Of a stretch of 35,559 bases of DNA, positions 1 through 35,559 are shown piece after piece. This DNA is from a virus. The translations under genes and the position numbers were made by a program. The number at the start of each line of letters is the position of its first letter. Position 1 is the first letter of the stretch. The notes under the pieces are model-generated. The model saw only the letters and a list, made by a program, of their open reading frames with translations. It had not been told where the DNA came from and did not search any database. Location: IMG/VR virus record IMGVR_UViG_3300032435_000039, positions 1-35,559 of that record. One strand, given 5' to 3'.

Positions 1-11
1 AGGCACGGCGT

Positions 12-50
12 GGCCAGTCGCCAAAAAATACGGGAGGCGGCTGGCCTTTT
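12..50 (+). terminator. Terminator-like hairpin at window start
   Basis: GGCCAGTCGCC (12-22) pairs with GGCGGCTGGCC (36-46) over 11 positions with one G-T wobble. The loop has 13 bases and TTTT follows at 47-50. This has the shape of an intrinsic terminator ending transcription that enters from before the window. The bases just before it (aggc acggc gtggc) fit the NNGGC pentamer pattern of the arrays at 23886 and 24876. Confidence 0.6.
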
Positions 51-139
51 CTCACTTCTGTCTACCAACCAATTTCGAATAGAAGTAAAAACCATAACGG
101 GGCCATCCCCACTAACCTAACCGAACGAAAGATCTAACT
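51..139 (+). other. Short leader before the first gene
   Basis: After the hairpin there are about 90 bases of fairly AT-rich sequence with no convincing promoter pair and only a weak purine stretch (GAAAGA, 127-132) before the GTG start at 140. Nothing else recognised. Confidence 0.3.
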
Positions 140-766
140 GTGGCAACAAGAATAGACGAACTACAGATCACTGGTTCAATTGTGGTAAAAGACACGGGCG
201 TTTCCACCCAAACCAGAGCGACGATCCTGAAGCAAGACGCAAATGTGGCCTTCCCCGTCGCACTGGCATCGCTCCGAGTCTGGGACGCCTACCATACTAA
301 TCTGCCAGGCACAGCAGCAACTGACGACCTAGCGCTGGTGGGTGGCACCTTCGGCACGGCACCACCAACGGTATCAGCAGGGGATCTGAAAGCGGCCGGA
401 GCAACGACACGCTATGCACGTTTTGCGGTGGAGCTGCCGGAGTGCTACGAAAGCGGCGAGACAGTGACTCTTGCGTTTTCCGCCGGCATGGTGACGACAA
501 TTGCTGACGTATCCTGCACGCTGGATGTGGAGTGTTACGAGATTGATAAAATCACAGGTATTAGTGCTGACCTAATCACGACCGCAGCGACTACAATTAA
601 CAGCCTGACGTTTACCACAAAACTGTTTGTCGTTACGCCAGCGGCATTGATTGCGGGTGATGTACTCGATGTGCGAATTGCGGTTGCTTGCAATGATGCA
701 GCCACTGGCACAGCAGTGACGGCGACGATTGCATCGATTGATTTACTCGCAGACATTAAGGGTTGA
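140..766 (+). CDS. Hypothetical phage structural protein (208 aa)
   Basis: The gene starts with GTG at 140. I do not recognise the family. The protein is rich in Ala, Thr, Val and Asp, with predicted alternating beta-strand character, no membrane segment and very few Lys residues, as in virion surface proteins. It opens a four-gene tight cluster (140-3508) whose second member looks like a tail fibre. A role in the distal tail or in virion decoration is therefore the best inference from context. If the genome is circular, it follows directly after the tail genes that run off the other end of the window. Confidence 0.7.
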   Translation: MATRIDELQITGSIVVKDTGVSTQTRATILKQDANVAFPVALASLRVWDAYHTNLPGTAATDDLALVGGTFGTAPPTVSAGDLKAAGATTRYARFAVELPECYESGETVTLAFSAGMVTTIADVSCTLDVECYEIDKITGISADLITTAATTINSLTFTTKLFVVTPAALIAGDVLDVRIAVACNDAATGTAVTATIASIDLLADIKG

Positions 767-770
767 TCTA

Positions 771-1763
771 ATGGGTATCTCTACAGTTCTCGATACGCAA
801 GTGCTGGCCACGTCTGGTGCTGACGGTGATGTGCTAACGCAACAGGCGGATGGCACCTATTTAGCCGAGACGCCAAGTGCTGGTGGTAGTCCCGGTGGAT
901 CAACAGGTGAGATCCAATACAACAATGCTGGTGCGTTTGGAGGGACTGTTGCTCTTGCGTACGCGGCAAGCGGGACGCACTTTGCTGTTACAGCACAGGC
1001 GGCAACGGATGTGCCGGTGGTTGTTAAGGCGGCAGCAAGTCAGACGGCGAATTTACAGGAGTGGCAGGATAGTGCGGGAACAGTACTCACAGCGATAACA
1101 AAAGATGGTGTCTTATCACTGCCACAAGGTAATGCCACCACACCATCGATTAAAATGGGCACGTCGAATGACGGCATTGCTATCTCTGGGCCAAGCACGT
1201 TCATGAATTTCATCTTGAATGGCACCACCCGCCTGTTATTTGGTGCGAACAGTATGCGGTTTTCGGGGTACGGAACGAAAGATGCACCATCTTTTTCTTG
1301 GATTGATAAAACAAACGCTGGGATGTATGTCAATACACTGGGTGTTAACAGTCCAGTTGCCATAGCACATGTTGGCAACATGATGGCAGAGTTTAATCGA
1401 TACAGAGGTAACAGCTTTTTCGCTATCGCCTCCAATTACCCATGCGTGATAGTTAACGCTAACGCTTCGCAAACCGTTGATGTCCAGCAGTGGGTAGATG
1501 GTGCTGGTGTTGTTGGTTTAGCTGTTGGTTCGAACGCAAACGACTTGGTGTTAAACGCAACAACTGGCACTAAATTTGGAACGGCGGCGACACAGAAACT
1601 CTCCATGTGGGGAGCGACTCCGATTGTTCAGCCAACTACAGCAATTGCTGATGCGGCGTTTAATTCAAACATGTCAGGGATGATGGACGGTTCGGCGACT
1701 TTTGGTGGCTATACGGTTGGTCAAATAGTTACGGCACTTAAAAATATTGGAGCACTCGCATAA
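771..1763 (+). CDS. Putative tail fibre / tail appendage protein (330 aa)
   Basis: The start is ATG at 771, four bases after the previous stop, with an AAGGG ribosome site at 759-763. The open frame extends further upstream, but only inside the previous gene. Residues about 38-58 hold a Gly/Ser-rich stretch followed by EIQYNNAGAFGG. This motif is common at the start of repeat units in phage tail fibres and receptor-binding proteins. The rest is a Thr/Ala/Asn-rich, Cys-poor beta-type sequence containing two similar segments (QTANLQEWQDSAG and QTVDVQQWVDGAG, about 120 residues apart), which suggests an internal repeat. Its function in host attachment is inferred. Confidence 0.65.
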   Translation: MGISTVLDTQVLATSGADGDVLTQQADGTYLAETPSAGGSPGGSTGEIQYNNAGAFGGTVALAYAASGTHFAVTAQAATDVPVVVKAAASQTANLQEWQDSAGTVLTAITKDGVLSLPQGNATTPSIKMGTSNDGIAISGPSTFMNFILNGTTRLLFGANSMRFSGYGTKDAPSFSWIDKTNAGMYVNTLGVNSPVAIAHVGNMMAEFNRYRGNSFFAIASNYPCVIVNANASQTVDVQQWVDGAGVVGLAVGSNANDLVLNATTGTKFGTAATQKLSMWGATPIVQPTTAIADAAFNSNMSGMMDGSATFGGYTVGQIVTALKNIGALA

Positions 1764-2125
1764 TGGACAAAATCACAATCACAATCACAACCGGCGTTGC
1801 AGCAGACGGCACGGGTGGCACCGTTGTTGACCTGTCAACAGCACTGCTCGGCACCATGCCTGACGGATCAGCACTGCTTGACGCAATCACGGCAGCGTTC
1901 GCGGCGTCCTATGGCACACACTCAACACCAGATCCAGCGTTCCCTGACGACCGCGAAAAAGATGTGCCGGTGAACCCCTATAAAAACACCAGCTATCATG
2001 TGCGGCAGTACATGACAGCCATCACTTTGGATCATGCAAAAAAGCAGGTTGATGCGTCAGCAACGCAGACTAAAAATAGCATCGCATCCGCAGCAGTAGC
2101 AGCCGTCACCGTAGTCGGAGAGTAA
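1763..2125 (+). CDS. Hypothetical protein in fibre cluster (120 aa)
   Basis: ATG at 1763 overlaps the stop of the fibre-like gene by one base (TAATG), which implies translational coupling. The protein begins with a short Thr/Ile repeat (DKITITITTGVAADG) and is otherwise unremarkable: soluble, with an acidic middle (DDREKD) and an Ala-rich end. No family recognised. Its place between two tail-type genes suggests a small tail or fibre-associated protein. Confidence 0.6.
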   Translation: MDKITITITTGVAADGTGGTVVDLSTALLGTMPDGSALLDAITAAFAASYGTHSTPDPAFPDDREKDVPVNPYKNTSYHVRQYMTAITLDHAKKQVDASATQTKNSIASAAVAAVTVVGE

Positions 2126-2128
2126 ATA

Positions 2129-3508
2129 ATGGCAACGCAAACAGTTGAATTCGGTGCACCTACAGGCCGCACAATCACCGCGAAAATCTTCGCTGGTGGC
2201 AGTGACACGATTGTCGGATCCGTAACGGCAACTGAGGCAACCAATCGCAAGGGCACGTACCTTGCGGCGTACACAGATGCCGCTGCTGGCGTGTATAAGA
2301 TCGTCGCGTTCGACTCCGTCATCACTCCACCGCTCGCAACGTGGTGGGTGGATCTGACGCTAACGACGGCCACGTTCTACGCCTACGAAATGCCGGTCAG
2401 CGTGATTCAGTCAGGACTGGCGACGCCAACAAACATAACGGCAGCCACTGGGATTGTGTTGGCGGGGGTCACACACACCGGAGCAATCATTCCGACAGTG
2501 TCAACAGTTACTGATGGCGCTAAGTCATTGACTGCTCTATCGACTGTAACATGGACACCGACGATTGCAGGATATATTGATGTGGCTGTGAGTAGTCGTA
2601 ATGCTGTGACGCCACCGACAGTCGCAGAATTCAACGCACGAACAATACTTGCAGCAGCCTACTTTGATCCTGCGGTCGATACAGTGGCTCGCGTGACGCT
2701 GGTTGACACGACGACAACTAACACTGATATGCGTGGCACCGATGGGGCCAACACAACAGCACCAGCCACGCCCGCGAACGTATCAGCAGTGACGACCACA
2801 CTGGCCGCATTGCTGCCAGCCGCTTTGGTTGGTGGCCGGATCGATGCCAGCGTGGGTGCTGTCGCAACTGACGCAATCAACGCAGCAGCAATTGCAGCAG
2901 ATGCGGTGACCGAGATCCAAAACGGGTTGGCAACTCAGACATCACTCGACACCAAACTCTCAGCGGCAAGGCTGGGAGCGTTAACGAGTTTGGACGCAAT
3001 GATTGTCACGAATGTCTACACCGCAGACAGTATGGCTAACGTGGCACTTGCCGCCGGCGGTGATGCGACTTTGGCGAATCAGGATCTGCTACTGGCTCGG
3101 CTCGCGACAGGGCCTATCCGCATCACCAGCACTGTTACGGCAGGCGGCGTGGTTAATCTGCGAGTCGGGGACGATTACGTCGGCACGCGAATTGCGATCA
3201 CATTTGACGACGCGGGTGGCACAATTATGACGTACATGCAATCGGCATCAGTGGCGTCGGTAATCTTCGGAGCTGGCCGCAATACTGAGATAAATGAAAT
3301 CTACGGCACCGTTGATCCTGATGACGGCGTCTATGATAGCGGTGCAGGTACGTCTACGGTTTACCCTCAGATTGCACGGGCTGACATCACGGGGCCGGTG
3401 AGTGACGACTACGCGTATCAAATCAAAGCTATTGACACGGCCGGGAGGCACATTACAAAAATTGCCGGCAGCGTTGTGGTGCTCGCGAAGAATGCGTTCC
3501 CGGTTTAA
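2129..3508 (+). CDS. Putative distal tail / fibre protein (459 aa)
   Basis: The gene starts 3 bases after the previous stop with a GGAGAG site. The long Ala/Thr/Val-rich protein has an N-terminal beta-type domain. A middle segment (about residues 215-275) is rich in Ala, Asp and Ile with heptad-like spacing, as in trimeric fibre shafts. The C-terminal domain (about 330-459) contains VTAGGVVNLRVGDDYVG, like an immunoglobulin-type or baseplate-attached domain. No catalytic motif is visible. I infer a fibre or baseplate role from composition and neighbourhood. The exact family is not recognised. Confidence 0.6.
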   Translation: MATQTVEFGAPTGRTITAKIFAGGSDTIVGSVTATEATNRKGTYLAAYTDAAAGVYKIVAFDSVITPPLATWWVDLTLTTATFYAYEMPVSVIQSGLATPTNITAATGIVLAGVTHTGAIIPTVSTVTDGAKSLTALSTVTWTPTIAGYIDVAVSSRNAVTPPTVAEFNARTILAAAYFDPAVDTVARVTLVDTTTTNTDMRGTDGANTTAPATPANVSAVTTTLAALLPAALVGGRIDASVGAVATDAINAAAIAADAVTEIQNGLATQTSLDTKLSAARLGALTSLDAMIVTNVYTADSMANVALAAGGDATLANQDLLLARLATGPIRITSTVTAGGVVNLRVGDDYVGTRIAITFDDAGGTIMTYMQSASVASVIFGAGRNTEINEIYGTVDPDDGVYDSGAGTSTVYPQIARADITGPVSDDYAYQIKAIDTAGRHITKIAGSVVVLAKNAFPV

Positions 3509-3542
3509 TCGAGACCACACCACACCTAGCGAGCCCGCAACA

Positions 3543-3917
3543 ATGACACCGCCAAAAACACCAGATGCAAAAGAGGCAGCCGTGAAGATTTTTCTCGCCA
3601 AGATTTTAACCGGATGGCTGGCTGGTCTGCCGTTCACAAATGTTCTGCTTGTCGCGTTGCTGGCGATGTTTGGTTGGATGTCGCATTACATAATCACAGT
3701 GGCTGCACCGGATCATTTCACAGCGATGCAACTGGGTTATCAGACGCAGGAGATATCGCATGTGGCTGAGCGTGAGGCGAGCGAAAAACGAAACGCCATG
3801 CAGCGCGAGAGTGATTTAATGATGTACGATAAATGGATCGGCATCATGTCGTCACGGGTGCCACCCAATCGCAGCGACACAGCCGCGACTGGCCAGCCAG
3901 GATCTAGCGCCAATTGA
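3543..3917 (+). CDS. Small membrane protein (124 aa), possible lysis or virion membrane protein
   Basis: ATG at 3543 begins the protein MTPPKTPDAK. A frame open further upstream overlaps the fibre gene and is not needed. One strong membrane segment lies at about residues 29-52 (LPFTNVLLVALLAMFGWMSH), flanked by charged residues. A Glu/Arg-rich, coil-like region follows (EREASEKRNAMQRE), then a low-complexity tail. This is the layout of a membrane-anchored coiled-coil protein such as a holin-like or Rz-like protein, but no family is certain. Its end overlaps the HNH coding region. Confidence 0.6.
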   Translation: MTPPKTPDAKEAAVKIFLAKILTGWLAGLPFTNVLLVALLAMFGWMSHYIITVAAPDHFTAMQLGYQTQEISHVAEREASEKRNAMQRESDLMMYDKWIGIMSSRVPPNRSDTAATGQPGSSAN

Positions 3918-4227
3918 TTTCTCCGACTACCGGCTCCGCAAATGGGCGAAGGCATGCAGGCTGCGAGATCGTAATACGTGCCTGATGTGTGGCCGAGTGG
4001 GTGGCCCCATTGAGGTTCATCACGCCAAGCCGAAATCGGCGTACCCGGATCTGGCGTACGATTTGGCGAACGGAATATCACTCTGCTATAGCTGTCACCG
4101 CGTCGTATGCCATCGCGGTGATACGTTCGACGCGTCGTTATGCCTGTCGATGGTCCCGTTGTTCCGATATTTCATGCGTCTGGCGTATCGGCGGCGATGG
4201 AATTCAATGTACCAAAAAAGAATCTGA
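3913..4227 (+). CDS. HNH endonuclease
   Basis: The reading frame encodes a compact HNH nuclease with C-x2-C (CLMC), VHHAKP, DLANGISLCYSCHR and a second Cys pair. These are the zinc ligands and the catalytic His of this family. HNH proteins nick or cut DNA and in phages assist packaging or act as homing enzymes. The first ATG in frame (3985) would start inside the domain. The typical lead-in DFSDYRLRKWAKACRLRDRN is encoded upstream, from 3916. No ATG, GTG or TTG exists in this frame between the upstream stop (3820) and 3985. I placed the start at ATT 3913, which has an AGGA site at 3899-3902. A frameshift from the preceding gene is the alternative. Confidence 0.75.
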   Translation: MDFSDYRLRKWAKACRLRDRNTCLMCGRVGGPIEVHHAKPKSAYPDLAYDLANGISLCYSCHRVVCHRGDTFDASLCLSMVPLFRYFMRLAYRRRWNSMYQKRI

Positions 4228-4364
4228 GCCGGGAAAACATTGGGTTTTGGCTAAATCTATCTATTTGCCTGAAAATGATATCAGTTAGCGTTTACATATG
4301 CCGATAGTAAGTGTAGAGTTAACGCGTCAGAAACGAAAACAAAAACCAAACGGGAAACGAAACG
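4228..4364 (+). promoter_or_regulatory. Early promoter region upstream of small-gene cassette
   Basis: TTTACA (4291-4296) and TAGAGT (4314-4319) are separated by exactly 17 bases and resemble a sigma-70 type promoter. The stretch GTGTAGAGTTAAC, the following CGTCAGAAACGAAAACAA and GGGAAACGAAAC just before the ATG at 4365 recur with few changes before the gene at 15270 (GTGTAGACTTCAC). The two units therefore probably share a promoter or regulator. Nothing else seen in this gap. Confidence 0.6.
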
Positions 4365-4637
4365 ATGACACAAGTCCGCCAAATCAATCGAACACGAGAC
4401 GCGATCACCGTATTCGACGAACTGTCCTGCGAGACGATCGTCCTCACGATCATCGCCGAGGACTGCGGGATCTATGCAGTGCAGACTGACGACGCAGCCT
4501 ACCAGCTAATCCCTGACGGTGGCGATCGGTGGGAGCTATCCCCACAGCCGGAGGGATCGACATTCGATGGGCAGGACACCAGATTTGTGGTGGCCGGTGC
4601 GTGCTGGGAAACGAAACAGACATACGCAATCGAGTAA
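4365..4637 (+). CDS. Hypothetical small early protein (90 aa)
   Basis: This is the first gene after the predicted promoter, started by ATG 4365 behind GGGAAACGAAAC. It is a soluble, acidic protein with Trp, Tyr and paired Cys residues but no recognised motif. It is followed at once by a terminator-type hairpin (4653-4677). It therefore sits in a self-contained leader-gene-terminator unit like the two cassettes behind it. Function unknown. Confidence 0.65.
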   Translation: MTQVRQINRTRDAITVFDELSCETIVLTIIAEDCGIYAVQTDDAAYQLIPDGGDRWELSPQPEGSTFDGQDTRFVVAGACWETKQTYAIE

Positions 4638-4711
4638 CATCTTCCGCCTTCCACCGGGATAGGCTCCGGGTTTTTTTCACACAGCAAGGAAACGAAACAA
4701 TGAAGATCACA
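4631..4711 (+). repeat. 81-bp direct repeat, copy A (terminator plus leader)
   Basis: The block runs from the CGAG codons at the end of one gene through the terminator, CACACAGCAAGGAAACGAAACA and the first four codons (MKIT) of the next gene. Copy B (4888-4968) differs at only two positions (A/G at 4636/4893, A/C at 4661/4918). The period is 257 bp. Confidence 0.85.
4653..4677 (+). terminator. Intrinsic terminator between cassettes (copy 1)
   Basis: ACCGGGA (4653-4659) pairs with TCCGGGT (4665-4671) with one central G-G mismatch and a 5-base loop, followed by seven T. It is part of an 81-bp block that is copied at 4888-4968. Confidence 0.65.
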
Positions 4712-4894
4712 AGAAATACACCATTAATCCATATTGCAATCCATGCCGCGTTGGTCGAGAACGACCTGCCGGCCACCGCCTACAACGTGTCACGAGTGGC
4801 TCATAACTACATGATTACGTTATGCGGTGAAGGCACCGACATTCGCGACGCTCTTGCTGCGACGTTCGGTGGCGGTCTTGAAGACTACGAGTGA
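4700..4894 (+). CDS. Hypothetical cassette protein (64 aa)
   Basis: ATG 4700 follows AAGGAAACGAAACA, and the first four residues MKIT are shared with the next gene because they lie in the duplicated 81-bp block. The frame is open further upstream, but that part overlaps the previous gene and its terminator. The small soluble protein is rich in His, Ala and Asn. No family recognised. It stands alone between two copies of the same terminator, like an exchangeable accessory gene. Confidence 0.6.
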   Translation: MKITRNTPLIHIAIHAALVENDLPATAYNVSRVAHNYMITLCGEGTDIRDALAATFGGGLEDYE

Positions 4895-4968
4895 CATCTT
4901 CCGCCTTCCACCGGGATCGGCTCCGGGTTTTTTTCACACAGCAAGGAAACGAAACAATGAAGATCACA
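4888..4968 (+). repeat. 81-bp direct repeat, copy B
   Basis: Near-identical copy of 4631-4711 (two substitutions), again covering the stop codon of one gene, a terminator, the GGAAACGAAAC leader and the first codons MKIT. A shorter, degenerate third copy of the stop and hairpin portion lies at 5187-5229. Confidence 0.85.
4910..4934 (+). terminator. Intrinsic terminator between cassettes (copy 2)
   Basis: Same hairpin as at 4653: ACCGGGA / TCCGGGT with one mismatch, loop TCGGC and a run of seven T (4928-4934). Confidence 0.65.
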
Positions 4969-5193
4969 CTGACAAACAACTTCCACGCCACCTCGACCCG
5001 CACAAAACTCGGCCACAAAACAGCCATTGCGGTAAGGGCGATCAAACGCCGACTATGCACATCTGCTGGCTGTACATGCTCAGATGATCTTGGGACTCGT
5101 GGCGACCAGCGGCAGCCAGCCGGTGGCACTGTGGTGATCGAGCCTGCTGCTGGCGGCGATGTGATGTTGAGCCTGCATACGGCGATCGAGTAA
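4957..5193 (+). CDS. Hypothetical cassette protein (78 aa)
   Basis: ATG 4957 lies behind AAGGAAACGAAACA in copy B of the 81-bp block. The protein is basic in its first half (RTKLGHKT, RAIKRRLC), with two Cys close together (CTSAGCTC, about residues 34-41) that could bind metal, and acidic towards its end. No family recognised. It is followed by the third, degenerate terminator copy (5209-5229). Confidence 0.6.
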   Translation: MKITLTNNFHATSTRTKLGHKTAIAVRAIKRRLCTSAGCTCSDDLGTRGDQRQPAGGTVVIEPAAGGDVMLSLHTAIE

Positions 5194-5229
5194 CACCTTC
5201 CGCCGTTTCCGGGATCGGCTCCGGTTTTT
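5187..5229 (+). terminator. Degenerate third terminator copy
   Basis: CGAGTAACACCTTCCGCC followed by CCGGGATCGGCTCCGG and TTTTT resembles the 81-bp block, but the stem is only four base pairs plus a wobble (5209-5224). It is probably a weaker terminator. Confidence 0.45.
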
Positions 5230-5244
5230 AAAAACGAGCAACCA

Positions 5245-5448
5245 ATGACACAAAAAACAGGTAACCCGCAATTGCTGCTGAGGTTGCCGGCGGCGCTGCG
5301 AGCGGCCGTCATCGCGACGGCAAAAGCCAAATCGGTAACGGCTCAGGCGATCATCCTCGGGATCGTCGCACATCATTACGGTATCACTGACCAGCCACCA
5401 GTTCGCGGGCGGCCGAGAAAAATGAGCACGCCTAGACGACGACGATAG
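5245..5448 (+). CDS. Ribbon-helix-helix type DNA-binding protein (67 aa)
   Basis: Residues about 7-46 read NPQLLLRLPAALRAAVIATA and onwards. This is a short beta strand followed by two helices (the second around AQAIILGIVAHHYG), the pattern of Arc/CopG ribbon-helix-helix repressors. The C-terminus is strongly basic (RGRPRKMSTPRRRR). Such proteins bind operators as dimers, and autoregulation or control of nearby early genes is likely. A second small protein with the same plan lies at 15644, behind a related promoter and leader region, so the pair may control the two units. Confidence 0.6.
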   Translation: MTQKTGNPQLLLRLPAALRAAVIATAKAKSVTAQAIILGIVAHHYGITDQPPVRGRPRKMSTPRRRR

Positions 5449-5473
5449 TACATATTTTTCACAGGAGTGAGTA

Positions 5474-6268
5474 ATGAACAGGGGACAGAAACTGGCCCGC
5501 ATTGCACGGGCTGAAAAACACGCCAGATTGGACAGACTTATCGCTGGATGCTACATGGACGACAGCAATGCTCAGCTGAGAGGCTGCTCGGTCGGCTGCG
5601 ATGCTATTGATATCCAGATCATGGATGATGTGGAGATCGGGGACTTGGTCGACGATGACTGTCATAAAATTGTCGCCGAGCACGACGGCACCCCGGAATG
5701 GTTGGAGCACGTCCGCGACGCAGTCTTCGAAGGGCTTCCTGCAGATGAGCGGCACTGGTGGCATGTGGAGGTCGCGAAGTGCTTGCCGGCGGTCGATGAT
5801 TGGGTACCTTACTACCATCGCTGCTGCATTGTATTTTTGGAGGAATCGCTGTCACATCAGCATTGCTGGCATGGGACGCACAAACAAGTGGTTGTCGATG
5901 CAATCGCGGCGGTGATTGAATTGCACAGATCTGAGTCAACAGATAAGGCAGTTTGGTCGGCAGCCGAGGCAGCAGCCAAGTCGGCCAGTCAGATAGCTCT
6001 GGTTGCAGCCTGGCATGCCCGGCGGGTAGCCCGGTCTGCAGTCGATTCGGCAGGCGATTCTGCAGGCATTTCGGCAGCCCAGGCTGCAGTGCAGGCTGCA
6101 ACCGACCCGTTCGGATCGACTGCTCGGTATGCCCGGCAGATAGCCCTGTCTGCAGTCAATTCTGCAGTCAATTCTGCAGTCAATTCGGCAGGCATTTCGG
6201 CAGGCATTTCAGCCGCTTTTAAAACAATAGCTGAGAAACTTATTTTAGAGTTTGCTCGGCCACAATAG
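5474..6268 (+). CDS. Hypothetical phage protein with C-terminal SAxx repeats (264 aa)
   Basis: A GGAG site at 5464-5467 precedes ATG 5474. The N-terminal half is acidic and Cys/His/Trp-rich (HDGTPEWLEHVRDAVFEGLP, HWWHVEVAKCLP). The layout matches a widespread uncharacterised phage family in which a conserved domain is followed by Ala/Ser-rich repeats. From residue about 155 the protein is a run of SAA/SAV/SAG four-residue repeats, e.g. SAVN three times then SAGI twice near residues 226-245, likely one long helix. The DNA beneath is a tandem 12-bp repeat (6149-6208). Function unknown. Confidence 0.65.
   Translation: MNRGQKLARIARAEKHARLDRLIAGCYMDDSNAQLRGCSVGCDAIDIQIMDDVEIGDLVDDDCHKIVAEHDGTPEWLEHVRDAVFEGLPADERHWWHVEVAKCLPAVDDWVPYYHRCCIVFLEESLSHQHCWHGTHKQVVVDAIAAVIELHRSESTDKAVWSAAEAAAKSASQIALVAAWHARRVARSAVDSAGDSAGISAAQAAVQAATDPFGSTARYARQIALSAVNSAVNSAVNSAGISAGISAAFKTIAEKLILEFARPQ
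6149..6208 (+). repeat. Tandem 12-bp repeats within coding sequence
   Basis: Five consecutive 12-bp units: TCTGCAGTCAAT three times, then TCGGCAGGCATT twice, in frame and encoding SAVN and SAGI. Earlier looser copies lie near 6046-6081. The array can expand or contract by recombination without shifting the frame. Confidence 0.85.
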
Positions 6269-6356
6269 CACACGCGGCGAATTGCTGGAAGGCATAGAAA
6301 CAGACGCCAGATTGGTAGCCGCACACACGCTGAGAGTCACGACAGTTAGCCGGTAA
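6252..6356 (+). CDS. Possible small protein (34 aa)
   Basis: An open frame from TTG 6252 overlaps the end of the previous gene by 17 bases and ends with TAA at 6354. The translation (…STRGELLEGIETDARLVAAH…) looks more protein-like than the other frames. However, it has no good ribosome site and it is very short. Weak call. Confidence 0.3.
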   Translation: MLGHNSTRGELLEGIETDARLVAAHTLRVTTVSR

Positions 6357-6448
6357 TAGTTTCCCTTAGATGCCTAATCATGACGAGCTGTAATCGACGC
6401 TCGCCGGAATCGTGACACGGTTTTTAATACATTAACAGGGGCCATGCA
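6357..6448 (+). other. Leader before winged-helix gene
   Basis: About 90 bases without a gene. It holds a small hairpin (CGAGC/GCTCG around 6383-6402) and a TGTAAT that could serve as a -10 without a good -35. It ends with the recurrent start element GGGGCCATGCA (6438-6448). Confidence 0.3.
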
Positions 6449-6676
6449 ATGGGTTTTGACTACAGTGACGGTCGGCCATCGAGCCGAGACCTGACCGAGG
6501 ACATCGCTGACCTGCTATCAGACGGCGAGACGTTAAGGGTCAGCGAGTTGGCTGCGGAACTAGGCGAGACAGGCCGCACAGTACGCAGAAATCTACGAGA
6601 GATGGAAGCCGACGGATCGGTGGATCTGGTTCGAGGGAACGGCGAAAATTGGAGAGCGAGGAAATCTGATGATTGA
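6449..6676 (+). CDS. Winged helix-turn-helix protein (75 aa)
   Basis: Residues about 14-70 follow the pattern of a winged helix-turn-helix of the DeoR/GntR/MarR type. ADLLSDGETLRVSELAAELG forms helices 1-2, TGRTVRRNLREMEADGSVDL the recognition helix and turn, and VRGNGENWRARK the wing. It probably binds DNA as a small regulator. Its start carries the extended element GGGGCCATGCA-ATG. The stop region overlaps the start of the next tiny gene (ATG 6669). Confidence 0.7.
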   Translation: MGFDYSDGRPSSRDLTEDIADLLSDGETLRVSELAAELGETGRTVRRNLREMEADGSVDLVRGNGENWRARKSDD

Positions 6677-6782
6677 CATAGGATTCGAATTGATACAAAT
6701 CGCGACTAGCGTGGCAATCGGCGGCGTAGCATTTTGCGGGCTGATCGCCGTTCGAGAATACATGACAGGGGCCAGCCAATGA
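6669..6782 (+). CDS. Tiny membrane protein (37 aa)
   Basis: ATG 6669 lies inside the end of the winged-helix gene. The peptide begins MIDIGFELIQIATSV and has one membrane-spanning stretch (about residues 9-28, Ala/Gly/Val/Ile-rich with one Cys) followed by VREYMTGASQ. Its last codons overlap the next start (ATGA, 6779-6782). The overlapping pair of tiny membrane proteins looks like a translationally coupled unit. Function unknown. Confidence 0.5.
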   Translation: MIDIGFELIQIATSVAIGGVAFCGLIAVREYMTGASQ

Positions 6783-6886
6783 TCACAGCAGCGGCAGCAA
6801 TATCAGCGGTGACAATCATGTGTGTCGGAGCGTGGTCTGCTGTGCAGATGTACGCGATGTTATGGGAGCTATTTAATGATGAGTGA
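6779..6886 (+). CDS. Tiny membrane protein (35 aa)
   Basis: The start ATG 6779 is preceded by the exact element GGGGCCAGCCA (6768-6778), which strongly supports translation. The peptide MITAAAAISAVTIMCVGAWS continues into AVQMYAMLWELFNDE. It is a single hydrophobic helix with an acidic end. It overlaps the next gene start (6876). It may act in the host membrane, but no family is recognised. Confidence 0.55.
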   Translation: MITAAAAISAVTIMCVGAWSAVQMYAMLWELFNDE

Positions 6887-7226
6887 TTTCGAAGATGTTA
6901 CCCGACAAATCCTTGGTCCACCACCAGAGGGCTATGAGTGGCAGCCGTGGCGACCACCACTGCTCGGCGGCTCTGCGTATATCTCATCGGGTGACAGAGT
7001 GTGTGTTTTCAAGTCGGTTCCGCTATGGGTGCCACCCACTGGACTTAAGCGGGGATGGGTGACCAACGACAGGATCGGAGCCTACTGGTGGTCACGTCGG
7101 CCAGACTACGACGGCGAGGAACATATATGGGATCACGGCACGAATGCCGGGGTCAGGGTATGGACGGGTCTGCTGCACTGCGAGCCGCCAATCACCGGCA
7201 GTAAAGCGATCTGGGAAATTAAATAA
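6876..7226 (+). CDS. Hypothetical protein, paralogue of 8316-8702 (116 aa)
   Basis: ATG 6876 follows GGGAG (6858-6862); the ATG directly after it could also be used. The protein is rich in Trp, Pro and Gly and contains FKSVPLWVPPTGLKRGWVTN followed by WW and a WDHG motif. The gene at 8316 has the same core (PLWVPPKGVYKQGWITRDE…WW), so the two arose by duplication or share a family. The multiple Trp/Pro residues suggest a small ligand- or protein-binding fold. No function known. Confidence 0.65.
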   Translation: MMSDFEDVTRQILGPPPEGYEWQPWRPPLLGGSAYISSGDRVCVFKSVPLWVPPTGLKRGWVTNDRIGAYWWSRRPDYDGEEHIWDHGTNAGVRVWTGLLHCEPPITGSKAIWEIK

Positions 7227-7277
7227 GTGGGATACGTGTCGAGAGTGTTTTTTGTGACGATTTAGGGAGTACAGGAC

Positions 7278-7508
7278 ATGGCAGAATTTTATATTACTCA
7301 GGAGAGGGCGATGGCCCCCGGTATTGCGGGTGAATGGCCGGAGGTAATAGAAAAGCCAGACACCCGGTATGGGCGTCTAGTGAAAGTGGAGGGCGTGCAA
7401 GAGATGATTGACGGCATCACGAAGATGATTGAAAGTAAATCCGGGGGCAATGGATGGTGGGACGGGTACCGAGAGGCAGTTGCCGGACGCGATAAGGCGT
7501 CGACATAA
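7278..7508 (+). CDS. Hypothetical small protein (76 aa)
   Basis: ATG 7278 has a GGGAG site (7266-7270). The small soluble protein contains an amphipathic stretch around KVEGVQEMIDGITKMIESKS and ends GWWDGYREAVAGRDKAST. No recognised family. It is the last gene before the csrA leader. Confidence 0.6.
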   Translation: MAEFYITQERAMAPGIAGEWPEVIEKPDTRYGRLVKVEGVQEMIDGITKMIESKSGGNGWWDGYREAVAGRDKAST

Positions 7509-7641
7509 CGATAAACTACAGCACATCCGGCACAATCCACGTTGTCTCGTTGACGATCACGATTTGGCTTTTGTCAGTCTCGCCGGGTGTGTTTTTTTCC
7601 ACGGACTGGGGAACACGGTACTCATTTTTGAAGGGAATTAA
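7509..7641 (+). other. Leader region upstream of csrA
   Basis: A 133-base gap. TTGACG (7552-7557) could be a -35, but no matching -10 is visible at 16-18 bases. Before the start lies GAAGGGAATTAA, a normal ribosome site. GGA triplets at 7603-7605 and 7635-7637 could be contact points for CsrA autoregulation. No gene supported. Confidence 0.35.
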
Positions 7642-7851
7642 ATGTTAGTTTTATCACGGAAGAAGTCTGAGACAATCCGCATCGGTGACGACATCACTGT
7701 CATGATTGTCAGGTGCGGAACTACTGTTGTGAGTGTCGGAATTGATGCCCCAAACGGGGTCAAAATACTACGCGGTGAACTGGCTACTGAGGGAGCAGAT
7801 AGCGGTCGCAGGAACGAGCATGACGCTCAGAACGGGTCTGACGCCACGTAG
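7642..7851 (+). CDS. csrA: CsrA-like RNA-binding regulator (69 aa)
   Basis: This is a clear CsrA/RsmA homologue. It begins MLVLSRKKSETIRIGDDITV, followed by VSVGIDAPNGVKILRGEL. The RNA-contact residues of the family are retained: Leu4, Arg6 and Arg44 (in KILRGE), with position 43 Leu instead of the common His. CsrA dimers bind GGA motifs in mRNA leaders and change translation and decay. The core ends at about residue 50, and a phage-specific polar tail (about 19 residues) follows. The gene is monocistronic, ended by a strong terminator (7859-7920). It may retune host carbon, motility or stress regulons, or phage mRNAs. Confidence 0.9.
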   Translation: MLVLSRKKSETIRIGDDITVMIVRCGTTVVSVGIDAPNGVKILRGELATEGADSGRRNEHDAQNGSDAT

Positions 7852-7858
7852 TATTTTT

Positions 7859-7920
7859 GCAGTGACGCCGAGCTGATCGGGTTGGCGCTTAATCGGTTTC
7901 GGCCGTCACTGCCTTTTTTT
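7859..7920 (+). terminator. Terminator after csrA
   Basis: GCAGTGACG (7859-7867) pairs with CGTCACTGC (7904-7912), extended by CCG/CGG with a one-base bulge. Seven T follow at 7914-7920. Confidence 0.75.
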
Positions 7921-7922
7921 AA

Positions 7923-7933
7923 GGGGCCACCCA
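7923..7933 (+). promoter_or_regulatory. Extended translation-start element GGGGCCANCCA
   Basis: GGGGCCACCCA ends directly at ATG 7934. The same 11-mer, with N or TG variants, ends exactly at the ATG of genes at 6449, 6779, 16111, 17153 and 17775, and near those at 19575 and 34445. GGGG can act as the Shine-Dalgarno. The conserved CCANCCA that follows is not explained by ribosome pairing. Confidence 0.7.
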
Positions 7934-8341
7934 ATGGCACGAAAAGCAAAAACAAATCGCGTGCCGAAAACACGAGCGTGCGGCCAGTGGACTGAGGCTG
8001 CATTCTGGGGATTCATGAGATCGAATCTGCGGCGAGCATACATGAAATGGCCACCGGGCAGGCAGTTATTTATCCAAAACCGGCGAGCATACACAGGACT
8101 GTGCAAACGCACAAAATGGGAGCACCAGTGTGCTGAGTGCAAATTATGGTACACGCGGAAGCAGGTGCAGGCTGATCACATCGTGCCGTGCGGCAGGTTA
8201 AAATCATGGGATGACCTGCCGGTTTTCACGCGACGATTATTCTGCGAGGTCGAAGGGCTGCAAATACTTTGCAGCGAAAAATGTCACAAGATTAAGACAG
8301 CGAAAGGGACGAGTAATGACAAAACAAATGATCACGATTGA
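7934..8341 (+). CDS. HNH endonuclease (135 aa)
   Basis: The protein follows a common phage HNH plan. A basic N-terminus with WTEAAFWGFMRSNLRRAYMK comes first, then CAECKLWYTRKQVQADHIVP (a C-x2-C zinc pair and the DHI catalytic motif), then FCEVEGLQILCSEKCHKIKT (the second zinc pair and the final HNH His). These proteins cut or nick DNA and in phages are linked to packaging, homing or host DNA degradation. The start is fixed by GGGGCCACCCA-ATG. The last 26 bases overlap the next gene. Confidence 0.85.
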   Translation: MARKAKTNRVPKTRACGQWTEAAFWGFMRSNLRRAYMKWPPGRQLFIQNRRAYTGLCKRTKWEHQCAECKLWYTRKQVQADHIVPCGRLKSWDDLPVFTRRLFCEVEGLQILCSEKCHKIKTAKGTSNDKTNDHD

Positions 8342-8702
8342 GGTGCCTGATCCACCGCCGAACCTAGAGTACACAGACGAGTACAGGTGTGCCGAGATAA
8401 ATGAGCCTTGCACATTCGGTCGTGGTTTTTACGCAGGCCCTACGTTCGAGCCGGTTCTAATCCTCCGCAAAATCGAACCACTATGGGTGCCACCCAAAGG
8501 CGTTTATAAGCAGGGGTGGATTACACGGGATGAGGGTAGCACTGAATTTTGGTGGCATGTAGAAGATGCTGAGTATAATTGCGATGAAGGAGTATGGGCT
8601 ACCGAGGGGGACTCAATACACTTATGGGGCATCCACCCGGAAAGCCTGCCACCGTTAACGATCCCAGCTCACCTGAGTAAATTTAGAGTAGGAGACGAAT
8701 GA
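8316..8702 (+). CDS. Hypothetical protein, paralogue of 6876-7226 (128 aa)
   Basis: ATG 8316 has a GGGACGAGT-type site and lies within the end of the HNH gene. The central block ILRKIEPLWVPPKGVYKQGW, ITRDE and FWWH aligns with the protein at 6876. At the DNA level CTATGGGTGCCACCC is shared exactly (7024-7037 and 8482-8495). The C-terminal half (EGVWATEGDSIHLWGIHPES) diverges. Function unknown; presumably the same binding fold as its paralogue. Confidence 0.65.
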   Translation: MTKQMITIEVPDPPPNLEYTDEYRCAEINEPCTFGRGFYAGPTFEPVLILRKIEPLWVPPKGVYKQGWITRDEGSTEFWWHVEDAEYNCDEGVWATEGDSIHLWGIHPESLPPLTIPAHLSKFRVGDE

Positions 8703-8837
8703 ATGCAGCAGGAACGACCTAACGGTTCGCCGAGAGCGAGCAGGATGTTTGACGCGGGACGTGAAGCGGTGCTGCGTGCAATGCAGGGCCAGCCACCGAT
8801 GAAGGCTGTCAGATCCGGGCGTTGGCGTTGGCGGTGA
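8703..8837 (+). CDS. Small basic protein (44 aa)
   Basis: ATG 8703 starts immediately after the previous stop (TGA ATG), with GGAG at 8691-8694. The peptide is strongly Arg-rich (RPNGSPRASRMFDAGREAVL, ending RSGRWRWR) and could bind nucleic acid. It ends in TGA overlapping the GTG start of the next gene. The tight coupling supports it as real. No family recognised. Confidence 0.5.
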   Translation: MQQERPNGSPRASRMFDAGREAVLRAMQGQPPMKAVRSGRWRWR

Positions 8838-9052
8838 CAGTGAATCAGTGTGCCGTGGCTGTGCCGATGAATCGAACGATGTTTGAACGCGTTGCAAGGA
8901 GCACTCCTGAGATCGTGCGGATGGCGGGTAACGTCTATGTGCTGCGTGGTCAGGAGCCGGAGCGTCCAGTGAGCGACGGCAAATATAAATGGTGGGAACA
9001 TTTTAATCGGGTCAATGAGGCGGCATCGAAGCACGACAGATCGGGGACATGA
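8834..9052 (+). CDS. Hypothetical small protein (72 aa)
   Basis: The start is taken as GTG 8834, which overlaps the previous stop (GTGA). ATG 8867 is an alternative. The protein contains FERVARSTPEIVRMAGNVYVL, resembling a short helix-strand unit, then a basic, aromatic end (KYKWWEHFNR). No known motif. It lies in a run of overlapping small early genes. Confidence 0.5.
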   Translation: MTVNQCAVAVPMNRTMFERVARSTPEIVRMAGNVYVLRGQEPERPVSDGKYKWWEHFNRVNEAASKHDRSGT

Positions 9053-9055
9053 TCA

Positions 9056-9325
9056 ATGACTACTGCATACCTGTTCGGGCCAACGCTGGGCGAGACACCC
9101 GGCGAATACATGCTGCGGATCACAGACAGACTGGATGACTCGGTTTGCAGTCGTCACGACCGGAACTATGGCAAGGAGGGTGGCACTGATCAGTGGCAGG
9201 CAGATCGCATGAAGTACATACATGCAGAGCGTGAGTTAATAGAGACAATGGATGCACTGGGACGGACAGCGTGTCAGTCAGGTATTTGTTTGGGTCAATT
9301 TAAAGAGAGTTACAAATGTCGTTGA
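9056..9325 (+). CDS. Hypothetical small protein (89 aa)
   Basis: ATG 9056 lies four bases after the previous stop. The charged, soluble protein contains RITDRLDDSVCSRHDRNYG and a helical centre (ADRMKYIHAERELIETMDAL), with two Cys near the end. No recognised family. It overlaps the start of the SSB-like gene by 10 bases, so the two are probably translated together. Confidence 0.6.
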   Translation: MTTAYLFGPTLGETPGEYMLRITDRLDDSVCSRHDRNYGKEGGTDQWQADRMKYIHAERELIETMDALGRTACQSGICLGQFKESYKCR

Positions 9326-9957
9326 TTGCGAAAAATAAAGGCGGCGGAAGCTTTGCTCTGGTACCAGAGGATCAACACGTTGCGAGGTGCGTGAGGATTA
9401 TAGACATCGGAACGCAGGATGGCACCTATGGACCGAAACACCAGTGCATCATCGCGTGGGAGTTGCCAGAATGTCAGCAGGTGTTGGACTCAGATCGCGG
9501 ACCTGAGCCATCGCTGATGAGTTCGTTTTACACGCTGTCGCTCAATGAAAAAAGCAACCTGCGGCGAGTGCTTGAGCAGTGGCGAGCGAAGGCATTCACG
9601 GATCACGAGCTGGAAGGATTTGACGTGTCGTCAGTGATCAGCGTACCGTGCTTAATCCAGGTGCTTCACAAGCTGAATGCAGCCAAAGAACCTCGCGCGA
9701 TAATAAACAGCATCAACCGGCTACCGAAGGGGATGTCATGCCCGCCGCAGATACTGGACTCGCTGGTGTTTACCTTAGAGGACGGCACCTGGGAACAGTT
9801 TGAATTGATACCGGAGTGGCAGCGGGAACTGATCAAAAAGTGCCCGGAATATCCGCGGTTCGTTTCGCGAATCACTGGCGGCCCGAACTCACAATCTGCC
9901 GATGAACATTTCCAGCAGATTGACGACGCTGGCAGTGATGATGAGGTTCCGTTTTGA
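9316..9957 (+). CDS. Putative single-stranded DNA-binding / recombination-associated protein (213 aa)
   Basis: The protein fits a phage family often found beside replication genes. The N-terminus is SLIAKNKGGGSFALVPEDQH followed by CVRIIDIGTQ. The central region has FYTLSLNEKSNLRRVLEQWR (typical L-x-EKS-x-LR-x-x-L-x-x-WR) and a beta-rich segment. The acidic C-terminus is DDAGSDDEVPF. The DD-x-x-PF tail is the partner-binding tip of SSB proteins. I infer that it coats single-stranded phage DNA and recruits replication or repair proteins. Position just upstream of the replication block agrees. Confidence 0.6.
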   Translation: MSLIAKNKGGGSFALVPEDQHVARCVRIIDIGTQDGTYGPKHQCIIAWELPECQQVLDSDRGPEPSLMSSFYTLSLNEKSNLRRVLEQWRAKAFTDHELEGFDVSSVISVPCLIQVLHKLNAAKEPRAIINSINRLPKGMSCPPQILDSLVFTLEDGTWEQFELIPEWQRELIKKCPEYPRFVSRITGGPNSQSADEHFQQIDDAGSDDEVPF

Positions 9958-10196
9958 CTTGCTCCGGATGCAAGCATTACGTTATCCGCATGGAGTCTTG
10001 CAACGCATTGACCGGCGTCGTGCATTGCAAGCGATGCGACCTAACGTGGGAGCTAAATGACCACATCGGCTGCAACAGATGCACGGACTGGAAATCGCTA
10101 GTCGACGTGTCAGAATGTCCCGGGGCGGTGCCATCCACTCACTGCCCTGGGCGAGTGGCCATCGTGGAGCCACCGAATCAGGGGCGGCTATTTTAA
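9954..10196 (+). CDS. Cysteine-rich, probable zinc-binding protein (80 aa)
   Basis: It starts with TTG 9954 overlapping the previous stop (TTGA). Nine Cys residues occur in 80 aa, arranged as C-x2-C near residues 3-6, CKRC at 25-28, CNRC at 40-43 and single Cys later, suggesting one or two zinc sites. Such small zinc proteins in phages often mediate protein contacts or redirect host enzymes. No family is certain. It is the last gene before the structured RNA. Confidence 0.6.
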   Translation: MTCSGCKHYVIRMESCNALTGVVHCKRCDLTWELNDHIGCNRCTDWKSLVDVSECPGAVPSTHCPGRVAIVEPPNQGRLF

Positions 10197-10213
10197 CACA
10201 GATCGTGAGTAGC

Positions 10214-10242
10214 TTGATATCATTTTAGAGTGTTGCTATAGT
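10214..10242 (+). promoter_or_regulatory. Strong sigma-70 type promoter
   Basis: TTGATA (10214-10219) and TATAGT (10237-10242) are spaced by exactly 17 bases, each matching consensus at five (-10) and four or more (-35) positions. Transcription would begin near 10249-10251, just in front of the first hairpin of the structured RNA. Confidence 0.75.
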
Positions 10243-10249
10243 TCAAATC

Positions 10250-10362
10250 CACTGCCGATGAATACGAGACATCAGCAGTCTACAATTAGACCTACGCGGA
10301 TTAATTCCGTGTTTTTCCGCCGCCATCGGTCAGCTCGTATCTGATCGATGGCGGCGTTTTTT
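10250..10362 (+). ncRNA. Structured short RNA / attenuator-like leader upstream of helicase
   Basis: Four hairpins follow one another. P1 is CTGCCGATG/CATCAGCAG (10252-10260 with 10270-10278, one mismatch). P2 is GTCTA/TAGAC (10278-10291). P3 is ACGCGG/CCGTGT (10294-10312), followed by T residues. P4 is a 16-bp stem (10318-10333 with 10341-10356, one G-T) followed by six T. The 7-base loop of P4 (CTCGTAT, 10334-10340) is a perfect complement of ATACGAG in the P1 loop (10262-10268), allowing a kissing interaction. CCGATG of P1 (10255-10260) could instead pair with CATCGG of P4 (10324-10329). With its own promoter and terminator it could be a trans-acting RNA or a transcription attenuator for the replication genes. 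Confidence 0.65.
10318..10362 (+). terminator. Very strong terminator hairpin before the helicase gene
   Basis: CGCCGCCATCGGTCAG pairs with CTGATCGATGGCGGCG (16 bp, one wobble) around a 7-base loop, followed by TTTTTT (10357-10362). It ends only 12 bases before the helicase ATG. Confidence 0.85.
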
Positions 10363-10374
10363 ATGCAGGTTGAC

Positions 10375-11805
10375 ATGGATTATAAAACGTTTCTGGATCG
10401 GAAAACTCAATCAGATCGCAACTTCGGATTCGATGCGATTGAGCTGCCTGATGTTATGTTTGATTTTCAAAAAACACTTACGACGTGGGCAATTAAGCAG
10501 GGGAGGGCCGCAGTGTTCGCTGATTGCGGACTGGGCAAAAGTTTAATGCAACTTGCCTGGGCTGATAATATTGTCCGGCACACAAATAAACCGGTGCTGA
10601 TTCTGACGCCGCTGGCTGTAGCACCACAAACGATCAGGGAGTCAGCTAAGTTTGGATTCGATGCGAGCCACTCAAAAGACGGGATACACTCAGGCGGGAT
10701 TGTGATAACAAACTACGAGCGATTGCAGCGGTTTGATAGCAAGGACTTTATCGGGGTTGTGTGCGATGAGTCGTCCATTTTAAAAAACTTTGCAGGGCAA
10801 CGCCGCAGTCAAATCACACGATTCATGGCAAAGATTCCTTATCGTTTGCTTTGCACCGCAACAGCAGCACCGAATGATTACGTCGAGCTTGGGACATCGT
10901 CGGAATCACTGGGTGAGTTGTCGCGTAGTGACATGCTGAAACGATTCTTTCGACAATTTGATGACAAGGGTGTAAAGAACGAACAGAAGAAACAGGACGA
11001 GGCAGAACGGCTTATTGAACATGAACCTTCATATTTTCATAAATTATCTTATCGAGTAGCTCAAACAATCGGCCAGTACCGGCTGAAGAATCATGCTGTC
11101 AGCCACTTCTGGCGATGGGTCGCGTCATGGTCTAAGGCTTGTCGTATGCCTTCCGATTTGGGTTTTGATGATGGCAAATTTATCCTGCCCGGACTCACCA
11201 GCGAGGACCACATCATTGAGGTTCCTCCGGCACCAGGACAACTGTTTACAGTGCCTGCAAAGGGGATGGGGGAGGAACGAGCGGAGCGAAGCCGAACATT
11301 ACGAGAGCGTTGCGAGTATGCTGCAAAACTTGTGGATCATAACAGGTCTGCCGTGATTTGGTGTCACGCAAATCCAGAGGGCGACATGCTCGAAAAGATC
11401 ATTCCTGATGCTTTACAGATCGCCGGGAAAACATCGGACGAGCAAAAACTAGAACGGTACGAGGCGTTCGCGAATGGCGAACTTCGCGTGCTGGTGATTA
11501 AGCCAAAAATTGGAGCATGGGGCCTGAACTGGCAGCACTGTAATCATGTTGTTGAGTTTGCCACTCACAGTTATGAGCAGCACTACCAAGGGCTGAGGCG
11601 TTGCTACCGATTCGGCCAAACGCAGGCCGTACATAACGACGTGATTGCAACAGAGGGAGAGGTGAGAGTGCTGGCTAATATGCGACGCAAGGCCAAACAA
11701 GCGGACATGATGTTTGAGCATCTGGTCCGTGAAATGAATCGAGCGGAACGGATTGAACGAACTAACCAATTTACTAACAAACTGGAGCTACCAAAATGGT
11801 TGTAA
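10375..11805 (+). CDS. SNF2-like DEAD/DEAH helicase (476 aa)
   Basis: A superfamily 2 ATPase of the phage SNF2-like type. It has ADCGLGKS (Walker A, about residues 49-56), VVCDESSILK (motif II, about 128-137), TATAAPND (motif III, about 161), IGAWGLNWQHCNHVV (motif V) and QGLRRCYRFGQ (motif VI). It probably remodels or unwinds phage DNA in replication or recombination. I chose ATG 10375, with AGGT at 10367-10370. The ATG at 10348 lies inside the terminator stem and would encode its poly-T tract. The gene overlaps the methyltransferase gene by 10 bases, a pairing frequent in phages. Confidence 0.9.
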   Translation: MDYKTFLDRKTQSDRNFGFDAIELPDVMFDFQKTLTTWAIKQGRAAVFADCGLGKSLMQLAWADNIVRHTNKPVLILTPLAVAPQTIRESAKFGFDASHSKDGIHSGGIVITNYERLQRFDSKDFIGVVCDESSILKNFAGQRRSQITRFMAKIPYRLLCTATAAPNDYVELGTSSESLGELSRSDMLKRFFRQFDDKGVKNEQKKQDEAERLIEHEPSYFHKLSYRVAQTIGQYRLKNHAVSHFWRWVASWSKACRMPSDLGFDDGKFILPGLTSEDHIIEVPPAPGQLFTVPAKGMGEERAERSRTLRERCEYAAKLVDHNRSAVIWCHANPEGDMLEKIIPDALQIAGKTSDEQKLERYEAFANGELRVLVIKPKIGAWGLNWQHCNHVVEFATHSYEQHYQGLRRCYRFGQTQAVHNDVIATEGEVRVLANMRRKAKQADMMFEHLVREMNRAERIERTNQFTNKLELPKWL

Positions 11806-12794
11806 AAACGCAAATTATCACAGATGACTACTACATTGCAAACGCTGATTGTGTTGAGTTTATGCAGGGATTGCCGGACGAGAGTGTTGGGCTGTCTGTC
11901 TACTCTCCACCGTTTGCAGGGCTGTATTGCTACAGTTCTGACCCGCAGGATTTAAGCAATTGCATTGACCCTGAAGAATTTTTTGAGCACTACGGTTACG
12001 TCATTGCTGAGAAACATCGATTAACAATGCCGGGCCGAATCAGCGCGGTGCATTGCATGGATATCCCGCTAACAAATGCCGGTTGTGATGCTATGTTCGA
12101 CCTGCCGGGCCGAATTATTGCGGAGCATGAGAAACGCGGATGGACGTTCGCGGGGCGGCGGATAATTTGGAAAGAGCCGCTGATGGTTCGCAACCGGACG
12201 ATGATGAAAAGCCTACATCACAAAACGTTTTGCGAGGATACAACGCGGACGTCAGTTGCAACTGCTGACACACTGTTGGCGTTTCGGCGATCCGGTGAAA
12301 ATAAAGTGCCAGTGACTCAGCAAAACGGAATTATGTCATACGCTGGCTCAAACGAAGTGCCTCGCGACTTGTTGCGGTATCGGGGGTTTGTCGGCGACCA
12401 AAAACTGAATAAATATTCGCAATGGATCTGGCGGCAATATGCGTCTTCCGTGTGGATGGATATTAGGATTGACAGGACGCTCGGCAACGGTGCCGGTCAC
12501 ATGAGTTTCGCCAAAGCTGACGGAGATGAAGAGGATGATAAGCACATGCATCCGTTACAGCTTGACGTTATTGAGCGTGCGGTTTTAATGTGGAGCAATC
12601 CCGGCGAAAGCGTTCTAACTCCGTTTATGGGTGTTGGGTCTGAGGTTTACGGAGCGGTCATTAATGGCCGTCGTGGGATTGGATGCGAACTAAAAACTGG
12701 CTATTACAATCAGGCGTGCAAAAACGTGCCAGAGGCGTTGGCGAAACAGGAGCAGCCTGAACCGACATTGTTTGACATGGATGAAGTCGAGTGA
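11796..12794 (+). CDS. DNA methyltransferase, beta-class N4/N6 type (332 aa)
   Basis: The catalytic motif IV is SPPF (residues 37-40) and the AdoMet-binding motif I is FMGVGS (about 277-282). Motif IV before motif I is the order of beta-class enzymes. SPPF/SPPY is common in N4-cytosine methylases, but N6-adenine activity cannot be excluded. MHPLQLDVIERAVLMWSNPG, just before motif I, is typical. No restriction partner is adjacent, so it is likely an orphan enzyme protecting phage DNA from host restriction or marking it. It overlaps the upstream helicase and the next small gene. Confidence 0.9.
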   Translation: MVVKTQIITDDYYIANADCVEFMQGLPDESVGLSVYSPPFAGLYCYSSDPQDLSNCIDPEEFFEHYGYVIAEKHRLTMPGRISAVHCMDIPLTNAGCDAMFDLPGRIIAEHEKRGWTFAGRRIIWKEPLMVRNRTMMKSLHHKTFCEDTTRTSVATADTLLAFRRSGENKVPVTQQNGIMSYAGSNEVPRDLLRYRGFVGDQKLNKYSQWIWRQYASSVWMDIRIDRTLGNGAGHMSFAKADGDEEDDKHMHPLQLDVIERAVLMWSNPGESVLTPFMGVGSEVYGAVINGRRGIGCELKTGYYNQACKNVPEALAKQEQPEPTLFDMDEVE

Positions 12795-12934
12795 GTGAAT
12801 CATGGATAACGCAGCTCGAATTTGACACGCGTAAATCAGAGCAGCTTCGAGCATTATTGGCGTGGGAAACTGAGCGGCAGGCCGAACGTCTGCCGCTGCC
12901 TGCCGGTGACGTGCCGCTGCCTGCCGGTGATTAG
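12791..12934 (+). CDS. Small hypothetical protein with tandem PLPAGD (47 aa)
   Basis: GTG 12791 overlaps the methyltransferase stop (GTGA). The peptide MSESWITQLEFDTRKSEQLR continues with a helix (LLAWETERQAERL) and ends LPLPAGDVPLPAGD. The ending comes from a tandem 21-bp duplication in the DNA (12892-12931 region). No family recognised, but the coupling and amphipathic helix support a real gene. Confidence 0.5.
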   Translation: MSESWITQLEFDTRKSEQLRALLAWETERQAERLPLPAGDVPLPAGD

Positions 12935-12963
12935 TAGGAAATAATTAGCAAGTATCACATAGA

Positions 12964-13001
12964 TTGTAAGCCGTTAACAGTTTATGATATTAACTGTTAA
13001 C
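12964..13001 (+). promoter_or_regulatory. Promoter with perfect inverted-repeat operator
   Basis: GTTAACAGTT (12973-12982) and AACTGTTAAC (12992-13001) are exact reverse complements separated by TATGATATT. A possible promoter (TTGTAA 12964-12969, 18-base spacer, TATTAA 12988-12993) runs through it, so a dimeric regulator bound here would block transcription of the initiator gene at 13030. Candidate binders in this window are the two ribbon-helix-helix proteins and the winged-helix protein. Confidence 0.6.
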
Positions 13002-13029
13002 AAGTGTAAATCACCGATAAGGAATTGCT

Positions 13030-13944
13030 ATGTTTGCTAAGATGTTTTCATCGATCACTGAGTCTTCCTTATGGTCTGAACCAAAGGAGGTTCGTCTGCT
13101 TTTTGTGACGATGCTAGCAAAGGCAGATTCATGCGGATTTATTGAGGCGTCTGTTCCCGGGCTGGCTCGGGTCGCGAACTTAACGATTGAGGAAACGGTG
13201 ACTAGTCTGGAGGTGTTACAGTCGCCTGATACCTACAGCAAGAACCCTGACAATGAGGGCAGGCGAATATTATCGGTGGTTGGCGGGTTTATGCTTTTGA
13301 ATTATGAAGACTACAGGGCACGCAGAAATAGTGAGGAGCGACGAGAATACATGAGGGAATATATGAGTAATTATCGTAAACAATCTGCTAACAAGTTAGC
13401 CAAGAGTAACCGCAGTAAATCGCAATTAGCCCAAGCAGAGACAGAGACAGAGACAGAGACAGAGACAGAAGCAAAGACAAAGACAAAGACAACTATTGAA
13501 TTTGATTCTTTCTGGGCGGTCTATCCTCGCAAGGTCGCGGTCGGTAAAGCTCGGATCGCGTGGGCGAAAGCAATTAAAAGTGCAAATCCGGAATTGATAA
13601 TTGCTGGTGCCGTTAAACTGGCAGCGGCAAAGCGTGATCCAAAATACACGCCGCACGCATCGACTTGGCTTAATGCTCAGCAATGGTCAGACGAGGAGTG
13701 GCAGACTGTTTCTGCGACCAATGACGCGGGCCACCCTATCGACGACTGGGACGAGGTGCAGCAAATCGTCCACGATGTGTACCACCCGGATCTCAAGAAT
13801 TGGGCGCAGGTCGAGAAGTTGCTGACGCCGCAGCAATACGCGGCCGTTGCGATCGCTGGATTTCTGAGCGTATGCGACTGCAATCAGTGGGATAAGAAAA
13901 CTCCGGCAGCATATCGAAAGGCACGGGCGTCAAACGGATGTTAG
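13030..13944 (+). CDS. Putative replication initiator / helicase loader (304 aa)
   Basis: The N-terminus (about 1-115) is a winged-helix domain like those of phage replisome organisers: SSLWSEPKEVRLLFVTMLAK, ADSCGFIEASVPGLARVANL, then EYMREYMSNYRK. A charged linker of ET/KT dipeptides follows (about 138-154). The C-terminal domain with FDSFWAVYPRKVAVGKARIA and YTPHASTWLNAQQW is common in phage replication proteins that recruit the helicase. It lies directly upstream of, and overlaps, the DnaB-like gene, the classical initiator/loader-helicase order. RBS AAGGA, 13019-13023. Confidence 0.75.
   Translation: MFAKMFSSITESSLWSEPKEVRLLFVTMLAKADSCGFIEASVPGLARVANLTIEETVTSLEVLQSPDTYSKNPDNEGRRILSVVGGFMLLNYEDYRARRNSEERREYMREYMSNYRKQSANKLAKSNRSKSQLAQAETETETETETEAKTKTKTTIEFDSFWAVYPRKVAVGKARIAWAKAIKSANPELIIAGAVKLAAAKRDPKYTPHASTWLNAQQWSDEEWQTVSATNDAGHPIDDWDEVQQIVHDVYHPDLKNWAQVEKLLTPQQYAAVAIAGFLSVCDCNQWDKKTPAAYRKARASNGC
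13438..13490 (+). repeat. Short tandem repeats in the linker of the initiator gene
   Basis: GAGACA units repeat from 13438, followed by AAGACA-type units. They encode alternating Glu-Thr and Lys-Thr. The hexamer keeps the frame, so length changes would alter only the linker between the two domains. Confidence 0.8.
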
Positions 13945-15149
13945 ATAAATTACCGCCGCAGAACCTAGATGCTGAGCGTAGTGTGTTGGGCTCGCTGATT
14001 TTGCAAAACGATGCAATTGACGAGATCAGCCTGACAGCTGACGAGTTCTACAGCCTGGCTAATCAGCTTGTGTTCGGTGTTTTCTGGATTTTGCGTGCTG
14101 CTGGCCGGCCGGCAGACTCAGTGACTGTGGTGGAGGAGCTAATCCGTCGCGGCGAGCTCGCAGACGTCGGCGGTGTCGAATATGTGATGGATCTGATGGA
14201 GTCGGTGCCACATGCCGCACATGTAAAGCATTACGCCGGGATCGTCCGGTCGAAATCGCAACAACGGAAATTGATCTATGCCTGTACGGAATCGATCGCG
14301 GCGGCCTATCAGGGCGAATCTGACGAAGTCATCGCTGAGTTAGAATCTTCACTGCTGGCGATACGTGAGGCGGCCACCAGCGGTGAAATCATAACTATGG
14401 GCGACGCAGTGGATGCACTCGAGCAGCGGGAACAGAATCCGTCGTCCGTGCATCCCACGGGGCTGATCGATGTTGATAATCATATACGCGGCGGGTTACG
14501 AGCTGGCCAGTTAACGATCGTCGGCGGTCGGCCGGGCAGCGGCAAAAGTGTTTTTGCTGGCCAGATTGCTAAATCATTTGCCGAGCGCGGTGAGCCTGCA
14601 TTGGTTGTGTCACTGGAGATGGACAGAGCAGAGCTTGCCGAGAGATACGATAAATCAGTCGACCGGCGGACATTGCGAGGTCTGCCGATTTATATGGTGG
14701 ACTCAGCGTACGAGGTGAGCCGCATCTGTAGTTTGATCCGGCTGGCAAAACGCAAACATGGGATCCAACTAGCGGTGCTCGATTATCTTCAACTGACCGA
14801 ATCGGACGACAAAAAGGCCAGCCGGGAGCGGCAGGTGGCAGACGTGTCAAGAGCGATGAAACGCCTTGCTGGCGAACTAAAAATACCGATCGTGGCCGCC
14901 TGTCAATTAAATCGATCAGGCGAAAAAGAAAATCGCGGGCCGAGACTATCTGATCTACGAGAGTCTGGCAGCATAGAGCAGGACGCTGACATCGTGATCA
15001 TGCTCCATCATGAGGGCGTGCAGTCGCAGGCCGTGATCGCAAAACAGCGGAACGGGTCCACCGGCGTCGTGCCGCTGACGTTTCGCGGCGAGCTATTTCG
15101 GTTTGAGAATTATGCGGCTGATGTGCCGTATTTTGGCGGTGACGAATAA
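13938..15149 (+). CDS. dnaB: DnaB-like replicative helicase (403 aa)
   Basis: The N-terminal domain begins LPPQNLDAERSVLGSLILQN, typical of DnaB. The RecA-like domain shows GGRPGSGKS (Walker A, about 196-204), VVSLEM (about 223-228), AVLDYLQL (Walker B/H2, about 279-286), ACQLNR and the Gln-rich ending around DLRESGSIEQDADIV. It unwinds DNA as a hexamer at the phage fork. It is shorter than usual DnaB: about 24 residues are missing between SLEM and IYMVD relative to E. coli DnaB. It overlaps the initiator gene by 7 bases. Confidence 0.93.
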   Translation: MLDKLPPQNLDAERSVLGSLILQNDAIDEISLTADEFYSLANQLVFGVFWILRAAGRPADSVTVVEELIRRGELADVGGVEYVMDLMESVPHAAHVKHYAGIVRSKSQQRKLIYACTESIAAAYQGESDEVIAELESSLLAIREAATSGEIITMGDAVDALEQREQNPSSVHPTGLIDVDNHIRGGLRAGQLTIVGGRPGSGKSVFAGQIAKSFAERGEPALVVSLEMDRAELAERYDKSVDRRTLRGLPIYMVDSAYEVSRICSLIRLAKRKHGIQLAVLDYLQLTESDDKKASRERQVADVSRAMKRLAGELKIPIVAACQLNRSGEKENRGPRLSDLRESGSIEQDADIVIMLHHEGVQSQAVIAKQRNGSTGVVPLTFRGELFRFENYAADVPYFGGDE

Positions 15150-15269
15150 GGGCTTTCGGTTACTTCTACAAATCTTCCGGAAAGTGTGTGGCTAGTTGTC
15201 GCAATGTGTCGAAACTGAGTGTAGACTTCACCCATCAGAGACGAAAACAACCAAACGGGAAACGAAACA
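15150..15269 (+). promoter_or_regulatory. Promoter/leader related to that at 4291
   Basis: GTGTAGACTTCAC and CATCAGAGACGAAAACAACC, ending GGGAAACGAAACA, closely match the region before the gene at 4365. TAGACT (15222-15227) is the likely -10. The -35 is poor (TTGTCG at 15196 is 20 bases away), so use may depend on an activator. Confidence 0.45.
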
Positions 15270-15644
15270 ATGACAACAATCAACTGGACATCTGGGGCAG
15301 GCAATAAAATCGAGATCAGCTTTACAGCGATGTACGAGCTAGACCTGCAAGGCAGACGCAAGACATTTGGCCGCAAAGAAGTTGTTGTGATGGCAACAGT
15401 TGACGGCTCGACAATCCAGCACATGGGGCTGCAACACACAGATCACGCGGTCGCGGTCGCTAAGGTTGGCTCAATTGGGCTAATTGCTGCAAACCGCGAC
15501 TTATACGTGGCCGCAGAGGCTGCTGTAGAGGCAACGATTGCAGGCCATAACGCAGCATACGACGCACACTCTGACAGCCTGGACCAAGTCGACGCAGACT
15601 GCGACAGCTTGACACGACGCATGGCACACGGGGAGTTAAGGTAA
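15270..15644 (+). CDS. Hypothetical early protein (124 aa)
   Basis: It is the first gene behind the copied leader (GGGAAACGAAACA-ATG). The soluble protein has an N-terminal half with strand-like character (GAGNKIEISFTAMYELDLQG, KEVVVMATVDG) and a C-terminal Ala/Asp-rich helix (DSLDQVDADCDSLTRRMAHG) that could be a coiled coil. No family recognised. It overlaps the next gene by one base (TAATG). Confidence 0.6.
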   Translation: MTTINWTSGAGNKIEISFTAMYELDLQGRRKTFGRKEVVVMATVDGSTIQHMGLQHTDHAVAVAKVGSIGLIAANRDLYVAAEAAVEATIAGHNAAYDAHSDSLDQVDADCDSLTRRMAHGELR

Positions 15645-15835
15645 TGGCGACCGAACGACGTAACATAACGCAGCCCGCCGACTGGTGGGCCGCGTTCCAA
15701 TCGCAGGCCGAATCGGACGGCATGACGCTATCTGAGTGGGCCGGAGATTGCATGAGATCGAAACTGCACAGCATCATCAACGACGGACTCGGTGAACGTC
15801 CTGCGGCACATCGGCCGAAGAAAATGGAAGAGTGA
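15644..15835 (+). CDS. Ribbon-helix-helix type DNA-binding protein (63 aa)
   Basis: ITQPADWWAAFQSQAESDGM followed by TLSEWAGDCMRSKLHSI has the strand-helix-turn-helix pattern of CopG/Arc repressors; the TLSEW start of the second helix is typical. The basic tail (HRPKKMEE) recalls the RPRK tail of the protein at 5245. It probably binds an operator as a dimer, perhaps its own promoter region (15150-15269) or the related one at 4291. Confidence 0.6.
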   Translation: MATERRNITQPADWWAAFQSQAESDGMTLSEWAGDCMRSKLHSIINDGLGERPAAHRPKKMEE

Positions 15836-15839
15836 CGGA

Positions 15840-16097
15840 ATGAGCGGACAAACGCTGGATGTTAAGTACGACTCAACGGACGAGCCGCTGGTCCTGCTGG
15901 CCGCAGTGTGTCACGTAACGTTTCGCGTCGAGACGCTGCTATTTGGTGACATCGAGGCCGCGACGTGTTATTGCCGCTGCCGCTGGTCGATCGAGAGCTT
16001 CGGCAAATGGACGACAGACGATGAAGTTATGACGTATCAGGTAAATGAATCTGAGACGGTGACGATCCGTATGATTCGCAAAGTGGTGGAATTCTAA
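15840..16097 (+). CDS. Hypothetical protein (85 aa)
   Basis: ATG 15840 follows GGAAGAGTGACGGA. The open frame upstream lies inside the previous gene. The acidic protein contains CHVTFRVETLLFGDIEAATC and CRCRW (three Cys and Trp close together) and ends in a beta-type segment (SETVTIRMIRKVVEF). It could be a small metal-binding or beta-sandwich protein. No family recognised. Confidence 0.55.
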   Translation: MSGQTLDVKYDSTDEPLVLLAAVCHVTFRVETLLFGDIEAATCYCRCRWSIESFGKWTTDDEVMTYQVNESETVTIRMIRKVVEF

Positions 16098-16110
16098 AGG
16101 GGGCCAACCA

Positions 16111-16311
16111 ATGAATAATGATCATGAAATGCATTGGAAATGGGTGAAGTGGTGCAGTGAGGGCGTGGCGGGGCAGGCTGGATCTGGTGATTGGCTAGCG
16201 GTGACGGCATCTATCACAGCGATCTCGGGCTACCAGTTTACAGATCATAAATCTGGGCACTGGCTGCAGGGTTTTTGCGAGGGGTTAATGACCCAGTCGG
16301 GGCGGGCGTGA
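16111..16311 (+). CDS. Hypothetical protein (66 aa)
   Basis: The start is fixed by GGGGCCAACCA-ATG. The Trp-, His- and Gly-rich small protein (NNDHEMHWKWVKWCSEGVAG … WLQGFCEGLMTQSG) has two Cys. No family recognised. It is followed by a 130-base stretch that encodes only very short peptides. Confidence 0.55.
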   Translation: MNNDHEMHWKWVKWCSEGVAGQAGSGDWLAVTASITAISGYQFTDHKSGHWLQGFCEGLMTQSGRA

Positions 16312-16442
16312 TGAGCACGTTGACGTTTCGCAGCAATCAGACTACGATGTCTCTGCCAACCTGATCAGCAGCCTGCAAGGGCCAGCCGCGTGCTACGTGG
16401 TGCCGAGACCGATTGTTTATATCTCGTTTCAGGAGCATGGCT
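16312..16442 (+). other. Gap with only very short open frames
   Basis: An ATG at 16311 (overlapping the previous stop) gives a 17-residue peptide ending at 16364. A GTG at 16390, behind AGGGCCAGCC (a variant of the recurrent start element), gives 26 residues ending at 16470, MLRGAETDCLYLVSGAWLCR plus six. I cannot tell whether either is translated. They may be remnants or leader peptides for the holin-like gene. Confidence 0.3.
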
Positions 16443-16634
16443 ATGCCGAATTTCATCAAAGAATTTTTGACCAGCAAAAAGGCCATCGCGGCCGTTGTTG
16501 GTTTCATCGTAGCGGCCGTCGGACGCTACGGGCTGGATCTCGATCCCGAGGCGGTCACTCAGATTCTGGCACCGATTTTGGCCTACATTATCGGGCAGGG
16601 ATTCGCCGACATCGGAAAAGAATCGAAGCTGTGA
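16443..16634 (+). CDS. Putative holin (63 aa)
   Basis: ATG 16443 has AGGAG at 16431-16435; an ATG at 16437 would be too close to it. Two hydrophobic segments (about 14-30, AIAAVVGFIVAAVGRYG, and 40-56, VTQILAPILAYIIGQGF) are joined by a short acidic turn (LDLDPEA), with a charged end (ADIGKESKL). The ending AYIIGQGFADIGKE is characteristic of a small phage holin-like family. Holins permeabilise the inner membrane at lysis. The neighbouring spanin-like and protease genes fit a lysis region. Confidence 0.65.
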   Translation: MPNFIKEFLTSKKAIAAVVGFIVAAVGRYGLDLDPEAVTQILAPILAYIIGQGFADIGKESKL

Positions 16635-16846
16635 AAACGTCTGATTGCATATTCGCAGCGGCCATCATGTTGCTCGCAGTATGTGGACTATTTTTGCCGA
16701 CGCAGTATCTGACGCACGTCAGTTGGACTCTGCCTGCTAGGCTCCGCATCTATGCACGGGTCATCGCTCTACCGGGACGTATGATCGCTGACGAATACGC
16801 ACCACTGCCGGTTGTTACGCCGTATGGCACTAAGAGGGCAAAATGA
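16631..16846 (+). CDS. Small membrane/secreted protein (71 aa)
   Basis: GTG 16631 overlaps the holin stop (GTGA). One N-terminal hydrophobic segment (about residues 6-23, CIFAAAIMLLAVCGLFLP) is followed by a basic periplasmic-type region (TLPARLRIYARVIALPGRMI). A Cys lies at residue 18, but the residues before it are a poor lipobox. It may be a spanin partner or antiholin by position. This is inference only. Confidence 0.5.
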   Translation: MKTSDCIFAAAIMLLAVCGLFLPTQYLTHVSWTLPARLRIYARVIALPGRMIADEYAPLPVVTPYGTKRAK

Positions 16847-17160
16847 GCATCGATGAAAACACAAAACTAATCCTCATGCGTGTCGTCATTGCAGCGGCCG
16901 GTGTGCTGTTTTTCTTTGGATTCGGTGGCGGCAATTACGCGCTCGCGAAGTGGCGTAAATGGCGAGTTGCACCACAGAGCAAAATCGGCTGGACACACGC
17001 GGAGCTAACAGCTCACGCGACGACGATGTTGCAATCATACCAAGCGATGCAGGCGACGTGTGACGGTCAACGTGCAGAGATTGAGCGGCTACGATCTGCG
17101 TTGGATGCGTTGGTCAAATCCGTGACGCCGGTGAATGTACAGGGGCCAGCCAATGAATAA
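16843..17160 (+). CDS. Putative i-spanin-like membrane protein with coiled coil (105 aa)
   Basis: One N-terminal membrane segment (about 9-30, ILMRVVIAAAGVLFFFGFGG) is followed by a basic patch (AKWRKWR). A helical region (about 55-93, ending EIERLRSALDALVKSV) with heptad spacing follows. This is the plan of Rz-type inner-membrane spanins, which with an outer-membrane partner disrupt the outer membrane in the last step of lysis. No sequence family is certain. The start overlaps the previous stop (ATGA). Confidence 0.5.
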   Translation: MSIDENTKLILMRVVIAAAGVLFFFGFGGGNYALAKWRKWRVAPQSKIGWTHAELTAHATTMLQSYQAMQATCDGQRAEIERLRSALDALVKSVTPVNVQGPANE

Positions 17161-17575
17161 AATACTAATCGCTGCAGGGGCCATGCTGTTATTTGCCGGA
17201 TGGTTGGCTCTGTCACCAACTGACGCCACACCAGTGGCTCCGCCTGTCGTAATTGATGAGGCGTTTGCTCTCGGCCGATATGCTCTGATCGTCTATGAGG
17301 CCGACGACAAAGCAGCGTATCCCGCGAGCCAATCACTGATTCTGGACTCGGCAGAATTCAAGCAATACCTGAACACCACAGCCACTGATGGCTGGAGGAT
17401 GCTAGACAAAAATGCCAGTACGGAATTCATGCCGGCCGTGTTTCAAAAGTGGCTGGAACGTCCTCGGGACTCATTGCCGTGGCTGATGGTATCCAACGGC
17501 ACGGCAGGGACTGAGGGCGAGTTGCCGCTGACAATTGCCGACGCGAAAAAAGTGATCGGGGAGTTGTTGCAATGA
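17153..17575 (+). CDS. Exported or membrane-anchored hypothetical protein (140 aa)
   Basis: The start is set by GGGGCCAGCCA-ATG (17142-17152). The N-terminus MNKILIAAGAMLLFAGWLAL is a signal or anchor segment, and ATPVAPPVV could hold a cleavage site. The remainder is a soluble domain (VIDEAFALGRYALIVYEADD … PWLMVSNGTAGTEGELPLTI). The latter part, with a strand then EGELP, resembles the C-terminal part of thioredoxin-like domains, but there is no CxxC. Function unknown; it probably acts in the periplasm. Confidence 0.55.
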   Translation: MNKILIAAGAMLLFAGWLALSPTDATPVAPPVVIDEAFALGRYALIVYEADDKAAYPASQSLILDSAEFKQYLNTTATDGWRMLDKNASTEFMPAVFQKWLERPRDSLPWLMVSNGTAGTEGELPLTIADAKKVIGELLQ

Positions 17576-17778
17576 GTGGATTAGCGATTGGTAAATGGGC
17601 TGCATGGTTTGGCGGCGAGTCTCCCGTTACCGATAATCAAATGGTTATGGTGATTTTTCGAAACAGAAAAATATCACTACAGCGGGCGGACGATCTGTAC
17701 TGGGAGTGGAACTCGAAGTGCTGCTCTGATGAAGATATTACGTTCTATAAAACCGAGGGAAACGGGGCCACCCAATGA
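17572..17778 (+). CDS. Hypothetical protein (68 aa)
   Basis: ATG 17572 overlaps the previous stop (ATGA), and its own end overlaps the protease gene start, with GGGGCCACCCA inside its final codons. The small Trp-rich protein contains KWAAWFGGESPVTDNQMVMV and ISLQRADDLYWEWNSKCC. No motif recognised. Confidence 0.55.
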   Translation: MSGLAIGKWAAWFGGESPVTDNQMVMVIFRNRKISLQRADDLYWEWNSKCCSDEDITFYKTEGNGATQ

Positions 17779-18524
17779 GTAATAACGAATACACAGTGCC
17801 GCGAGGAATGTCGCGTGGATGCGTACCGCGAGACATTATGAAAGCCCCGCTGGGGTCGTCCATCCCAATGTTTGACCGGCTGACGATTCCGAAATCAGAA
17901 TGGTCCGACAGGCTGCGCGAAAAGCGACTTGCGAAGGCCATGCTATCTGACGTGCGGGATATTATGGGGCCAGCCGGCGGAGTGATCCCGGCGCTAAATC
18001 AGGGACGCGATCCGTGGTGCTGGGCATTCAGTCCGGTGAGCGCTGCGACATTAGCCCGAGCAAATGCAGGCATACCATACGAGCATCTGAGCGGTAATGC
18101 GGTTGGCAATAAAGTTGCAGATTTTCGTGTTCGCGGCGGCTGGTCGGAGCAGTCGATGGGGCACATGAAAACGCTCGGGGCACCGTCGACGGCATTCTGG
18201 CCGGAGGGCGATAACGCACGCCATTTCGACAATCCAGACACATGGGCGAACGCTCGCGAATCAATCATGGTTGAGTGGTACGACATCGATCCGAGAGATA
18301 CGGCGGCAATCAATACTTGCTTGTTACTCAACATACCTATGGCTGTTGATGTGCCAGCGTGGGCACATTCGATTTGTTTGATTGACCCAGTGGAGGGGTT
18401 CACGGAATACGATCATCTGAACTCGTGGGGAAACAAATGGAACGGAAATGGCATCGGCCGATTGCGAGGTAAGTTTACGAAATTTGACAGCGTGATTGCG
18501 TGCGTCGTATCCACAGGAGCATGA
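17775..18524 (+). CDS. Papain-family (C1-like) cysteine protease (249 aa)
   Basis: The catalytic framework of papain is visible: ALNQGRDPWCWAFSPVSAA with the oxyanion Gln76 and nucleophile Cys82, His198 in PAWAHSICLIDP, and Asn216 in LNSWGNKWNGNGIG. About 70 N-terminal residues could be a propeptide or targeting region; no signal peptide is seen. Papain-like enzymes hydrolyse peptide bonds. Phages rarely carry this family as a stand-alone gene. Its place between spanin-like, signal-bearing and lipoprotein genes suggests digestion of a proteinaceous envelope layer or peptidoglycan cross-links at lysis. A virion maturation role is possible. The start is fixed by GGGGCCACCCA-ATG. Confidence 0.85.
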   Translation: MSNNEYTVPRGMSRGCVPRDIMKAPLGSSIPMFDRLTIPKSEWSDRLREKRLAKAMLSDVRDIMGPAGGVIPALNQGRDPWCWAFSPVSAATLARANAGIPYEHLSGNAVGNKVADFRVRGGWSEQSMGHMKTLGAPSTAFWPEGDNARHFDNPDTWANARESIMVEWYDIDPRDTAAINTCLLLNIPMAVDVPAWAHSICLIDPVEGFTEYDHLNSWGNKWNGNGIGRLRGKFTKFDSVIACVVSTGA

Positions 18525-18528
18525 GACG

Positions 18529-19116
18529 ATGAAGCGACTAACACTCTTACTGCTGGCCATCGGCTGCGCTCAACAACCAGCCGCAGAACAACCACAACCA
18601 CAGCCAGAGGCAGAGCCACAGATTGAGTGGCAGCGTATCGAGGTCGCTCCAAAAACAGATGTCGTGGTGCCACCCATTGAGTACCAAAAAGTCACACGCC
18701 GCATACTAGTATCTGAGGCATGGTGCGGGCCATGCGTCGCGGCAAAAAAACGATTCCTTTCGTCAGGCGGGAAGCAATCTGACATCATCACGATAAGCCA
18801 GGCGATGAGCCAATACGGCATCAAGGTAACAGCCATTCCCTACGAGTTCACGACCACCGAAAATGCCAAGCGGGTGGCACTTATTAACCCGCGTTCGTAT
18901 CGCTATCAGCCTGTCGGCGAATCGTCATACAATGGGACACACACGCCGACGAAATCCGCGATACTCGACCACCTAAGGACAGCACCACAGCACAAAACCA
19001 AGCCGTGGCAGGTCTGGTATCTGGAGAGTTGGAACGTGGCACAGTTGATTGCACTGCATGACGATGACCACAATGGCGTGGTGCCGTTTGCCGAGCGAAT
19101 GAAGGAATTGGAATGA
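18529..19116 (+). CDS. Thioredoxin-fold lipoprotein with EF-hand motif (195 aa)
   Basis: MKRLTLLLLAIGC is a lipoprotein signal with lipid-attachment Cys13, followed by a Pro/Gln/Glu linker. WCGPC (65-69) within SEAWCGPCVAAKKRF is a thioredoxin active site, and TAIPYEF supplies the cis-Pro position. At the C-terminus DDDHNGVVPFAE (178-189) matches a 12-residue EF-hand calcium loop, with Asp at 1 and 3, Asn 5, Gly 6, Val 8 and Glu 12. The protein probably catalyses disulfide exchange at the cell envelope. It could activate the neighbouring cysteine protease or host envelope proteins. ATG 18529 follows CAGGAGCATGAGACG. Confidence 0.8.
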   Translation: MKRLTLLLLAIGCAQQPAAEQPQPQPEAEPQIEWQRIEVAPKTDVVVPPIEYQKVTRRILVSEAWCGPCVAAKKRFLSSGGKQSDIITISQAMSQYGIKVTAIPYEFTTTENAKRVALINPRSYRYQPVGESSYNGTHTPTKSAILDHLRTAPQHKTKPWQVWYLESWNVAQLIALHDDDHNGVVPFAERMKELE

Positions 19117-19247
19117 CACCTGAAGATATTACTGGGGTAATACTAATTGGCTGGATTACCAGTGTGGTGGTGACCAAATTTATAAAGCTACCAGGGTATA
19201 ACCAGAAGGATAGGTTATTTACAGCACGTACATCATCGACGGAATAG
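19113..19247 (+). CDS. Tiny membrane protein (44 aa)
   Basis: ATG 19113 overlaps the stop of the lipoprotein gene (ATGA). The peptide MTPEDITGVILIGWITSVVV continues with a basic, Thr-rich tail. It is a single hydrophobic helix (about 6-22) with a positive C-terminal side. No family recognised; translational coupling supports it. Confidence 0.5.
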   Translation: MTPEDITGVILIGWITSVVVTKFIKLPGYNQKDRLFTARTSSTE

Positions 19248-19284
19248 TCACATCGCACGAAAAGATGACTCAAGAGGAGCTGGA

Positions 19285-19563
19285 ATGAGCATCGGAATCA
19301 AAATAGATGAGCAGTCCACGCGGTCTGTAATACGATCCACTGTTGATAAGCTGCTCCGAAATGCAGTGCCAGGGCTATCGCTACCTGAGACGCTAGCCAT
19401 TACAATGACACGCCATAGCGATCACGTACAGGTCGAGTGGATAGGTCAGGTCGAGGCCGTGCTTCGGCGGATGCCTGATCCTGATTTGATACGTGCTAGG
19501 CTGTATCCAGCACATGCGGAAGTCGATTTGCGGATATCAAAGTTGAAGGTCGATTACTCATAG
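19285..19563 (+). CDS. Hypothetical protein (92 aa)
   Basis: GGAGCTGGA at 19276-19284 directly precedes ATG 19285. The soluble protein has an N-terminal helical half (QSTRSVIRSTVDKLLRNAVP) and a strand-rich middle (LAITMTRHSDHVQVEWIGQV). No motif recognised. It ends at the next GGGGCCATGCA start element. Confidence 0.55.
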   Translation: MSIGIKIDEQSTRSVIRSTVDKLLRNAVPGLSLPETLAITMTRHSDHVQVEWIGQVEAVLRRMPDPDLIRARLYPAHAEVDLRISKLKVDYS

Positions 19564-19574
19564 GGGCCATGCAG

Positions 19575-19814
19575 ATGCACTGCAGACGAGTAACAGGTAC
19601 GGTGGGACAATCAGGCACGCTAGAGGTTGACGACGGCTACAGGCTATGGCTCGTACCTGTGAGTCGGTTCGTTGAGCGTGATGGATCAAGTCGGATGATT
19701 CTCTGGCGTAACTCATTCGAGTCGGTGCAGCCTGTACTCAAGCCCGGCTTGCTAACATCTGCCGAGCTTTGTGCGACGGCGGATAAGTATCTCGATGATG
19801 AGGGGAAGCAATGA
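19575..19814 (+). CDS. Hypothetical protein (79 aa)
   Basis: GGGGCCATGCA (19563-19573) places the start at ATG 19575. The ATG inside the element (19569) is in frame but lies at an unlikely distance from GGGG. The small beta-type protein begins MHCRRVTGTVGQSGTLEVDD and includes YRLWLVPVSRFVERDG, like a compact barrel. No family recognised. It overlaps the next gene (ATGA). Confidence 0.55.
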   Translation: MHCRRVTGTVGQSGTLEVDDGYRLWLVPVSRFVERDGSSRMILWRNSFESVQPVLKPGLLTSAELCATADKYLDDEGKQ

Positions 19815-20134
19815 ACGACCTGCAAGCGATGAAGATATTAGAGACTCAATGTGGTGTGCCACCTGCTACCATGTCTACGGTGGGTGGCCCGGTGCAATAC
19901 AATCGATCACGGCATCGACATCTGGCCGAGTCAACCAGCGAGTACGCATTGACGGCGTTGCAATGGTCGCAGGCATGGTCGACAGGTGTGCCGTCTGAGA
20001 GAGAGTTGCGTCAGTACGTGCGGCGGCAGATGGTGGGATCGGTTGGACTGATCACCTATCTGTTATGGGCGTGGAGGATTGCATCATGGATCAGGGCGAT
20101 CCGGGATGCGTGGGCGACCGAGGCGGCCACCTGA
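19811..20134 (+). CDS. Hypothetical protein (107 aa)
   Basis: ATG 19811 follows GAGGGGAAGCA. The middle is polar and His/Arg-rich (VQYNRSRHRHLAESTSEYAL). The C-terminal part has a hydrophobic, Trp-rich segment (VGSVGLITYLLWAWRIASWI) that could be a membrane helix. It is the last gene of the accessory and lysis block, closed by a terminator at 20133-20166. Confidence 0.55.
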   Translation: MNDLQAMKILETQCGVPPATMSTVGGPVQYNRSRHRHLAESTSEYALTALQWSQAWSTGVPSERELRQYVRRQMVGSVGLITYLLWAWRIASWIRAIRDAWATEAAT

Positions 20135-20166
20135 AAAAACGTGGGTCCCTCCGGCCCGTTTTTTCC
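20133..20166. terminator. Bidirectional terminator before the packaging genes
   Basis: AAAAAACG-t-GG (20134-20144) pairs with CCCGTTTTTT with one bulge. There are A residues on one side and T residues on the other, so it can stop transcription from both directions. It separates the accessory/lysis block from the late genes. Confidence 0.7.
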
Positions 20167-20236
20167 ATGATACCACATTCTACATAGCGCATTTTATAGT
20201 TAGTTTTGTTTTCCGTTTCGGGGCTGGGGTCCACGT
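20167..20236 (+). promoter_or_regulatory. AT-rich leader, possible late promoter
   Basis: About 70 AT-rich bases follow the terminator. TATAGT (about 20195-20200) is a good -10, but the -35 position is poor. It probably drives the packaging and head genes, perhaps with an activator. Confidence 0.4.
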
Positions 20237-20377
20237 ATGGCGAAAAAGAAAAAGCAACAGGAATCATCGGCAGCGGTTCGCAATCGCATCAAGCGACTCG
20301 ACACGTCCGCAAACCATGCGGAAGAAGGCGGTGCAACTCCGACCCGGACGCTTTTATCTTCGGAGGGTGATCAATGA
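20237..20377 (+). CDS. Small basic hypothetical protein (46 aa)
   Basis: ATG 20237 encodes MAKKKKQQESSAAVRNRIKR and continues to SSEGDQ. A Lys-rich start and a short helix suggest nucleic-acid or protein binding. It is followed by an ATGA overlap with the next tiny gene. No family recognised. Confidence 0.5.
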   Translation: MAKKKKQQESSAAVRNRIKRLDTSANHAEEGGATPTRTLLSSEGDQ

Positions 20378-20466
20378 CACAAACAATCCGCAGCGAGCTC
20401 CGGCTGATGGAGCAATCAATCAGGCAGGGGAAGTTGTGGCACGTTTGCATCATGATCAATGATTGA
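20374..20466 (+). CDS. Tiny hypothetical protein (30 aa)
   Basis: ATG 20374 has an excellent GGAGGGTGATCA site (20361-20372), the strongest Shine-Dalgarno of this region, and overlaps the previous stop. The peptide begins MTQTIRSELRLMEQSIRQGK. It is likely a single amphipathic helix. Function unknown. Confidence 0.5.
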   Translation: MTQTIRSELRLMEQSIRQGKLWHVCIMIND

Positions 20467-20472
20467 ACTAAC

Positions 20473-20805
20473 ATGAACGATCTACCATCACGCAGCGAAA
20501 TGAAACTGATTGAGCAGGGGCTGCGGAACAATTGGGACATTCCTGATCAGACGCTGAAGTTTGTACCGATGACAATGCTGAAGGTTCTGACTCAGGGCAG
20601 TAACAAGGAAAAAATTGCAGCGGCCAGAGTGCTGGCTGCGTTGCATCAATTCAACAATCCAGCTCCAACGGCACAGCAACAAATCAACGTAGGGGTAAAA
20701 GTTGACAACACCGGTAAGAACGATGCTGAAGCCGGAAGAACTCTTGCGAGTGAGATCGTTGAGCGAATCCGGCTTGATCGCCTTTCTCAAGACATTTCCG
20801 ACTGA
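20473..20805 (+). CDS. Putative small terminase-like protein (110 aa)
   Basis: A helical protein just upstream of the large terminase, with which it overlaps by 83 bases. Its plan (RSEMKLIEQGLRNNWDIPDQ, then MLKVLTQGSNKEKIAAARVL and AALHQFN) matches small proteins found at this position in many siphophages. These may serve as the DNA-recognition (small) subunit of terminase. No classical helix-turn-helix is obvious, so the assignment rests on position and family resemblance. Confidence 0.5.
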   Translation: MNDLPSRSEMKLIEQGLRNNWDIPDQTLKFVPMTMLKVLTQGSNKEKIAAARVLAALHQFNNPAPTAQQQINVGVKVDNTGKNDAEAGRTLASEIVERIRLDRLSQDISD

Positions 20806-22882
20806 TCTATTGCCAGGCGTTGCGGCACAAATTGATGACCTGCCTCGCATTGAATACCGTGACGCCTCAGACTATGCATCGGCGAGGTCGGCACGTAATG
20901 CGGAGGTCATTAACGCCAAGACAGCGGCGAGTCAAGAAATCGGACCGCTGCCGAATGTGAAAGATCCGCAGCGTCGGGAACGTGCGTCGAATGATAATCT
21001 TCTGTTTGCCGAAACTTATTTTGCGGCCACGTTCTATCTGGATTGGGCTCCGTATCAGCGTGCGATGATGGATCGGTTCCAAGTTGCTATTGAGACGGGA
21101 GCGAAAGAATGCCATGCGGTAAGGCGTGGCGGTTTGAAGTCGACATGCGCGAGGGTATCGACGATATGGGCGGCAGTGAACGGGCATCTGAGATTCCCTG
21201 TGCTGGTTGGTGCGACGGACGACAAAGCGACGGAGCACAGGGAGAATTTCTTCATGATGCTGGCGTCCAGTGTCCTGCTCATGGAAGATTACCCTGAACT
21301 GATTCCATTGATGCTGAAATGGAAGCAGCCGAAGCGTCAATTCCGATTGAACGGTCGGCTGCTGACGCTGAGCCACAAAGATGACCGTGGGCGGATTGTG
21401 TTCCCCGATATATTTGAGGCTCCGTCGTGTCAGTGTCATGTGGCACCGTATTCGGTTCAGGCGACGGATGTTTCGGGGCTATCTTATGTCGACCGCTTCG
21501 GCGTTACTGTCCGACCTGATGGCGTGTTCTACGATGACGTTCAGACGCCTCAGACAGCGAGGAGTCCGCTGCAAACTAACGATCTTGAGAACCGAATAAC
21601 GAAGACGTTCGGCGGATTGAAAGGTCTCGGGCAACCGATGGCGGAAGTGATGGTTTGCACGGTGCGCGAGCATGACGACTTAACGCTGCGATTCATCAAC
21701 CGCAAACGTCATCCCGACTGGAACGGCAAGAGATACAAAAGCCTGCTGAAAATGCCAGAGCGAATTAACCTATGGGACCAGTACGCGTCGTTGCTGGGTC
21801 ATGGTGCGACGCCGGCAGAAGGCAAAGAGTTGGCTCAGGCGTTCTATGCTGATCATCGAAATGACATGGACGATGGAGCCTCGGTCGCATGGGAACTTGA
21901 CAAGCAACCGGCCGAACTATCAGCATTGCAAAGTCTGATGACGATCCGGGCGTTGGATCCGGAATTTTTCGCGAAAGAAATCCAGCAGCAGGGCGATGCC
22001 CCGGTCAATACGTCAGGCGTGCGGCTGGATGCTCAGCAAGTCATTAACAGGGTGTCTAACATCGAGCGTGGGGCCATCCCTGCGAATTCGAGTTATCTTA
22101 CGGGGTTCGTGGATAGCAGCGATCAGGTGTTGTGGTGGATGGTCTGTGCATGGGCGAAGGACTTCAGCGGCTGGGTTGTTGATTATGGGACATGGCCAGA
22201 TCAGTGCCGGCCGGTGTTTTATAAATCGGCGTTGGCTCAGACGATCGGAGATCAGTTTCCGGGTGCTGCGTGGGAAGAAGCATTTGTTCACGCCCACAAC
22301 GAATTGGAATCAGAACTGTTTACTCGGTTTCCTAATCTGGACCTGCTCTTGAAGGACTGGGCGGACGGCGGCCAGAAGACGCGGATCCAATCACAGATCA
22401 TGGGGTCTGCCAACCGCAGCCGCATCAGGCCGTCGAAGGGCTCGGCTCAAAAGCCAGGCCGCAAGCCCGTACATCTTTGGGGCGATCCATACAGAGACCG
22501 GCACAACGGGCAGCAGTGGGTTGAGCGGCGGACTGATGACCCGGTCCACGTCCAGTATGACGCAAACCATTGGAAGACCGCAACGGCTCGCAGGTTGCAA
22601 ACTGTCGTTGGCGCTCCATCGGCGTTGGTGCTGCCGGGTTCGGATCCGCTGGCCAATCGATTGTTAGTTGAACACCTGACGGCGGAGAATCCGAAACATA
22701 TGATTTACGACGGTGCGTCGGGTATTACGTGGGAGCAGCCACCGGGCCGAGACAATGACTGGTGGGATACTCTGGTTGGCAATACACTGGCGGCATCGAT
22801 GCTTGGATGTGGGATAGCGGGAGAGACAACATCAGCAGGAAATCAACGACGTACCTTCAGTCTACCGGGGGCGGTACGATGA
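20723..22882 (+). CDS. terL: Terminase large subunit (719 aa)
   Basis: The DNA-packaging motor. The ATPase part has HAVRRGGLKSTCARV (Walker A-like, about 131-145), PVLVGATDD (about 159) and GVFYDDVQT (Walker B, about 267-275). The nuclease part starts at GFVDSSDQVLWWMVCAWAKD (about 461-480, with a metal-binding Asp). It ends with GITWEQPPG … WDTLVGNTLAASMLGCG, as in gpA-like terminases. I chose ATG 20723 behind GGTAAGAA; GTG or TTG codons 24-36 bases downstream are possible. It cuts concatemers and drives DNA into the prohead through the portal encoded at 25369. Confidence 0.9.
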   Translation: MLKPEELLRVRSLSESGLIAFLKTFPTDLLPGVAAQIDDLPRIEYRDASDYASARSARNAEVINAKTAASQEIGPLPNVKDPQRRERASNDNLLFAETYFAATFYLDWAPYQRAMMDRFQVAIETGAKECHAVRRGGLKSTCARVSTIWAAVNGHLRFPVLVGATDDKATEHRENFFMMLASSVLLMEDYPELIPLMLKWKQPKRQFRLNGRLLTLSHKDDRGRIVFPDIFEAPSCQCHVAPYSVQATDVSGLSYVDRFGVTVRPDGVFYDDVQTPQTARSPLQTNDLENRITKTFGGLKGLGQPMAEVMVCTVREHDDLTLRFINRKRHPDWNGKRYKSLLKMPERINLWDQYASLLGHGATPAEGKELAQAFYADHRNDMDDGASVAWELDKQPAELSALQSLMTIRALDPEFFAKEIQQQGDAPVNTSGVRLDAQQVINRVSNIERGAIPANSSYLTGFVDSSDQVLWWMVCAWAKDFSGWVVDYGTWPDQCRPVFYKSALAQTIGDQFPGAAWEEAFVHAHNELESELFTRFPNLDLLLKDWADGGQKTRIQSQIMGSANRSRIRPSKGSAQKPGRKPVHLWGDPYRDRHNGQQWVERRTDDPVHVQYDANHWKTATARRLQTVVGAPSALVLPGSDPLANRLLVEHLTAENPKHMIYDGASGITWEQPPGRDNDWWDTLVGNTLAASMLGCGIAGETTSAGNQRRTFSLPGAVR

Positions 22883-23088
22883 CTCGCGAATTTAAACTGC
22901 CGGGCGGCGAAGGTCTCGCGTGTGAACAGTGCGGAACGCCGCTGCATAAGGTCTACCGCACCACCCGGTCGGCAGGCTTCGTGATGCGTGAGCGAATTTG
23001 CCCGCAGTGCGGGGCGATCCATACGACCAGCGAACGGGTGCTGGCTGTGCGGAATAAATTATCAAACTTTTCAGATCAGCGAGAATAG
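22879..23088 (+). CDS. Zinc-ribbon protein, NrdR N-terminus-like (69 aa)
   Basis: CEQCGTPLHKVYRTTRSAGF followed by RERICPQCGAIHTTSERVL has two C-x2-C pairs spaced as in the zinc ribbon of NrdR (R-x-C-x2-CG-x-x-x-TT-x-ER). The ATP-cone domain of NrdR is absent. In NrdR the ribbon contacts DNA, and phages carry isolated ribbons of unknown role, often near packaging genes. It overlaps the terminase stop (ATGA). ATG 22879 is chosen because the frame before it lies within terL. Confidence 0.7.
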   Translation: MTREFKLPGGEGLACEQCGTPLHKVYRTTRSAGFVMRERICPQCGAIHTTSERVLAVRNKLSNFSDQRE

Positions 23089-23092
23089 GTGA

Positions 23093-23120
23093 TTTACTTC
23101 TTCACTGGAATTGATATTAT
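23093..23120 (+). promoter_or_regulatory. Probable promoter
   Basis: TTTACT (23093-23098), a 16-base spacer and TATTAT (23115-23120). Transcription from here would first pass a CGGCA/TGCCG hairpin (about 23127-23143) and then the terminator at 23181-23221 before reaching the next gene. Confidence 0.5.
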
Positions 23121-23180
23121 TTTGGCGGCGGCAGGCTAGTGCCGAACACAATCGATCAACCGTGAGTAATCATGGCAAGG

Positions 23181-23221
23181 AAAACCGCCCGCAAGTCTAG
23201 CCGCTTGCGAGGCGGTTTTTT
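23181..23221 (+). terminator. Strong terminator directly upstream of a gene
   Basis: AAAACCGCC-CGCAAG (23181-23195) pairs with CTTGCG-a-GGCGGTTTT (23204-23219) with one bulged A, followed by T residues. It ends 17 bases before the ATG at 23238, the same arrangement as the helicase gene at 10375. Confidence 0.8.
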
Positions 23222-23237
23222 CGTGGAGAGTTTTCGA

Positions 23238-23885
23238 ATGAAACGTTTTCGATTTACGTTGACAGGTTTTATGCCGTTGTTGATGCACGCCGATAACATC
23301 GAGGGTGCCGATGAGTTGCAGGTGTGGCGCAAATCGCCGCTCAATAAAGCGATCACAGTCGCGGGTGACGACCGTTCTCCGGGGTGGACGTGGCAGACCT
23401 ACTGCTACCATGACGGCGAGCATATTGTGATGCCGTCGGAAAACATCATGGTGGCACTGCGACAGGCAGGAGCTCAGATGATTCTGAAGCGGCAGAAGAC
23501 CTTCAAGGAAGCGACACAGTCGGGTCTGCTGATCTCAAATGAGGCGTGCGAGTTCCGGGCCAATGGCAAGCAAATTAAGTGGTCGGACATAGTCGCAATG
23601 CGTGAGTTGCCGTTTGCTCAGCAGTCAGCAGCGTGCAAAAAAATGGGCTTCGATCTGTTCGTTAAGCGCGCACGGGTGGGGACTTCGAAGCACATCCGCG
23701 TGCGGCCAAAGTTTTCGCAATGGTCAGTGACGGGCGAGGTCATGGTGTTGAAGCCTGAGATCACGCCGGAGGTGCTGCAGCAATTGTTTGAGCTGGCGGG
23801 CAAAGCTGGTCTTTGTGACTGGCGGCCAGCGGGTAAGACGCCGGGGCCGTATGGCCAGTCCGATGCCGTGGTCACTGAGATCTGA
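23238..23885 (+). CDS. Conserved phage protein of the PLLMH family (215 aa)
   Basis: ATG 23238 has GGAGAG at 23224-23229; the upstream in-frame ATG (23172) would translate the terminator. The N-terminal strand ends in FTLTGFMPLLMHADN. YHDGEHIVMPSENIMVALRQ, VRPKFSQWSVTGEVMVL and GLCDWRPAGKTPGPYGQSDA mark a family seen in many phages next to packaging genes. The strand-rich halves recall RAMP/Cas7-type RNA-binding folds, but that is my impression only. Function unknown. Its stop codon abuts the first NNGGC array. Confidence 0.6.
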   Translation: MKRFRFTLTGFMPLLMHADNIEGADELQVWRKSPLNKAITVAGDDRSPGWTWQTYCYHDGEHIVMPSENIMVALRQAGAQMILKRQKTFKEATQSGLLISNEACEFRANGKQIKWSDIVAMRELPFAQQSAACKKMGFDLFVKRARVGTSKHIRVRPKFSQWSVTGEVMVLKPEITPEVLQQLFELAGKAGLCDWRPAGKTPGPYGQSDAVVTEI

Positions 23886-24320
23886 TTCAAGACACGGCCG
23901 GGCGAGGCCCGGCGAGGCCAGGCCGGGCACGGCATGGCGAGGGCACCAATGGTGCAATGGTGGCGTATCCGCGATTTGCGGCAAGGCCCGGCGCGGCATG
24001 GCGGGGCCAGGCAAGGCGAGGCGAGGGCACCAACGGTGCAATGGTGGCGTATCCGCGATTTGCGGCAAGGCCCGGCGCGGCCTGGCGCGGCCAGGCAAGG
24101 CCGGGCATGGCGAGGGCACCAATGGTGCAGGTGGCGTATCCGCGATTTGCGGCTGGGCAAGGCCAGGCCAGGCGCGGCAAGGCAAGGCGAGGGCACCAAT
24201 GGTGCAATGGTGGCGTATCCGCGATTTGCGGCGAGGCAAGGCCAGGCCGGGCGGGGCCGGGCGGGGCTGGGCGTGGCCGGGCGTGGCATGGCGAGGCAAG
24301 GCATGGGCACCAACGGTGCA
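23886..24320. repeat. NNGGC pentamer array 1 with four full cores
   Basis: The array starts with TTCAAGAC at the base after a stop codon. It then consists of runs of the degenerate pentamer NNGGC (about 8-15 per run) interrupted by a conserved core of about 42 bp at 23941-23982, 24025-24066, 24114-24153 (2 bp shorter) and 24191-24232. A terminal partial core, GGGCACCAACGGTGCA, lies at 24305-24320. Each core holds the palindrome GCACCAAYGGTGC and a CCGC-gattt-GCGG hairpin. All frames on both strands stay open through it, so long low-complexity frames here are by-products. Function unknown. Confidence 0.9.
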
Positions 24321-24359
24321 TTTTCAATTTATAAAGTCCAATGCGAAAGGCGGACGAAA
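24321..24359 (+). other. Leader between array 1 and next gene
   Basis: A short AT-rich stretch (TTTTCAATTTATAAAG) with AAAGG and GGA as possible ribosome contacts before ATG 24360. TATAAA (24330-24335) could be a -10, with the -35 region falling in the array end. Confidence 0.3.
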
Positions 24360-24875
24360 ATGACAGAGCGAAAACAATTTGAGGAAGACCCAGAGATTGC
24401 AGCACGCGTGGAACTGTTGAGACTCGGCACCAGTGACTACAGCCGGGGGCATGTCCTCATGTGGGAAGTTGCTGAAGGGCTGCTTGGCCTTGACCGCAAC
24501 GATGAGAAAATGAAATACGCGGTGCTCAAATGGCGGAAGTATGTACACCGCGAATTGCGGATTGAGACGTGGGCGATCCCAGGTACCGGCGTTAAATTAT
24601 TGACCGAGTCAGAGCAGATTGAGATGCTGCCGCAGAAGCGGGCTCGGCGTGCGTACCGACAGCACGGGCTGATTCTGCGGAGCTTACGCAACACGAATCT
24701 AGCCAACCTAACAGATCACCAGCGGCGGATCGCAGCAGCCGTCAACGAGCACAGCCGAGCAGCGAGGACGGCGACTAACAAAGTCACCAACACAACTCGC
24801 GGCAAAATCCCGAACGATCGGCAGGCACTGATTGATCGGGCGAGACGCATCGCCGAGGAAATTAAGATTCGATAA
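24360..24875 (+). CDS. Hypothetical basic, helical protein between the two arrays (171 aa)
   Basis: ATG 24360 is chosen because the in-frame extension upstream consists only of array translation. The protein is helical and strongly basic in its second half (QKRARRAYRQHGLILRSLRN … RQALIDRARRIAEEIKIR). The first half (ARVELLRLGTSDYSRGHVLM, then EVAEGLLGLDRNDEKMKYAV) resembles DNA-binding helical bundles. The basic character suggests nucleic-acid binding. No family recognised. It is enclosed by the two NNGGC arrays, and its stop codon abuts array 2. Confidence 0.55.
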   Translation: MTERKQFEEDPEIAARVELLRLGTSDYSRGHVLMWEVAEGLLGLDRNDEKMKYAVLKWRKYVHRELRIETWAIPGTGVKLLTESEQIEMLPQKRARRAYRQHGLILRSLRNTNLANLTDHQRRIAAAVNEHSRAARTATNKVTNTTRGKIPNDRQALIDRARRIAEEIKIR

Positions 24876-25069
24876 TTCAAGACGCGGCAAGGCCAGGCAC
24901 GGCGAGGCGTGGCTGGGCCGGGCTCGGCAAGGCATGGCAAGGGCACCAACGGTGCAATGGTGGCGTATCCGCGATTTGCGGCGGGGCGAGGCGTGGCTTG
25001 GCTGGCATGGCTTGGCAGGGCTCGGCATGGCTTGGCAGGGCAAGGCATGGCAAGGGCACCAACGGTGCA
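24876..25069. repeat. NNGGC pentamer array 2 with one full core
   Basis: It begins with TTCAAGAC directly after the TAA stop, as array 1 does. About eleven NNGGC pentamers are followed by one full core (24941-24982), about fifteen more units (one shortened to TGGC near 25001) and the terminal GGGCACCAACGGTGCA (25054-25069). It shares start, core and end with array 1 but differs in pentamer order and number. It is followed by a strong terminator. Confidence 0.9.
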
Positions 25070-25070
25070 T

Positions 25071-25103
25071 AAAAGGCAGCACGTATCCCGTGCTGCCTTT
25101 TTT
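25071..25103 (+). terminator. Strong terminator after array 2
   Basis: AAAAGGCAGCACG (25071-25083) pairs perfectly with CGTGCTGCCTTTT (25089-25101), 13 bp, loop TATCC, with six T in the run. It probably ends the terminase transcript before the portal operon. Confidence 0.88.
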
Positions 25104-25168
25104 CGTGTCCGCTACATATAGCAGTTAGCATGTTCCAGTGGCGATAATAATCGCCGAAACTAGCGGGC
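25104..25168 (+). other. Leader of the portal operon
   Basis: Sixty-five bases with GATAATAAT (25142-25150), a possible -10 without a clear -35, and AGCGGGC as a weak ribosome site. It is expected to hold the promoter for the head genes, but I cannot show it. Confidence 0.3.
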
Positions 25169-25369
25169 ATGACTGAACCCGCAGACCAACTAGCAGCCGA
25201 AGCCCTGAAGGCTCAGAGCGTATCGAGTGACGGTGTGTCCGTCACTCGCAGGTCGCTGACTGAGTTGATGGCATACGAAAAACATCAGGCAGCCAAAGCC
25301 GGTTCGCTATCACCAGCGGCTATGTTCCGCGGGATGACTATGCGAATTGTCCCACCGGGAGGCCGGTAA
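25169..25369 (+). CDS. Head-tail joining (gpW-like) protein (66 aa)
   Basis: The small helical protein lies directly before the portal gene and overlaps it by one base. The pattern EALKAQSVSSDGVSVTRRSL and TELMAYEKHQAAKAG resembles the small proteins at this position in lambda-like head operons (gpW or its analogues). It ends FRGMTMRIVPPGGR. It likely helps stabilise packaged DNA or join head and tail. The assignment rests on position and a short motif. Confidence 0.6.
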   Translation: MTEPADQLAAEALKAQSVSSDGVSVTRRSLTELMAYEKHQAAKAGSLSPAAMFRGMTMRIVPPGGR

Positions 25370-27018
25370 TGGGACGCCGCCGCAGCAAAAAACAGCAGCC
25401 TGTCCAGACCGTTTCGCCGCAACCAATGATTCGTGCGTCGTTCGATTTAGCTCAGACAACAGTCGACAACCGCAAGCACTGGGCATCGTCTGACGGACTA
25501 TCTTCGCGGGCTGCTCTATCGCATTCAGTGCGGCGTACTGTTCGCATCCGCTCGCGATATGAAGCAGAAAACAACTCATGGTACGCAGGGATTCTGCGGA
25601 CGGCATCTAATCACATCGTCGGTGGTCCGGGTCCGCGTCTGCAATTACTGTCAGGCAATCCCGAAGTTGATCGTCGAATTGAACAGGCGTGGTCGAGGTG
25701 GTGCCGATCGGTCGATTTCACCGACACACTGCGAATGGCCATTGAATCGTATTGGCGTGACGGCGAAGTATTCCTGATCAAAGCCGAATCAGTTAGCCGC
25801 TATCCGGTATCACTCGACGTGCGATTGATTGAGGCGGATCAGGTATCAACGCCGTGGGAATCGTCAGCGATTGGTGATCCATTCCAAGACGACGGGATCC
25901 GATTTAATCGCAATACCGATGAGCTCGAAATCTACGTCTACGATCATCATCCCGGTTCGGCAGCTTACTCAGTTAGCGCGTTGAGCGGTCAATGGTATCC
26001 GGCTCGCAAGGTTGTTGCACATCTGTTTCGGGCAGAGCGTCCGGGACAGGTCCGCGGTATTCCACGGGCCACGCCAGCACTACAGACGCTACCGATCATG
26101 CGACGGCAAGAACTCGCAACGCTGTACAGTGCAGAGACGGCAGCGAACTTTGCGATGTATTTGAAAGCCACAGGTCCAGCGGTTAACCCGTCTGCGAGTC
26201 CTGCGGACTTCGCGGAAATTGAACTCACTCGCAACATGCTGACGACGTTGCCAGAGGGTTGGGAGATCGGGCAGGTCGAACCGAAACAGCCGGGTCCACT
26301 TTACGAAATGTTCCAGCGGCAGGCCCTAATGAGTTTTTGCCGTTGTACAAACATGCCTTACTCACTAGCGGCCGGGACAGGCAAAGATTCCAACTTCAGC
26401 TCGTTTAAAGGCGACATGAAAAACGTCTGGGAACCTGAAGTCAGGGTCGAGCAAAACAGGATCGAGAACACGATTCTGGAGCCTGTGCTGGATTGGTTTT
26501 TCGAAGCGGCAATCTATGCCCCGGGATTACTTAATGGTGCTCCGCCGCTGCATTTAGTTGAGCGACGATGGCACTGGCCACCGTTGCCAGAACTTGACGC
26601 GGTCGAGTCAGCACAGGCGGCAACGCTGCGTATGTCATCGGGGCAATCAAGCCCGTCTGAAGAGTATGCAAAACGCGGGGCTGATTGGGACACAGGTAGC
26701 GCCAGAGCAGCCATGGATTTAGGTGTGACGCCGGAGGAATACAAACGGGCGGTATTCAATTCCATATTCAAAATACAAGCGGTGCCGGGTGCATCGGGTG
26801 CTCCGATGACTGCGAACGCTGAACTTCCGACAGGCGAATACACAGAACTAGGGCAGCGGGCGTTCAATAACAATATGAAACGAATTCAAACGACGCTGGC
26901 AAGTCTGGCGGCGGGAGATGTTTCAGAATCAATGGCTCGCATGACGCTGGAATCTATCGGGCTGGCACCTGATCGGATCGAAAAGTTGATCAGCGAAACG
27001 GTGGAGGCAACGCCATGA
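25369..27018 (+). CDS. Portal protein, lambda gpB type (549 aa)
   Basis: Typical features of the lambda-family portal are present: RYEAENNSWYAGILRTASNH (N-terminal helix), VGGPGPRLQ, YWRDGEVFLI, VRLIEADQVSTPW, then PGQVRGIPRATPALQTLPIM and the C-terminal FSSFKGDMKNVWEPEVRVEQ. Twelve copies form the vertex channel through which terminase pumps DNA. Length (549) is normal. It overlaps both neighbours by a few bases, so head genes are coupled. Confidence 0.92.
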   Translation: MGRRRSKKQQPVQTVSPQPMIRASFDLAQTTVDNRKHWASSDGLSSRAALSHSVRRTVRIRSRYEAENNSWYAGILRTASNHIVGGPGPRLQLLSGNPEVDRRIEQAWSRWCRSVDFTDTLRMAIESYWRDGEVFLIKAESVSRYPVSLDVRLIEADQVSTPWESSAIGDPFQDDGIRFNRNTDELEIYVYDHHPGSAAYSVSALSGQWYPARKVVAHLFRAERPGQVRGIPRATPALQTLPIMRRQELATLYSAETAANFAMYLKATGPAVNPSASPADFAEIELTRNMLTTLPEGWEIGQVEPKQPGPLYEMFQRQALMSFCRCTNMPYSLAAGTGKDSNFSSFKGDMKNVWEPEVRVEQNRIENTILEPVLDWFFEAAIYAPGLLNGAPPLHLVERRWHWPPLPELDAVESAQAATLRMSSGQSSPSEEYAKRGADWDTGSARAAMDLGVTPEEYKRAVFNSIFKIQAVPGASGAPMTANAELPTGEYTELGQRAFNNNMKRIQTTLASLAAGDVSESMARMTLESIGLAPDRIEKLISETVEATP

Positions 27019-29099
27019 AGTTTCACGCATCGCTAACAATTCAAGCGGCGGAAGGCTCAACGCCAAAGCGTTTTGCAATCCTTGCCTACTCGGGCGGACT
27101 ACTGCCTGTGGATGGGTTTGGCTTGCCGGTGATTGTTGATCTGGCTGGACTGGAAGTTCCGGGTGCGATTCCGATTCTAATTGATCACGAAAAGTCTGTT
27201 GACGCTACGTTCGGCATCACGGACGCAATTGAAAACGACGGGCAAACATTGCTGATGACGGGCCAGATCACAGGCAGTTCGCCGCGTGCCATGCAGGTGA
27301 TTGCGTCGCACAAAGCCGGCCACAAATGGCAGGCGTCTATCGGTGCCAGAGTTATTGAGAAACAAGAAATCAAAGCCGGTGAAACGGTGGAGGTGAACGG
27401 TCAGACATTTGTCGGGCCGGTGATTGTCGCACGCCAATCGGTGCTGCGTGAAACGTCAGTCCTGCCAATGGGTGCGGATGCGACGACACAAGTTAACCTG
27501 GCAGCGAGCGCTGCCCAACAGAAAGGGTCAGCGATGACTTACGAAGAATGGCTCACGTCGTTGGGAATTGATCCTGCGGCATTATCCGAAGACGACGCCG
27601 CGGCTATGCAGTTGGCATACGAATCTAAGCAGACAGCACCAGCACCAGCAATGGCATCCGCTGCCGCCGAAATTCCAGTCCCCGAAGATGAAAAGGTTAT
27701 TCCAGTGGCAGCAAACGCAAATCTCGACATCACTGCAGTAATTGCAGACGCTCGCAAAAAGTTCGGTACCGAGCAACGCCGAATGGGCGACATCCAGGCC
27801 AAGGCTGCCGGGCATCCGAATATCGCAGCAACGGCCATTGAACTGGGTTGGAGCATCGACAAAGTTGAACTGGAAGTGCTGAAGGCATCTGCTGCACGAA
27901 CACGCCCGACATCATTTCGCGGCGAAGAAAACAAGCCGGAAAACCTGCCGCAGGTGCTAGAGGCTGCGATATGCATGACTCGCAAAATCAAAGACGTTGA
28001 TAAGCACTTCAACGATAAGGTGCTGCAAGCGGCTCACTCAAACTACCGTGGATCCATGGGAATCAAACGCCTGTTGATTGAGGCTGCTGTTGCCAATGGT
28101 CACTACGTTTCAGCCAGTGAAGGCGTCACCCGCAACAACTGGCAGGACATCGGCCGGGCGGCTTGGGGCGGCAACATTCAGGCCGGATTCTCAACGGTCT
28201 CACTGCCTGGCATCCTTAGCAATATTGCGAACAAAGAACTGCTGCAAGGCTATGAGCAAGAAGAACAAAGTTGGAAAGAAATCAGCCGCACGGCTTCTGT
28301 GTCCGACTTCAAAACCGTCACCAGCTATCGCATGCTGGATGACATGGAGTACGACGAAGTCGGGCCGGGTGGCGAAATCAAGCACGGGTCGATCAACGAA
28401 GAATCGTATACCAGGCAGGCCAGAACTTACGCCAAGATGTTTAGCCTGACGCGGACACAGATCATCAATGACGACATGAGTGCATTTGACGATTTGCGAA
28501 CTCGAATCGGTCGCGGTGCTGCCAAGAAGTTGAACAAAGTCTTCTGGACGAAGTTTCTTGACAACGCAGCATTCTTTACGGCTGGTCGTGGCAACTACAT
28601 CACTGGCAGCACCACAACGCTGCTGACTGATAATGTTGGTCTCGGCTTAGCTCTTGATGCGTTTGATGCACTGCGGACGCCAACAGCGGACGGCAAGAAA
28701 GTTCCGGGCGGTTTATTCGGGGGTGCTCCAACTGTGCTACTCACACCGGGTGGCGGCATTTCACGGGTGGCCGAGTCCATCTTCGTAAATACGAACATCG
28801 GCGGCGGAACCACAACGGCAAACGCAAACATTCACTCTGGCCGTTACACGCCGGTGAAGTCTGTTTTCCTGAACGACTCAACCGTTTCCGGTGGCTCTGC
28901 GACAGCGTGGTACCTGTTGCGAGATCCTGCAATTGCGGCGTCAATAGTTGTGTCATTTTTGGATGGTGCTGAGACTCCGACAGTGGATCAGCAAGACGCG
29001 ACCTTCAGCACGCTCGGCATTGAGATGCGTGGCTATCACGACTTCGGATGTGACCAAGCCGAGTATCTTTCTGGCGTGAAATCTAAGGGTGCAGCATAG
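27015..29099 (+). CDS. Prohead protease fused to major capsid protein (694 aa)
   Basis: The N-terminal part (about 1-165) is a prohead protease: GAIPILIDHEKSVDATFG with probable catalytic His58, and WQASIGARV with probable Ser108. The middle (about 170-280) is Ala/Gln/Glu-rich and helical, as in a scaffold. The C-terminal part (about 300-694) matches Mu gpT-like major heads: WQDIGRAAWGGNIQAGFSTV, KTVTSYRMLDDMEYDEV, LTRTQIINDDMSAFDDLRTR, ending in FSTLGIEMRGYHDFGCDQAE. Self-cleavage would release the mature capsid protein during assembly. An internal start near 27534 (ATGACTTACGAAGAATGG, after AGGGTCAGCG) could also give unfused product. Confidence 0.88.
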   Translation: MKFHASLTIQAAEGSTPKRFAILAYSGGLLPVDGFGLPVIVDLAGLEVPGAIPILIDHEKSVDATFGITDAIENDGQTLLMTGQITGSSPRAMQVIASHKAGHKWQASIGARVIEKQEIKAGETVEVNGQTFVGPVIVARQSVLRETSVLPMGADATTQVNLAASAAQQKGSAMTYEEWLTSLGIDPAALSEDDAAAMQLAYESKQTAPAPAMASAAAEIPVPEDEKVIPVAANANLDITAVIADARKKFGTEQRRMGDIQAKAAGHPNIAATAIELGWSIDKVELEVLKASAARTRPTSFRGEENKPENLPQVLEAAICMTRKIKDVDKHFNDKVLQAAHSNYRGSMGIKRLLIEAAVANGHYVSASEGVTRNNWQDIGRAAWGGNIQAGFSTVSLPGILSNIANKELLQGYEQEEQSWKEISRTASVSDFKTVTSYRMLDDMEYDEVGPGGEIKHGSINEESYTRQARTYAKMFSLTRTQIINDDMSAFDDLRTRIGRGAAKKLNKVFWTKFLDNAAFFTAGRGNYITGSTTTLLTDNVGLGLALDAFDALRTPTADGKKVPGGLFGGAPTVLLTPGGGISRVAESIFVNTNIGGGTTTANANIHSGRYTPVKSVFLNDSTVSGGSATAWYLLRDPAIAASIVVSFLDGAETPTVDQQDATFSTLGIEMRGYHDFGCDQAEYLSGVKSKGAA

Positions 29100-29150
29100 T
29101 CACTCAGTGACTAACAATAAGCCCGGTGGTTGTTTCCACCGGGCATCTTT
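29097..29150 (+). terminator. Inverted repeats and terminator-like hairpin after capsid gene
   Basis: TAGTCAC-tca-GTGACTA (29097-29113) spans the stop codon as a perfect 7-bp inverted repeat. GCCCGGTGG/CCACCGGGC (29121-29129 with 29136-29144) follows, with TTTT at 29147. It may partly stop transcription or protect the abundant capsid mRNA, as in other phages. Confidence 0.7.
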
Positions 29151-29174
29151 TGAACATTAACGGAGATCACTGAG

Positions 29175-29849
29175 ATGACTCAAGTAGCAGCATTATTGTA
29201 CAGCGCAGACTGTGCAATTGATTATACACCAGCGACTGCGGTCACTGGTGGCGACGTGATTGTGCTGAGTGGAATTGTCGGCGTAGCCGGTAATGATATT
29301 GCAGCCGACGCACTCGGATCGCTGGCGGTCGAAGGCATTTACAAACTGCCAAAAACCACAGCGGCAATCGTTCGCGGCTTGCCCGTCCATTGGGATCCAA
29401 CTGGCGATCCTGACAGCGGGGACGCTGGCACGGGTGCTGCTAATCAGCTTGGCGTCGGCACTTATGCAGGTCTCGCGGCTGGGGCAACAATCAGCGGTGA
29501 TGATTATGCCATCGTGAGCCTAAACGAGCAGAGTAATCTGATCGCAGTGTCAACCGTTGCTGCCGCCGGTTCCGTGATTGGTGACGCGGCTGTGTTGTCA
29601 CAGGGGCTTAATATAGTTACCGGAGCAGACGGCACAAAAGGCGTTATTCTTCCGGTGGCGGTTCCGGGGCTGCAGGTAGTTATTAAAGGCAACACAGCAG
29701 GCGTGTTGAAGGTGTATCCGCAAACTGCGGCAGCCATCAATGGTATCACGGCCAGTGCTGCAATGAGCCTAGCGAGTGGATTGATTCCAGCGACATTTAT
29801 CGCCAGTGCCGCAGGGCAATGGTACACGCTACCTCTAGTCCCAAGTTGA
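29175..29849 (+). CDS. DUF2190-like capsid decoration protein (224 aa)
   Basis: The N-terminal half fits the DUF2190 family (IDYTPATAVTGGDVIVLSGI, VGVAGNDIAADALGSLAVEG, IYKLPKTTAA, GLPVHWDP). These proteins follow the capsid gene in many phages and act as outer cement. A second domain (about 145-224; GLQVVIKGNTAGVLKVYPQT … GQWYTLP) is a repetitive beta structure. The start follows GGAGATCACTGAG. It presumably binds the capsid exterior as trimers. Confidence 0.8.
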   Translation: MTQVAALLYSADCAIDYTPATAVTGGDVIVLSGIVGVAGNDIAADALGSLAVEGIYKLPKTTAAIVRGLPVHWDPTGDPDSGDAGTGAANQLGVGTYAGLAAGATISGDDYAIVSLNEQSNLIAVSTVAAAGSVIGDAAVLSQGLNIVTGADGTKGVILPVAVPGLQVVIKGNTAGVLKVYPQTAAAINGITASAAMSLASGLIPATFIASAAGQWYTLPLVPS

Positions 29850-29852
29850 TCA

Positions 29853-30194
29853 ATGTCTGATTTTGACGATGCAATTGGTGACATGACACAGGAACTGCTC
29901 ACGGAAGCGGGCAGTTCCTGCGTCTACCATCGCGGGGCGACATCAACAACGATTGTGATGCGGAAATCCGCGCAGCAACCAATGCTGATTGATAACGGCG
30001 ACGGGGTCATCGTTGAGTTGCGGCCGGTCGATTTCATTTGCCTAACGCTGACGTTCCCATATGCGGAACCAGTGCGAGGCGATCAGATCACACTGAGCGG
30101 CTCAACCTACGAAGTGCAGGCGATGAACAGCGAAAAGTGCTACCGGATAATCAGTGATCAGATGCTGAGGATCCATTCCAAGAAAGTTAACTGA
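29853..30194 (+). CDS. Head closure / head-tail connector (113 aa)
   Basis: A small beta-type protein with YHRGATSTTIVMRK near the start, PVRGDQITLSGSTYEVQAMN and a C-terminal MLRIHSKKVN. This GD-x-I-x-x-x-G-x-x-YEV pattern and RIHxK ending is common in gpFII-like head-tail joining proteins. Position after the decoration gene and before tail-terminator and gp10-like genes agrees. Overlaps the next gene by one base. Confidence 0.6.
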   Translation: MSDFDDAIGDMTQELLTEAGSSCVYHRGATSTTIVMRKSAQQPMLIDNGDGVIVELRPVDFICLTLTFPYAEPVRGDQITLSGSTYEVQAMNSEKCYRIISDQMLRIHSKKVN

Positions 30195-30640
30195 TGGCTG
30201 TTGAACTTGCACCGTCAACGGAAGCCATGCAGGCCATCGTGCTGCGTATTAACGGTGGCGAGTATGCGTTGCCGTTCGCGGCCGACTACGGCGAATCTAT
30301 CATCGACATCATGGAAGATATTAGCGCTCTGCGTGTTGATGTGATCGCTGAAAGCGAACAGCAATTAAACGAGACATTAACACTTGAGGATCCGACGAGT
30401 CATTTGATTCGCGTGTGGATCCGCAGGCGAGTGAATCCGGATGACGGCAACGTCGACAAACTGAAGCTCATCGTCAGGCAAATCTATCAGCGGCTTAATG
30501 ATTTCGATTCGGCTGACGGCCGCGTGAGAGTCTGGGAACTAGACATGGATTCAAAGCAAGTTCCAGACAAATCAATGTTGGCATCAAACCACGTATTTAT
30601 TGCATCGATGCTAATGCGAATCGAAGTGGAACCGAGCTAA
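30194..30640 (+). CDS. Tail completion / tail terminator-like protein (148 aa)
   Basis: TGATG overlap with the previous gene. The protein (EYALPFAADYGESIIDIMED, ETLTLEDPTSHLIRVWIRRR, KLIVRQIYQRLNDF, MLASNHVFIASMLMRIEVEP) has the alternating strand-helix plan of small neck proteins that cap the tail tube. No single motif is decisive, so the role is inferred mainly from gene order. Confidence 0.5.
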   Translation: MAVELAPSTEAMQAIVLRINGGEYALPFAADYGESIIDIMEDISALRVDVIAESEQQLNETLTLEDPTSHLIRVWIRRRVNPDDGNVDKLKLIVRQIYQRLNDFDSADGRVRVWELDMDSKQVPDKSMLASNHVFIASMLMRIEVEPS

Positions 30641-31149
30641 TGAGCAGACAGTTAATCACAGGCGATAAAGAGTTAGAAAAATTGCTATCTAAGCTGGCCG
30701 ATAAATCGGCAGATCGAGTGGCACGCTCAGCAATCGGCGGCGGGTTAACAGTATTGAAACAAGCGATTAAAAAAAATGCCCCGGTCGGTAAAACAGGAGC
30801 GCTGAAGAAATCAATCGGGTCGCGGTTTACGCGAGCTAAAGGAAATCGGCCGCCGAGTGCAAAAGCAGGGATCGGAGTGGGCAAGCGAAAGAAAACAGCC
30901 ACGGGTTTTAAGGCACCGCATTCACATCTTGTTGCATTGGGAACAAAGCGACGAACACGAACAAAACTCGGCGGTAAGTATGCAAGGGTCACGGATCCAA
31001 CACCAGAGCAGTTAACCACAGGAACAATGCCAGAAAATTCATTTCTGAAAGAAGCCGTGCTAGCGGCTAGGCCGAAGCTGATGGCAAAAATGAAAGAACG
31101 CGCAGCTAAATCGTTGGCTCGAGAACTCGCAAAAGTCGCGGCTAAATAA
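30640..31149 (+). CDS. HK97 gp10-like neck protein (169 aa)
   Basis: The N-terminal helix (LEKLLSKLADKSADRVARSA) is followed by KKNAPVGKTGALKKSIGSRF, the typical AP-x-x-TG-x-L-x-x-S motif of gp10-like proteins. HSHLVALGTKRRTRTKLGGK and a C-terminal ENSFLKEA helix complete the pattern. It is highly basic. Such proteins sit at the head-tail junction and aid joining. Overlaps the preceding stop (TAATG). Confidence 0.75.
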   Translation: MSRQLITGDKELEKLLSKLADKSADRVARSAIGGGLTVLKQAIKKNAPVGKTGALKKSIGSRFTRAKGNRPPSAKAGIGVGKRKKTATGFKAPHSHLVALGTKRRTRTKLGGKYARVTDPTPEQLTTGTMPENSFLKEAVLAARPKLMAKMKERAAKSLARELAKVAAK

Positions 31150-31178
31150 TTTCAACACCATGCTAAGGAGAACACTAA

Positions 31179-31583
31179 ATGGCAAAAATTAAAGTCAAAG
31201 GCACCGTTATTAATGGTGCCGTTTCCGGCATGTTAACGGCAATCGGTCAGATCATCGAATTTAGCACGTCGGGTGCGGAGTCTGAGACATACGACAGCAC
31301 GACGCTGGATACAGTTGGTGCCGGTAAAGAGTATTCACAGACGGGTTATTCAGAGGGTGGCACCGTTGATTTCTCGATGTTTTTCGATCCATCGCTCGCA
31401 GGCCATGCAACGTTCTCTGCCGGCATAACTGTGCCGGCAGAGCGAGACTACTCAATCACATTCACAGACTCGGCGTCGTGGGCATTTACAGCGGCGGGTG
31501 TTGGACTGAATGTGACGGGGTCGATGAATGACGGTCTCAAAGCTGACTGCTCGCTCAAGCTGGATCAGTTAATCACATACTAG
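31179..31583 (+). CDS. Major tail tube protein (134 aa)
   Basis: ATG 31179 has a strong AAGGAG site (31164-31169), suiting an abundant product. The beta-rich protein contains VSGMLTAIGQIIEFSTSGAE, YDSTTLDTVGAGKEYSQTGY and GTVDFSMFFDP, the typical tail-tube pattern. Hexameric rings stack to form the tube of a long non-contractile tail. No sheath gene is seen, supporting a siphovirus. Confidence 0.75.
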   Translation: MAKIKVKGTVINGAVSGMLTAIGQIIEFSTSGAESETYDSTTLDTVGAGKEYSQTGYSEGGTVDFSMFFDPSLAGHATFSAGITVPAERDYSITFTDSASWAFTAAGVGLNVTGSMNDGLKADCSLKLDQLITY

Positions 31584-31593
31584 GAATAGTGAA

Positions 31594-31959
31594 TTGAAAG
31601 CCGAACTACTACGCGACACATTGCCAGCACGGTCTGCGGCTGGTGATGCAAGATTGATATTAATCAACGGTGTGAAGCACTTTCCGGCGGGGTCAATTAT
31701 TGATCATCCGGACGCTTACATGCTGGTGAAAATGGGCACTGCAAAACCAGCAGATGCAGAATGTACGGCTGCCGCTGGCATGACATCGGAGCAGCAGGCA
31801 GTGGCTCAACGGATGCAGGTGCTGGTCGCTAAGGGGATTCATCCCGATGATTATCAGGCTTATTTCGACGGCCAGATGATTGGATACGATGCTAACGGTG
31901 ACTGGTTGCCGGGGCCGAATTACACAGAGCAACATGACGATGAGGATGACGACGAATGA
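31594..31959 (+). CDS. Hypothetical tail-region protein (121 aa)
   Basis: TTG 31594 behind TAGGAATAG is the best start. The protein has a small N-terminal domain (INGVKHFPAGSIIDHPDAYM, LVKMGTAKPAD) and a second part (VAKGIHPDDYQAYFDGQMIG), with a very acidic end (EQHDDEDDDE). It lies between tail tube and chaperone genes, so it may be a tail assembly accessory protein. No family recognised. Confidence 0.55.
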   Translation: MKAELLRDTLPARSAAGDARLILINGVKHFPAGSIIDHPDAYMLVKMGTAKPADAECTAAAGMTSEQQAVAQRMQVLVAKGIHPDDYQAYFDGQMIGYDANGDWLPGPNYTEQHDDEDDDE

Positions 31960-32336
31960 GTATTAGCAGAGAAGCGTTTTTGAGGCCGATTGCCGTACCG
32001 GTCGAGGTCGTGCAGGTGCCAGAATTGGGTGGCACCGTAAAAGTAAAAGGCATGACCGCACGGGGGCGATCCGAATTTGAAAAGCAAATGCAGACAGCCA
32101 ACGGTAAGCCGTCAAAGTCTCGGCAGGCGGAAGTTCGGGAACGGCTGATTGTTGCTTCATGCGTTGATGATGCAGGCAATTTAATCTTCACAGACGACGA
32201 CGTTGCAGCAATTGGTAATCAGTCGGCTGCTATCGTTGAGCGAATAGTTAACGTTGCGATGCGTCTGTGCGGTATGACGACATCGGACGTTGAGGAGATC
32301 GCAAAAAACTACGAGCCAACCGTCGCCGATTCTTAG
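31956..32336 (+). CDS. Tail assembly chaperone, gpG-like (126 aa)
   Basis: Features of the gpG-type chaperone of siphophages are present: PVEVVQVPELGGTVKVKGMT, ARGRSEFEKQM, RLIVASCVDDAGNLIFTDDD, then AAIVERIVNVAMRLCGMTTS and EIAKNYEP. It binds the tape measure protein until the tube polymerises. The slippery heptamer A AAA AAC (32303-32309) sits in frame near its end, so a fraction of ribosomes should continue in the next gene. Overlaps the previous gene (ATGA). Confidence 0.8.
   Translation: MSISREAFLRPIAVPVEVVQVPELGGTVKVKGMTARGRSEFEKQMQTANGKPSKSRQAEVRERLIVASCVDDAGNLIFTDDDVAAIGNQSAAIVERIVNVAMRLCGMTTSDVEEIAKNYEPTVADS
32303..32309 (+). promoter_or_regulatory. Programmed -1 ribosomal frameshift site (A AAA AAC)
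   Basis: The heptamer is in the exact phase needed (codons gcA AAA AAC). After a -1 slip the frame reads CTA CGA GCC AAC … GCG ATG without a stop and joins the gene at 32339. The predicted fusion is 118 + 104 = 222 aa, the usual gpG-gpGT arrangement upstream of the tape measure gene. Confidence 0.85.
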
Positions 32337-32338
32337 CG

Positions 32339-32623
32339 ATGCGGTTGGCTGAACACGTACATCACACGACAGATGTGGACGGCATGCTCGACAGTATGTC
32401 GCCGGCACAATTCGACGAGTGGGCGGCGAAAGATTTAGTTGAACCGGTCGGGTATCAATCGCAAATGATGGGCTATGTCGCTTATTTATTACACGCATGG
32501 ATTGCGGGGGCTGATAGCACGCTGGAGCCTCACGATTTCATGCCGTGGGTTTCAAAAGCCGAAGAACCAAAAACAAACAACGCGGCGGCAAAACAGCTTT
32601 TGGGGTCAATGTTAGGAAGGTGA
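32339..32623 (+). CDS. Tail assembly chaperone T-part, made by frameshift (94 aa from ATG)
   Basis: The frame beginning MRLAEHVHHTTDVDGMLDSM, SPAQFDEWAAKDLVEP, with PHDFMPW near the end, is the T-domain partner of gpG. It is normally expressed only as the -1 frameshift extension of the upstream gene. The ATG at 32339 has no Shine-Dalgarno (only two bases separate it from the previous stop), supporting frameshift rather than independent translation. The T-part contacts tail tube subunits during assembly. Confidence 0.75.
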   Translation: MRLAEHVHHTTDVDGMLDSMSPAQFDEWAAKDLVEPVGYQSQMMGYVAYLLHAWIAGADSTLEPHDFMPWVSKAEEPKTNNAAAKQLLGSMLGR

Positions 32624-32627
32624 TTTG

Positions 32628-34445
32628 ATGGCGACGATCGGCAGCCTAGTTGTGAATCTATCCGCCAACACTGCGGCATTCAAGAAGTCCATGAGCAGCG
32701 CTCAAGCAACGGTCAATAAACTGGCGGTCGCTGCTGCCGCAATGGGTGGCGTGGCGATCGCAAGGCTAGCATCTGTCGGAGATCAGTTTGATAAAATGTC
32801 TCAACGGACGGGGATGTCAGTTGAAGAGTTGTCACGTTTTAAATTCGCAGCGGATCAGAGCGGATCGAGTATAGAAGCTGTCGAAACGTCGATGCGAAAA
32901 ATGGGCGAACTGATGCTCAATCTATCGCATGGGGCATCGGCGGCGACTGACACGCTGGCGGATCTCGGGATCTCTGCTCAGGCTCTCTCCGGCAAAAATC
33001 AGACGCAGCAGTTTCAGGTATTCGCCGCCGCGATTGCTGGCATCGAAGATCCCGGCAGACGTGCGGCGTTGGCGATGAAAGTCTTCGGGAAATCTGGAAC
33101 ACAATTGCTGCCGCTGATCAATGAGGGTGCGGCCGGGTTTCAGAGGCTGTCCAATGAGTCTGATGCGTTGGGTGCCACCGTCACAAAGCTACAAGCTAAA
33201 CTCGGAGCCCAGTTAACAGACTCATTCAACCGCGTGTCTGTGGCGTCTGACGGGTTGTTCCGCATCATCGGCACACATCTAGCACCAGCCATAGTTATGT
33301 TAGCGGATTCACTCGCCACAGTGATAGCGTGGTCGCAACGATTTGGTACAGCGTTTATCACTGTCGGGGCTGCTGTTATTGGCGCTGCTCTAGCCTTCAA
33401 AACGCTCAGTCTGGCTCTGGTGATTTATGCAAAACGAGCGGCAATTGCTCAGGCGTTCAGCGGTCCTGTCGGTTGGGTTAGCCTTGCCGGTGCTGTCGTC
33501 GCAGCGGCTGCTGCAACGGCAGTCCTGTCATCGTACACGGATGATGTGGGCGATAGTCTCGACCGAGCAGGAAACGAAGCCGCCTTAGCCGCTAAGGCGG
33601 CGGACGACTCGGCGGCCGCCATAGATCAGGTGCAGCAAAAAGCAGCCCGTGCGGTTGCGAATCTCGAGCGTATGGCCGACGCCACGAAAAATCTGAAGAC
33701 AGCAATGAGTTCAATGCGGACGCCGGTTGAGGCTGTGACAGATTCGGTTGCTGAATTCACTGAGATTTTAGCGGCAGCGAAAACAGGCCCTATCTGGGAT
33801 AGTGACCCGCTGATTGTATCGTTTCGTGAATCTGAATCAGGCTTCACGTCGCTATCAAACAGCATCAGTAACGAGCTGGCGATCATGCGAGGCGAAGCGA
33901 CGGAGACGGGTCTCATACTGCAGCAGATGCTGGACATGAAAGTCGATCCGTCGAAAATCGAAGAGCTGAGAAGTCTGTTTGCTCAGCGTGACGAGATCAC
34001 CGCAAAAGATGACTCGGCCGCATTTTGGGCCGACAAAGAGGCCGCCATGAAAGCACAGGCCGACGCAATTTACGCGTCGCTTGAGACGCCAGCGGATAAG
34101 CTCCGAATTGAAGAAGCTAGGTTAGCGGATCTCGTAAAAGGTGGAGCGCTATCAGAAAACGCGGCCGGGGAATTTATTGCAAAACTCAAGGCTCAGCAGG
34201 CTGCAGATGCTAAAGCACAGGTTGAGCCGGAAGCAAAACCAGACAGCGGCAGTACTGGTGGCTCGCGGAAATTTGCAGGAGCGATGCAACGCGGATCATC
34301 AGAAGCACTCGCCGCGATTATTAAAGGCGGCGTGAGGAGCGATCCGGTGGTGAAAGAAGCGCAAAAAAGTAATAAGCTGTTAGCGAAAATCGATAAGAAA
34401 CTTGGCGTTAAACCACCAATACAGCAAATACAGGGGCCAGTCTAA
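32628..34445 (+). CDS. Tape measure protein (605 aa)
   Basis: ATG 32628 behind AGGAAGG. It starts MATIGSLVVNLSANTAAFKK, typical of tape measure proteins, then SVGDQFDKMSQRTGMSVEEL and a long Ala-rich helical body. Hydrophobic segments lie at about residues 223-305 (IVMLADSLATVIAWSQRFGT, GAAVIGAALAFKTLSLALVI, VSLAGAVVAAAAATAVLSSY). The C-terminal part is coiled-coil-like and charged. Its length sets tail length: at about 0.15 nm per residue, a tail near 90 nm would be expected. It closes on GGGGCCAG and overlaps the next gene (TAATG). Confidence 0.9.
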   Translation: MATIGSLVVNLSANTAAFKKSMSSAQATVNKLAVAAAAMGGVAIARLASVGDQFDKMSQRTGMSVEELSRFKFAADQSGSSIEAVETSMRKMGELMLNLSHGASAATDTLADLGISAQALSGKNQTQQFQVFAAAIAGIEDPGRRAALAMKVFGKSGTQLLPLINEGAAGFQRLSNESDALGATVTKLQAKLGAQLTDSFNRVSVASDGLFRIIGTHLAPAIVMLADSLATVIAWSQRFGTAFITVGAAVIGAALAFKTLSLALVIYAKRAAIAQAFSGPVGWVSLAGAVVAAAAATAVLSSYTDDVGDSLDRAGNEAALAAKAADDSAAAIDQVQQKAARAVANLERMADATKNLKTAMSSMRTPVEAVTDSVAEFTEILAAAKTGPIWDSDPLIVSFRESESGFTSLSNSISNELAIMRGEATETGLILQQMLDMKVDPSKIEELRSLFAQRDEITAKDDSAAFWADKEAAMKAQADAIYASLETPADKLRIEEARLADLVKGGALSENAAGEFIAKLKAQQAADAKAQVEPEAKPDSGSTGGSRKFAGAMQRGSSEALAAIIKGGVRSDPVVKEAQKSNKLLAKIDKKLGVKPPIQQIQGPV

Positions 34446-35311
34446 TGGCAGTGGACGGTGCAGCGCACGAGCGATACGAGGGACGCACTAGCAGTTACGA
34501 CGGTGGCACTTGGTCGCAGAATCGTGAGTGGCTAGTTAAGACCACAGGCATTGCCGATGGTGAGGCAGTAGCTAGCACGGCAGGCGGCTTACCAGCCTAC
34601 GGCGAATTACATCCAGCACCTGTTGATGCTGCTGTGCCGACATGGGCGAAGCAAATCACATACACGCAATTTGAAGGGCCGATGGCGTGGCTAGTGACTG
34701 TGACATACACATCTGAGCGCGAACTGGATGAGGATCCGGAAAACGATGAGGTGTTAGTTTCGTGGTCGTCTGAGATATATCAGGAGCCAGTTTTCCAAGA
34801 TGTTTTTGGCCATGCGGTGCTGAACAGTGCTGGTGATTATTTTGTGGATCCGTCGCCTACTCGTGACGCGGCCTATTTGATCGCAAAAATCAGAACGTCG
34901 GTCAGCTACGTGCCGCCGTGGGTTATCTCGGCTCAGAATGCGGTAAACGATGCGGACATCACGATCGGCGGATTAGCGATCGCTCCACGACTCGCGAAAA
35001 TGCAACGGCTAGAGATCGGCGAGCGGAAGAAACGATTTGGCTACAATTTCTACGATGTAAGTTTTGAAATCCATATCCGAAAAGAAGGCTGGCGGCTGGA
35101 ACCATTAGACGCGGGATTTCGGGTGCTGCGTCCTAGCATATCTGCGTTCGCGTTTCAGGCCATGGACACTGATTTTTCGGAAGTCACAATGCCGGTGCCA
35201 TTGGACGGCGCCGGGCAGATGCTAAACCCGGCGACGCCTTCCACAGCCGTGTTTTTGAACTTTCAAATCTATAACGAAATCGACTTCGCCACACTGCCGG
35301 GGGTGACGTAA
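34445..35311 (+). CDS. Tail protein downstream of tape measure (288 aa)
   Basis: It begins one base within the tape measure stop, after a variant start element (GGGGCCAGTCTA). The beta-rich protein contains PTWAKQITYTQFEGPMAWLV, VTVTYTSERELDEDPENDEV, GERKKRFGYNFYDVSFEIHI and FRVLRPSISAFAF. There is no catalytic motif. Position suggests a distal tail or tail-tip component. The exact family is not recognised. Confidence 0.65.
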   Translation: MAVDGAAHERYEGRTSSYDGGTWSQNREWLVKTTGIADGEAVASTAGGLPAYGELHPAPVDAAVPTWAKQITYTQFEGPMAWLVTVTYTSERELDEDPENDEVLVSWSSEIYQEPVFQDVFGHAVLNSAGDYFVDPSPTRDAAYLIAKIRTSVSYVPPWVISAQNAVNDADITIGGLAIAPRLAKMQRLEIGERKKRFGYNFYDVSFEIHIRKEGWRLEPLDAGFRVLRPSISAFAFQAMDTDFSEVTMPVPLDGAGQMLNPATPSTAVFLNFQIYNEIDFATLPGVT

Positions 35312-35559
35312 ATGTCAGACAGCATCGGCATGAGTCCGGCGTTTAATGAGCAGGTCAAAAAGACTGTACGGGAGACGCTACGGCGCGAGCGTAGTAGTGC
35401 ATCACATAACGGCCGCTGGCACAAAAAGGGCAGCGGTGGTGGCAGTATTAGCGTGCGATTTCGAATCGTCGCGGCTGGTGAGGCGTGTACTAATTGCTTT
35501 GCTCAAGCCCTTGTTATTTCAGGGCCAACTGGGATTGATATGGCTAACACTAACGCACT
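35312..35559 (+). CDS. Hypothetical tail-region protein, truncated by window end
   Basis: ATG 35312 begins directly after the previous stop (TAAATG overlap region). At least 82 residues are encoded: a charged helix (QVKKTVRETLRRERSSASHN), a Gly/Lys linker (KKGSGGG) and a beta-type domain (SVRFRIVAAGEACTNCFAQA). The linker plus small domain suggests a tail attachment protein. If the genome is circular, the frame would continue into bases 1-82 and stop at TAG 80-82. Confidence 0.55.
   Translation, partial: MSDSIGMSPAFNEQVKKTVRETLRRERSSASHNGRWHKKGSGGGSISVRFRIVAAGEACTNCFAQALVISGPTGIDMANTNA

Follow-up and report, generated by a model that had tools for sequence, protein, structure and literature searches.

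Phages must time and limit the expression of their replication proteins, and the means by which they do so outside lambda-like models are poorly known. The viral record IMGVR_UViG_3300032435_000039, analyzed here over its full 35,559 bp (the window), raises this question in a specific form: why should a promoter be followed, before a DNA helicase gene is reached, by a short RNA that folds into successive hairpins and ends in a strong intrinsic terminator whose entire loop is complementary to the loop of the first hairpin?

All parts of the element lie on the plus strand. A sigma70-type promoter (10214..10242) combines a -35 box TTGATA (10214-10219), a 17-nt spacer and an extended -10 box TATAGT (10237-10242); in a consensus scan it has 10 of 12 consensus matches, with a TG ahead of the -10. 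Transcription is predicted to start at about 10246-10250, and the -10 box ends 8 nt ahead of the 5'-terminal hairpin H1 (10251..10279), whose arms (10251-10260/10270-10279) form 9 pairs and one C.A mismatch around a 9-nt loop, AATACGAGA (10261-10269). This loop includes ATACGAG (docking segment A, 10262..10268), the exact complement of CTCGTAT (docking segment A', 10334..10340), which constitutes the whole terminator loop. Between the two folds a middle hairpin, H2 (ACGCGGA-TTAAT-TCCGTGT, 10294..10312). The intrinsic terminator hairpin (10318..10356) has 16 pairs, one of them G.U, and a 7-nt loop; its stem is directly followed by the T-run TTTTTT (10357..10362), and it is the strongest such hairpin listed on either strand by the consensus scan. 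The folding z-score of the element is -5.4, none of the shuffles being equally stable. A sequence-only reading of this stretch had pointed to the promoter, H1, further hairpins and a 16-bp terminator, all of which were recovered where it had placed them, as was the exact 7-nt complementarity of the two loops. Two further copies of ATACGAG occur in the window, at chance level. Downstream lies the candidate regulated gene, a DNA helicase (10375..11805; PHROG DNA helicase, E 1e-56). Its likely start is the ATG at 10375, 18 nt past the terminator stem, rather than the alternative start at 10363, because its relatives mostly begin at the equivalent of residue 5-6.

The closest relatives of the window offer a first view of how this element evolves. 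One contig is identical across the stretch compared, and two others (L084 and L085) are 96-98% identical in DNA across the RNA and the gene upstream of it. Their similarity to the window falls steeply just past the terminator T-run, where a different helicase allele begins: positions 10357-10375 thus form a mosaic boundary, with the RNA and upstream genes in common and the downstream helicase allele differing. L084, L085 and the window agree in the two loops, the terminator and the two promoter hexamers, and differ in the promoter spacer. The few changes observed affect the stems: in L085, a C>T change turns the sole C.A mismatch of H1 into a T-A pair, giving 10 perfect pairs, and in L084 one G.U pair of H2 becomes G-C. 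As both loops are invariant in L084 and L085, no covariation is visible in the window's own lineage, and its variation is too limited to test the loop pairing alone. A sister contig carries a second element (L086, 5155-5188), unrelated in sequence to that of the window and alike in design: a hairpin GCCG-GGTGACAG-CGGC, a middle hairpin and a terminator with the loop CCTGTCAC.

Across the instances collected, two layouts recur. In type I, that of the window, H1 exposes 6-8 paired loop bases and is followed by a middle hairpin and a short-loop terminator; the loops mostly consist of one free 5' base and seven paired bases, a size that suits two closed hairpins in a kissing complex. The middle hairpin is present in type I relatives, often GNRA-capped, and together with a CAACAAC linker is their best-conserved sequence. 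In type II, a short-stemmed H1 carries a long loop, of which 8-12 bases pair with a terminator loop of 25-40 nt with a small hairpin of its own towards its 5' side. The distance from the end of A' to the 3' arm of the terminator is 0-3 nt in most instances.

Subfamilies with more divergent members provide the test that the window's lineage lacks. As a query against viral contigs we took AACAACGCGGGNAACCGC, which comprises the middle hairpin plus linker of a single type I subfamily and includes neither loop. Among its 15 matches, three lay in unrelated sequence and 12 were elements, and these homologues use four different loop pairs, GTAGACG/CGTCTAC, CTAGCAG/CTGCTAG, CTACCAG/CTGGTAG and GTAGCTG/CAGCTAC, all perfect. 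Over the six distinct type I sequences, the loop-loop helix is 100% paired, with double changes in four of its seven pairs and one-sided changes in none; covariation was counted within the homologous subfamily only, because MAFFT misaligns unrelated elements. For the whole type I structure, all measures lay above those of 500 of 500 shuffles, a count to be read in light of the relatedness of the sequences, and above every slid register. Type II pairs compared by eye (TTGGCCGCC/GGCGGCCAA in L314 versus TTGACCGCC/GGCGGTCAA in L345; CGTAGCGGGC/GCCCGCTACG in L069 versus CGTCACGGGC/GCCCGTGACG in L056) appear to show the same compensatory retention of loop pairing. Comparison of subfamilies of both types thus strongly supports a predicted H1 loop/terminator loop pairing that is kept by compensatory change. 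The sequence-only reading had named, as evidence against itself, homologues in which hairpins persist and loop complementarity is lost; the homologues found here keep complementary loops, with compensatory changes in independent families. It fared less well in a second proposal, an alternative fold in which CCGATG of H1 would open the terminator by pairing with CATCGG of its 5' arm: this complementarity exists in the window, but amounts to 3-5 pairs in nine other type I elements; it is probably incidental, and the alternative fold was rejected.

A covariance model of the type I subfamily, R1, built with the loop-loop pairing left out, recovered L086 (E 3e-4) and, in L028, one site at 0.006 and a weakly matching one at 0.44; all three have a cognate loop pair of 6-9 nt. 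The window element was not matched in this search; it shares the architecture of the R1 subfamily, with no demonstrable sequence homology. For the window's own copy, the proposed docking rests on architecture and exact complementarity, plus covariation in other families. The predicted structure is well supported; what was observed in the window holds up, and a whole family lies behind it.

Where do these elements stand? We catalogued 24 instances, picked for complementary loops and including several mutual homologues. A -10-like box lies 0-14 nt ahead of H1, which makes H1 the predicted 5' end of the transcript, and segment A mostly starts 5-7 nt past the expected transcription start; a few members, L028, L370 and L374, match a promoter poorly. 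On the other side, an ATG follows the terminator at 6-28 nt in 21 of the 24 instances (the window's gap of 6 becomes 18 with the likely start at 10375), and the distance to the start codon is 17-28 nt in nearly all cases; L028 (twice) and L127 have no ATG within 60 nt past the terminator. An ORF starts within 30 nt of 23 of 32 terminators with complementary loops, versus 26 of 118 others (p = 3e-7, homologues counted separately). The downstream products are DNA helicase, three non-homologous types of replication-initiation protein and HNH endonucleases. Since one RNA subfamily precedes all three initiator types, the RNA goes with the position and not with one protein; the window's RNA itself stands ahead of a different helicase allele in sister phages. 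Among the initiators found behind one RNA type, those of L370 and L374 have near-identical C-terminal halves and unrelated N-terminal halves, apparently a case of domain shuffling. The window element has a promoter directly before H1 and a terminator directly before a replication-type gene, the helicase, and putative copies of this docking design, unrelated-looking in sequence, precede DNA-replication genes in many environmental phages. Each element present within one phage has a different loop pair.

Starting from the predicted anatomy, conserved loop-loop pairing and position demonstrated by these comparisons, the reading we prefer, with confidence a little short of even, is that the window element may be a cis-acting kissing-loop attenuator that sets the expression of phage replication genes. 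RNA polymerase would start just upstream of H1 and produce a leader of about 110 nt containing, in order, H1, a flexible linker with the middle hairpin, and an intrinsic terminator, the loop of which docks on that of H1. With the two closed hairpins docked, the terminated state would be locked, so that most transcripts would end ahead of the helicase or replication-initiator gene, whose ATG lies about 17-28 nt on; anything that keeps the loops apart would let polymerase read through and the replication gene be expressed. We infer that termination occurs in vivo, that docking favours it and that a trigger exists; the function of the leader and the sign of its effect are likewise deduced. Docking is favoured as the OFF or post-termination state because the loop geometry of type I implies a formed terminator. 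The sequence-only reading had suggested a switchable attenuator of helicase-methyltransferase-replication genes: the part concerning position fits the recurrent placement before replication genes, and the attenuation itself is retained here as a conjecture. The recurrence of this design before replication genes points to a possible, little-known RNA brake on phage replication, and a conserved 5' hairpin that docks on a terminator loop would make intrinsic termination conditional in a novel manner. The design would lend itself to engineering, as the loop pair can be freely altered provided that both sides match, and the mechanism is directly testable in vitro since the families supply natural compensatory variants. 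More tentatively still, these elements may represent a widespread and so far undescribed class of phage RNA switches, in which the 5' hairpin of the transcript reads the terminator loop through a private kissing pair; each replication gene would have its own orthogonal, modular attenuator, with more than one per phage, and the element would travel from phage to phage as a cassette bounded at its 3' end by the terminator.

The main rival to the attenuator is a stable, autonomous, trans-acting small RNA, a reading that we consider unlikely on balance. Docked on the 3' terminator hairpin, the 5' hairpin would here fold the RNA, about 100 nt long, into a compact form that resists nucleases and works in trans, whether as a decoy, as a protein ligand or as an anti-defence RNA; that it stands before replication genes would be incidental. 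With H1 at the predicted 5' end in nearly all instances, the RNA would indeed be almost nothing but the docked fold; many of the terminators are very strong (-16 to -39 kcal/mol), and the conserved middle hairpin and CAACAAC linker of type I could bind a protein. The tight spacing to the next ATG is, however, unexpected for such an RNA, and free variation of both loops among close relatives makes base-pairing with a conserved target unlikely, although a protein bound to the conserved middle hairpin would be compatible with it.

The sign of the switch could also be reversed. As segment A' leaves the polymerase, before the 3' arm of the terminator is made, it could pair with A and delay or topologically block the terminator, giving readthrough, with termination when A is occupied. 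In nascent RNA lacking the 3' arm, A:A' pairing gives the lowest predicted energy for 21 of 24 elements; docking could therefore hold the terminator back, which counts against the attenuator as drawn above. Type II, moreover, keeps large loops (30-40 nt) though a short loop would terminate better. Against this kinetic antitermination, the type I loop sizes fit a kissing complex of two closed hairpins with the terminator formed, and in the prefix fold the H1 of the window stays closed owing to its stability. We judge it distinctly improbable.

Comparison with known systems bears both on the attenuator and on a third alternative, action between molecules. In function, the systems closest to these elements are the CI RNA of phage P4 and plasmid rep leaders that contain a pseudoknot or an attenuator. 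In ColIb-P9, a repZ pseudoknot pairing controls translation and is blocked by an antisense RNA, RNAI; in pT181-type leaders, a leader segment competes for the terminator stem. ColE1 RNAI/RNAII and similar kissing complexes form about seven fully paired bases between two hairpin loops; the phage elements resemble them in the number of loop-loop pairs, but the ColE1 contact is intermolecular, whereas here a 5' hairpin would reach the terminator within one RNA. In I-complex and IncL/M rep leaders, according to papers cited in PMC10724649, the first hairpin's loop has its pairing partner farther downstream, just before the replication-initiator gene. Our elements share this pairing of the first leader hairpin's loop ahead of a replication gene, as in ColIb-P9 repZ, but their partner is the loop of an intrinsic terminator, and they occur in phages, not plasmids. 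The pT181-type attenuator likewise has a terminator in a replication gene's leader (reference cited in PMC10724649); unlike it, the leader segment here pairs with the terminator loop and leaves the stem intact. In P4 immunity, replication genes are kept silent by complementary segments of the leader together with premature termination (PMC4825925), a logic also seen in the P1 C4 type and similar to that proposed here, except that the CI RNA of P4 is a separate, processed molecule with two targets, where the elements described here have one intramolecular pair with a terminator loop. By analogy with P4 or plasmids, terminated RNA could pair with nascent leaders of the same phage and exert a copy-number control of replication, as the position before replication genes, the premature-termination logic and the different loop pair of each element in one phage would allow. 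This feedback or immunity in trans is nevertheless very improbable: A and A' are already satisfied within one molecule; near the element there is one A/A' pair and no third segment complementary to two leader sites as in P4 CI, nor does the window hold a third complementary copy beyond chance; and the consensus scan lists no promoter-like site on the minus strand near 10214-10362 that could serve an antisense gene opposite H1, a feature of the I-complex.

Database searches yielded no described counterpart. At the gathering threshold, the 4227 Rfam models gave no match in the window (best sub-threshold match, E 5) or in ten element-bearing loci, and no matching description was found in the literature searched, a set that most subscription journals fall outside. 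DNA similarity searches with the window element, an L374-type and an L345-type element against 50,697 phage records returned nothing useful. Cultured phages sharing helicase or initiator genes showed no promoter-linked kissing terminator, and few, unconvincing 6-8-nt matches, in the stretches examined (S-H1 whole; parts of LS06-2018-MD05, S-CBS3, CBW1004C-Prop1, PAN70, CP2, TL-2011b, epsilon15, IFTN1, yong1 and F10). R1 had no match in 199 genomes of the phylum of a Planctomycetota MAG, a result that, lacking a positive control, is uninformative.

How often should such loops arise by chance? Loci around relatives of the helicase were scanned for strong terminators with a loop complementary to an upstream segment. 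Complements of at least 7 nt were found for 20 of 48 non-redundant terminators with loops up to 45 nt, versus 3.9 expected from shuffled loops, and complements of at least 9 nt, at a lower stem threshold, for 10 terminators versus 0.6, both counts including opposite-strand readings of one palindromic hairpin or near-identical homologues. Nine of 177 short-loop terminators had a loop complementary over at least 6 nt to an upstream hairpin loop, versus 1.7 expected from shuffled loops. Chance complementarity within an ordinary promoter-plus-terminator intergenic region is hardly tenable even for the window, where the 7-nt match alone is just modestly improbable, and is refuted for the related families by this excess and by the compensatory loop changes. 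Among about 80 relatives of the helicase, most other upstream regions have no element, which indicates that the element is not tied to this helicase. The pattern GATGNNTACGAGNNCATC proved too loose, with at least 120 matches, and its loci amount to a roughly random control set; three plausible kissing-terminator elements occur there (L112 and L127, both on the minus strand, and L197), which suggests an architecture broader than helicase-bearing phages.

The window holds other structured sites. At the very start of the record (12-46) stands a strong terminator-like hairpin with an A-rich loop (GGCCAGTCGCC-AAAAAATACGGGA-GGCGGCTGGCC-TTTT), for which no upstream partner is visible because the contig begins there. 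An intergenic cassette, CTTCCGCCTTCCACCGGGATMGGCTCCGGGTTTTTTTC then CACACAGCAAGGAAACGAAACAATGAAGATCACA, recurs at 4630-4710, 4890-4960 and 5190-5250 as two near-identical copies and a partial one, each a small terminator-like hairpin before a short ORF. Finally, a long palindrome without a T-run, GTTAACAGTTTATGATATTAACTGTTAAC (12970-13001), lies about 30 nt ahead of the replication-initiation gene (13030) and is operator- or origin-like; in its place, L086 has its kissing-loop element, after a methyltransferase-like gene.

Follow-up and report, generated by a model that had tools for sequence, protein, structure and literature searches.

We propose that a papain-like (C1-type) cysteine protease probably acts as the lysis enzyme of the virus studied here and does the job of an endolysin within a cassette of planctomycete phages, a reading that is based on gene order and sequence.

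The virus record and its lysis-type cassette

The window, by which we mean the whole stretch of DNA that was analysed, is the complete IMG/VR record IMGVR_UViG_3300032435_000039 (35,559 bases, linear). Its gene content includes lambda-type head genes (portal, protease-capsid and cement protein), a tape measure gene, and genes for DnaB, a helicase and a DNA methyltransferase. Since the terminus of the window falls within a tail gene and no exact 12-base match was found between its two ends, the record may lack a small portion of the genome. Among the isolated phages of INPHARED, no relative was found of the window terminase, of the protease or of a second papain-fold family that is described below.

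Two other features of the window were recorded. A CsrA-type regulator is predicted by sequence at 7642-7851, and one scanned gene matches PF02599 (1.4e-18). Nine copies of a GC-rich element of about 71 nt with GGC-NN repeats form two clusters at 23886-24320 and 24886-25069, and most of these elements end in GGGCACCAAYGGTGCA. Several frames are open throughout the repeat elements, so the ORFs at these positions are suspect.

The protease (P0001) and its neighbours are arranged as follows, all on the + strand:

16443..16634, +, holin-like protein, 63 aa, with one strong and one weaker hydrophobic stretch (PHROG phrog_9987, E 0.0011, and phrog_4712, E 0.008; hydropathy)
16631..16846, +, small protein, 71 aa, GTG start, with one N-terminal hydrophobic segment (hydropathy only)
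16843..17160, +, protein resembling an inner-membrane spanin by shape only, 105 aa, with a transmembrane segment and a long charged tail (hydropathy)
17153..17575, +, secreted or membrane-anchored partner 'U', 140 aa, with an N-terminal hydrophobic signal or anchor and a conserved domain of about 100 aa (family HMM, 1.9e-33)
17572..17778, +, small ORF between partner and protease, 68 aa (phrog_9174, unknown function, E 1.2e-5)
17775..18524, +, papain-like (C1-type) cysteine protease, predicted lysis enzyme, 249 aa (residues, profile, model, dN/dS)
18529..19116, +, predicted lipoprotein, 195 aa, with a thioredoxin-like CGPC motif (C66/C69) and a conserved proline, P104 (alignment of 13 sequences)
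19113..19247, +, very small single-TM protein, 44 aa (hydropathy)

The stop of the partner gene overlaps the start of the following 68-aa ORF via ATGA. This ORF has such overlaps on both sides, the second being the 4-nt ATGA shared with the protease gene, which starts with ATG. The 95-96% identical copies L003-L005 lack the 68-aa ORF, and the same spot is occupied by other small ORFs in L201 and L206.

The initial annotation had described holin-like and spanin-like proteins just upstream of the protease. The former, for which an alternative start exists at 16413, retained its weak PHROG match (E 0.0011). For the latter, the transmembrane segment and the charged tail are all that stood: it gave no PHROG match at E ≤ 1, and Pfam returned one weak sub-threshold match. 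The protease had also been called stand-alone, which is correct for its domain content. It does not apply to its context, since the protein belongs to a module with the upstream secreted partner and the downstream thioredoxin-like lipoprotein, both of which had been overlooked.

P0001 is a papain-fold C1-type protein

The papain residue set reported earlier for this gene (Gln76, Cys82, His198 and Asn216) was confirmed at exactly these positions of a real 249-aa ORF (codons at 18000-18002, 18018-18020, 18366-18368 and 18420-18422) and is conserved among relatives. Signal peptide and transmembrane segment are both absent. Copies of P0001 with 95-100% identity are present in four contigs, and a dN/dS of 0.10-0.12 against three close copies indicates purifying selection. 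Together with the intact reading frame in five contigs, this selection rules out a fusion or frameshift artefact.

When P0001 alone was compared with Pfam and PHROG, no match was obtained at E ≤ 1, including any known peptidoglycan hydrolase family of these databases, and single-sequence searches of INPHARED phages and GTDB genomes returned nothing. A phmmer search against PDB gave procerain as the best match (E 0.0037), with papain-family proteases throughout among the matches listed. Among 10,556 ORFs of the loci fetched, the Q..C..H..N motif occurred only in copies of P0001 and in its syntenic counterpart from a related phage.

Distant relatives, which we call family A, surfaced only via a DNA pattern scan for NQG....CWAF (26 viral stretches) and a subsequent alignment-based scan (24 loci). 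Several of the proteins with this pattern are short and unsecreted, and align with P0001 over the full length, including the stretch that precedes the catalytic domain. Relatives with 20-34% identity were found in about 20 viral contigs and one planctomycete prophage; for instance, pairwise comparison of P0001 with its counterpart in L190 gave 34% identity across 224 residues (E 1e-42). N75, Q76, G77, C82, W83 and H198 are invariant in all 16 aligned sequences and N216 is found in 15 of the 16, as is the complete Q/C/H/N set. Running PF00112 directly on related records gave no match, which we ascribe to phage proteins there that are too divergent for that model. Some family-A relatives passed the cut-off against PF00112 (1.3e-13, 4.2e-9 and 2.3e-4). 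In Pfam, neither P0001 nor four of its relatives matched NlpC/P60 or CHAP; the relatives matched PF00112 instead. A profile built from the 16 sequences matched cathepsin K (1.4e-19) and 153 others in PDB, with the matches listed all being papain/cathepsin-type proteases.

The AlphaFold2 model of P0001 had a pTM of 0.74 and a pLDDT of 67.8, with residues 1-35 not resolved. Foldseek placed xylellain on top (probability 1.0), and comparison of the model with xylellain and papain by VIA-align gave a Z of 17.5 and an rmsd of 3.4 over 209 residues. Structure prediction and a search for C1 homologues, both proposed in the initial annotation, thus yielded a papain fold, a C1 profile match and phage relatives. 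Judged by profiles and model, the assignment of P0001 as a papain-fold C1-type protein is secure once the relatives are included.

The cassette is conserved in divergent phages

The same neighbours recur throughout L190-L209 although the phages differ, and about 20 divergent contigs keep the order of small membrane proteins, secreted partner, papain without signal peptide and, usually, secreted CxxC thioredoxin. The partner gene is located on the upstream side of the protease gene, and its stop usually overlaps the protease start. In L003, partner (9564-10004) and protease (10001-10750) overlap directly, and the same arrangement is found throughout L003-L005. All matches of the partner-family HMM adjoin a family-A papain gene, with nothing else in 21,153 ORFs searched; as presence of the protease was the criterion by which most loci had been selected, this result describes the tightness of the linkage and is not a genome-wide statistic. 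Neither hhalign nor a PDB profile search found a known fold for the partner's domain. The idea that its domain of about 100 aa is a thioredoxin without cysteines was not supported by these two methods.

A secreted CxxC thioredoxin follows the protease in the window, L003-L005, L172/L208, L184, L195/L196, L197, L198, L200-L203, G246, G257 and G379. No thioredoxin gene was detected downstream of the protease in L191, L192, L193/L181, L194 and L205/L206. C66, C69 and P104 are invariant in 13 of 13 aligned thioredoxin-like sequences, and Pfam Thioredoxin was matched in the relatives L198 and G027 (9.3e-11 and 5e-10). The lipoprotein of the window itself matches PHROG thioredoxin (E 0.38) and an Rz-like spanin (E 0.0028) weakly, and alone it had no thioredoxin match in Pfam. 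Besides the thioredoxin part, it has a C-terminal 'L..LHD.DHN' pattern in common with L196:10726-11352, a looser form of which was seen in downstream proteins of L191 and L193.

Several relatives also encode a trypsin-like protease, either as a fusion with the thioredoxin or in its stead, and Pfam Trypsin_2 was matched in L198, L206, G027 and the G246 prophage. Among the secreted fusions, which join a CxxC thioredoxin and a trypsin-like serine protease, both domain orders occur (L201:10778-11725, L198:4927-5805, L225:10039-11169). A gene for a clear Phage_holin_4_1 protein (8.3e-25) precedes the L196 protease gene by about 1.3 kb.

The composition of the cassette makes it very unlikely that P0001 is a virion or entry enzyme, i.e., a packaged protease that aids the tail through a protein layer or processes virion proteins. 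Tail-associated hydrolases are common, and tail or fibre genes come after the cassette in several contigs. The protease gene, however, sits among holin-like and secreted genes, and its partners carry signal sequences, which are normally absent from virion proteins. Moreover, no virion domain was found in P0001, and capsid maturation has a protease of its own, the major head and protease protein, taken as 27015-29099.

Related records contain no recognizable conventional endolysin

According to the initial annotation, the window encodes no conventional endolysin, and within Pfam's reach this holds. Pfam scans covered the window (E ≤ 0.003, best 25 of 27 families), two long family-A contigs (G017 and G027, 40 and 47 kb), a family-B contig (G042, 43 kb) and a 50-kb chromosomal stretch of G246 with the prophage. 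None of the five scans contained lysozyme, amidase, transglycosylase, M15, M23, NlpC/P60 or CHAP (for the window, among the 25 of 27 families listed). In G017, the papain was the only lysis-enzyme candidate, and in G027 Trypsin_2 and Thioredoxin were present. Amidase_2 was absent from 33 records, and Phage_lysozyme and SLT were absent from 20 records or genomes, with control genomes detected in these searches. The negative results refer to Pfam-recognizable families, and most of the records are metagenomic contigs of uncertain completeness. A conventional endolysin elsewhere, which had been named as a finding that would contradict a lysis role, was looked for in the window, related contigs and the prophage and was not found.

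A second papain-fold family occupies the same slot

L013, whose terminase is 65% identical to that of the window, encodes a 291-aa protein with the motifs QQRNDCQGNA, GGHAT and WNSHGDG at the protease's place. This second papain-fold family (family B) was found at 34 loci, and its residues Q60, C65, H221 and N241 are invariant. The family-B model had a pTM of 0.82, with xylellain as the best Foldseek match (1.9e-9). Its gene is flanked by one for a CxxC thioredoxin and one for a protein homologous to the N-terminal half of the partner from several family-A cassettes. Recognizable homology of families A and B by sequence was not supported (hhalign not significant), and both models are closest to xylellain. 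The presence of two sequence-unlike papain-fold proteins in one slot argues that the task of this slot needs such chemistry.

DUF1353-type proteins were seen repeatedly near the cassette with both protease families (L013:288-671, L143:6460-6861, L197:1525-1899 and L202:1514-1885). The L013 copy was identified at E 9.4e-18, the other three by eye.

Accessory genes often lie near lysis genes in phages, and the partner could be an inhibitor held across the membrane. P0001 might accordingly be an enzyme for host takeover, defence blocking or superinfection exclusion that works within the infected cell or at its surface. We regard this as quite unlikely, given that the module is kept in diverse phages without another recognizable lysis enzyme, and that a sequence-unrelated papain family in the same slot is more in keeping with a shared, essential task than with an accessory role.

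Planctomycete hosts and their walls

Whether the integrity of planctomycete cells depends on protein, on peptidoglycan or on both has been debated for decades, and it is a problem that their phages, too, must have solved in order to escape from the cell. The genomic relatives of the window terminase (29-34% identity) are mostly from Planctomycetota, with some from Lentisphaerae and few from other bins, and these relatives suggest that the host of the window virus would be a member of the Planctomycetota. The partner was found in one of 392 Planctomycetota genomes (G246, 2.9e-20). There, a papain homologue (6.2e-67) adjoins the partner and is followed by a trypsin-thioredoxin fusion, with portal, protease and capsid genes further on. 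G257 and G379 encode a third, more distant papain-like variant (E 1.7e-17 and 1.9e-16) together with a thioredoxin-like gene, and their cassettes adjoin terminase, portal and protease genes, as assigned by sequence. The cassette is not shared by every planctomycete prophage that has a related terminase, as none of the 80 genome loci of the terminase scan (L050-L129) had a partner or papain HMM match.

YTV proteins are encoded in all three genomes (G246, G257 and G379), with many of them in G257 and G379. These cysteine-rich proteins, which have been identified in preparations of cell walls, occur only in Planctomycetales, a group whose members mostly lack genes for peptidoglycan synthesis (PMC8567305). 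Several planctomycetes have peptidoglycan and lysozyme-sensitive sacculi (PMC4432640). A murC-like gene is present in G246, and at 1e-30 no murC match was obtained in G257 and G379. In view of the murC-like gene and the lysozyme-sensitive peptidoglycan of planctomycetes, the protease alone might not suffice in G246.

The murC-like gene of G246 and the occurrence of peptidoglycan in some planctomycetes would also suit a papain-fold endopeptidase endolysin that cuts peptide bonds of peptidoglycan instead of wall proteins, with the thioredoxin only keeping the protease reduced. Papain-fold endolysins of the CHAP and NlpC/P60 types are common (PMC10318531). We nevertheless consider this explanation unlikely. 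By sequence and fold, P0001 belongs with C1 (cathepsin/papain), not with NlpC/P60 or CHAP, and C1 peptidases cleave ordinary L-peptides. In addition, the two hosts with the third papain-like variant had no murC match, and a trypsin-like protease belongs to several cassettes.

Proposed function of the cassette

In the reading that we favour, P0001 as a lysis enzyme, the protease would be synthesized as a cytoplasmic protein that lacks a signal peptide, would pass the inner membrane once a holin-type protein opens it, and would then cleave protein or peptide components of the host envelope. The exported partners would act from outside the inner membrane. The CxxC thioredoxin-like lipoprotein may act as a disulfide reductase, either on cysteine-rich wall proteins or on the protease, whose active-site cysteine it would keep reduced. 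The trypsin-like protease of several relatives, fused to the thioredoxin or substituting for it, would contribute as well. A second secreted partner, encoded directly upstream, would be produced along with the protease from genes that appear translationally coupled in most members. Holin-mediated export, envelope proteolysis and disulfide reduction would together lead to host lysis.

A more specific version is tentative: a two-step system replacing endolysins, in which the secreted thioredoxin might break the disulfides of YTV-type walls, and the holin-released papain, at times with a secreted trypsin-like protease, might digest the wall. That a protein wall is the specific target is likewise possible, if somewhat doubtful.

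The initial annotation had put forward a cysteine protease in the endolysin's stead for a host with a protein-linked envelope. This proposal gains from the cassette in about 20 contigs, the L196 holin, the five hydrolase-free scans, family B in the same slot and the YTV-encoding hosts, two of them without a murC match. Its lysis step is one that we infer, and the lysozyme sensitivity of some planctomycetes counts against a wall made purely of protein.

Relation to known systems

A functional precedent is provided by PeiW and PeiP of Methanothermobacter phages, which are also phage cysteine peptidases, lyse hosts without ordinary peptidoglycan and need reducing conditions; lysis by a reductant-needing cysteine peptidase is therefore possible (PMC4592898). 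They differ from P0001 in having a transglutaminase-like Cys/His/Asp site and in acting on pseudomurein isopeptide bonds, whereas the system described here combines a C1-type Cys/His/Asn site with a phage-encoded thioredoxin. CHAP and NlpC/P60 endolysins share the papain-like fold and cysteine catalysis, and their endolysin role is the one predicted here (PMC10318531). Unlike P0001, which matches C1 cathepsins and papain, they belong to other papain-like families and cut peptidoglycan.

With peptidase C1 (PF00112; papain, cathepsins, xylellain), P0001 shares the catalytic Gln/Cys/His/Asn, the NQG....CW and N-S-W-G motifs and the fold. Known C1 members are mostly secreted or lysosomal and have propeptides, whereas P0001 is short, unsecreted and encoded in a lysis-type cassette. 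The best viral fold match came from proteins of uncultured Caudovirales named 'Peptidase C1A, papain C-terminal', e.g., A0A6J5QDM8 (266 aa, E 8.8e-8). Such proteins, known by their database names, are probably of the same kind as P0001, and no described function, cassette or host link was found for them. C1A-like proteins of uncultured phages are thus already named in databases, and what appears to be new is their reading as part of a lysis cassette. In the open-access literature, we found no description of a C1 protease and a thioredoxin acting together in phage lysis. To our knowledge, a lysis chemistry of protease plus disulfide reductase is known from no other bacterial phage.

If the proposed function is correct, it would suggest that a load-bearing layer in at least some planctomycete hosts depends on protein and disulfide bonds. 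The cassette would then supply enzymes for probing the architecture of the planctomycete wall, and it would offer a way of recognizing planctomycete viruses in metagenomes.
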